From Lachnospiraceae bacterium (GTDB lineage: Bacteria > Bacillota > Clostridia > Lachnospirales > Lachnospiraceae), in contig JAFSXN010000116.1 in the NCBI GenBank assembly GCA_017444015.1, positions 1-36,506 of the forward strand: 36,506 nt of DNA. The letters are read 5' to 3'. Under the pieces are notes generated by a model. It was given only the letters and a program-made list of their open reading frames with translations, was not told where the DNA came from and searched no databases. Made by a program: the position numbers and the translations under genes. Below are positions 1-36,506 of this stretch, piece by piece (positions within the stretch are counted from its first letter, which is position 1; each line of letters starts with the position of its first letter).

Positions 1-141
1 AATAACGAAATTACTTTCCATTTCGTTATTGAGTGCGCCGAATTCGGGCCGCTTAAGGCGGCATATTTCCTATCCGAATTCGTGCGCATCATATTATACG
101 ATTAACGAAAAGCGGCAGAGCTTTTCGTTAATCAGTATAAT
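1..141 (-). repeat. Family B structured element, left-end copy (B1-left)
   Basis: A multi-hairpin element read on the minus strand. It has a 5' hairpin (positions 93-141, stem GATTAACGAAAAGC), the box TGATGCGCACG (complement of 81-91), a core helix GAATTCGG/CCGAATTC enclosing a GCCGCC/GGCGGC hairpin, and a 3' hairpin built on ATAACGAAA. Bases 1-134 are identical to 36373-36506. The first four bases of the outer hairpin stem (ACTC) are missing here because the sequence starts inside the element. Confidence 0.8.
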
Positions 142-220
142 CCATTTGGCGAAGCCATACAACGAGGAAATACGTAGTATTTCCGAGTTTGGTTCTGAAT
201 AGTTGCCATTATTTTTAAAA

Positions 221-247
221 AAGGGACAGGGAAAAACCCTGTCCCTT
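221..247 (-). terminator. Rho-independent terminator of the first sugar ABC operon
   Basis: A perfect 11-bp stem, AAGGGACAGGG/CCCTGTCCCTT, closes a 5-base loop. Read on the minus strand it is followed by a run of six T, the classic intrinsic terminator. It lies about 140 bp past the stop codon of the binding-protein gene at 390. Confidence 0.85.
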
Positions 248-319
248 CTAATATTAATTTTATAACGGAGCCAGGCTCAAAATGCTCCGCATTTTTCGCT
301 GTTCGTCTGTCGCCGAACA

Positions 320-378
320 AATTTGAGCAAAGAAAGTCTTACGCGAGCAAGCTCTCGACGCCTTTCTTTTCTCAAATT
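320..378 (-). other. Inverted repeat just 3' of the binding-protein gene
   Basis: AATTTGAG plus AAAGAAAG (320-336) pairs with CTTTCTTT plus CTCAAATT (362-378), with one unpaired base on each side and a 25-base loop. It lies 11 bp beyond the stop codon and before the terminator. It could stabilise the mRNA 3' end. No T-run follows, so it is probably not itself a terminator. Confidence 0.5.
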
Positions 379-389
379 ACTTTGGTTCC

Positions 390-1643
390 TTAATCGTACA
401 GGTTCGGAGCGATGGTGTCGTCGTTCATGTTGTCTGCATTGTACCAGTAACCAGCTGTCGGGAAGTCCTCAACTGTGTCGCCGTTAGCAGCCATCGTTAA
501 ACCATAAAGTGTATAGTAACCCATCATCAGAGGAGACTGGGTAACAGCACCGTACATTGTTCCGTCTTCGATAGCGCCCTTGATGATCGAACCAGCATCA
601 AATCCGATACCGATAACATCACCGTTTGCAGGATCAGAGCCTAACAGAGAAAGGTTTGCGTCAGCTGCCAGAACACCTTCTGCTGCGGTCTGGTTGGAAC
701 CGAAAATACCGATTGTGTCAGACTTGGACATAATAGCCTGAGCAGCGGTAGAGCAAAGCTCAACAGTCGTCTGGGCCGGTACGGAAACCTCGATAACAAC
801 ATCGGTATCTCCGCTGTCAGCGCCTTCTGCCGCGTTTACATAGAACTCATTTCCTTCTACGGAAACAGTCTTGCCATCAGCCTGGATCAGGGAGATGAGC
901 TTGTTGATGAAGCCAAGACCACGCTGCTGGATATTCAGAGCGGTAGCATCCTGGTTAACTTCACCGATTCTAACCTGAGCATCAGCCGAAGCGATAACGT
1001 CCTTAAGAGCCGCATACATATTCTCAGCAGCAACCTCGCCTGCCTGAGAATTGTCAGTAGCGATCGTAGCTACGATAGAGCCTTCCGGAGCATCCGCAAC
1101 ACCCGTATCGAAAGCGATTACGGGGATACCCTTGTCAGCGCACTCCTGAAGGGAATCCAGAACGGAGCTTGTATCACAAGCTGCAAGTGCGATTCCGGGA
1201 GGGTTGCTGTTGATATCGGAATTCAGCATGTTAACCTGATCAGCGATATCGGACTCGGAGTTCGGGCCGTGAGCGTTGTAGGTAACGCCCAGCTCTGCTG
1301 CAGCCATATCCATTCCGGTAAGAGCTGCCTGCCAGTAGGTGGACTGGAAAGACTTAACGTCAACAGGGAAGTCATAAGCTTCGTTTGCAACTACGCCGTC
1401 AAACTGTGTGCCGCCGGTGAATTCTCCCGATCCGCCAGCTGCTGCCGCAGGTGCCTCAGCCTCTGCTGCCTCTTCTGCTGGAGCCGCTTCCTCAACTTCT
1501 GCAGGCTCTTCTTCTGCTGCTTCCTCGGTAGCTGCAGGCTCAGCTGCTGCAGGTGCCGCCGCTTCTGATGCTCCGCCGCAGCCGGCAAGCAGAGAAGCTA
1601 CTAACGTTGCGCTAAGTAACGTTGCCAGTAATTTCTTTTTCAT
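390..1643 (-). CDS. Sugar ABC transporter substrate-binding lipoprotein (RbsB-type, periplasmic-binding-like)
   Basis: A 417-residue binding protein for an RbsABC-type importer. A lipoprotein signal peptide (MKKKLLATLL, lipobox LLAGC, Cys22) anchors it to the outer face of the membrane. About 50 residues of Ala/Glu/Pro-rich linker follow (roughly 24-75), then the two-lobed type I binding fold, with motifs such as AFDTG and IGIGFD typical of ribose/galactose-type binders (Peripla_BP_4). The start at 1643 was chosen because AAGGAG lies 7 bases upstream; the reading frame is open 45 codons further but without a ribosome site or signal peptide. It is the last gene of the importer operon, after the permease at 1801. 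The ligand cannot be read from sequence; the neighbouring GatZ and GatD-like genes suggest a polyol or ketose. Confidence 0.9.
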   Translation of the reverse strand: MKKKLLATLLSATLVASLLAGCGGASEAAAPAAAEPAATEEAAEEEPAEVEEAAPAEEAAEAEAPAAAAGGSGEFTGGTQFDGVVANEAYDFPVDVKSFQSTYWQAALTGMDMAAAELGVTYNAHGPNSESDIADQVNMLNSDINSNPPGIALAACDTSSVLDSLQECADKGIPVIAFDTGVADAPEGSIVATIATDNSQAGEVAAENMYAALKDVIASADAQVRIGEVNQDATALNIQQRGLGFINKLISLIQADGKTVSVEGNEFYVNAAEGADSGDTDVVIEVSVPAQTTVELCSTAAQAIMSKSDTIGIFGSNQTAAEGVLAADANLSLLGSDPANGDVIGIGFDAGSIIKGAIEDGTMYGAVTQSPLMMGYYTLYGLTMAANGDTVEDFPTAGYWYNADNMNDDTIAPNLYD

Positions 1644-1678
1644 ACTTTCTCTCCTTTTAATATAGAATAATTTGTATG

Positions 1679-1794
1679 ATTTGCTTTCGCAAATCCTTAT
1701 CGACAAAAAGTTCTGAAGAACTTTTTGCCCCTCTGCCAATTTTCCTTCGGAAAATTGAGCAGAGTCTATATGAAACACACTATGTGTATCATAT
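1679..1794 (-). other. Array of four hairpins between permease and binding-protein genes
   Basis: Four consecutive perfect or near-perfect hairpins fill this intergenic stretch: GATTTGC/GCAAATC (1679-1696), CAAAAAGTTC/GAACTTTTTG (1704-1727), CTCTGCCAATTTTCC with its complement (1731-1765) and an ATATGA...TCATAT stem (about 1768-1794). They sit inside the operon, just upstream of the binding-protein ribosome site. They may protect the downstream mRNA segment or limit read-through so that the binding protein is made in excess. The conserved TGATGCGCAC box of family B is absent. Confidence 0.6.
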
Positions 1795-1800
1795 CGAATT

Positions 1801-2781
1801 TCACTGCTCCTTCGCCAGTCTCCGTCTCTTTATAACATCGATCATAACCGCGCCGATCAGAACGCAGCCGGTAATGATCTGCTGCCAATTCGCCTGAAGG
1901 CCGACATAAGGAAGACCCGTCTTTAACAATACGATAACAAAAACGCCCGCTAAGGTTCCAAGCACCGAGCCATAGCCACCGGTCGCCGATACGCCGCCGA
2001 CGAAAACGCCGCCGATCGCGTCCAGCTCAAGACCTGCTCCGGTTCCCGGCTGAACCGTAGGAACCACCGCTGCATAAGCAATCGCCGCAAGACCCGCAAA
2101 GCATCCGCAGATCACATAATCCATGACGTGATAGAAACGGACATTGACACCCGAAAGGGTAACCGCTTCTTTATTACTTCCGATCGCGATGGTATAGCGG
2201 CCGAATTTCGTATGGTTCAGAACAAACTCCATAACAAGAACCAGAACCACAACTACCGCAAACCCGATAGGGATCTTTAAGGCCTGTCTTCCTGTACCGA
2301 AGGTCAGCTTGAAAATCGAATGAAACCAACCGCCTGGCTGCTTATTCGTAGGCCAGGGCGTCGCCATAACCATGGAGCTGATTCCTCTAGTTATCATACA
2401 GGTACAGAGCGTTGCCAGAAACGGCGGCAGACCCATCACTCCGATCAGGATACCATTGACCAGTCCGACAACACATCCCAGAAGTACGCAGATTAACATC
2501 GCCAGTACGACGGGAATATTATGGTCACGGATCAGTCGTCCCGCAAGCAGCGCATAGCAGACCATTCCGGTTCCAATCGACAGATCAACGCCCGCGGTGA
2601 TTAACGGGAAGGTCACCCCGATCGCCATCAGGACATCGTAGTAAGAGAAGTCAAGCATCGACAGGATCGAAGAATACTGACGAAACTCCGGACTGAATAT
2701 CATATATACAATTACCAGACCGATAATTACGAACAGTACAATAATCCTCTGATCCGATATGATTGATTTTTTCTTTGCCAT
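1801..2781 (-). CDS. Sugar ABC transporter permease (RbsC-type)
   Basis: A 326-residue integral membrane permease of the BPD_transp_2 family (RbsC/MglC/AraH), with about eight to ten hydrophobic segments. The family loop is visible as AIGSNKEAVTLSGV (about residues 200-213), followed by GGVFVGGVSATGGYGSV, the cytoplasmic motif that contacts the ATPase. The gene starts 20 bp after the ATPase stop codon with GGAGG about 10 bases upstream of ATG, so the two are co-transcribed. It forms the channel with the paralogous permease at 4461; the two differ clearly in sequence, so the transporter is probably a heterodimer. Confidence 0.92.
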   Translation of the reverse strand: MAKKKSIISDQRIIVLFVIIGLVIVYMIFSPEFRQYSSILSMLDFSYYDVLMAIGVTFPLITAGVDLSIGTGMVCYALLAGRLIRDHNIPVVLAMLICVLLGCVVGLVNGILIGVMGLPPFLATLCTCMITRGISSMVMATPWPTNKQPGGWFHSIFKLTFGTGRQALKIPIGFAVVVVLVLVMEFVLNHTKFGRYTIAIGSNKEAVTLSGVNVRFYHVMDYVICGCFAGLAAIAYAAVVPTVQPGTGAGLELDAIGGVFVGGVSATGGYGSVLGTLAGVFVIVLLKTGLPYVGLQANWQQIITGCVLIGAVMIDVIKRRRLAKEQ

Positions 2782-2801
2782 CTCTTTAGGCCTCCTTCGT
2801 C

Positions 2802-4301
2802 TTATGCGATATCGCGCGTCGCCTTGTCCATGATCTTTTCCTGCGTCGCTTCGGAAATATCCATTTCTCCGGTCTTCCTGCCTTCACACATGATTACGAT
2901 CCGATCGCTCATTCGAAGAATCTCCGTCATTTCCGAGCTGATCATAATGATGGATTTTCCTTCCGAGGCAAGCCGGTTCATCAGCTTATAGATCTCATTC
3001 TTCGCGCCGACGTCGATACCTCTCGTCGGCTCGTCGAAGATCAGGATATCGCAGTTCCTTACCAGCCACTTCGCGATAACGACCTTCTGCTGGTTTCCAC
3101 CGGACAGGTTGACGACCAGAGTATCGGCGCTGGGAGTCTTCGTAGCCAGCTCCTTGATATACTGCTCGGTGATCTTCTTCTCCTCCGCCTTGTTGATAAA
3201 GGCGCCGTTCATATAGTTTTCCAGCGAAGCCAGAGTCGAATTCTCGGTCAGCGACTTCTGGACAACGATTCCGTAACGCTTTCTGTCCTCGGAAAGATAG
3301 CCGATTCCGTGCTTAACAGCGTCCTGCGGAGAATTGATCGTAACCTTCTGACCGTTTACATAGATATCGCCGCTGGTCTTCGGATCCGCCCCGAACAGCG
3401 CTCTCGCGGTCTCAGTACGGCCCGCGCCCATCAGCCCTGAAAATCCAAGGATCTCGCCCTTTCTGAGTTCGAAGCTGACGTCCTTTACCATCCTTCCGGC
3501 GTTCAGATGCTCGACCTTTAAGACGACCGGCGCGTCCTTTGGAACGTGGCTCTCGGTCTTGGGATCCTCGTAGATAACACGACCCACCATCATGTTGATG
3601 ATATCTTCCTTGGTACAATCCTTGGTGATCAGCGTTCCGACATAGCCACCGTCACGCATTACGGTAACCCGGTCCGTAATCACCTTTATCTCATCCATAC
3701 GGTGAGAAATATAGACAATGGCAAGTCCCTTGGCCCGAAGGTCCCTTATGATTACGAAGAGGTCCTCGATCTCCTTCTCCGTCAGCGCCGCCGACGGCTC
3801 ATCAAAGATAATAACCTTCGCCTGATGGGAAATGGCCTTTGCGATCTCGCACATCTGCTGCTTTCCGACCGTCAGATCGCTCATCTTGGCCCTGGGATCG
3901 ATTTCGATCTTAAGCTCAGCGAAGAGCTTGTTGGATTCCTCGATCATCTTCTTGTCATCGATCCGAAAGCCCTTCATAAACTCACGGCCGATAAAGATAT
4001 TCTGCGCAACCGTCAGATCGCCGACCATATTCAGCTCCTGGTGTACAATGACGATACCGGCGTCCTGGGCTTCTCTCGTATTATGGAACTCGATCTCCCT
4101 GCCTTCAAAGGTAATCTTCCCGGAGTCCTTGGTATAGATACCCGTCAGAACCTTCATCAGGGTCGACTTTCCAGCTCCGTTTTCCCCCATCAGAGCATGG
4201 ACCTCTCCGCTTCTTACGTCGAAGTGGACATGATCCAGGGCATGTACGCCGGGGAAGGATTTGTCGATATCTTCCATTGTTAAGATCGCTTCTTCGCTCA
4301 T
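2802..4301 (-). CDS. Sugar ABC transporter ATP-binding protein (RbsA/MglA-type, two ATPase domains)
   Basis: A 499-residue double nucleotide-binding protein that energises sugar import. Domain 1 has a canonical Walker A, GENGAGKST (about residues 39-47), a signature LTVGKQQ and a Walker B ending FDEPSAALT. Domain 2 has the degenerate Walker A GLMGAGRTE typical of this family, an intact signature LSGGNQQ and Walker B LIFDEPTRGID. The ATG at 4301 is preferred because AGGAG lies 7-8 bases upstream; a 41-codon upstream extension runs back through a family B repeat and has no ribosome site. The gene lies between permeases at 4461 and 1801. Family B copy B2 occupies the 27-160 bp upstream of its start, so its translation or message level may be separately tuned. 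Confidence 0.93.
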   Translation of the reverse strand: MSEEAILTMEDIDKSFPGVHALDHVHFDVRSGEVHALMGENGAGKSTLMKVLTGIYTKDSGKITFEGREIEFHNTREAQDAGIVIVHQELNMVGDLTVAQNIFIGREFMKGFRIDDKKMIEESNKLFAELKIEIDPRAKMSDLTVGKQQMCEIAKAISHQAKVIIFDEPSAALTEKEIEDLFVIIRDLRAKGLAIVYISHRMDEIKVITDRVTVMRDGGYVGTLITKDCTKEDIINMMVGRVIYEDPKTESHVPKDAPVVLKVEHLNAGRMVKDVSFELRKGEILGFSGLMGAGRTETARALFGADPKTSGDIYVNGQKVTINSPQDAVKHGIGYLSEDRKRYGIVVQKSLTENSTLASLENYMNGAFINKAEEKKITEQYIKELATKTPSADTLVVNLSGGNQQKVVIAKWLVRNCDILIFDEPTRGIDVGAKNEIYKLMNRLASEGKSIIMISSEMTEILRMSDRIVIMCEGRKTGEMDISEATQEKIMDKATRDIA

Positions 4302-4328
4302 AATTGATCTCCTGCCTTTTATAGTAAA

Positions 4329-4465
4329 CTCCCGATTATTTCTTAATTCGGGAACCGCTGAATTACGCGTTTCCCGCGCCGGATGCGCGCCGCGAAGCGG
4401 CTTCCACTGCGCATCCGTGCGCATTACTAGTAAGGAAAAAATGATTTAATCAGTTTTTCCTTAGT
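4329..4465 (-). repeat. Family B structured element, copy B2
   Basis: Minus-strand sense copy between the first permease and the ATPase. It has a 5' hairpin AAGGAAAAA/TTTTTCCTT overlapping the permease stop codon, the box TAATGCGCACG (complement of 4416-4426), a core helix GGATGCGC/GCGCATCC, the bulge AGTGGAA, a GCCGC/GCGGC hairpin and the closing GGCGC. A 3' hairpin (TTCCCGAATT.../...AATCGGGAG, 4329-4353) ends 27 bp before the ATPase start codon. Confidence 0.75.
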
Positions 4466-5459
4466 TCTTTCTCCGTCTCGCCATAACATCGGCGTAAACA
4501 ACGACGATAACGATCAGGCCCGTAACGATCAGCTGGATATCCTTCGCAAAGCCCAGCGCCAGGATACCTTCCTGCAAAAGAGAGATAATAAAAACGCCGA
4601 TCACGGTTCCGCCGATAGAGGCAAGTCCGCCGGACATCGAGGTTCCGCCCATAACGCAGCCAGCGATCGCTTCATTATTATACTGATCACCGTACCCCGG
4701 CTGAACCGTCGTATACGCGCCTACGAAGAAGATTGCGGCGATCCCCACAAGGGTTCCGCAGATGACATAAGCCAGCATTTCCCATTTTTTCGTATCAACA
4801 CCGGAAAGTCTTACAGCCTCGCGGTTACTGCCGAGACAGAGAATATAACGGCCGGGCCTGGTATTGTTCAAGATGATCATACAGATCACCGCCGCAATCA
4901 GGAAAATCACCAGACCTACCGGGAAACCGCCCTTGCTTACCAGATTCCGAAACCACCCCTTATCCGGATCGTTCGAAAGCGGCCAGCTGACCGACTGCGT
5001 CTTTGTATACACGGCAGCGATACCCTTTGCGATATTCATCGAAGCCATAGAAACAATAAAGGGAGGGATCGTCCAGTATGCTACCAGATAGCCGTTTAAA
5101 ATACCGAAGCACAGACCGATCAGAACGCTCATAATCAGAGCTACAACTACCGGCGCTCCCTTAAATACCATCGTATATCCGGAGATCAGAGCGCAGCAGA
5201 ACATAACCGGTCCGATAGAGAAATCAATTCCTCCGGTCGCGATGACGAAAGTAACGCCAAGAGATAGGAATCCAAGAAAATACACATAATTCAGGACGCT
5301 CATAATTCTGGCTTTTCCGAAGAAGCCGGGAACCAGAAGGCAGAAAACGAAGTACATCGCGATCAATACGCAAAATAGAATGATCCTGTTAAAACCGACC
5401 TTCTTAACAAAAGGGATCTGTTTGAACTTTTCCAATTTTCTTACCTCCGTATGAGCCAC
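4461..5459 (-). CDS. Sugar ABC transporter permease (RbsC-type), first gene of operon
   Basis: A 332-residue BPD_transp_2 permease with about eight to ten transmembrane stretches. The coupling-loop region reads CLGSNREAVRLSGVDTKK, followed by AGCVMGGTSMSGG, homologous to but distinct from the second permease at 1801. It is the first gene of the importer operon; most rbs-type operons put the binding protein or ATPase first. A sigma-A promoter (5526-5554) and an AAAACGTTTT operator lie upstream. The stop codon is inside the 5' hairpin of repeat B2. An upstream ribosome site is not obvious: GAGG/GGAGGTAAGA lies within the first codons, so the true start could be slightly downstream (MEKFKQIPF or similar). 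Confidence 0.88.
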   Translation of the reverse strand: MAHTEVRKLEKFKQIPFVKKVGFNRIILFCVLIAMYFVFCLLVPGFFGKARIMSVLNYVYFLGFLSLGVTFVIATGGIDFSIGPVMFCCALISGYTMVFKGAPVVVALIMSVLIGLCFGILNGYLVAYWTIPPFIVSMASMNIAKGIAAVYTKTQSVSWPLSNDPDKGWFRNLVSKGGFPVGLVIFLIAAVICMIILNNTRPGRYILCLGSNREAVRLSGVDTKKWEMLAYVICGTLVGIAAIFFVGAYTTVQPGYGDQYNNEAIAGCVMGGTSMSGGLASIGGTVIGVFIISLLQEGILALGFAKDIQLIVTGLIVIVVVYADVMARRRKN

Positions 5460-5498
5460 ATGTTATGTGCATATTTTATAAAATAATCGTTTCTGGGT

Positions 5499-5554
5499 AA
5501 AACGTTTTGTCTAAAACTCCTAAACATTATAACGTATACTTTCCGTCAGGGCAA
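5499..5554 (-). promoter_or_regulatory. Sigma-A promoter and LacI-type operator of the first sugar ABC operon
   Basis: On the minus strand, TTGCCC (5549-5554) and a perfect TATAAT (5526-5531) are separated by 17 bp. About 16 bp past the expected transcription start lies AAAACGTTTT (5499-5508), a palindrome with the central CG of LacI-family operators. It resembles the AAACGTTT core near the kinase promoter. It does not fit the CcpA cre consensus well, so a dedicated LacI-family repressor encoded elsewhere is more likely. Confidence 0.7.
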
Positions 5555-5597
5555 CCGAAAGATATGAAAAAATAATTTCATCCGAATAGGACAAAAG

Positions 5598-6926
5598 TCA
5601 CTTGATGAAGATGTCCCCGATTGTATAATTCAGCTTGGTCGCGTAGTTATAATCCTCGACCGTATGAACTACGCAATCCTCCGCCAGCTCCCTCGGATCC
5701 ATCGAAAGAATACCGTCCCTGACCTTGATATACTGGTAAGGCATATATTGATGCAGCATACTTAACGGGATCTCGACCTCCGAAAGATTTTTAAATAACT
5801 TAGCTATGGAATCCTGCATCTCCGGCTGAGCAAAGTAATACCGGCAGCGGTCCGAAAAGCTGTACTTCCGCTTCAGAGCCTTCTCTTCCTCGGTTCCGTG
5901 ATAATGCTTCTGCCAGTCCTTCGGATTCTTCATCATGGTCTCTTCCATGGTCTCGATGAATTTCGCCTGCTTCTCCTCGGGAACCAGTATCTTCTCCATC
6001 ATGGAAAGAGCAAAGAGCCCCTCTCTCAAAGCAAAGGTAAGCGCAGGGCCGACCTTTAGGATCGCGATGCCGTCCTCCACCATCTCCTTTAACGCTTCCG
6101 CCGGCTGATAGTCCGTGGAATGTCCCTCAAGAACAATATTGTCATACTTTTCCATCGCCCCGGTCAGCTCTTTCGCCTCCGCCCGGTCATAACGGAAGAA
6201 ATCCGCGTCGCCGAACTCTACGCCCGGCTGTACGACGATACCGATAATATTCTGAAACGCGTCCTTGATCCCGCGCTTTTCAAACTGCTCCTCGTAGGTC
6301 TTAAGGGTCTTTTCCACCGCGGCGGGCTTGGTTACGGCAAGAGAATCCTCTACCTCCTGGGCCCCTCCGGGGATCGGAACCTCGCTGCCGATAATAAAGG
6401 CAGGCCTCTGCTCATCGGGATTTTTCTTCAATAACTCCTGATAGGCCTCCTCGCAGGCTTCATAGAGGATCGCGCCTCTCCTTGCGATCGTTTCATCCGT
6501 CAGATCCTTATCGCGCGGATCGTCCCCGACCCGCATACTGGTATCCAGGTGAATTTTCTTATATCCTGCGGAAACAAACAGCTTAACTAACGTAATCGCC
6601 TTCTCCATGGCGTCCTTCTCCGGCTCGTCCACCCAGGTCAAAGGTCCCAGGTGATCCCCGCCGAGGATGATTTTCTCCCTCGGAAAGCCGATGTTATCCG
6701 CGATCTTATAGACAAAATCCCTGTAATCCGCCGGCTGCATCCCGGTATATCCGCCAAACTGGTTGACCTGGTTCGCCGTCGCCTCAATCAGAACATAGTC
6801 GTCGAACCGCTTCGCCTGCTTTAAACAGGCCTCGATTACCAATTCATTCGCTGTACAGAAGGAGGGGATGCCCGAAAACTTCATTCCTTCCTTTCTCTTT
6901 GCAAGAATCGCTCTAAGTGCGTCCAT
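5598..6926 (-). CDS. gatZ: GatZ/KbaZ-family protein (tagatose-bisphosphate aldolase subunit / tagatose-6-phosphate epimerase family)
   Basis: A 442-residue protein of the GatZ/KbaZ family (COG4573), slightly longer than E. coli GatZ. Family hallmarks include SGIPSFCTANELVIEA near the N-terminus, ATANQVNQFGGYTGM, and LGGDHLGP followed by HLDTSM. In enterobacteria GatZ/KbaZ support the class II tagatose-1,6-bisphosphate aldolase (GatY/KbaY). Some stand-alone homologues in ABC-fed polyol pathways have been assigned epimerase activity on ketohexose phosphates. No gatY/kbaY aldolase is in this window, which favours a stand-alone role, but that is inference. The ATG at 6926 has GAGAGG 8 bases upstream; an in-frame ATG eight codons earlier has none. 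MITE copy A1 lies 32 bp upstream of this start. Confidence 0.88.
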   Translation of the reverse strand: MDALRAILAKRKEGMKFSGIPSFCTANELVIEACLKQAKRFDDYVLIEATANQVNQFGGYTGMQPADYRDFVYKIADNIGFPREKIILGGDHLGPLTWVDEPEKDAMEKAITLVKLFVSAGYKKIHLDTSMRVGDDPRDKDLTDETIARRGAILYEACEEAYQELLKKNPDEQRPAFIIGSEVPIPGGAQEVEDSLAVTKPAAVEKTLKTYEEQFEKRGIKDAFQNIIGIVVQPGVEFGDADFFRYDRAEAKELTGAMEKYDNIVLEGHSTDYQPAEALKEMVEDGIAILKVGPALTFALREGLFALSMMEKILVPEEKQAKFIETMEETMMKNPKDWQKHYHGTEEEKALKRKYSFSDRCRYYFAQPEMQDSIAKLFKNLSEVEIPLSMLHQYMPYQYIKVRDGILSMDPRELAEDCVVHTVEDYNYATKLNYTIGDIFIK

Positions 6927-6957
6927 TGTTTTGCCTCTCTTATTCTTCATTATAATT

Positions 6958-7060
6958 TATACTGATTAACGATTTTCGTTGCCGATCAACCGGACTCGCA
7001 AACGCAATTCCAGTACGTTTGCTTTATCAAAAACGGCAATTAATTGCGTCCGCGAGTATA
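6958..7060 (+). mobile_element. MITE-like family A element, copy A1 (99 bp plus flanking TA)
   Basis: A 99-bp element bounded by TA on both sides. It starts TACTGATTAACGATTTTCG and ends in a stem half AATTGCGTCCGCGAGT that pairs with the internal ACTCGCAAACGCAATT. It differs from copy A5 by a single base, suggesting recent spread. It lies between gatZ and the aldo/keto reductase gene. No transposase is encoded; TA duplication is typical of IS630/Tc1-mariner-mobilised MITEs. Confidence 0.85.
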
Positions 7061-7111
7061 GTATATCAGGGCAGTCTACAGGTTTGCGCCCCGAACAACG
7101 TATCAGAGGGT

Positions 7112-7211
7112 CGATCGATCTTGAAAAACAGATCGCTCGACTACGTGAAAATTACAGATTGCTTTTCATATATTCACGTTTAATCAGGCATCCGGGCAAT
7201 CTGTAATTTTC
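7112..7211 (-). other. Inverted repeats spanning the 3' end of the aldo/keto reductase gene
   Basis: A perfect 16-bp inverted repeat, GAAAATTACAGATTGC (7147-7162) and its complement (7196-7211), flanks the reductase stop codon, so one arm is coding. A second hairpin, GTCGATCGATCT with one mismatch in the other arm, lies at about 7112-7142. Together they could end or stabilise the upstream message, but there is no clear T-run. Confidence 0.5.
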
Positions 7212-8197
7212 CCGTTCTCATCCCAAAGATCATGCCAGTCGTCCGCTCCGGGCCACAGGAATACCTGTCCCTTGACCAGACGATTGTTCTTCTCAAGCGT
7301 CGCGATCGTCGCCATCTCCGCATCCGTCAAAGGATCCGTCATCGTTGACTCGATATTGCTCGTATACTCATTCTCGTGGATCGAGAACGGAATCGGAATC
7401 TGTCCTCTCTGAACCGCCCATTTCAGAGCGATGATCGCCGGATGAACGCCGTGGGCTTCCGCGATCGCCTTAAACTCCGGAACCTGCATATCCGCGATAT
7501 CCGTCGCAACAATATCTCTCTCCGGTCTCTGCGGGGAGCCAAGGGGCATAAAGCCGATGGGCTGAATATCGTGCGCTACAAGATAGTCGAACAGCTCCTG
7601 CTGCTGGAAGCAGGGGTGCAGCTCCATCTCGCAGGCAACCGGCTTGATTTTGAACTTATCAATTACCGCGTTGAGCTTCGGGATCGTCATATTCGAAATA
7701 CCGATATGACGAACCAGACCCTTTTCAACCAGCGCTTCGATCTGACGGTAGGTATCCATAAACTCCGCTACCGAGAACGGCTTGGAATCCGGATTTCTCG
7801 AATCCACATCACATCCGGGCGCATGATAGTTCGGGAACGGCCAGTGAATAAAGAACAGATCAATATAATCGCACTGCAGATCCTCGATACTCTTTCTGCA
7901 GGACTTCTCAACCTCTCTGTGCATATCGTTCCAGACTTTCGTCATAATATACAGATCCTTCCGCTCTACAACGCCCTCGTCAAAGGCCGCCTTGAAAACC
8001 TTTCCGATCTGATCCTCGTTGCCGTAGCAGGCGGCGCAGTCAAACATCCGGTAGCCCGCGCGGATCGCGCCTGCAACCGCGTTCGAAACCTCATCCGGCG
8101 TGAACCGGTCGGAACCAAACGTACCCATTCCCATACAGGGAACCTTATCACCCGTGTTCAAAGTGATCTGTGGAACCTTACTTGCATCAACTCCCAT
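7184..8197 (-). CDS. Aldo/keto reductase
   Basis: A 337-residue NAD(P)H-dependent carbonyl/sugar reductase with a TIM-barrel fold. The catalytic tetrad is complete: Asp53 and Tyr58 (FDCAACYG), Lys87 (MTKVW) and His118 (FIHWP). ISNM and the late QRGQIPIP/IHENEYTSNI region match the cofactor-binding end of the barrel. Length is a little above the common 270-330 range because of a C-terminal tail (FLWPGADDWHD). AGGAGG lies 8 bases before the ATG. Between a GatD-like dehydrogenase and a GatZ-like protein, it probably interconverts a polyol or aldose and its oxidised form. The last codons form one arm of a 16-bp inverted repeat. Confidence 0.9.
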   Translation of the reverse strand: MGVDASKVPQITLNTGDKVPCMGMGTFGSDRFTPDEVSNAVAGAIRAGYRMFDCAACYGNEDQIGKVFKAAFDEGVVERKDLYIMTKVWNDMHREVEKSCRKSIEDLQCDYIDLFFIHWPFPNYHAPGCDVDSRNPDSKPFSVAEFMDTYRQIEALVEKGLVRHIGISNMTIPKLNAVIDKFKIKPVACEMELHPCFQQQELFDYLVAHDIQPIGFMPLGSPQRPERDIVATDIADMQVPEFKAIAEAHGVHPAIIALKWAVQRGQIPIPFSIHENEYTSNIESTMTDPLTDAEMATIATLEKNNRLVKGQVFLWPGADDWHDLWDENGKITDCPDA

Positions 8198-8297
8198 TTC
8201 TTTTTCCTCCTGTTGATAATAATGATTAAAACTATCCTGCTTCCAAAGGTGTGTCCATTCTGCAAACTAAAATTTGATCCTATTTACAAGAATGTGG

Positions 8298-8783
8298 TTA
8301 CTCTCCTTTTCTCTTTTCTGAAATCCATACAACCAGCAAAAACGCACTGCCCGCCAAAAGATAGATAAGAAAGATCGTAAGCAATCTTTTTCGATCCGTA
8401 TCTATCCACTGCATCGATTGCTCAAAATCCAAAACGGTCCGATCCTTGTCATATATACCCATGCATATTTTGCTCACAGGGTGTATTTGAAGGGTCAGCT
8501 CCGTTTCCGGTTGGAGCGTCCTTACGCTGTCAAGCGCACTGTCCGGGGCCTTCAGCGCCAGTCTGTCATAGTCGGTAAGCTCTATCGCCCGGACCGATGT
8601 ATGTCCGCTTGTCTCTACAACTCCTTTAAAGTGCGCGACCACACTTACAGCCTCGGATACGTCAATATGTGCATAGTCCCTCTGGGTCTTTACGATCATA
8701 AACAGAGGAAGAAAAAAGACGAGCACCAAATAGAGGATCCATTTCCACCCTTCTATCGTTCCATCTCTGTCCGTATTCTCCAT
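8298..8783 (-). CDS. Hypothetical two-transmembrane protein
   Basis: A 161-residue protein not recognised as a member of a known family. A hydrophobic helix near residues 13-31 (WKWILYLVLVFFLPLFMIV) and another near 134-152 flank a soluble middle of about 100 residues that should lie outside the cell if the N-terminus is cytoplasmic. A positively charged tail (SEKRKGE) follows. GAGG lies 5 bases before the ATG. It starts 13 bp after the DUF1902 gene and so is likely in the same transcript, between a zinc dehydrogenase and an aldo/keto reductase. The architecture resembles small sensors or DUF3592-like membrane proteins, but no function can be assigned. Confidence 0.7.
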   Translation of the reverse strand: MENTDRDGTIEGWKWILYLVLVFFLPLFMIVKTQRDYAHIDVSEAVSVVAHFKGVVETSGHTSVRAIELTDYDRLALKAPDSALDSVRTLQPETELTLQIHPVSKICMGIYDKDRTVLDFEQSMQWIDTDRKRLLTIFLIYLLAGSAFLLVVWISEKRKGE

Positions 8784-8796
8784 ATTTTCCTCATAT

Positions 8797-9051
8797 TCAT
8801 ATCTTTAAATACCAATCAGGGCAGCTCTGTCCAGGACACACAAGTGCCTCCATATACCGTTCCGCCATAAAATGCAGTCTTCCTGCATCCGACATATGAT
8901 TTAACTCTAAAAGCACAGGAACAGCATAACGTACTTTTTCGATCAAAGCATCCAATGACCCGGATTCAAGAACTAATCCCCGCACATCATCGCTTGTTGC
9001 GACCCAAACAGCCGCTTCATCATCCCATTCCAATTTAACTGTATATTCCAT
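8797..9051 (-). CDS. DUF1902 (HicB-like fold) small protein, orphan antitoxin-like
   Basis: An 84-residue protein beginning MEYTVKLEWDDEAAVWVA, followed by SDDVRGLVLESGSLDALIEK. This is the pattern of DUF1902, related to the HicB antitoxin half of HicAB systems. No HicA-like double-stranded RNA-binding toxin is seen next to it; the following gene encodes a membrane protein. It lies 15 bp after the dehydrogenase stop codon and 13 bp before the next gene, so it belongs to the sugar operon transcript. GGGGTG lies four bases before the ATG. Function is unknown; it may be a lone antitoxin relic or a domesticated regulator. Confidence 0.8.
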   Translation of the reverse strand: MEYTVKLEWDDEAAVWVATSDDVRGLVLESGSLDALIEKVRYAVPVLLELNHMSDAGRLHFMAERYMEALVCPGQSCPDWYLKI

Positions 9052-9066
9052 ATTTCACCCCGTTTG

Positions 9067-10116
9067 TTAAGCCTCGCTGTCTATTAAAATCTTCCCCTTC
9101 ACCGTTCCGGGAGTCTTGAACATCTCAAAGGCGTCCGCGATCTGGGAAAGCGGGATCTTCTTAAATATAAAGGACTCGTCGAACTTCAGCTGTCCGGTCT
9201 TGAAATAATACGCCGCAAGCGACCATTCATCTCCCGGGAAAGGCGCCGAATAGCTCATCCAGGAGCCGGTCAGGGTGAACTCCTTCCGGTTCATATTCTC
9301 CCATTCATCTACACTAAAGGACAGCTCCCTTGTCGGCGTTCCGATAAAGCAGACGCCAGCCTTGTTCGCCGCAAGCTTAAAGGCTAGCTTCATCGTAATT
9401 GTATTCCCGGCGGTCTCGTAAACATAATCAAAGCCCTTGCCGTCCGTGATCTCGTTTACCTCGTCCATAAAGCCGTCCTTGCCGGAATTTACTCCGTGAT
9501 CCGCGCCGAGGCGCTTCGCCAGATCCAGCCTTTCATCCAGAATATCAAATACCACAACCGACTTAGCTCCAAAGATCTTCGCCCACTGCATGGTCATCAT
9601 CCCGATGGTCCCGCCGCCGAGGATCGCTACCGTCTTTCCGCCCTTGTAGTCCACCCGTCTGAGTCCGTGCAGAGCGACCGTCGCCGGCTCAAAGAAGGCA
9701 CCCTGATCAACAGCGATGGAATCGTCGAACTTAACGACATTCTTCTCCGGCATCAGGACATATTCCGCAAAGCTGCCGAACTCTCTTGACCCGATAAAGC
9801 TGTAGTGCTTGCAGAGGGAATAATTTCCCTTCTGGCAGTCCTCGCACTTCATACAGGGAACAAGCGGTATCCCCGCGACTCTGTCACCTTTCTGTACAGA
9901 GGTTACACCCTCTCCGACCTCATCCACGGTACCCGAGAACTCATGCCCCAGGACATTCGGATAATAGTGACAGGCGGTTCCGTTGACTCGCGGAACGTCT
10001 GACCCGCAGATACCGGTATACTTTACCTTTACGATGACCTTCCCCGGCTCGATTTCCGGCTTCTTGATATCCTCATAGCGGATATCGTTCATCGCATGTA
10101 CTACTCCTGCTTTCAT
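9067..10116 (-). CDS. gatD: Zinc-dependent polyol dehydrogenase, GatD-like (galactitol-1-phosphate 5-dehydrogenase family)
   Basis: A 349-residue medium-chain dehydrogenase. The N-terminal GroES-like domain has catalytic-zinc residues Cys37 (ICGSD), His58/Glu59 (GHEFSG) and Glu143 (EPATVALHG), and structural-zinc cysteines 88, 91, 94 and 102. The Rossmann domain has GGGTIG at 167-172 for NAD. ACHYYPNVLGHEFSG, SFIGSREFGSFAEY and LTGSWMSYSAPFPGDEW closely recall E. coli GatD, so the likely reaction is oxidation of a polyol or polyol phosphate to a ketose or ketose phosphate. Because sugars here enter by ABC transport rather than a PTS, the free polyol is also a possible substrate. It leads a run of closely spaced genes down to the reductase; MITE copy A2 lies between it and the kinase. 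Confidence 0.85.
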   Translation of the reverse strand: MKAGVVHAMNDIRYEDIKKPEIEPGKVIVKVKYTGICGSDVPRVNGTACHYYPNVLGHEFSGTVDEVGEGVTSVQKGDRVAGIPLVPCMKCEDCQKGNYSLCKHYSFIGSREFGSFAEYVLMPEKNVVKFDDSIAVDQGAFFEPATVALHGLRRVDYKGGKTVAILGGGTIGMMTMQWAKIFGAKSVVVFDILDERLDLAKRLGADHGVNSGKDGFMDEVNEITDGKGFDYVYETAGNTITMKLAFKLAANKAGVCFIGTPTRELSFSVDEWENMNRKEFTLTGSWMSYSAPFPGDEWSLAAYYFKTGQLKFDESFIFKKIPLSQIADAFEMFKTPGTVKGKILIDSEA

Positions 10117-10180
10117 AAAAAATCCTCTCTTTCCTCATTCAGCCGGGCTTAATAACAAAACCTCCAGCCAGATCATTATA

Positions 10181-10283
10181 TATACTGGTTAACGCTTTTC
10201 GGTGCCGATTAATCGGACTCGCAAACGCAATTTCAGTACGTTTGCGTTATCAGAAACGGCAATTAATTGCGTTCGCGAGTATA
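10181..10283 (+). mobile_element. MITE-like family A element, copy A2
   Basis: A 99-bp element flanked by TA (103 bp in all), beginning TACTGGTTAACGCTTTTCG and ending CGTTCGCGAGTA. It is the same length as the other four copies and carries a few substitutions. It lies in the gap between the dehydrogenase and the FGGY kinase genes, eight bases from the kinase stop codon. Confidence 0.85.
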
Positions 10284-10290
10284 AAAAATA

Positions 10291-11775
10291 TCAACTAAAT
10301 CTCGAAAACGTCCCCTTCAGCTTCTCATAAAGCGTTAAATACAGCTCCATCATCCGTTGGTATACCTCACGATTTTCCGGATTCGGCTCCTGGGTCCTCG
10401 TGATCCGGATCGTTCTTCCGACCGCCTCGTCGTAATCCTTATACAATCCGCAGCCGACTCCCGCAAGGATCGCGGCCCCCAGGGTCGTAGCCGTATCTGA
10501 GGTCGGAACGTTTATGGTCTTTCCGGTAACGTCCGCCTTGATCTGCGTCCATAGTACCGAGTTCGAAGCGCCGCCCATAGCGTTTAAAGAGGAAACGGCA
10601 ACTCCGGTCTCCGCCGCGGTCCGGAGGTTATGCTCCAGGGAAAAGGCCACTCCCTCAAGAACCGCCCGGACCAGATGGCCCTTCGTCTTATCAAACCCAA
10701 GCCCGTAGAAGACTCCCTTCGCGTCCGGATCCCAGATCGGCGAGCGCTCCCCTGCCATATAGGGCAGGAAAACGACTCCCTCCGAGCCTGCCGGGACCTT
10801 TTCAGCTAAGGCTGTCAGCTCATCAAAGGACTGCCCCTCGCCAAACTCCTGCTTAAACCAGCGAAGCGTCCCGCCTCCGCCGACGGTTCCGCCCTGTAAC
10901 AGCCACTGCCCCGGAACAACGTGCGGACTCAGGATCAGCTTTTTATGGGCAAGCGCCTGATCCACGCAGATACTCATTCCGCCTGCCTGTCCTCCCTGCT
11001 CCTGAGTCTGGCCGGGCTTGTAAACACCGGCTCCGAGCGTCCCACAGGCTGCGTCCAGACCTCCCGCCACTACCGGCGTTCCTTCCTTTAAGCCGGTCAG
11101 CTCGGAGGCCTTCTTCGTTACCTCGCCGATAATATGATCACAGGATACAGGCTCTGGCACCATTTCCGTCGATAAACCTAACTTTTCCGCAAGTCCTCCG
11201 TCATATTCGAGTTTCTTCATATTAAAGAAGTGCAGCCCATAGCCCTGGGAATAATCCTGGCTGACCTCGTCCGTCAGCATCATTCCGATATAGCTGTTGC
11301 TCTGTAAAATCTTCCAGATCCTGCCGTAAAGCTCCGGGCGCTCTTCCTTATACCAGAGGATCTTCGGCGTCGAATAGGACGGAAGGAAATCATTTCCGGC
11401 TACGGCAAAGATCTCATCCCCGCCGACTTCCTTCTTAACGCGCTCGCAGATATCTCTGGCTCTTGTATCCATCCAGATCGGCGTATTGCACAAAACGTTT
11501 CGTTCCCGGTCGATGGCTATCGCTGACCAGCTCTGCCCGTCGATCCCGATCCCCTTCATTTCCTCAGCGGAAACCCCATCTACAGTAAGCACCTCACGGA
11601 TCCCGGCGACGATCGCTGCCCACCATTCCGTTGGATCCTGCTCGACCCAGCCGCTTTCCGGATAATATACCTGATAGGGCTTGTTCGTCTGGGCGACCAC
11701 TGCCCCGTCCTTATCAAATACCGCAACCTTACAGGCCGAAGTTCCTATATCAATTCCAAGTAATAATTCCTGCAT
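10291..11775 (-). CDS. FGGY-family carbohydrate kinase (xylulokinase-like)
   Basis: A 494-residue FGGY kinase that phosphorylates a ketose or polyol with ATP in the cytoplasm. The N-terminal domain opens with the phosphate-binding loop GIDIGTSACKV. The catalytic aspartate is Asp241 in GGLDAACGTLGAG, and the C-terminal FGGY signature region reads MGGASNSVLWTQIKADVTG. The loop that is usually GQMHG in xylulokinases reads DGQSWSA, so D-xylulose specificity is doubtful; tagatose, fructose, ribulose or a polyol are alternatives. A strong promoter and a palindromic operator lie upstream (11857-11941). With the downstream dehydrogenase and GatZ-like genes it suggests oxidation then phosphorylation of an ABC-imported polyol. 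Confidence 0.88.
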   Translation of the reverse strand: MQELLLGIDIGTSACKVAVFDKDGAVVAQTNKPYQVYYPESGWVEQDPTEWWAAIVAGIREVLTVDGVSAEEMKGIGIDGQSWSAIAIDRERNVLCNTPIWMDTRARDICERVKKEVGGDEIFAVAGNDFLPSYSTPKILWYKEERPELYGRIWKILQSNSYIGMMLTDEVSQDYSQGYGLHFFNMKKLEYDGGLAEKLGLSTEMVPEPVSCDHIIGEVTKKASELTGLKEGTPVVAGGLDAACGTLGAGVYKPGQTQEQGGQAGGMSICVDQALAHKKLILSPHVVPGQWLLQGGTVGGGGTLRWFKQEFGEGQSFDELTALAEKVPAGSEGVVFLPYMAGERSPIWDPDAKGVFYGLGFDKTKGHLVRAVLEGVAFSLEHNLRTAAETGVAVSSLNAMGGASNSVLWTQIKADVTGKTINVPTSDTATTLGAAILAGVGCGLYKDYDEAVGRTIRITRTQEPNPENREVYQRMMELYLTLYEKLKGTFSRFS

Positions 11776-11805
11776 TCCTGTCTCCCGAAATATTCTATCG
11801 ATTTC

Positions 11806-11836
11806 GTAACTGTTCGGTCATAGCCTGAACAGTTAC
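11806..11836 (-). other. Leader hairpin upstream of the FGGY kinase
   Basis: GTAACTGTTC (11806-11815) pairs perfectly with GAACAGTTAC (11827-11836). The hairpin ends 30 bp before the kinase start codon, the same spacing as the last hairpin of family B elements, but the conserved B box is missing. It would be in the 5' untranslated leader. Confidence 0.55.
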
Positions 11837-11856
11837 TCGATTTCCTGCTTTTCTCG

Positions 11857-11941
11857 AGAGCGAAACGTTTCGCTCTGATTTAAAAAAAATAAATCGCCCT
11901 GCTGACAGTTTTGATTATAGCATCTCCCGAACTAATGTCAA
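11857..11941 (-). promoter_or_regulatory. Sigma-A promoter with downstream LacI-type operator (kinase)
   Basis: On the minus strand a perfect TTGACA (11936-11941) and a perfect TATAAT (11914-11919) are separated by 16 bp. About 30 bp past the expected start lies AGAGCGAAACGTTTCGCTCT (11857-11876), a perfect 20-bp palindrome with a central CG as in LacI-family operators and the AAACGTTT core also found at 5500-5507. The promoter is bracketed by 12-bp inverted repeats TCGCCCTGCTGA (11894-11905) and TCAGCAGGGCGA (11950-11961). Confidence 0.75.
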
Positions 11942-11980
11942 GGGGAAGATCAGCAGGGCGAATATATTTTTCATCCTTTA

Positions 11981-12029
11981 ATTATAGTCAATTATATGAT
12001 ATTATAGTCTGGTGCAGGCAATTATAGTC
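11981..12029 (+). repeat. Three direct repeats ATTATAGTC at exact 20-bp spacing
   Basis: ATTATAGTC occurs at 11981, 12001 and 12021, that is every 20 bp or about two helical turns, directly before the ribosome site of the broken ATPase gene. The complement contains TATAAT, so these could be overlapping minus-strand -10 elements or a protein-binding array. Confidence 0.65.
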
Positions 12030-12045
12030 TTGAGAGGTGAAAGAG

Positions 12046-13205
12046 ATGTCCGAACGAAATCCATATGCTATCAGCTTCGGAAGGATCCCGAGGCAATTCA
12101 TCAGCAGGGATCTGCTTATAGGCGAAATAATCGACACATTATACTCGCGAACGCAATTAATTGCCGTTTTTGAGAAAGCATACGTACTGGAATTGCGTTT
12201 GCGAGTCTGGTTGATCGGCAACGAAAATCGTTAACCAGTATAAACAGCGATTCCGTTGAAGAGCAGGCTTTTAAGCTCACGGGGATCTGCGGAACCGGAA
12301 AAACCGTTACTCTCTCTGCGATAGAGCGGGAATTAAAGCAGGACAGTAAATGGATCATCATTGGTCTGAAGCCAAATTCCAATCTGACCAACGATCTTGT
12401 TGCCCGATTGTACAGTGAAGTTCCTTTCCTGACAAAATTGATCGATGCCGAGTTAAACCTCTCCGCTTTTGGGATCGGGCTGAATCTCTCCAAAAAAAGT
12501 CCCGTCGCAAGTATTGACACAGCCCTCAGACAGCTGATGCAGGAGATCAGAAAACAGCAGAAAAGGGTGCTGATCACCATTGATGAAGTACAGAAAACCG
12601 ACGCTATGATAGACTTTATCCAGGAATTCCAGCTGCTGATAAGAGAGGATTTACCAATTTATCTAATCATAGCCGGATTGTATGAGGACATTGAGGATAT
12701 CGAAAACACGGACGGGCTGACCTTCTTGCTTCGGGCAGCCCGATATGAAATGACTCCGTTAAGCATTCGGATCATAAAAGAGGATTACAAAAAAACCTTG
12801 TCACTGTCGGAAGAAACCGCAGACAGACTCGCTCGAATGACCAAAGGATATGCCTTTGCCTATCAGGCCTTCGGCAAATACATGTGGGAATCAACGGGTC
12901 CGGAGATCACGGATCTGATACTTTCCCAGGTAGACGAAGCCCTGTCAGAGAAGGTATACAATAAAATCTGGAGTGAGCTGGCTCCCAGGGACAAATTCTT
13001 CCTGAGCTATATCGTTCAAAAGGAGCAAATGAGCGCTTCCGAGCTTCTGGAACTGACAAAAAAGAAGCACAATGAATGGAGCGAGCCCAGAAAACGTCTG
13101 ATCGAAAAGGGCATTCTTGACGGTTCCGTTCGCGGAAGGATTTCATTAAAGCTCCCCCGTTTCGGAGAATATACCAGAATGCGTCTGGAAGCCGAAGCCG
13201 ATTAG
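12046..13205 (+). pseudogene. AAA-family ATPase gene interrupted by MITE copy A3
   Basis: The ATG at 12046 follows the ribosome site GAGAGGTG. The first 32 codons (to ...GEIIDTL) are intact. A MITE at 12142-12240 then shifts the frame, and translation from this start runs into the element and stops at 12232-12234. Removing bases 12142-12242 joins TTA directly to AAC and restores one frame: ...IIDTL-NSDSVEEQAFKLTGICGTGKT... This puts a P-loop right after the join. The rest of the ATPase has a Walker B-like RVLITIDEVQK and a winged-helix-like C-terminus (LLELTKKKHNEWSEPRKRL). The intact protein would be about 352 residues, of an AAA_16-like family. The downstream piece could start only at an internal ATG (12408), after the P-loop, so it would be inactive. 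Confidence 0.88.
12140..12242 (-). mobile_element. MITE-like family A element, copy A3, inserted in an ATPase gene
   Basis: An inverted copy of the 99-bp element (12142-12240) flanked by TA at 12140-12141 and 12241-12242. The host gene needs only one TA to read in frame across the site, so the second TA is a target-site duplication. This is direct evidence that the family is, or recently was, mobile and inserts at TA. Confidence 0.92.
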
Positions 13206-13261
13206 AGAAGCGCGGAATGAAGCGCTTCCCTGCGCCCTCAGTACGTACGTTCTTCTCCGCA

Positions 13262-14062
13262 TCACCAATCACTGTCCCAGTCTCCGCCGCCCCAATCGGA
13301 ATCCCAGCCAGAGGTGTCGTCGTCGCTCCAGCTCCAGTCGTAGTCGTCGTCATCGTCCCAGTCGGAATCCGTCGTTTCCCGGGTATATTCCTCGGAATAC
13401 TCATAATAATCGTCGGCGTTGTTCTGAAGCTCCTCAGGGGCCTCCGTATACTCATAAGTACCCGAAACATCATCGTACTGATACCAGTCGTGAGTATAGT
13501 CGTCATACATATAAGGAGTGCCCTGATAGGTATAATAGCTCTGGTTATAGGTATGACTCTTTTGCGTGATAAGAGATCCGCCGAAATATATGGCCAGAAC
13601 GATCAGTAAGATGATCAGCCCCGTTTTATCCGACTTTTTGCTTTTCCTTCTCGTCCCGGAGGGAGGCGTCGCGCTCTTTCCTTTCTGGAGCCGGTAATTC
13701 TTATAATCGGTCACCTGCTCCTTGAGCTTCTGGTAGATCTCGTTGACCGCGTAAGCCTCGTCGTTGCCCTCATAGCGCACCGCCCGGGATCCGTCCGATT
13801 TATTCTTGTATACAATAAACTTCCCGGTTGCCTCGTTCTTGTAGATCCCAAAAGCCTTTGGGCCTCGATAATCCTCCCCGATATGAAAGCCGAATTTATC
13901 CAGAGGAAGCTTTTTTTCCTCCGCAAAGGCCCGAAGTTCCTCGATCGTCCTCGGCGTTCCGTTTGCCGCGCGCTTGATTCCCTCGTTCGGGGCCCCGCAA
14001 TAGGGACATTTCTCGTCGCTTTCCTCTATAAAGTTGCCGCAATATGAACACTTGATCTGCAT
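13262..14062 (-). CDS. Zinc-ribbon membrane protein with acidic Asp/Trp/Ser tail
   Basis: A 266-residue protein. An N-terminal zinc ribbon has CSYCG (Cys5, Cys8) and CPYCG (Cys19, Cys22). A region of about 100 residues (GFHIGEDYRGPKAFGIYKN...) follows, then a basic segment RRKSKKSDK and one transmembrane helix (LIILLIVLAIYFGGSLI, about residues 150-166). The tail is Tyr-, Asp- and Trp-rich, ending in DSDWGGGDWDSDW. The zinc ribbon would be cytoplasmic and the acidic tail outside. Function is unknown. It is convergent with the broken ATPase gene; a short GAAGCGC/GCGCTTC hairpin lies between them. AGGA is the only ribosome site visible, 11 bases before ATG. Confidence 0.75.
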   Translation of the reverse strand: MQIKCSYCGNFIEESDEKCPYCGAPNEGIKRAANGTPRTIEELRAFAEEKKLPLDKFGFHIGEDYRGPKAFGIYKNEATGKFIVYKNKSDGSRAVRYEGNDEAYAVNEIYQKLKEQVTDYKNYRLQKGKSATPPSGTRRKSKKSDKTGLIILLIVLAIYFGGSLITQKSHTYNQSYYTYQGTPYMYDDYTHDWYQYDDVSGTYEYTEAPEELQNNADDYYEYSEEYTRETTDSDWDDDDDYDWSWSDDDTSGWDSDWGGGDWDSDW

Positions 14063-14086
14063 AGTAATCTGTTCCTTCTGTCAATA

Positions 14087-14189
14087 TATACTGGTTAACA
14101 CTTTTCGTTGCCGATCAACCAGACTCGCAAACGCAATTTCAGTACATTTACTTTATCAAAAACGGCAATTAATTGCGTTCGCGAGTATA
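14087..14189 (+). mobile_element. MITE-like family A element, copy A4
   Basis: A 99-bp element flanked by TA, 103 bp in total, starting TACTGGTTAACACTTTTCG. It carries substitutions such as ACATTTACTTT in the loop, so it is somewhat older than A1 and A5. It lies 24 bp upstream of the zinc-ribbon protein start codon. Confidence 0.85.
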
Positions 14190-14232
14190 ATCTCTCCCGG
14201 GCCCCGGGTGAGCAGTTATGCCTCCTATTATT

Positions 14233-14260
14233 ATAGGAAACGAAATCATTCGTTTTCTAT
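14233..14260 (-). repeat. Solitary hairpin related to family B
   Basis: ATAGGAAACGAA (14233-14244) pairs with TTCGTTTTCTAT (14249-14260). The sequence, with a GCAATAG entry on the minus strand, closely matches the 3' hairpin of B3 and B4. It seems to be a family B remnant at the 3' end of the ATPase pseudogene. Confidence 0.5.
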
Positions 14261-14266
14261 TGCGTG

Positions 14267-15095
14267 CTAAGTACCCATCCCGATCAGACATTCGCTCCCG
14301 CGGAAGGCGAAGCCGTACTTATAAATATGCTCTCTGGGGATACCGCGGGCAAGGAGGTCCGCGTCGTAATGCTTGTCCTCGATCTGTCGGAGGGCATTCT
14401 TTACGGTATCAGAAAGTGTCTTCTCACCCTTTCTCTCATTGAAAACCTTAAATTCCAGAATCACAGCGGCGTTCTTATCATCCTTCGGCTCCATCACTAC
14501 GTCGTAACGCCCAAAGCCGCTCTCGCGATTGGATTTCAAAACATAATCGGCTGCTCTGTCCACCATAAGCCCCAGGACAAAGCCATGGTAAAAGCGCTCC
14601 GGTCTGGATTTCTCTGACGGTTTACCGCCTGTGTCAAAGTTGCTGAAGATACTGAGCGTAATATCGCTCATATAACTGTTCATGTCCTCCACATTTCCGG
14701 TAAGCATACTCTTTATAAAACCGGAGTAATTGAAAGCATCTGGTCAGCTGCTTCTTGATCCCGGTCAGCGCGTCCTGGCAGTTCGTCTCCTTGATCCCCG
14801 CAAAGGACAGAAAAACTACCGGCCATTGTCCCTGCTCGGCACGCAGCTTCTCATCCTTCCAGATTTCCAGATCTCCGAAAAGCTCCTCCCCTCTCCCGGC
14901 ATACTTGTTCGAGAAGAAGCACTCCAACATACTCATATTGAGCGTCTTACCAAAACGGCGCGGACGGGTGATCAGGGTGACATCGTCACGGTTCTCCCAC
15001 CATTCACGAATGAGCGCGGTTTTGTCAACATAAAAGCAATTCTGTTCTCTGAGCTTCGCAAAATCCTGCGCCCCAATGGACACCGTTTTCTTCAT
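14267..15095 (-). pseudogene. PF09820/DUF1703-type ATPase-nuclease gene with internal deletion and frameshift
   Basis: The N-terminal part (start 15095, with GGGAGG before the ATG) reads as the AAA-ATPase-like family: FAKLREQNCFYVDKTALI, then ITRPRRFGKTLNMSML with its P-loop. After LTGIKKQLTRCFQ near 14740 the frame changes, and the sequence continues as the family's far C-terminal region: YSGFIKSMLTGNVEDMNSYM, RFYHGFVLGLM and the PD-(D/E)XK-like SNRESGFGRYDVVMEP...ILEFKVF. About 280 codons remain where intact members have more than 500, so a large central block, including the rest of the ATPase domain, is gone. These genes are common, often multicopy and often decayed in gut anaerobes. Confidence 0.85.
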
Positions 15096-15127
15096 TGCGT
15101 CCTCCCTTCGTCTCTCCTATCATAGCA

Positions 15128-15157
15128 GAAAAGAGGGTGGCTCGCCACCCTCTTTTC
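15128..15157 (-). terminator. Intrinsic terminator of the CUT1 sugar ABC operon
   Basis: A perfect 13-bp stem, GAAAAGAGGGTGG and its complement, closes the loop CTCG. The minus-strand arm ends in TTTTC, so the T-tract is part of the stem. It lies about 40 bp after the malG-like stop codon and just upstream of the ATPase pseudogene, insulating the two. It could act in both directions. Confidence 0.75.
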
Positions 15158-15194
15158 CACTCTTTCAGCACTCCTTACCGGCAAAAAGCATAAC

Positions 15195-16028
15195 TCATCC
15201 CTTCACCGCCCCTACGGTCATTCCTTTGATGAAGTATTTCTGAAGGCTCAGAAACAGGATCGCGATGGGCACGACTGAAAGGATGATCGCGGCAATGGCC
15301 GTCGTATAGTCGCTGGACTGCGCCGAAAACAGCGACTGGATCGAAACGGTCAAGGTCTTTAACTTCTTGCTGCTCAGATACAGGTTCGCCATCAGATAAT
15401 CGTTCCAGACCTGGAACGCCTGCATGATGATAAGCGTCGCCATCGCAGGTCTCAGCAAGGGCATAACGATCACAAAGTAGGTCCGAAAGATCGAACAGCC
15501 ATCGATCTTTGCCGCCTCCTCCAACTCGATTGGGATCGTCGACATAAAGCTGTTCATAAGGAAGATCCCGAAGCTCATCCCGGTGGCTACGTACATAAAG
15601 ATGATACCGGGTCTCGTATCCACTAACCCCAGCTTGTTCCCGACGATAAAGATCGACAGAAACAGCGCCTGGTAGGGAAGAAGGATCCCGATCAGGAAGT
15701 ATATATACAGGAAGCGAAACAGCTTATGCGCGCATCTTGCGATGGCCCAGGCCGTCACTCCGCAAAGAAGCGCTAAGATCGCTACCGCGACGACTGTATA
15801 CAGGATCGTATTGAAATAGGTCGTCGTCATATTCAGCTTCTTAAAGGCCTTCTGATAGTTGTCCAGCTGAAACGACTCCGGTAACGACAGCGGATTGCTC
15901 AGATAAAGCTCCTTCTTCGTCTTAAAGGAGTAATTCACGATGATAAAGACCGGGAACAAAAAGATCAGAGCAACGATGGTCATAATGACCTGAACGATCC
16001 CGGTTTTTACAGTGTATTTTCCGCTCAT
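15195..16028 (-). CDS. Carbohydrate ABC transporter permease (MalG/CUT1 type)
   Basis: A 277-residue inner-membrane permease with about six transmembrane helices. The ATPase-coupling EAA loop is clear: EEAAKIDGCSIFRTYFVIV followed by MPLLRP (about residues 183-206). The C-terminus ends in FIKGMTVGAVKG, typical of MalG-type subunits. Its start overlaps the stop of the MalF-type gene at 16028, so the two are translationally coupled. It is the last gene of the operon, followed by a strong terminator. No ATPase gene is present in this operon, so a shared MsmK/UgpC-type ATPase encoded elsewhere is expected, as is common in Firmicutes. Confidence 0.93.
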   Translation of the reverse strand: MSGKYTVKTGIVQVIMTIVALIFLFPVFIIVNYSFKTKKELYLSNPLSLPESFQLDNYQKAFKKLNMTTTYFNTILYTVVAVAILALLCGVTAWAIARCAHKLFRFLYIYFLIGILLPYQALFLSIFIVGNKLGLVDTRPGIIFMYVATGMSFGIFLMNSFMSTIPIELEEAAKIDGCSIFRTYFVIVMPLLRPAMATLIIMQAFQVWNDYLMANLYLSSKKLKTLTVSIQSLFSAQSSDYTTAIAAIILSVVPIAILFLSLQKYFIKGMTVGAVKG

Positions 16029-16909
16029 TATGCCTGTACCTCCCGTCTCTTCAGTACAAGGACCTGTATGACAGCTACGATCAGAAGCGCTATGATCAGG
16101 GAGATCGAAAGCGCGGAGCCATAGCCGTACTGTCTGCCGTTGATCGCCGTCTCATAGATCAGATAGATGATCGAGGTCGAGGCTCTGCCCGGTCCGCCCT
16201 GGGTCGAGGATACCATCAGATCATAGACCTTTAGGGAGCCCGTCGTTATCCCGACGATACAGATCGTAAAGCTGGGAGCAAGCATGGGCACCGTAACGTG
16301 GAAAAAGCGCTGCATAGTGGATGCCCCGTCGATCTTTGCCGCCTCGTGCAGATCCGAGGGGATCGACTGTAAACCCGCCAGATAGATCAGCATCCAGTAC
16401 CCGATCCACTGCCAGTTATTCGCGGTCAGAAGACCCGCCAAAACCGTATCCTGATTGCCAAACAGCTGAAGATTGACATTGAGATGAAGCGCTTCCGCCA
16501 TAGCCGGGAGGATATTGGAGAACATCCGAAGCCAGATAAAGCCGGTAACGACCGCGCTGATCAGGCAGGGCAGGAACAAAACGGTCCGATAGATTTTCTC
16601 TCCCTTTAACCCCGAATCCAGGATCACCGCGAACAGAAGCGCAAAGAAATTCTGAATAATCACGTTCCAGAAGGTAAAACGCAGCGTAAACCACCAGGCC
16701 TGCCGGACATACTTGTCCTGAAACATCTTCACGTAGTTGTCAAAACCGACAAAGGGCTTTTCCGCCGTCAGTCCGTTCCAGCTGGTCAGCGAATAGCGAA
16801 AGGCCAAAAAGATCGGAATGATCAGACCGATCGTAAAGATGATAAAGCCCGGAAGGACTAGTAGAAGATAACTGGAAAACTCTCTTTTTTTAATGGAATT
16901 CTTTTTCAT
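16028..16909 (-). CDS. Carbohydrate ABC transporter permease (MalF/CUT1 type)
   Basis: A 293-residue permease with six predicted transmembrane helices. The EAA loop reads HEAAKIDGASTMQRFFHVT, then VPMLAP (about residues 197-220). It pairs with the MalG-type subunit, whose start codon overlaps its stop. The start follows FLMILNP-coding sequence without a strong AGGAGG; AAGGATTTAGGATC lies immediately upstream and supplies AGGAT. A family B-like hairpin element (16968-17050) separates it from the binding-protein gene, 59 bp upstream of this start. The substrate is probably an oligosaccharide or glycoside, as for other YesMN-controlled CUT1 systems, but cannot be read from sequence. Confidence 0.92.
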   Translation of the reverse strand: MKKNSIKKREFSSYLLLVLPGFIIFTIGLIIPIFLAFRYSLTSWNGLTAEKPFVGFDNYVKMFQDKYVRQAWWFTLRFTFWNVIIQNFFALLFAVILDSGLKGEKIYRTVLFLPCLISAVVTGFIWLRMFSNILPAMAEALHLNVNLQLFGNQDTVLAGLLTANNWQWIGYWMLIYLAGLQSIPSDLHEAAKIDGASTMQRFFHVTVPMLAPSFTICIVGITTGSLKVYDLMVSSTQGGPGRASTSIIYLIYETAINGRQYGYGSALSISLIIALLIVAVIQVLVLKRREVQA

Positions 16910-16967
16910 GATCCTAAATCCTTGTCAGCTGCGCTTTCGCCGGAGGCTTTGTTTCGGAGGTTCTAAT

Positions 16968-17050
16968 CGAGCAGGGGTGATGAAATCCCCCTGCTCGCGG
17001 CGGGCCGCCGGCCGCAAAGCGGTATATTCCACTCGGCGGCCCTGCCATAG
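16968..17050 (-). repeat. Divergent family B element, copy B5
   Basis: On the minus strand: core helix GGGCCGCCG/CGGCGGCCC (17034-17042 with 17002-17010), bulge AGTGGAATATA, inner hairpin CCGC/GCGG, an outer GGC/GCC pair, then a 3' hairpin CGAGCAGGGG/CCCCTGCTCG (16968-16997). The layout and the bulge match B1-B4, but the TGATGCGCAC box has become CTATGGCA. It lies between the binding-protein and malF-like genes. Confidence 0.6.
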
Positions 17051-17111
17051 TTATGAAAGAGGTAACACTTTGCTTTGAAACCTTAAATCGTTTTCCGTAT
17101 ACCGTTTTCCG

Positions 17112-18446
17112 TTACGGAGCGGAAACGTCTACTCTCGCATCCGAAGCCGCAAGTACATCGTCAAGGGTCTCGTTGCCTAACAGCCATTCTGCTACGTCGT
17201 TTGCGTTCTCATCCTGGAAGCCGGACCATACGAGCTGGGTATTTCCGGTATTCGCGTCAACGATCTGGCCTGCGCTCGAATATACGTCGATATCGCTCTG
17301 GCTCGGATTATTGAAGGTCGGGCTGACACCCTTCAGCATAGAAGCTGTGCTGGTATAGTCATAAATGCTCACTGCCAGGTCCGCGTTTCCTGCAAGGAAG
17401 TTGATGAAGGCGTCCGCTGCGTCGCTATATGCGGTATCCTTGCTCTTCATGATCGTGATATTCGGCTCAAAGATCAGCTTCGCGTCGCCCGTAGCGTTCG
17501 GGAACGGGAAGATACCGAAGTCAAAGTTCTCGTCGATGTCAAGGAAGTTCTGGATCGACCATGCTCCGGAAACCTTCATAGCTGCCTCTCCGTTAACCAG
17601 CTTCGCGTCGCAGGCGGTCTGCTCCAGAGAGAAGGTATCCTCAAAGGTATTGTTATAGATCAGCTCGTTGTAGCCATAAGCGGTCGACCATTCCGGCGTA
17701 TCGGCAAAGCTGGTCGTACCGGCTCTGAAATCATCGCCCCAGGTAGGATACTTATTGAAGACGTCGTTGATGGCAAACTGCATCGTTACATTCCCGATGC
17801 TCCAGGTATCTACCATATGAGAAGCAAAAGGAGTAATCCCGTTGTCGTTGCAGACCTTGATAATATTTGCAAGATCGTCCTGGGTCTTGGGGATCTCAAG
17901 TCCTAATTCCTCAAAGATCGCCCGGTTATAGAAAACGCCCTGATAAAGCGCGTTGTAAACGATTCCGTAAACCTTGCCGTCCACCGTAACTCCGCTTGTC
18001 GCGTCGTCCAGTACCTTATCAACAGCCTCAAGACCGGTCAGATCTCCCAGAACGCCGAGGGAAGCGTAGGTCTTAACATCCTGGCCCTTTCCGATCATGA
18101 TATCCGGAAGCCCTGACTGTAAATACTGCTGCATCTTGGGTCCGAAGCCCTCGCCCCAGTCTACGCACTCCCACTCGATCGTAAGATTCGGATAAACCTC
18201 CGCCAAGGCTTCATCGATCATATCCTCTACGCCGGCATCCGTTGTGGACTGTCCCCAGAGAACCTTTAAGGTAATATCCTCATCCTGCCAGGCAGCAGCG
18301 TCTGTCGTTTCCTCTGCCGCCTCAGATGCACCTGCCGCATCAGAGGCCCCGGATGCTGCGGGTGCCGCAGGCGCTCCCGCGCAGCCCGAAAGCAGTCCGA
18401 GGATCATAGCCGTACTCAGTAATACGCCGATAACTTTCTTTTTCAT
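17112..18446 (-). CDS. Extracellular sugar-binding lipoprotein (family 1, CUT1 type)
   Basis: A 444-residue solute-binding lipoprotein. The signal peptide ends at lipobox LLSGC (Cys22), followed by an Ala/Ser/Glu-rich spacer to about residue 50. The mature domain starts ITLKVLWGQ and contains PDIMIGKGQD, AMKVSGAWS and FPFPNATGDAK, typical of family 1 sugar binders. GGAGGAAT lies just before ATG 18446. It is the first gene of the importer operon, under the YesN/YesM pair encoded upstream on the same strand, with family B copy B3 in its leader. The stop codon lies within a small GTTTCCG/CGGAAAAC inverted repeat. The ligand is unknown. Confidence 0.92.
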   Translation of the reverse strand: MKKKVIGVLLSTAMILGLLSGCAGAPAAPAASGASDAAGASEAAEETTDAAAWQDEDITLKVLWGQSTTDAGVEDMIDEALAEVYPNLTIEWECVDWGEGFGPKMQQYLQSGLPDIMIGKGQDVKTYASLGVLGDLTGLEAVDKVLDDATSGVTVDGKVYGIVYNALYQGVFYNRAIFEELGLEIPKTQDDLANIIKVCNDNGITPFASHMVDTWSIGNVTMQFAINDVFNKYPTWGDDFRAGTTSFADTPEWSTAYGYNELIYNNTFEDTFSLEQTACDAKLVNGEAAMKVSGAWSIQNFLDIDENFDFGIFPFPNATGDAKLIFEPNITIMKSKDTAYSDAADAFINFLAGNADLAVSIYDYTSTASMLKGVSPTFNNPSQSDIDVYSSAGQIVDANTGNTQLVWSGFQDENANDVAEWLLGNETLDDVLAASDARVDVSAP

Positions 18447-18472
18447 TATCCATTCCTCCTGTGTAAGTTTAA

Positions 18473-18606
18473 TATAGGAAACGAATTAAGTGCTTGCACT
18501 TTAATTCGTTTCCCGCGTCGGATTTTGGCCGATTTATCGGCATATCTCCATACAAAATCCGTGCGCATCATTGTTTATAGTGAACGAATTTATTTCGTTC
18601 ACTATA
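18473..18606 (-). repeat. Family B structured element, copy B3
   Basis: Minus-strand sense copy: 5' hairpin TATAGTGAACGAA/TTCGTTCACTATA, box TGATGCGCACG (complement of 18560-18570), core helix GGATTTTG/CAAAATCC, bulge TATGGAGATAT, inner hairpin GCCGAT/ATCGGC, closing GACGC, and 3' hairpin GGAAACGAATTAA/TTAATTCGTTTCC (18477-18513). It ends 30 bp before the sugar-binding protein start codon. Confidence 0.8.
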
Positions 18607-18704
18607 ATTCCAGCATCGTGGATCTCCGAGCGTTTTTCGGAAACCCCGTGATGGAATCATTTTATAATGGCAGAAACAGGCGGGTTAGGAATAAATTGAA
18701 ATTT

Positions 18705-19991
18705 TTACTTGGATTTTTTTGAAACCTGTTCCCTGTAATCTCTGGGCGAGAGACCGGTGAGCTTTTTAAATACCTTATTAAAATAGTTATAGTCGTTATA
18801 CCCAACGAGAAAAGCGATCTCATTGATTGGCAGTTCCCCCTCCCTGATCAGGCTCTCCGCCCTCCCGATCCGTTTCTTTGCGATATAGTTCATAACATTT
18901 TCTCCGGTTTCCTTTTTAAAGAGCCGGGAGAGATAGGTACTTTCGATATGGAAGTGCTCGGAGAGGAAAACAAGGGACAGTTCATCGGAAAAATGGCGGT
19001 CGATATAGGTAACGACATCTGTTATTGTTCCTTTGGCTCCACTGTTTTCTTCTGAATAACATACGTTATTATCGGAGCTCTGCCCCGTCCTGAGCGCTCT
19101 CCTGCCCTCCTCGTAGGAAAGCCTCAGCTCATATTCGCTGAAATGCTTGCGGCTGACGCCGATCTTTACTTTCTTACCCGTAAACTCGCTCAGAAGAACC
19201 GCCAGAGCTTCCGCAGCTTCCCTGATTCCCTTATCCGCCGCAAGTAAGAGAATGAACTCCTCCGTCCGGAAGATATTATTGAATATCAGCAGCTTCCCAC
19301 CGATCTCCTCTTCCTCTGTGATCCGCTGCTTGATGGCATAGGATAAAAGGCTCCGGTCGTTCTGAAAGGTCTCAAGCAGCGTATCCACCCCTGAGATCTC
19401 TGCCAGAAGCAGAACGAAGCCGCCCTCCGGGATCGTCATCCCGGCTGCCGAAGACCCCGGCGTAAACAGCAGGGTTGAGCCTGCTTTCGAAGAGCCTGTC
19501 ATATCAGACATATCGCTTGTTATTGTATCACTGTACTCCCGATCGCTCAGAGAAGATGTTGCCGATAACACCTGTTTTCTCTCAATTTCCCGATCCTTGT
19601 CCGCAATGATCCGCTCATTGATCCGGTCCATGGCAACGGTCAGGACCCGGACCAACTCCATCTTCGAAACCGGCTTTTTCAGATAATCCATAGCTCCCGC
19701 CAGGAGGCTTTCCTTAACATAGGAAAAGTCGTCGTAGCCGCTCAGCATAATAACGACGGTCTGGGGATATTCGCTCTTGATCCTGCGAACCAGCTCTACC
19801 CCGTTCAAAAAGGGCATATTGACATCGGTCAGAACGATATCCGGCTGCTCTTTTCGGACCAGAGAAAGCGCTTCCTCCCCGTCGCAGGCCGGGGCAAGAC
19901 ACTGTATCCCATACCGTTCGTAGTCCAGCATGGTAACCAGCTCATCCCGTATGAAAAACTCATCATCCACGATCAAAAGTCTGTAGATCAT
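18705..19991 (-). CDS. Response regulator, REC plus AraC-type DNA-binding domain (YesN type)
   Basis: A 428-residue cytoplasmic regulator. The REC domain (residues 1-120) has the acidic pocket Asp9/Asp10, phospho-acceptor Asp56 (VLTDVNMP) and the conserved Lys-Pro at 106-107. A middle region of about 180 residues is variable, as in other YesN proteins. The C-terminal AraC helix-turn-helix pair spans about 325-425, with FLSEHFHIESTYLSRLFKKETG and IAFLVGYNDYNYFNKVFKKLTG. It is encoded 65 bp after the sensor kinase and upstream of the CUT1 binding protein on the same strand, so it very probably activates that importer when the kinase senses a sugar or glycan. Confidence 0.93.
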   Translation of the reverse strand: MIYRLLIVDDEFFIRDELVTMLDYERYGIQCLAPACDGEEALSLVRKEQPDIVLTDVNMPFLNGVELVRRIKSEYPQTVVIMLSGYDDFSYVKESLLAGAMDYLKKPVSKMELVRVLTVAMDRINERIIADKDREIERKQVLSATSSLSDREYSDTITSDMSDMTGSSKAGSTLLFTPGSSAAGMTIPEGGFVLLLAEISGVDTLLETFQNDRSLLSYAIKQRITEEEEIGGKLLIFNNIFRTEEFILLLAADKGIREAAEALAVLLSEFTGKKVKIGVSRKHFSEYELRLSYEEGRRALRTGQSSDNNVCYSEENSGAKGTITDVVTYIDRHFSDELSLVFLSEHFHIESTYLSRLFKKETGENVMNYIAKKRIGRAESLIREGELPINEIAFLVGYNDYNYFNKVFKKLTGLSPRDYREQVSKKSK

Positions 19992-20056
19992 TGCTCAAGT
20001 CCTCTAAGGTGCCTCCGTCGTATGTCTTCCATCACGTACAGCTATTGTACAAACTC

Positions 20057-21745
20057 TTACAGTGTTTTTTGTAAAATCAGATGTACCTTCGTATCTCCTT
20101 TGCTGCTCTCTATAAAAAGCCCAAAGTCCCTGCCGCAGACAAAGCGGATCCTCTTATGGACGTTCAGGATCCCGATAGAGGTCTTATCCTTCGAATACTC
20201 CACGCCGTTTTGCAGGGCACGGTTTAAGGCATCCGCGTCTGTCCCTGCCCCGTTATCCCGGACGATCAGATGGATCTTCCCCTCAATCTCCTTGCTATAA
20301 ATAGAAAGGATCTTTTCCCCTCGGACCTCTGACAACCCATGCTTTAAAGCGTTTTCCACGATGGGCTGAAGGCTCATCTTCGGGAGCCTCGTCTGCATAT
20401 GCGCCGGATCGACGCAAAGGCGGATCTCGACCTCATTATTCATTCGGGTCGTCATCACAAAGAGGTAGTTTCGGATATGCTCCATCTCCCTTTGCAGGGT
20501 CACCACATCCTCGCTGGTATCCATACTGTAGCGGAAAATTTGTGCAAGCGCCCGGCACAGCTCTCCGACCTCCGGACAGTTGTTTCTCCTTGCGACACCG
20601 ATCATAGTTTCTAACGTATTATAGAGAAAATGCGGGTTGATCTGAGCCTGCAGGGCCCGAAACTCCGCATCCGCCCGGCTTCTCTCGTACTGCGCCGTAA
20701 AATAGGAGCCAAACAGGAAACTGAAGATGATCAGCGCGATCACCACGGTGATCGACAGCGTGATCACGATGTACATTAACGACCTGCTGCTTTCCCTAAG
20801 CATACTTTCCGGCAGCATCGAATAAAACACAAGTCCGTATCGCGGGATCGAGGTAACAAAGATATTCTGAGCGGTGCCGGCATCTGTGATATCCCCGGCG
20901 CTCACTCCCTTTGCCGCATCATACGAAAGCTCACCGATCCGCGAGGAGGCCCCGGCAAGAAGCTCCTGCTGCCGTTCCTCCGGGGTGCCGAATGTAAGCA
21001 GTACCCGGTCTCCTATCGCCTGAACATAGATGATCTGCTCGGTAAAGTAAGTCAGCTCATTTACAAAGCGCTGAAAGGCCTGCTCATCGGTATCGCAGAC
21101 CAGGTAGCCCGCGACCTCCCTCCGGTTATCCACAAAGATCTTGTATACAAAGCGAATGATATTCCGTTCCCGGTAAGGATTATAATACCCGGAGACCAGC
21201 ATCGCCGTCCGGTCGGAGGCAATATAGCTCTTTACAATCTCCCCGTTATAGGAGGCGCCGTCCGCCGCCTCCGAATAGATATCCGTCGGATAGCGAAACG
21301 TCGGCGTATCGGCTCTTCGGTAGTAAGAAATACAGCTATGCTCCATATTATAAAGGTAGAGCGCATCCACCCGAAGCTGCGTCTCAAAGGCGGCTGTCGC
21401 AAAGCTCCTGGCAAAGCCCGCGTATTCGTTCCTAAGCCTGCTAAAATCGGCTCCCTCCGACAACAACGCAAGCAGCTCCCTCTCCGCATAGATCCCCGCC
21501 AGATCGTCCTCAATCATATTGATCCTCGCAAGAAACGCCGTACTGATATTCTCTAAGGATTTATCAGAGGCATTTAAGAGCTGCCCACGCAGTACCCTCG
21601 TGGACAGGGAAAGGTTCGCGTAGGAGATTGCGCCGACTCCAATCGTCAAAAGGATCACTACGGCGAGATAAAAAGTGGCGCGAATATTTGTATTTTTCTT
21701 TTGCTTTTTGATCATATTCGTAGTCGGGCCGATACTCATATGCAA
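20057..21745 (-). CDS. Sensor histidine kinase (YesM type)
   Basis: A 562-residue membrane kinase. One transmembrane helix lies near residues 23-45 and a second near 322-348; the roughly 275 residues between them form an extracellular Cache-like sensor domain. The cytoplasmic part has the His_kinase (PF06580) motif QAQINPHFLYN, with phospho-accepting His372, then the ATPase N-box SLQPIVENALKHG and G-box DNGAGTD. It has no HisKA domain, as expected for the LytS/YesM class. It pairs with the YesN regulator. Start choice is uncertain: the ATG at 21745 has no ribosome site, and a second in-frame ATG ten codons later is equally plausible. Confidence 0.9.
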   Translation of the reverse strand: MHMSIGPTTNMIKKQKKNTNIRATFYLAVVILLTIGVGAISYANLSLSTRVLRGQLLNASDKSLENISTAFLARINMIEDDLAGIYAERELLALLSEGADFSRLRNEYAGFARSFATAAFETQLRVDALYLYNMEHSCISYYRRADTPTFRYPTDIYSEAADGASYNGEIVKSYIASDRTAMLVSGYYNPYRERNIIRFVYKIFVDNRREVAGYLVCDTDEQAFQRFVNELTYFTEQIIYVQAIGDRVLLTFGTPEERQQELLAGASSRIGELSYDAAKGVSAGDITDAGTAQNIFVTSIPRYGLVFYSMLPESMLRESSRSLMYIVITLSITVVIALIIFSFLFGSYFTAQYERSRADAEFRALQAQINPHFLYNTLETMIGVARRNNCPEVGELCRALAQIFRYSMDTSEDVVTLQREMEHIRNYLFVMTTRMNNEVEIRLCVDPAHMQTRLPKMSLQPIVENALKHGLSEVRGEKILSIYSKEIEGKIHLIVRDNGAGTDADALNRALQNGVEYSKDKTSIGILNVHKRIRFVCGRDFGLFIESSKGDTKVHLILQKTL

Positions 21746-21812
21746 AGTATATCATATTTAACCGACACAATCATTCCTTTATCTACTTTCCTGAGGAAAT
21801 CGGCGGATACCT

Positions 21813-21837
21813 TTACATATCGGGTCGTAACTGCGCA
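21813..21837 (-). repeat. 25-bp motif shared with 26501-26525
   Basis: The 25 bases here differ at one position from 26501-26525; the core is CATATCGGGTCGTAACTG. Weaker similarity continues for about 25 more bases (GCCGT...AATA...TAC). Both copies lie upstream of a minus-strand gene in the same orientation: about 68 bp before the sensor kinase here, about 50 bp before a UroD-family gene at the other. A shared operator or a dispersed repeat fragment are both possible. Confidence 0.6.
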
Positions 21838-21888
21838 AGTCTACGCCGTTTGACCGTAAATAGTACTCAGATATCAATATTTTCTATT

Positions 21889-21991
21889 TATACTGATTAA
21901 CGATTTTCGTTGCCGATCAACCGGACTCGCAAACGCAATTCCAGTACGTTTGCTTTATCAAAAACGGCAATTAATTGCGTTCGCGAGTATA
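21889..21991 (+). mobile_element. MITE-like family A element, copy A5
   Basis: A 99-bp element flanked by TA, differing from A1 by one base. It lies between the divergently transcribed sensor kinase (minus) and mtaC (plus), about 140 bp from the kinase start. It may have separated or disturbed the original regulatory region. Confidence 0.87.
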
Positions 21992-22070
21992 GCTTCGCAA
22001 CCACAGCAGCATCAGTTATCCAAATATTTTTATATTTATTATAAATATATTTCAATCCACCGCGAAAGAT

Positions 22071-22117
22071 CGAAAAAATATCCACAAAACATCCAAAGAC
22101 TTTGAAATATTTTTTCG
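22071..22117 (+). promoter_or_regulatory. 11-bp inverted repeat upstream of mtaC
   Basis: CGAAAAAATAT (22071-22081) and ATATTTTTTCG (22107-22117) form an inverted repeat separated by 25 bp, about 130 bp upstream of mtaC. A TATAGTATAGT -10-like stretch follows at 22129-22139. The divergent AraC/PocR regulator downstream is a candidate binder, but this is inference. Confidence 0.4.
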
Positions 22118-22159
22118 CGCAGATCCGCTATAGTATAGTCATAAAGATTCTTTGCAACT

Positions 22160-22240
22160 ATTTTTGATATCAAAAATGCGGCTGCTTTCGGAGGGACCTT
22201 CCTCCTTGGAACTTTCAAAGCAGCGGCAAACAAGGAGGAA
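22160..22240 (+). promoter_or_regulatory. mtaC leader with alternative hairpins that can hide the ribosome site
   Basis: ATTTTTGATATCAAAAAT (22160-22177) is a perfect palindrome. Then GCGGCTGCTTT (22178-22188) can pair with AAAGCAGCGGC (22217-22227), with GGAGG (22190-22194) and CCTCC (22201-22205) pairing inside. Alternatively TTCCTCCTTG (22199-22208) is a perfect 10-base complement of CAAGGAGGAA (22231-22240), which contains the mtaC ribosome site. The two folds exclude each other, as in translational riboswitches. No B12-box or cobalamin riboswitch core was recognised. Confidence 0.6.
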
Positions 22241-22243
22241 ACC

Positions 22244-22888
22244 ATGGATTTTGAAGCTCTGTCAACTGCGGTACAAAAAGGAAAAGTTAAAGATGTTAAA
22301 GCTCTCGTGAATCAGGCGTTAGAAGAGAATGTCCCGGTCAAGCAGATCCTGGAGGATGGCCTGATCGCCCCTATGGGGATCGTCGGCGAAAACTTCCGGA
22401 CGAATAAGATCTTTATCCCGGAAATGCTCGTTGCTGCCCGTGCTATGTCGGCGGGTGTCAAGATCATAGAGCCCCTGTTCTCCGAATCCGGCGTAGAAGC
22501 CATCGGAACCGTCGTCATCGGTACCGTCAAGGGCGACCTGCATGATATCGGAAAGAATCTGGTCGCGATGATGATGAAGGGTGTCGGCTTCGACGTATAT
22601 GATATAGGGATCGATGTCCCGGATGAGAAGTTCGTAGAGAAAGCGGAAGAGGTAAACGCGGATATTGTCTGCCTGTCGGCTCTGCTTACGACGACCATGC
22701 CCGCGATCGGCGATGTGATCAAAGAATTCGAGCGCCAGGGAGTACGGGATAAATATCATATTATGATCGGCGGCGCTCCTGTTTCTCAGGCTTTCGCGGA
22801 CGAGGTCGGCGCGGACTGCTATACCAGCAACGCTTCCGACGCGGCGGAGCACGCTAAGGAGTTTATGCTGGCAAAGAAGGCCGGCTGA
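22244..22888 (+). CDS. mtaC: Methanol-specific corrinoid protein (MtaC type)
   Basis: A 214-residue cobalamin-binding protein that carries the methyl group as methyl-Co(III). Residues 1-85 form the helical cap (PVKQILEDGLIAPM, IFIPEMLVAARAM). The B12 domain has GDLHDIGKNL with the lower-ligand His100 (D98-x-H100-x-x-G103), then SALLTT (145-150) and GGAPVS (176-181). AAGGAGG precedes the ATG. mtaB follows 73 bp downstream on the same strand, so the pair forms the methanol:corrinoid methyltransferase. The leader can sequester the ribosome site. Other DUF1638-free corrinoid proteins for methylamines or methoxyaromatics look similar; the mtaB neighbour settles methanol as most likely. Confidence 0.92.
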   Translation: MDFEALSTAVQKGKVKDVKALVNQALEENVPVKQILEDGLIAPMGIVGENFRTNKIFIPEMLVAARAMSAGVKIIEPLFSESGVEAIGTVVIGTVKGDLHDIGKNLVAMMMKGVGFDVYDIGIDVPDEKFVEKAEEVNADIVCLSALLTTTMPAIGDVIKEFERQGVRDKYHIMIGGAPVSQAFADEVGADCYTSNASDAAEHAKEFMLAKKAG

Positions 22889-22961
22889 ATCCTCCGGAGG
22901 CTTACCGCCCCTGTTTCAGAAAACCCGCTTAACATCTTCGTCTTTTCGGAAAGGATGAAGA

Positions 22962-24341
22962 ATGACACCGAAACAATTTACAAGCCTTGCTTATGATTCT
23001 GTAGACGATTTTCTGTACGGCTCCTGCCCGAATCCCGTAACCTGTAAAAACGGGATGGTGATCGGCGGCGGGATCATCTACCCGGAGATCAATTTCACTC
23101 TCCCCTCGATGGTCGCCTCAGAGGAGACGCTGCCGAAAGCAAAGGAAATCTACCAGGAGATCATAACCGGCGTTCTCGATAAGGCCCTCCAGCTCCATGC
23201 GCCCGGCCTTGTCGTAGAGTTTGAAACTCTGCCCCAGTATACCGAGCATCCCGAATGGGGGATCGAGATCTTTAAGATCCTTCGCAGTACGATGTTTGAA
23301 TACGAGGAAAAGCACGGACTGAAAAGCGTATTCCGGATGACTCCCAATGACCTTCGGGAAATGAGCCGTCCTCCCATTATGCGGAGCGGCCAGTACTGGG
23401 AGTCCATGGTAAAGATCTTTACCGAATGCGCGAAAGAAGGAGCAGATTTCCTGTCCATCGAATCTACCGGCGGAAAGGAGATCAACGACGAGGCGATCGT
23501 AAACGGCGATCTTCGAACCTCGATCTTTGCTCTGGGGTGTCTGGGAGCGAGGGATATGAAGTGGCTGTGGACCAATATCTCAACGATCGCGGAGGAAAAC
23601 GGAAGCTTACCGGCCGGAGATTCCGCCTGCGGCTTTGCGAATACCTCCATGGTTCTTGCGGAGCAGGGCTTCTTACCTAAGGTGTATGCGGCAGTCATGC
23701 GGGCTTTGGCGGCTCCCAGGGCTCTGGTCGCGATCGAAAACGGAGCGGTCGGACCCAGCAAGGACTGTGCCTATGAAAACGTTTATTTAAAGGCAATTAC
23801 GGGAACGCCTATCGCTCTGGAAGGAAAAACGGCAGCCTGCGCCCACTTCAGCCCTATCGGAAATATCTCAATGGCGGTAGCTGATACCTGGAGCAACGAA
23901 TCGATCCAGCAGGTCAAGCTGCTTTCGGGCTTCGCTCCTGTCGTTTCGACTGAGCAGCTGATCTATGATTGCAGGCTTTTAAATAAGGCGGCGGAAAAGG
24001 GACACGCAAAGCTGATGCGGGATCTTCTGGTAGAATCTGATTGCTACCTCGATCCCCAGGCCTACGTTATGAAGCCGGATGTTGTTTTTGAAATCTCCGA
24101 AGAAATCGTAAAGTATCCGGATCCCTTCCATCGGACCTTGAATACCGCAAGGATCACCCTTGATATCCTGACAAGAGCGGTAGAGAATAAGGAGCTTACG
24201 ATCGACGAGCGGGAGGAAAACTGGCTGGAAATGCTGAAGGATCAGATCGAGGATATTCCGGAGGATGAAGAGGAGTTCATCGAGGAAATGAAGGATGAGC
24301 TTTCGGGCAAGAATTATCGCCCGGAGGAATACGGGATCTAA
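22962..24341 (+). CDS. mtaB: Methanol:corrinoid methyltransferase (MtaB)
   Basis: A 459-residue TIM-barrel zinc enzyme that transfers the methyl group of methanol to Co(I) of MtaC. The zinc ligands known from Methanosarcina MtaB have counterparts: Glu167 (SIESTGGKE), Cys223 (AGDSACGFANT) and Cys269 (GPSKDCAYEN). Length matches the family (about 460). GAAAGGAT lies before the ATG. The last residues are acidic (PEDEEEFIEEMKDE). Its TAA stop interlocks with the stop of the convergent regulator gene (24338-24341), with no terminator between. In the gut, methanol comes largely from pectin demethylation, fitting a plant-glycan user. Confidence 0.95.
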   Translation: MTPKQFTSLAYDSVDDFLYGSCPNPVTCKNGMVIGGGIIYPEINFTLPSMVASEETLPKAKEIYQEIITGVLDKALQLHAPGLVVEFETLPQYTEHPEWGIEIFKILRSTMFEYEEKHGLKSVFRMTPNDLREMSRPPIMRSGQYWESMVKIFTECAKEGADFLSIESTGGKEINDEAIVNGDLRTSIFALGCLGARDMKWLWTNISTIAEENGSLPAGDSACGFANTSMVLAEQGFLPKVYAAVMRALAAPRALVAIENGAVGPSKDCAYENVYLKAITGTPIALEGKTAACAHFSPIGNISMAVADTWSNESIQQVKLLSGFAPVVSTEQLIYDCRLLNKAAEKGHAKLMRDLLVESDCYLDPQAYVMKPDVVFEISEEIVKYPDPFHRTLNTARITLDILTRAVENKELTIDEREENWLEMLKDQIEDIPEDEEEFIEEMKDELSGKNYRPEEYGI

Positions 24342-25243
24342 CCCATCTTCCGATACTGCTTCGGCGTCATGCCGGTATGCTTGCGAAAGCTCTGGGAGAA
24401 ATAGCTCTGGTTTTCGAAGCCTACGCTGGCAGCGATCTCCGAAAGCGAGTTGTTGGTCTGGATCAGTAAGATGCTTGCTTCTTCGATCCGCTTCTGGGTC
24501 AGGTAGTTTGAAAAGCTGATCTTCAGCTCCCGGTTGAAAATCGTTGAAAGATAGGAGGGATTCAGCCCGACATAGGCCGCTACGGTCTCAAGGCGCAGAT
24601 TCTCCCTGAAATGTTCATCGATAAAGGCTACTGCCTTTTGCAGAATAGGAATTTCGATCGTTAAGGACGGTTCACCAAAAAAGCTGTGAACCGTTCCTTT
24701 TTTATTTCCGAGAACGTTATTTCCGGAAAGCTGTCCGATCCCGGAGACCTTGCTGCTATCCGCCAGATTCCCCGCCAGAAAGAACAGGAGCTTGTTCAGG
24801 TGCTGGATCCGTACCGGCTCGACGATGGGGATCGCGCTTAACGCCGTATACAGCTTTCTCCGCAGGTTTAACGAAAGAGAATACCCCCGGATCACCCCGT
24901 CAACGACGGAAATATCCGGATAGTCCATCGCCACAGGTCCCGCAAGGATATAGCAGATCAGCTCCTCCTTCCTGAAAACCGGAACAACAAAGTGTACCAG
25001 CCCCGCGGGACAGGAAAAGATATAGCCATCCCTTAACTCCTCGGCAAGCCCTCTTCCCTCCTCATGCATACGGGAACAAAAGGCGCGCTCCGCGCACGCC
25101 TCCCTTACCATGGTACAGTAACGGAACTCCTCTGAAAAGCTCATAATAAGCTCACCGTCAGCGCTTCGAAGCTCTAAGGGGATATCCGTCGCGTTATGAT
25201 AATAAAATAACTGCTCCTTCAGCTGTTCCAGAAATTCATTCAC
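24338..25243 (-). CDS. AraC-family regulator with PocR sensory domain
   Basis: A 301-residue regulator. The N-terminal half matches the PocR domain: LEQLKEQLFYYHNATDIPLELRSADG, a cysteine/histidine set (Cys43, Cys50, Cys56, His60, Cys78 in YIFSCPAGLVHFVVPV) and ILAGPVAM. PocR domains are proposed to bind small hydrocarbon-like ligands such as 1,2-propanediol. The C-terminal AraC double helix-turn-helix (about 200-298) has YVGLNPSYLSTIFNRE and SVGFENQSYFSQSFRKHTG. Translation starts at GTG 25243, overlapping the UroD-family stop by four bases (GTGA). It is convergent with mtaB, so it is the natural candidate regulator of mtaCB and the UroD gene, perhaps sensing methanol or a methylated compound. 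Confidence 0.9.
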   Translation of the reverse strand: MNEFLEQLKEQLFYYHNATDIPLELRSADGELIMSFSEEFRYCTMVREACAERAFCSRMHEEGRGLAEELRDGYIFSCPAGLVHFVVPVFRKEELICYILAGPVAMDYPDISVVDGVIRGYSLSLNLRRKLYTALSAIPIVEPVRIQHLNKLLFFLAGNLADSSKVSGIGQLSGNNVLGNKKGTVHSFFGEPSLTIEIPILQKAVAFIDEHFRENLRLETVAAYVGLNPSYLSTIFNRELKISFSNYLTQKRIEEASILLIQTNNSLSEIAASVGFENQSYFSQSFRKHTGMTPKQYRKMG

Positions 25244-26451
25244 AATCCGATGCTTTCCGTATAAGTACCCTTGATATTGCTCCAGTTTTCGTCAGCGTAG
25301 GAAATAAGCCGCTCCGCCTCTTTAAGAGACATTTCCGGGAAAAAGAAGAAGGTCCGCTCGGAACCGTACTTTTTAACGATACGGTCCACGTTTTTGATCC
25401 ACTCCTCAACGTTATCGCCGGAATAGACCTTGATCCAGAGGGAAAGACCCTTCGCTACCGCCTTGTCATAGATCTGATCCCATTCCTCATAGGTTCCGTC
25501 CGGTCCGGTATCCCCGCTGGTCCACTGAAGCGCATTGATTCCTTCACATTCAAGGATCGCGTCGAGATGCCTGATATTATCCGGTCCGTCCAGATGGTAG
25601 AGAACCTGATCGCCCCATTTCGCCTGCTCCTTTAAGGAAGGCAGAACAAACTGACGGAACATCTCCGGAGAGATCATCGCTCCGGTATCGCACTGGAGTT
25701 TGATGCATTTTCCCGGCCCCCAGACCTGGAAGACCGTATAGGCGCTGGCTCCGTCCCCGTCCTTACAGGCATCGTACATAGCCTGCATCGCGGGATAGTA
25801 CGCTTTCGTGACCTGCTCCACTCTTTTCTCGATCTCCTCCGGCTCCCCCGCCAGATCCATCAAAAGCAGGGAGGTATCCCGTAAGGAGGCCAGAACATCA
25901 ATATTCTCCATCAGATCCGGGATATCAATATAAAAATCATCCCCGACCAGCCTGTGACATTCGTTGATCACCTTCAGATGCTTCTGAAACCAGGAATTTT
26001 CAGGATCAAACGTAAGCTTTGGGATATCGTCCTCCCAGAACATATCCTCATCGTTAAAGCAGGGCGTGAACCAGACCGTATCCTCGGAAAAGCCGATATC
26101 CGCGCCAAGATACGCCGCAAGCGACCCCGGTCCGAAATCCACGTTGAGATTCGGAAAGGACTCTGCCAGAAACTCATGGGTCTCGCAGAAATGACGGTAT
26201 CTTCCGACTAACTTCTCCGCGTTCTGGTACTTGTCCTCCATATCGGTCCACTGAAATTCCTCCGGAGTATTATAATTCAAGCCCTGGCACATCTGATCCC
26301 GATAGGTCCCCTCCGGATGGGCAACCGTCGCAAGGCCTTCGATCTCGGGCTTTCTCGCGACTACATGCATCAACGGCCTTCCCTTATTGCACTGCTTCCA
26401 GTAATCGGTAAATTTCTGTTTCGTTTCTTCCCAGTTGTTCTTGTATTTCAT
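25240..26451 (-). CDS. Uroporphyrinogen decarboxylase-family protein (methyltransferase-like)
   Basis: A 403-residue UroD-fold protein, the superfamily that includes MtaA/MtbA methylcobamide methyltransferases as well as haem-pathway HemE. Recognisable parts are GPGSLAAYLGADIGF, the late-barrel strands around SAYTVFQVWGPGKCIK, ISPEMFRQFVLPSLKEQ and LYHLDGPDN. The zinc-binding HxC of MtaA-type enzymes is replaced by His286-Leu-Asp288, so a different metal mode or activity is likely. It starts an operon with the PocR-AraC gene and faces mtaCB, which ties it to one-carbon or corrinoid chemistry, perhaps passing methyl groups to tetrahydrofolate or acting on a methylated substrate. The start is supported by GGGAG 11 bases upstream. 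Confidence 0.82.
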   Translation of the reverse strand: MKYKNNWEETKQKFTDYWKQCNKGRPLMHVVARKPEIEGLATVAHPEGTYRDQMCQGLNYNTPEEFQWTDMEDKYQNAEKLVGRYRHFCETHEFLAESFPNLNVDFGPGSLAAYLGADIGFSEDTVWFTPCFNDEDMFWEDDIPKLTFDPENSWFQKHLKVINECHRLVGDDFYIDIPDLMENIDVLASLRDTSLLLMDLAGEPEEIEKRVEQVTKAYYPAMQAMYDACKDGDGASAYTVFQVWGPGKCIKLQCDTGAMISPEMFRQFVLPSLKEQAKWGDQVLYHLDGPDNIRHLDAILECEGINALQWTSGDTGPDGTYEEWDQIYDKAVAKGLSLWIKVYSGDNVEEWIKNVDRIVKKYGSERTFFFFPEMSLKEAERLISYADENWSNIKGTYTESIGL

Positions 26452-26500
26452 GTTTCAAATATCTCCCAAAGTCTTGATTCCCATAAATCCACCTCAAGCG

Positions 26501-26525
26501 TTACATATCGGGCCGTAACTGCGCA
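26501..26525 (-). repeat. 25-bp motif shared with 21813-21837
   Basis: One mismatch (C for T) separates this from the copy at 21813-21837, and both read CATATCGGG(C/T)CGTAACTG in the middle. It lies 50 bp upstream of the UroD-family gene, in the same orientation relative to that gene as the other copy is to the sensor kinase. Confidence 0.6.
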
Positions 26526-26633
26526 GTTCAGCCGTGAATAACTACAAAAGATGGCCTTATGCATGTTCAACATCGGATGTTGACACGCCCCCATTTTATA
26601 TCCTGCAGATCGAGTTGTCCAGATATTTTTCGA

Positions 26634-26820
26634 CCCCTGTGCGGTTGCCATCCAAAAGCAATATGATCAGGCATTCTATGCCTGGATCATATTGCTTTTG
26701 GATGAGCAACCCACCCCATAATGAGCAAAACAAGTCTGCGTAAGCAGACGGCAGAGTGCGTCAGCGCGGGTTTTGCGAATTATGGGGTGAGGATGGCACG
26801 CAGTGCCATCCGTACAGGGG
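26634..26820. other. Nested, branched palindrome of about 187 bp
   Basis: The outer arms CCCCTGT (26634-26640) and ACAGGGG (26814-26820) enclose three structures: a 24-bp hairpin with one bulged base (26649-26704, tip GCATTCTATGCC), a stem CACCCCATAAT/ATTATGGGGTG holding a TCTGC/GCAGA hairpin, and a GGATGGCAC/GTGCCATCC hairpin (26792-26810). The 26452-27015 interval has no gene; besides this it holds the 25-bp motif and family B copy B4. The fold looks like a structured RNA or an excisable hairpin-ended element. Confidence 0.65.
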
Positions 26821-26860
26821 ATATTTTTTAACTTCAAAAGAGCGGATATTTGTAGTAAAT

Positions 26861-26988
26861 TATAGTTATCGTAAACGAATTAAAAAATTCGTTTACGATA
26901 ACTATTGATGCGCACGATTGCGATAAGGGAGGCGCTTTCAGCGCTCCGCAATCGGCGCAATAGGAAACGAATAAATTCGTTTCCTATA
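26861..26988 (+). repeat. Family B structured element, copy B4
   Basis: Plus-strand sense copy: 5' hairpin ATAGTTATCGTAAACGAATT and its complement, box TGATGCGCACG (26906-26916), core helix GATTGCG/CGCAATC, bulge ATAAGGGAG, inner hairpin GCGCT/AGCGC, closing GGCGC, and 3' hairpin AGGAAACGAAT/ATTCGTTTCCT. It ends 27 bp before the fkp start codon. It is the only copy on the plus strand and lies upstream of a plus-strand gene. Confidence 0.8.
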
Positions 26989-27015
26989 TAAGAACAAAAC
27001 CGGGAGACGGAGCAT

Positions 27016-29916
27016 ATGAATACTTCCTTATACTTATCACAGTCCTACCAGGATGCCTGGAGCGATTATCAGAGGAGCCTGAAATCTCTTTCCTTCCCTG
27101 TCTGGGACTATATCATCCTGACCGCCAGCAACGCGCATCAGGCGGAGGGCTTCCGCCTGCAGATCGAAAGCCGCAGAGCTTATCTTCCTGAGAAAACAAA
27201 ATTCGCGGTGATCTCCGATGAGGGAGGCGTCCGGGTAGGCAGCGGCGGCGCGACCCTGAGCGTCCTAAAGTTCCTCAGAGAGAAAGAAGAGTCCTTCAAG
27301 GGTCTTCGGGTCCTTGTGATCCACTCCGGGGGCGACAGCAGGCGGGTTCCGCAGTATTCGGCTCTCGGGAAGCTGTTTTCCCCAGTCCCCCACGAACTTC
27401 CCGATGGCAGGCCCTCTACCCTGTTTGATGAATTTCTGATCTCAATGTCAGCGGTCCCGGGGCGGATCCGGGAAGGAATGTTATTGTTATCCGGAGACGT
27501 ACTTCTCCTCTTCAATCCGCTTCTGATCGACTGGAGCGGCAAGGGCGCGGCTGTAATCAGCTTTAAGGAGGATGCGGAGACCGGAAAGGACCACGGGGTA
27601 TTCTTACGGGGCGAGGACGGAACGGTCCGGGCCTTCCTCCATAAGCAGTCCGTAGAGAGGCTGACCGCTGTCGGCGCGGTAAACGAAGCCGGTGCGGTGG
27701 ATATCGATACGGGAGCGATCCTCTTCGGAGTCGATGTACAAAACGCCCTGTATTCCCTGATCAGTACGAACGGCACTCTGGACAAGCAAAAATACTATGC
27801 CTTTGTCAACAGCACGGTACGCCTGTCGCTCTACGGAGACTTTCAGTATCCGCTCGCGGCGGATTCGACGATCGAAGGCTTCTTTGAGGAAAAGCCCGAA
27901 GGAGAATACAGCGAAGAATTAAAGGAATGCAGGAGACAGCTCTGGACGGCTCTGCGGGGCTTTCCGATGAAGCTCTTGCGGCTGGCTCCGGCGAAGTTCA
28001 TTCATTTCGGGACCACCGGAGAGATCTTAGCGCTTATGACAAAGGAAGTGGAGGATTACAGGGATCTTGGCTGGAGCAGGCGGGTAAACAGCTCTATGAC
28101 GGCTCTTTCCGGCTATAACTCTGTGCTGGATCCGGATGCGAAGACCGGGGAGGGAGCCTATCTTGAGGTATCCTATGTCCACGGCGCCGCAAAGCTCGGG
28201 AATAACTGCGTGCTTTCCTATATTGATATCGTTGACGAGACTGTGCCGGACAATGTCGTTTTGCACGGTCTGAAGCAGAAGGACGGAAACTTCGTCTGCC
28301 GTATCTACGGAATCGATGACAACCCCAAGGATAACAAGCTCTTTGGCAGGGAGCTTACGGGACCGCTCTGGCGGGACGGGGAGGAGCATACGCTCTGGAG
28401 CGCCCAGATCTATCCGGAAAAGAGCACGGTAAAAGAGGCGGTAGAGGCTGCCCTGGCGCTCTACAGTCAGGTAATGAAGGGCGGAGAGCTTGCTCCGGGA
28501 AAATCCATGGCTTGCGGCTTTATGGATGCCGATCCAGAGGCGATCTTAGGCTGGAATCAGCATATGGCCGAGCTTGTAGCGATGAACCGGCTGGAAAACA
28601 GGATCGACGCAAAGATCCCCGCCACAAAAACGGAAGGATTGAAAACTCTGTCAGACCTTCAGAAGAAATGGCTTGCCGAGCGGTTAGAGGATGCCGACTA
28701 TTCAGAGGCTATGCGTCTTCATTACTACGTGGGTACAGCGCAAAAGGACGAGGTCGAAATTCGAAAGGCCTTCTCCGTTCTGTCCTCCGCTATCCTGACC
28801 TCAACGCTCGCCGGTCTTAAAGAAAACAAAGAGGCAAGGATCCGGCTTGAAGAACATGAAGTCAGACTTCCGCTTCGCGTGAACTTCGGAGGCGGCTGGT
28901 CCGATACCCCGCCCTACTGCAATGAAAACGGCGGAACGGTTTTAAACGCGGCAATCCTCCTAAACGGCAAACGGCCGGTCAAGGTCGTCCTGAAGAGGCT
29001 TCCCGAGTATAAGATCGTCTTTGAATCGGCGGATATGGATGTTCACGGGGAATTTGATTCCATAGAGCAGCTGCAGTCCGTGGGCGACCCCTTTGATTCC
29101 TTTGTTCTGCAAAAGGCAGCGCTCTTAGCCTGTGGAGTGATCCCGGCCACGGGCGGAAGCCTCGAAGAGACCTTAAAGCGGCTTGGCGGCGGGATCTGGA
29201 TGGATACCGAGGTCACGGGAGTTCCCAAGGGCTCGGGTCTCGGAACCAGCTCGATCCTTGCGGCGGCCTGTGTTAAGGCGCTATTTGAGTTTCTCGGAAT
29301 CCCTCACAGCGAAGAGGACCTCTACTCCCACGTCCTTTGTATGGAACAGATCATGTCGACCGGCGGCGGCTGGCAGGATCAGGCAGGGGGCGTCACGAAC
29401 GGCATCAAATACATCACCTCCCGCCCGGGGCTGAAGCAGGAGCTTACGGTTTCTCATTTGCAGCTTACGGACAGCGTGAAGGAGGAGCTGAACCGGCGAT
29501 TTGCTCTAATCTATACCGGTCAGCGCAGACTTGCCCGAAATCTCCTGCGGGATGTCGTGGGCCGCTATATCGGAAATGAACCGGATACCGTCTACGCCTT
29601 AAACGAGATCCAGAGAAACGCAACGCTCCAGCGGTTTGAGCTGGAGCGTGGAAATATCGATGCCTTCGCGGGACTCCTGGCGGAGCATTGGAAGCTCAGC
29701 CAGATGATCGACAGCGGTTCAACAAATACCCTGATCGATCAGATCTTTGATTCCTGCGACGACCTGTTAGCCGGAAGGATGATCTGCGGTGCCGGCGGCG
29801 GAGGCTTTTTGCAGGTAGTGCTGAAAGCCGAGGCTTCGAAGGAAGAGCTGCAGGCGCGTCTGAAGAGTGTGTTCTCCGACACCGATATCGGCGTCTGGGA
29901 CTGCGAGCTGGTATAG
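27016..29916 (+). CDS. fkp: Bifunctional L-fucokinase / GDP-L-fucose pyrophosphorylase
   Basis: A 966-residue two-domain salvage enzyme, similar in length to Bacteroides Fkp (about 950). The N-terminal half is the pyrophosphorylase: VGSGGAT (74-80) and IHSGGDSRRVPQYSALGKLF (from residue 102) form the nucleotide site. The C-terminal half is a GHMP kinase: LPLRVNFGGGWSDTPP (617-632), ATP loop PKGSGLGTSS (about 737-746) and CGAGGGGF (924-931). Expected reactions are L-fucose to fucose-1-phosphate, then GDP-L-fucose, used for capsule or glycoprotein fucosylation. GGGAGACGGAG precedes the ATG. It converges tail to tail with the rhamnose-type permease (6-bp gap, no terminator). The neighbouring 6-deoxyhexose importer and mutarotase fit fucose or rhamnose scavenging. 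Confidence 0.93.
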   Translation: MNTSLYLSQSYQDAWSDYQRSLKSLSFPVWDYIILTASNAHQAEGFRLQIESRRAYLPEKTKFAVISDEGGVRVGSGGATLSVLKFLREKEESFKGLRVLVIHSGGDSRRVPQYSALGKLFSPVPHELPDGRPSTLFDEFLISMSAVPGRIREGMLLLSGDVLLLFNPLLIDWSGKGAAVISFKEDAETGKDHGVFLRGEDGTVRAFLHKQSVERLTAVGAVNEAGAVDIDTGAILFGVDVQNALYSLISTNGTLDKQKYYAFVNSTVRLSLYGDFQYPLAADSTIEGFFEEKPEGEYSEELKECRRQLWTALRGFPMKLLRLAPAKFIHFGTTGEILALMTKEVEDYRDLGWSRRVNSSMTALSGYNSVLDPDAKTGEGAYLEVSYVHGAAKLGNNCVLSYIDIVDETVPDNVVLHGLKQKDGNFVCRIYGIDDNPKDNKLFGRELTGPLWRDGEEHTLWSAQIYPEKSTVKEAVEAALALYSQVMKGGELAPGKSMACGFMDADPEAILGWNQHMAELVAMNRLENRIDAKIPATKTEGLKTLSDLQKKWLAERLEDADYSEAMRLHYYVGTAQKDEVEIRKAFSVLSSAILTSTLAGLKENKEARIRLEEHEVRLPLRVNFGGGWSDTPPYCNENGGTVLNAAILLNGKRPVKVVLKRLPEYKIVFESADMDVHGEFDSIEQLQSVGDPFDSFVLQKAALLACGVIPATGGSLEETLKRLGGGIWMDTEVTGVPKGSGLGTSSILAAACVKALFEFLGIPHSEEDLYSHVLCMEQIMSTGGGWQDQAGGVTNGIKYITSRPGLKQELTVSHLQLTDSVKEELNRRFALIYTGQRRLARNLLRDVVGRYIGNEPDTVYALNEIQRNATLQRFELERGNIDAFAGLLAEHWKLSQMIDSGSTNTLIDQIFDSCDDLLAGRMICGAGGGGFLQVVLKAEASKEELQARLKSVFSDTDIGVWDCELV

Positions 29917-29922
29917 CTATAA

Positions 29923-30933
29923 TCAGCCTGCCTTCTTCGCTCTCCTCTTAAAGAATCCTTCGCCGGTCATTCTCGTACTTAAGATCAGGACGATCAGAAG
30001 CAGTCCGCCCCAGATCAGGCTTGCGTAGTAGGTATTTAACTGCGGGAAGAGATTGACTCCCGAGGAAATGATCTGAACGATGATGATCGCAAGCAGAACA
30101 TCCGAGATCTTTCCGTAGCCGCCGTCCGGCAGGACACCTGCCAGTACCAGGATCAGAATACAGCGCATCAGATAGGAGCTGCCGTAATCCGCCTTTGCCG
30201 AGCTCATGGTCGACACCATGATCATACAGCCGATATTCGAATATACCGCGCAGAGCACGAAGCTGACGATGATAAGGAGCTTGGTATTAACGGCCGAGAA
30301 AGCCGCCGCTTTCTGGTTCGTTCCGATCATATAGAGCTTTTCTCCGTAGGTCGTCCGCTTCAGAAGGAAGAGAGCGATCACAAATCCGATGATAAAGATC
30401 AGAAGCGGGAACGGGATAAAGCCGAAAACGTTGGAATGTCCGATCTCCGAATACAGGGTAGGAAGCCCCGTTACCGCGTCTCCTCTGGTTAACGCCGTTG
30501 AAAAGCCCTGCCAGACCAGGGACATGGCGATCGTTGCCATAACCGGCGGGATCTTTAGGAAAGTAATCAAGATCCCGTTTATAAGTCCTCCGAAAATCCC
30601 GATCACTACAGAGATCAGAATCCCCGTAAGAATCACGGTGCCGATTGCTCCGTTTCCCATGGTCTCGTCCGTATGGGCGACGATATAGCGGACCGCGATG
30701 ATCGCGGCGAAATCTCCCAGCGCGATAAAGGACATATCTATATTTCCGCTGATAAAGCAGAACATCAGGCCAAGCGTTATCAGGCCGTATTCCGGAAACT
30801 GCATTGCCATACCGCGGATCATATCGATTCTCCAGAGCTTGCTGCCCTGGGTTACCGAGAAGAAGACAAGGACCACCGCAAGGAGGATCAGAAGCATTTC
30901 CGTATATCGGTTCTTTTCAAAATATTTACGCAT
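29923..30933 (-). CDS. Rhamnose-type sugar ABC transporter permease (second permease)
   Basis: A 336-residue BPD_transp_2 permease with about nine hydrophobic segments. The coupling loop reads MIGTNQKAAAFSAVNTK, and CILILVLAGVLPDGGYGKISDV follows, a variant seen in RhaQ/LsrD-like subunits (no GGTS). The basic tail is FFKRRAKKAG. The start lies 2 bp after the stop of the preceding permease, with AGGAGGGGAT as ribosome site. The order binding protein, ATPase, permease, permease plus mutarotase recalls rhizobial rhaSTPQU. It is the last gene of the operon and converges on fkp without an obvious terminator. Confidence 0.9.
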   Translation of the reverse strand: MRKYFEKNRYTEMLLILLAVVLVFFSVTQGSKLWRIDMIRGMAMQFPEYGLITLGLMFCFISGNIDMSFIALGDFAAIIAVRYIVAHTDETMGNGAIGTVILTGILISVVIGIFGGLINGILITFLKIPPVMATIAMSLVWQGFSTALTRGDAVTGLPTLYSEIGHSNVFGFIPFPLLIFIIGFVIALFLLKRTTYGEKLYMIGTNQKAAAFSAVNTKLLIIVSFVLCAVYSNIGCMIMVSTMSSAKADYGSSYLMRCILILVLAGVLPDGGYGKISDVLLAIIIVQIISSGVNLFPQLNTYYASLIWGGLLLIVLILSTRMTGEGFFKRRAKKAG

Positions 30934-30935
30934 TC

Positions 30936-31937
30936 CTATCCCCTCCTTCTCATCGCCTGCAGCGCGGAAACCGTAACGCCGACTAAGATCACCAGGCCGT
31001 TAAACAGATCCTGCCAGTAGGTATCGATACCGATTAAGAGCATACTGTTGCTGACGACGGTAATGATCGAGATCGCGCAGACCGTTCCGAACACTGAGCC
31101 CTCGCCGCCAAAAATCGAAGCGCCTCCCAAAATAACCGCGGGAATGATATTCATCTCCTTGCCCACCAGAGCCTTGGGGATCGACTGGCTTGCGAGACAG
31201 ACACGGACCATTCCGATAAAGCCGGAAACCGCGCCCGCTACCGTATAAAGAATAAACTTTGTTCTCCGGACATTAAAGCCCGCTCTCTCTGCTGATACCT
31301 CGTTTCCTCCGATGGCATACAGCGCCCGCCCGAACATGGTCTTGTTCAGGACAAAGGAGGTGATTGCCGCAAGGATCACAAACAGGATAAACAGCGAGGA
31401 CATGGTCGAGCGGAGTCCCTGGGAATTATAGACCTCAAACAGATAGGAAACGCCTAACGCCTTAAAGCTCTTGGGAAGCGTCGAGGTGATCTCCTTTAAC
31501 TGGAGCAGCCCCATGCTGATCCCAAGGAAAAAGGTCTGGGTACCTAAGGTCACGATCATGGTATTGAGCTTAAAGAAGGCGATAATCCAGCCGTTGAGCA
31601 TTCCGAGGACCGCCCCGATCAGTACGGCCAAAATAAAGCCCGGGATCGGATTGGTCTCGCACCACCCGTTGTTTAAACAGATCGTCGTCGAAAGCGAGTA
31701 CGAAAGCGCCGCGATAGCCGGAAACGACAGATCGAAGCCTCCCGAAACCATAATGACCAGACAGACCATGGCAAACATCCCGTCTACGATCATAGACCGA
31801 AGGATCGTTACCACGGTCGTAGGCTCAAACAGCTGGCCTCCGGAAACCGCCTGGATCGCGATACACATTACGATAAGGACTAAGAAGATCCAGAATTCCG
31901 TCCGATGCGTCAAACGCTTGAATTTTGAATTGTCCAC
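30936..31937 (-). CDS. Rhamnose-type sugar ABC transporter permease (first permease)
   Basis: A 333-residue BPD_transp_2 permease. Hallmarks are VMVSGGFDLSFPAIAAL, the coupling loop YAIGGNEVSAERAGFNVRR, and AVILGGASIFGGEGSVFGT. GTG at 31937 is preferred because AGGGGG lies about 8 bases upstream; another GTG three codons earlier (31946) is in frame but overlaps that site. It follows the ATPase with a gap of about 12 bp and precedes the second permease by 2 bp, so the three are tightly coupled. Together the permeases form the channel of an RhaPQ-like importer for a 6-deoxyhexose. Confidence 0.9.
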   Translation of the reverse strand: MDNSKFKRLTHRTEFWIFLVLIVMCIAIQAVSGGQLFEPTTVVTILRSMIVDGMFAMVCLVIMVSGGFDLSFPAIAALSYSLSTTICLNNGWCETNPIPGFILAVLIGAVLGMLNGWIIAFFKLNTMIVTLGTQTFFLGISMGLLQLKEITSTLPKSFKALGVSYLFEVYNSQGLRSTMSSLFILFVILAAITSFVLNKTMFGRALYAIGGNEVSAERAGFNVRRTKFILYTVAGAVSGFIGMVRVCLASQSIPKALVGKEMNIIPAVILGGASIFGGEGSVFGTVCAISIITVVSNSMLLIGIDTYWQDLFNGLVILVGVTVSALQAMRRRG

Positions 31938-31949
31938 TGACTCCACCCC

Positions 31950-33434
31950 CTATCGTATGACTTCCAGAATATTTTCTTCGGTAATACTGTCTTCATCGAT
32001 CTGACCGGAGATCACGCCGTCCTTCATAACGATCACCCGGTTGCAGTTCTGTACGACCTCGGAAAGATCGTCGGAAATGATGATGACCGCAAGGCCGTCA
32101 TTGGCGAGGCTGTGGACCAGATTGTGGATATCCTCCTTGGCGCCGACATCGACACCCACGGTCGGACCGTTCAGAATCAAAACATCCAGATCGTTGCTCA
32201 GCCACTTGGAAAGCACGATCTTCTGCTGATTCCCGCCCGACAGCGTCGAAGCGTTCTTATGGGGATCGTCCGTCGCGATGGAGAATTTATCCACCCAGAT
32301 CGCCGCGTCTTCGTAGATCCTCTTGTGATTCAGGATCCCGAACTTCCCGGACAGACGCTTTAACGAGGAAAGCGTGATATTATCGGCGATGGGCTGTCTC
32401 AGACAGAGCCCCTCTGTCAGCCGGTCCTCCGGAACATAGCCGATCTTTAGCTTCTGGGCAGCCATAGGCGAGGTGATACTGGCCTTTTGCCCGTTCAGTT
32501 CGATATCCCCGCTTTCCGGCTTCATCAGCCCGAACAGAGAAAGCGCAAGCTCCGTCCGTCCCGAACCAAGCAGCCCCGTGATCCCTAAGATCTCGCCCTT
32601 TCTTAACTCAAAGCTGACGTTCTGATAGGCGTTTCGTAAGGACAGGTTCGTAACTTTAAGTACCGGCTCCTTACTGATATTTTCCGGGACAAATTTCTGA
32701 TTGGACAGGCGTCTGCCCGTCATATAATAGGTAAAGTCGTCTTTTGTAAGGTCCGCGGTCTTTCCGGAGAAGACGTTTTTCCCGTTTCGCATGATGCAGA
32801 CATCGTCAGAGATCTCAAAGATCTCCTCGGTCTTATGGCTGATGAACATGATCGCGATCCCCGACTCCTTGAGCTGGCGGACCGTCGTAAACAGCGCGTC
32901 GACCTCCTTCTTGGTCAGGGCTGTCGTAGGCTCATCCATAATAATGAGCTTCGCGTTGAACAGAAGCGCCCGGCAGATCGCTACCAGCTGCTTGTCTGCT
33001 ACGGAAAGCTCACCCATTTTCGCGTACAGATCTATTTCATAGCCGATCTTTGAGAGCGCCTCCTTTGCGGTCTTTTCCCACCGCTTCCGGTTGACGATTT
33101 TCTGACCGGCTGTTATTTCCGAGTTTATGGCAAGATTCTCCATAACCGTCAGATTCGGGAATATGGAGAGATCCTGATAGATAACCTGAACTCCGAGTCT
33201 GGTCGCTTCGGCGGGGGTGATATGCTCGATCTCCTTCCCCTCAAAGACGACCTTCCCGGCATCTTTTGTATACACGCCGGAGATGATCTTGACCAAGGTC
33301 GATTTTCCGCAGCCGTTCTCTCCCGCGAGACAGATCACGGAGCCCGGACGGACCGCGAAATTGACATCGGAAAGCGCATGTACTCCGGCGAAGGATTTGC
33401 AGATCCCTGTCATTTCAAGAAGATATTCGGACAT
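31950..33434 (-). CDS. Rhamnose-type sugar ABC transporter ATP-binding protein (two ATPase domains)
   Basis: A 494-residue double ATPase of the RbsA/RhaT/LsrA type. Domain 1 is complete: Walker A GENGCGKST (38-46), signature LSVADKQ, Walker B LIIMDEPTTALT. Domain 2 has the expected degenerate Walker A (GLLGSGRTE) and an intact LSGGNQQ, but its Walker B reads LILNGPTVGVD: Asn422 and Gly423 replace the usual Asp-Glu. One of the two ATP sites should therefore not hydrolyse. ATG 33434 has AAGGAG six bases upstream; an upstream extension runs into a long hairpin without a ribosome site. It lies after the binding-protein gene, separated by that 186-bp hairpin. Confidence 0.92.
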   Translation of the reverse strand: MSEYLLEMTGICKSFAGVHALSDVNFAVRPGSVICLAGENGCGKSTLVKIISGVYTKDAGKVVFEGKEIEHITPAEATRLGVQVIYQDLSIFPNLTVMENLAINSEITAGQKIVNRKRWEKTAKEALSKIGYEIDLYAKMGELSVADKQLVAICRALLFNAKLIIMDEPTTALTKKEVDALFTTVRQLKESGIAIMFISHKTEEIFEISDDVCIMRNGKNVFSGKTADLTKDDFTYYMTGRRLSNQKFVPENISKEPVLKVTNLSLRNAYQNVSFELRKGEILGITGLLGSGRTELALSLFGLMKPESGDIELNGQKASITSPMAAQKLKIGYVPEDRLTEGLCLRQPIADNITLSSLKRLSGKFGILNHKRIYEDAAIWVDKFSIATDDPHKNASTLSGGNQQKIVLSKWLSNDLDVLILNGPTVGVDVGAKEDIHNLVHSLANDGLAVIIISDDLSEVVQNCNRVIVMKDGVISGQIDEDSITEENILEVIR

Positions 33435-33460
33435 GAAGTTCTCCTTTTTCATTATAGTAC

Positions 33461-33646
33461 GACGAGACCCCCCGAAGGTGATCGATTTCGTGCCCGAACG
33501 AAGCACCACTCCATTGAGCTGGTCCACGAATTGCTAAGGCACTCAGGAAGAGCCTTCGTGCCAAAGCAATTCGGGACGGATCTCAATTCCGTGGTAAACG
33601 CTTCTTACCTGTTCGGGACGAAATGACACCTTCTCGCGGTCTCGTC
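33461..33646 (-). other. Long nested hairpin (186 bp) between binding-protein and ATPase genes
   Basis: GACGAGACC (33461-33469) pairs with GGTCTCGTC (33638-33646). Inside, AAGGTG/CACCTT, a CGAAAT/GTTCGGG region, GAAGC/GCTTC, CCAC/GTGG, a GAATTGCT/AGCAATTC helix and a GGCAC/GTGCC tip continue almost the whole way. On RNA it would be one rod with small internal loops. It lies 10 bp after the binding-protein stop codon and 26 bp before the ATPase start. Its position suggests mRNA stabilisation of the binding-protein segment or partial termination, giving more binding protein than transporter. Confidence 0.7.
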
Positions 33647-33656
33647 TGTTATTCCC

Positions 33657-34718
33657 TTAGAAGGTGAAATCGTTTACATTGTCAGCAGTTATCGCTATCT
33701 GGCCGTTACCAGTAATTAATGTACCCTCTACGGTAACGTCGTCGGGGCCATAGCCTGTCTCACCAAGATCCGAACCGGTCTTGATCTCTTCGCCGTTGTA
33801 CATCTTAACAGCGGTATTTAACATAACCTTAGCGGAGATTGCGGGATCCCAGAGGCCTACTGCCTGAAGAGCGCCGCTCTCAAGATAATCTCTGACCTCG
33901 GAAGGGATCGCTACAGAGATAGCGAATACCTTGCCGTTTAAGCCTAACTCTTCGATGGCGCGGGCAGCACCCGGAGCGTCGAAGGAGCCTGTTCCGCAGA
34001 TACCCTTTAAGTCGGGATACTTCTGGATCAGCTCTTTTGTAAGCTCATAAGCCTTCTCAGCGTCGGAATCATCCGCTACTCTTGCGTCCGGAACTAACTC
34101 CATATTCGGATACTGAGCCTCCTGACGAGCTACAGCAGCGTCCGCCCAGTTGTTCTGGGATTCCATGGTCATAGAACCGACCATTGTGATGTACTGGCCT
34201 TCCTCGCCCATCTGAGCCGCCAGCTGATCCATCAGGAATCCGCCCATACCTGCCTCATCAAAGGCCTCGATATCGAAGTCAACGTTCTGCATTCCGGAAG
34301 CCTCGGTAGCGATAACGATGATGCCCTTGTCTCTGGCTTCCTTACAGATCGCTTCGCAGGCGTCGGGATCGTTCGGTGAGAAGCAGAGAATATCAACACC
34401 CTGGTTTACCAGGTCGGTCATGATCTGAACCTGAGCTGCCGCGTCGATCTCTGTGGGGCCCTTGTAAATAACATCCATGCCCGTATCCGCTGCCCACTCA
34501 TCAACTCCGCTGTGTACATAGTCCCACCAGGCCTGTCCTTCTACCTTGGGAACAAAGGCGATGGTCGGCGTATCTCCACTGGGAGCTTCTGCCGTCTCAC
34601 CTGCGGATTCCGCGGGCGCTGCCGCCGGAGCGCTTCCGGTTGCCGGAGCTGCCGCGCAGGCTGCCAGAGAAATCGTCATTGCTGCCGTCATCAACAATGC
34701 TAAAATCTTTCTTTTCAT
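33657..34718 (-). CDS. Rhamnose/LsrB-type sugar-binding lipoprotein
   Basis: A 353-residue solute-binding lipoprotein. The lipobox is SLAAC with Cys21, and the mature domain starts near TPTIAFVPKVEGQAWWDYV. Motifs GVDILCFSPNDPDAC, VGSMTMESQNNWADAA, ICGTGSFDAPGAARAIEE and AVGLWDPAISAKVM are those of the RhaS/LsrB branch of type I binders. GGAGG precedes ATG 34718. It is the first transporter gene of the operon and directly follows the L-rhamnose mutarotase gene. Likely ligand: L-rhamnose, L-fucose or a methylated 6-deoxyhexose; AI-2 uptake is less likely because no lsr kinase or aldolase genes accompany it. Confidence 0.9.
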   Translation of the reverse strand: MKRKILALLMTAAMTISLAACAAAPATGSAPAAAPAESAGETAEAPSGDTPTIAFVPKVEGQAWWDYVHSGVDEWAADTGMDVIYKGPTEIDAAAQVQIMTDLVNQGVDILCFSPNDPDACEAICKEARDKGIIVIATEASGMQNVDFDIEAFDEAGMGGFLMDQLAAQMGEEGQYITMVGSMTMESQNNWADAAVARQEAQYPNMELVPDARVADDSDAEKAYELTKELIQKYPDLKGICGTGSFDAPGAARAIEELGLNGKVFAISVAIPSEVRDYLESGALQAVGLWDPAISAKVMLNTAVKMYNGEEIKTGSDLGETGYGPDDVTVEGTLITGNGQIAITADNVNDFTF

Positions 34719-34860
34719 TCGTTTCTTCCTCCTTAAAAAAGTGTTAGAATGCTTTAACTGCCTCTATCTTGTCCGTCTGCTTCGACGGATAGATTCTTTT
34801 AAATATTTGGAACAATTCAGAACCAAACCCGAAATTACTTCATATTATGCGCGTTTACTT

Positions 34861-35184
34861 TTATTCCAGATAATAGATGCTCTCCATATCCGACCAGAAC
34901 TCTCCCTCCGCCCGGTCGTCAAGAGGCTGCATCAAAGGCTTGACCACATCCCACCAGGCCTGCGTATTGGGATCCGCCGCCATCTTTGCCATATCCGCGT
35001 CGAAATCCTCTCCGACATACTCAAAATACGCGAACAGGTAATCTCCTCTGGAAAAGATGGAATAATTCTGAAGATTACATTCCTTGATCATCTCATTGAC
35101 GCCCGGCATCGGATTGGCATGCCACTTCTTATAGGCCTCGAGTCCATCAGGCTTAACCTTGATCATCTGACCAAATCTCTTCAT
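34861..35184 (-). CDS. rhaM: L-rhamnose mutarotase (RhaM/RhaU family)
   Basis: A 107-residue cytoplasmic dimeric alpha/beta-barrel enzyme that interconverts alpha- and beta-pyranose anomers. The proposed catalytic His22 aligns with E. coli RhaM (WHANPMPGV here, RHNPIWPEL there). NYSIF, LFAYFEY, the paired Trp in TQAWWDVV and the C-terminal YYLE also match. GGAGG lies before ATG 35184. It sits between a UroD-family methyltransferase-like gene and the sugar-binding protein, and is the best evidence that the importer handles rhamnose or a related 6-deoxy sugar. No rhaA, rhaB or rhaD catabolic genes are in the window. Confidence 0.92.
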   Translation of the reverse strand: MKRFGQMIKVKPDGLEAYKKWHANPMPGVNEMIKECNLQNYSIFSRGDYLFAYFEYVGEDFDADMAKMAADPNTQAWWDVVKPLMQPLDDRAEGEFWSDMESIYYLE

Positions 35185-35250
35185 ATGATAAGTTCCTCCG
35201 TTTTTATCCTTCTATGTTGTTTGTTTCATGTTTCTTTGAAACTGTTTTAC

Positions 35251-35280
35251 GTTTCGACCTTCTTGCGTTTCGGCCTTCTT
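35251..35280 (-). repeat. Tandem 16-bp repeat in the UroD-rhaM gap
   Basis: GTTTCGACCTTCTT (35251-35264) and GTTTCGGCCTTCTT (35267-35280) are adjacent copies with a period of 16 bp and one difference, just after the UroD-family stop codon. More GTTTC-like words precede them (35223-35250). This may be a slippage product or a paired binding site. Confidence 0.55.
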
Positions 35281-35281
35281 A

Positions 35282-36328
35282 TCAGTAGATCTTATTTGCT
35301 TCCTCAAAGAGCGCCTTGACGTTCTCGCAGGGAACATCCGCCTGTAAGGCCTCGTGGCTTGGCGAAATGATCAGGCCGGTCGGGAAGATCTCCCGAAGCT
35401 CCTTGACCTTTGCCCTTACCTGCTCCGGCGTTCCATGCGGAAGCAGATCCTGGGTATCTACGCCGCCGCAGAAGGAAACCTGGCCTTCAAATTTGGATTT
35501 CAGATTCTGGGGATCCATCCCCGCCGCTAACGCCTGGATCGGGTGGATCGCGTCAACGCCTGCTTCGATCAGAAGCGGGATCGCGTCGACGATCGAGCCG
35601 CAGGAATGATAGACGACCTTGACATCATAGCTGTGGGCAATATCGATCAGCTTCTTCGCTCCGGGAATCACAAACTCCCTGACCATATCCGGGCTGATCA
35701 TCAGTCCTCTCTGGGAGCCTACATCGTCCCCGATCAGAATGGCCTGTACCTTGCCCTTCGTCGCCTCTAAAAAGATCTCCATCGCTTTCGTATAGAACGC
35801 TACAATATGGTCATCGACGTAATGTACCATTTCCGGATCGGAGACCATATTCATCATCGCGGTCTGCATTCCGAAGGCTGCCGCGAAGTCCTGAAAATGG
35901 CAGGCCCACATCATCCCCATGACCGCCTTATCCTTCGGCGCTTCGTACACTAACTTCTTACAAAGCTCCGGATCGATCCCGTCCGCGGGATCCGGCCAGG
36001 GGTAATCTACCGCGATCACATCGTCCAGATCCTCACACTCAGCAAAGCAGCCGTCCGCCGTCAAGGTCCTGTGCTCCACATCGACATTTGAGCCGTTCAT
36101 ATACCAGTCAAAGGCAGCAAAGATCGCGTTGCAGGTCCCGTTGTGGTAAGGGATCTCCACTGCGTAAAAGTCGTCGCCGCAGACCTTCTTCAGCTCGCTT
36201 ACATCCTTCACGCCGTAATACTTTACCAGCTTGTCCGCTTCCTCCGGCGTCGGATCTCCCATCCAGCAGGCGGGCCGGTCCACCGGCTTTCTCTCGATCG
36301 TGGCATAAAACCGTTCCAAACTATTCAT
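35282..36328 (-). CDS. UroD-family methylcobamide-type methyltransferase-like protein
   Basis: A 348-residue TIM-barrel protein of the uroporphyrinogen decarboxylase/MtaA superfamily. Unlike the paralogue at 25240 it keeps the zinc motif of MtaA-type methyltransferases: His-Ser-Cys in VVYHSCGSIVDAIP and a possible third ligand in VSFCGGVDTQDLL. LIGDDVGSQRGLMISPDMVREFVIPG and DAIHPIQALAAGMDP are typical of the methyltransferase branch rather than HemE. The ATG at 36328 is preferred: GGAGG is 11 bases upstream and an alternative GTG four codons earlier overlaps it. It leads the operon with rhaM and the rhamnose-type importer, suggesting the imported sugar may be methylated. Family B copy B1 lies 40 bp upstream. 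Confidence 0.85.
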   Translation of the reverse strand: MNSLERFYATIERKPVDRPACWMGDPTPEEADKLVKYYGVKDVSELKKVCGDDFYAVEIPYHNGTCNAIFAAFDWYMNGSNVDVEHRTLTADGCFAECEDLDDVIAVDYPWPDPADGIDPELCKKLVYEAPKDKAVMGMMWACHFQDFAAAFGMQTAMMNMVSDPEMVHYVDDHIVAFYTKAMEIFLEATKGKVQAILIGDDVGSQRGLMISPDMVREFVIPGAKKLIDIAHSYDVKVVYHSCGSIVDAIPLLIEAGVDAIHPIQALAAGMDPQNLKSKFEGQVSFCGGVDTQDLLPHGTPEQVRAKVKELREIFPTGLIISPSHEALQADVPCENVKALFEEANKIY

Positions 36329-36368
36329 ATTCTCAAGCACCTCCGAACCTAAAAAATCTAAAAACTAT

Positions 36369-36506
36369 ACTCAATAACGAAATTACTTTCCATTTCGTTA
36401 TTGAGTGCGCCGAATTCGGGCCGCTTAAGGCGGCATATTTCCTATCCGAATTCGTGCGCATCATATTATACGATTAACGAAAAGCGGCAGAGCTTTTCGT
36501 TAATCA
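36369..36506 (-). repeat. Family B structured element, right-end copy (B1-right)
   Basis: Minus-strand sense copy with the complete 3' hairpin ACTCAATAACGAAA/TTTCGTTATTGAGT (36369-36406), core GAATTCGG/CCGAATTC, box TGATGCGCACG (complement of 36453-36463), and a 5' hairpin cut off by the end of the sequence. 36373-36506 is identical to 1-134. It ends 40 bp before the UroD-family start codon. Confidence 0.8.

Follow-up and report, generated by a model that had tools for sequence, protein, structure and literature searches.

A conserved bulged-hairpin core in an interspersed, probably mobile DNA repeat of Lachnospiraceae

Introduction

The DNA analysed here, a 36,506-nucleotide stretch from a Lachnospiraceae genome (hereafter the window), has several copies of a structured element, one of them just upstream of an fkp-like gene. 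Is it a regulatory RNA leader, or a repeat that moves as DNA? The initial annotation, made from the letters alone, left both possibilities standing: either an RNA family that controls glycan-use genes in cis, or a mobile palindrome that was domesticated to do the same. I estimate a probability of roughly 0.7 that the element is a non-autonomous mobile DNA repeat resembling MITEs and REPs, which in this genome is probably moved by an IS630-type transposase and whose core is conserved mainly at the DNA level. The core is common to lineages with quite different end hairpins.

Results

Copies and architecture

The element is about 125-145 bp long and has the layout P1 hairpin, core, P3 hairpin (Table 1). 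The presence of two outer hairpins flanking the core was borne out across copies. The core is composed of the box GATGCGCAC, helix P2, a purine bulge (usually with GGA), a short hairpin, P2′, and GGCGC. In the fkp copy, the same parts follow the box TGATGCGCAC in the same order. The P1 hairpin of this copy has perfect 20-bp arms (100% complementary), which resemble the terminal repeat of an IS630-type transposon that this genome also carries. The start codon of the fkp-like gene is at 27016, 27 nt after the end of the copy.

Table 1. Copies of the element in the window and their parts.
Feature	Position	Strand	Remarks
P1 terminal hairpin, fkp copy	26862..26905	+	arms like TATCGTAAACGAATT; inverted repeat 26862-26881/26886-26905
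Core, fkp copy	26906..26958	+	GATTGCG subfamily; covariance model match, 61.2 bits
P3 terminal hairpin, fkp copy	26959..26988	+	AGGAAACGAA..TTCGTTTCCTATA, read from sequence
Copy upstream of gene starting at 18446	core 18515..18570	-	model match, 66 bits
P1 / P3 of copy before 18446 gene	about 18571-18603 / about 18476-18514	-	flank reading
Copy upstream of sugar-type ABC ATPase gene	core 4376..4426	-	model match, 57.5 bits
P1 / P3 of ABC ATPase copy	about 4427-4466 / about 4340-4375	-	flank reading
TATACT-ended subfamily copy, contig end	36366..36506	-	model match, 78.8 bits
Parts of 36366..36506 copy	P3 36366-36406; core 36407-36463; P1 36464 to contig end	-	
Same 134 bp, other contig end	1..134, core 35-91	-	terminal overlap with 36366..36506 copy
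Divergent relic	17000..17045	-	P2, bulge, inner hairpin; without box, without P1

A covariance model of the core (R1; 57 columns, 20 sequences) found all five of the cores that had been claimed in the window. The sequence at both contig ends is real, but it does not represent two copies; it is one identical 134-bp terminal overlap. The assembly of this genome comprises 201 contigs, and many of them stop in the same repeat. The identical ends are explained by an assembly break at the repeat and are no evidence of circularity, and the idea of a circular element was rejected. The divergent copy, first placed at 16968-17050, is also real, but it is a weak match that lacks the box (21.4 bits, E = 0.0056 in 339 kb).

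Two other features of the window were observed. Directly upstream of the fkp copy, positions 26644-26813 (+) have a sub-threshold match to the Clostridiales-1 RNA (RF01699; 41.6 bits against a gathering cut-off of 48, E = 5.7e-6). A 107-nt repeat occurs in five copies (6955-7061, 10178-10284, 14084-14190, 21886-21992, and, inverted, about 12133-12247) and is probably the other repeat family of the initial annotation.

Covariation of the core

Is the core hairpin under selection? The covariation of P2, proposed from a handful of copies, is strong in 105 aligned matches (99 distinct). In this alignment, 96.6% of the cells are paired and two-sided changes occur in 16 of the 18 pairs. The covariation value was 0.544, compared with 0.151 +/- 0.008 for shuffled and at most 0.099 for slid partners, in an alignment that had itself been fitted to the model; the MAFFT alignment of 20 sequences behind the model gave 0.336 against 0.111. 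There are 39 different P2 5′ arms among the 105 rows, and GGA is found in the bulge of 87. The P2 helix is present as described but is one pair longer; it includes C10-G53, a pair that is G-C in some relatives, which leaves A9 as the only bulged base at that position. The suggested pairing of GCGC with GCGC closes the core. TCCG stands immediately before the box in 26 of the 43 rows from relatives versus 1 of the 62 from the window's own genome.

The covariation exceeds what simple palindrome spread would give, as the arms vary but the asymmetric bulge persists. Palindrome repair may explain the symmetry of the arms but not a one-sided purine bulge kept across genera. Thus, the core hairpin is probably selected. 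A pseudoknot between the bulge and the 3′ arm of P3, possible by eye in some copies, was dropped because it is absent in lineages with another P3.

Pairing at the DNA or the RNA level

Transitions produce G·U and A·C mispairs at similar rates, while an RNA helix keeps G·U and loses A·C. In the element, the G·U:A·C deviations were 21:29 in all rows and 6:9 in the relatives alone, or 6:7 in the relatives when RNAalifold's own structure was used. The FMN riboswitch (RF00050) of the same family served as a control and gave 18:1 in 30 sequences (the best 30 loci of 54 positive genomes). The difference is significant (Fisher, 7e-5 for all rows and 0.0015 for the relatives), although the numbers are small and the choice of FMN pairs was left to RNAalifold, a program biased against A·C. 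The excess of G·U over A·C that marks pairing selected as RNA was therefore not seen in the element. The G·U share of pairs, taken alone, was not significantly lower in helices 2 and 3 of the relatives (p = 0.13), and tRNA acceptor stems as another control provided only 84 pairs, including 5 G·U.

Pairing is strictly Watson-Crick, with G·U and A·C tolerated about equally, which suggests that the core is probably conserved at the DNA level; the balance leans toward pairing as DNA, or toward decay without RNA selection. Thus, of the proposed RNA family with covarying stems, the covariation holds but the tolerated mispairs point to DNA, not RNA. Comparing G·U with A·C in this way is a simple sequence-only test for DNA-level versus RNA-level covariation.

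Copy number and distribution

The covariance-model search that had been recommended gave 111 matches in the window's genome, where contig-end copies may be halves of one, and further matches in relatives. An exact pattern was found at 47 places in the 3.77-Mb genome and at none when reversed, which excludes chance. The 109 matches analysed comprise 54 TATACT-ended, 40 GATTGCG, and 4 GAACGCG copies and 11 others, with subfamily and truncation assigned by text patterns. Core matches occur in 72 of 299 genomes of the same family (Lachnospiraceae, by named matches); five of the 72 have at least 19 matches each, and one relative, G103, has 78 copies. Across the phylum, 1 of 398 genomes matched, namely the window's own, in a set that includes at least four other genomes of the family. 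The counts from these multi-genome searches are lower bounds, with 14-19 candidates per genome and stricter filters; in the window's genome and in G103, 150 candidates each were scored. With a stricter pattern, GTDB genome contigs yielded 41 stretches, of which 40 have Lachnospiraceae or Eubacterium in the title. The pattern had no match in viral contigs, and no confirmed relative of the fkp-like protein was found there.

No Rfam family matched at its gathering threshold. This agrees with the original remark that no named riboswitch was recognised, and identity with a known Rfam family was ruled out. When matches up to E = 5 were admitted, a P1 (E = 2.1) and the relic (E = 1.7) each gave one poor overlap, which lay on the opposite strand and fell far short of the gathering score; there were no others. 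In the open-access literature searched, no description of the motif was found, and matches to the box sequence were unrelated by title.

Neighbouring genes

What lies downstream? The window copies precede the fkp-like gene, a sugar-type ABC ATPase gene, a gene for an MtaA/CmuA-type protein (which I take to have the UroD fold), and a gene for a protein without an NCBIfam match. In all, 40 downstream sense genes lie within 200 nt of a copy. Of these, 20 more were scanned; five had no family at the cut-offs used, and the others were pth, dnaJ, a glycyl-radical activase, ychF, trpS, metG, cobJ, a TcdA-like gene, hisG, fliS, a pgk-type gene, a NudE-like gene, argH, a hypothetical protein, and a NeuB-like gene. 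Judged by eye from the translations, the genes at L133 and L005 look like those of ribosomal proteins S10 and L20, respectively. The 25 downstream or neighbouring proteins scanned have no common function and belong to mixed housekeeping genes. Control of glycan-use genes is thus unsupported, the next genes outside the window being of unrelated functions, and a glycan regulon was ruled out by the gene content downstream.

Orientation relative to genes in the window's genome

The four main window copies are in sense, about 27-40 nt before start codons, as first described, but this arrangement does not hold genome-wide. Genes were called by a coding-score script, not by a standard caller, and the window calls were checked by eye. 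Next to starts, 52 copies are sense and 36 antisense (p = 0.11; 109 of the 111 matches, three of these rows lying inside called genes), and the ratio in codirectional gaps is 30:16 (p = 0.054; one of the 16 inside a called gene). Contig-end copies offer one flank only and are possibly two halves of one copy. The two young subfamilies have no significant orientation preference (16:10 and 6:4 in codirectional gaps; 24:20 and 18:13 upstream of starts). The 11 copies classed as single or other are 7:1 sense in codirectional gaps (p = 0.07). In the young subfamilies, sense copies lie closer to start codons than antisense copies (43 vs 34 copies, p = 0.005), while no such difference was found for stop codons (p = 0.31). 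Counting only the copies at most 30 nt from a start, a cut-off set after the fact, gives 18 sense and 3 antisense. In leaders, insertions in sense may be more readily tolerated or retained. Many copies are found at gene 3′ ends or between convergent genes.

These results bear on the idea that the element is a leader RNA, a riboswitch or protein-binding attenuator which regulates the next gene and, though spread by transposons, is selected for regulation. Strong covariation around an asymmetric conserved bulge, the sense position of the four window copies, the 7:1 ratio of the single copies, and the excess of sense copies within 30 nt of starts would all fit. However, the neighbouring proteins have no common function, the young subfamilies are nearly balanced upstream of starts, G·U is not favoured over A·C, and many copies lie behind genes. 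Neither a consistent class of downstream genes nor a constant sense position in leaders, which would mark a riboswitch, was found, and I consider such a leader unlikely.

Orientation in relatives

The claim that orientation always follows the downstream gene is wrong for the window's genome but is not empty for the family. In G103, the ratio in codirectional gaps is 41:2 in favour of sense (p = 2e-10; 75 of the 78 copies counted, three loci not added). Random orientation was the outcome that would have reduced the element to an ordinary repeat. The young subfamilies of the window's genome have no significant bias, but G103 has one, and the 41:2 ratio counts against a neutral MITE, which would not show such a bias. 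Smaller samples gave 7:4 in G067 (16 copies sampled), 3:2 in G256 (8), 8:2 in G222 and G191 together (8 and 3; p = 0.11), and 3:0 in G011 (8); two copies were sampled in G010.

Could the element be a 3′-end RNA module, placed in sense behind genes in some lineages as a stabiliser of the 3′ UTR or a terminator-associated hairpin? In G103, the upstream gene is on the same strand in 63 cases and on the opposite strand in 7, and the stop codon lies exactly 43 nt before the core, as the TAA of the element's left end, in 18 of 64 listed cases. In addition, two copies without P1 in the window's genome (L174 and L187) adjoin a hairpin and a T-run. Yet the preference is absent in the window's genome (50:36, same versus opposite) and in G067 (8:8), and the G103 bias is partly confounded with the replication strand. 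Its convergent gaps are 13:4 leading versus lagging, and part of the orientation bias may be due to that strand. I consider such a 3′-end module very unlikely.

At three other G103 loci, left parts of the repeat without a core were observed at the 3′ ends of ordinary genes. At two of them (L350 and L360), the repeat's left end supplies the TAA at which the gene stops, while at L359 the frame continues into the repeat.

Mobility and insertion at TA

Near-identical or identical copies of the same subfamily lie at unrelated loci, often at contig ends. At locus L151, a GATTGCG copy sits exactly between CGCAAT and ATTGCC of another repeat, at TA. Elsewhere, the host repeat is uninterrupted (CGCAAT-TA-ATTGCC, reading CGCAATTAATTGC), and both of its halves continue at L151. 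The site is intact in 34 listed strings and 3 left halves run into an element, overlapping loci being kept; both sides of an interrupted repeat were seen at L151 only. There are 21 GATTGCG copies with full P1 and P3, of which 12 have TATCG on the left and TTTCCTATA on the right, and 9 do not have both of these ends. L151 and the ends of GATTGCG copies thus indicate insertion at TA, with TA on both sides.

Which transposase could be responsible? The only DDE_3 match of the genome is an IS630-type transposon (G000:C158, the same as L190, about 1356-2556). Its transposase is in two overlapping frames, and the transposon has TATAGTAAACGAATTAA at either end, adjoining TA. If up to 3 mismatches are allowed, this 17-mer marks the P1 and P3 arms; in 307.5 kb, it was found in 96 contexts near a core (defined by a loose motif) and in 26 contexts elsewhere, 2 of which are the transposon itself. 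Five shuffled versions gave 1-3 matches in these loci, which had been chosen for holding elements. It is likely, from this resemblance of the ends, that the resident IS630-type transposase acts in trans on the element. The mobile-palindrome half of the initial proposal is thus supported by near-identical copies, TA insertion, and IS630-like ends.

The relation to IS630 was found in the window's genome only. DDE_3 genes occur in 13 of 72 genomes with the core versus 13 of 227 without (p = 0.003; kinship uncorrected). However, 59 of the 72 core-bearing genomes have no DDE_3 match, including G103 with its 78 copies, so that the L190-type transposase is not the general mover. DDE_3 is present in 4 of the 18 genomes for which at least 9 copies were listed. 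In G067, the only other genome in which the ends of both transposon and repeat were read, the transposon end TATAGCAATCCA has only a few bases in common with the repeat ends TATAGTAAACGAC.

The limits of the mobile unit are not certain, since P3 is present in 39 of the 39 GATTGCG copies scored, while P1 is absent in 10 and half present in 8. A search of the same-genus genome G193 for an empty site orthologous to that of the fkp copy gave a 29% partial match only. TATACT..AGTATA repeats without a core were also observed elsewhere in the window's genome, inside the P1 and P3 loops of several elements, and they host others at TA.

A single-strand (HUH/Y1-type) mobile palindrome as in REP, with the core hairpin as the recognised single-stranded DNA, is the least probable reading, for although the hairpins at both ends, the conserved box beside an imperfect hairpin, and the orientation bias of G103, which has 6 Y1 matches, are in its favour, the window's genome (94% complete) has 0 PF01797 matches and has TA at both element ends, the Y1-positive genomes include neither of the high-copy genomes G067 and G011, Y1 genes are as frequent with the core (42 of 72 genomes) as without (125 of 227; p = 0.68), and two G103 Y1/TnpB elements have no end sequences in common with the repeat. 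A Y1/IS200 mover was rejected on these grounds (2 of the 6 Y1 loci of G103 read); G222 loci L331-L335 were covered by a short-motif search only.

Lineages with different end hairpins

TA-type end hairpins were found in the window's genome, in 15 of the 16 sampled G067 copies, and in the G256 copies. Hairpins like CTCAGT..ACTGAG and CAAG..CTTG form the ends in G103, G011, G222, G191, and G010 and in the remaining G067 copy. Long versions of P1 in G103 contain a CCCCCACCT..AGGTGGGGG hairpin, which occurs at 22 places, 19 of them beside a model match; the other three are next to ordinary genes by eye, with no transposase recognised. At G103 loci L229, L244, and L278, the P1 loop was observed in both orientations, GTACAAGCTC and GAGCTTGTAC, as if inverted.

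Discussion

The preferred reading is that of a mobile DNA repeat, and the following mechanism is proposed from comparison of the copies. The P1 and P3 arms found in the window's lineage are versions of an IS630-type terminal inverted repeat. The IS630-type transposase most likely binds these arms and moves the element to TA sites, and the insertion would leave TA on both sides. The core may form a bulged hairpin, as extruded or single-stranded DNA, and may be bound by a factor needed for spread or maintenance. Copies which come to lie between a promoter and a ribosome-binding site would be transcribed as leader hairpins, and the sense orientation seems to be better tolerated there.

What is new is a core that is common under exchangeable ends, together with an orientation that depends on the lineage. 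I tentatively suggest, as a possibility with the odds against it, that the core serves as the recognition hairpin of a factor for mobilisation or maintenance which Lachnospiraceae have in common. The core would have been joined to end hairpins of more than one type, resembling IS630 in some genomes but not in others, and in one branch it would be placed in sense at stop codons. If so, the element would be a bacterial counterpart of SINEs, with a conserved structured body and exchangeable ends, domesticated in some branches as a 3′ or 5′ module of mRNAs. A specific factor that binds the core, if there is one, would be a new target to look for.

The repeat is abundant in a major group of gut and rumen bacteria and is apparently undescribed in the open-access literature searched. 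It breaks assemblies at its copies. It also places hairpins within leaders and downstream of housekeeping genes, and it could be taken for a riboswitch. Like riboswitch-type leaders such as the FMN family (RF00050), the element has covarying helices and conserved unpaired bases, and some copies lie just before start codons. It differs in having no gene association and in its symmetric tolerance of mispairs (21:29, against 18:1 for FMN).

REP and BIME sequences, which are associated with RAYT (Y1) transposases, are palindromic repeats between genes in which a conserved box adjoins an imperfect hairpin. The element shares the palindromic form, the intergenic location, the imperfect hairpin, and the neighbouring box. 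In contrast to REP, no Y1 (TnpA_REP) transposase was found in the window's genome, and TA is present at the insertion site.

A parallel exists in the pneumococcus. RUP and BOX of Streptococcus pneumoniae are described as small, tightly folded, interspersed repeats in many copies; BOX is modular, and RUP has been proposed, from similar terminal repeats, to be moved in trans by IS630-Spn1 (PMC3049150). The element works like RUP and BOX, which are likewise small, folded, and interspersed in many copies (PMC3049150). The differences, judged by description, are the other host group, the ends that are each self-palindromic, and the covarying bulged-hairpin core common to genomes with differing end hairpins (PMC3049150).

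MRSC-65-2 shares with the element the many copies per genome (dozens in its case) and the strong covariation (PMC11109978). Its authors considered a selfish element and noted that the structure may matter as DNA (PMC11109978). MRSC-65-2 is described as a single long stem from diverse phyla with a UYCCGG repeat, while the element combines a conserved box with a one-sided bulge and hairpins on both flanks and was matched in its own genome alone among the 398 of the phylum; the two are set apart here by description (PMC11109978). The TCCG that precedes the box in 26 of 43 rows from relatives is a possible link to UYCCGG (PMC11109978). The element is of the kind called a mobile/repeat sequence candidate (PMC11109978).
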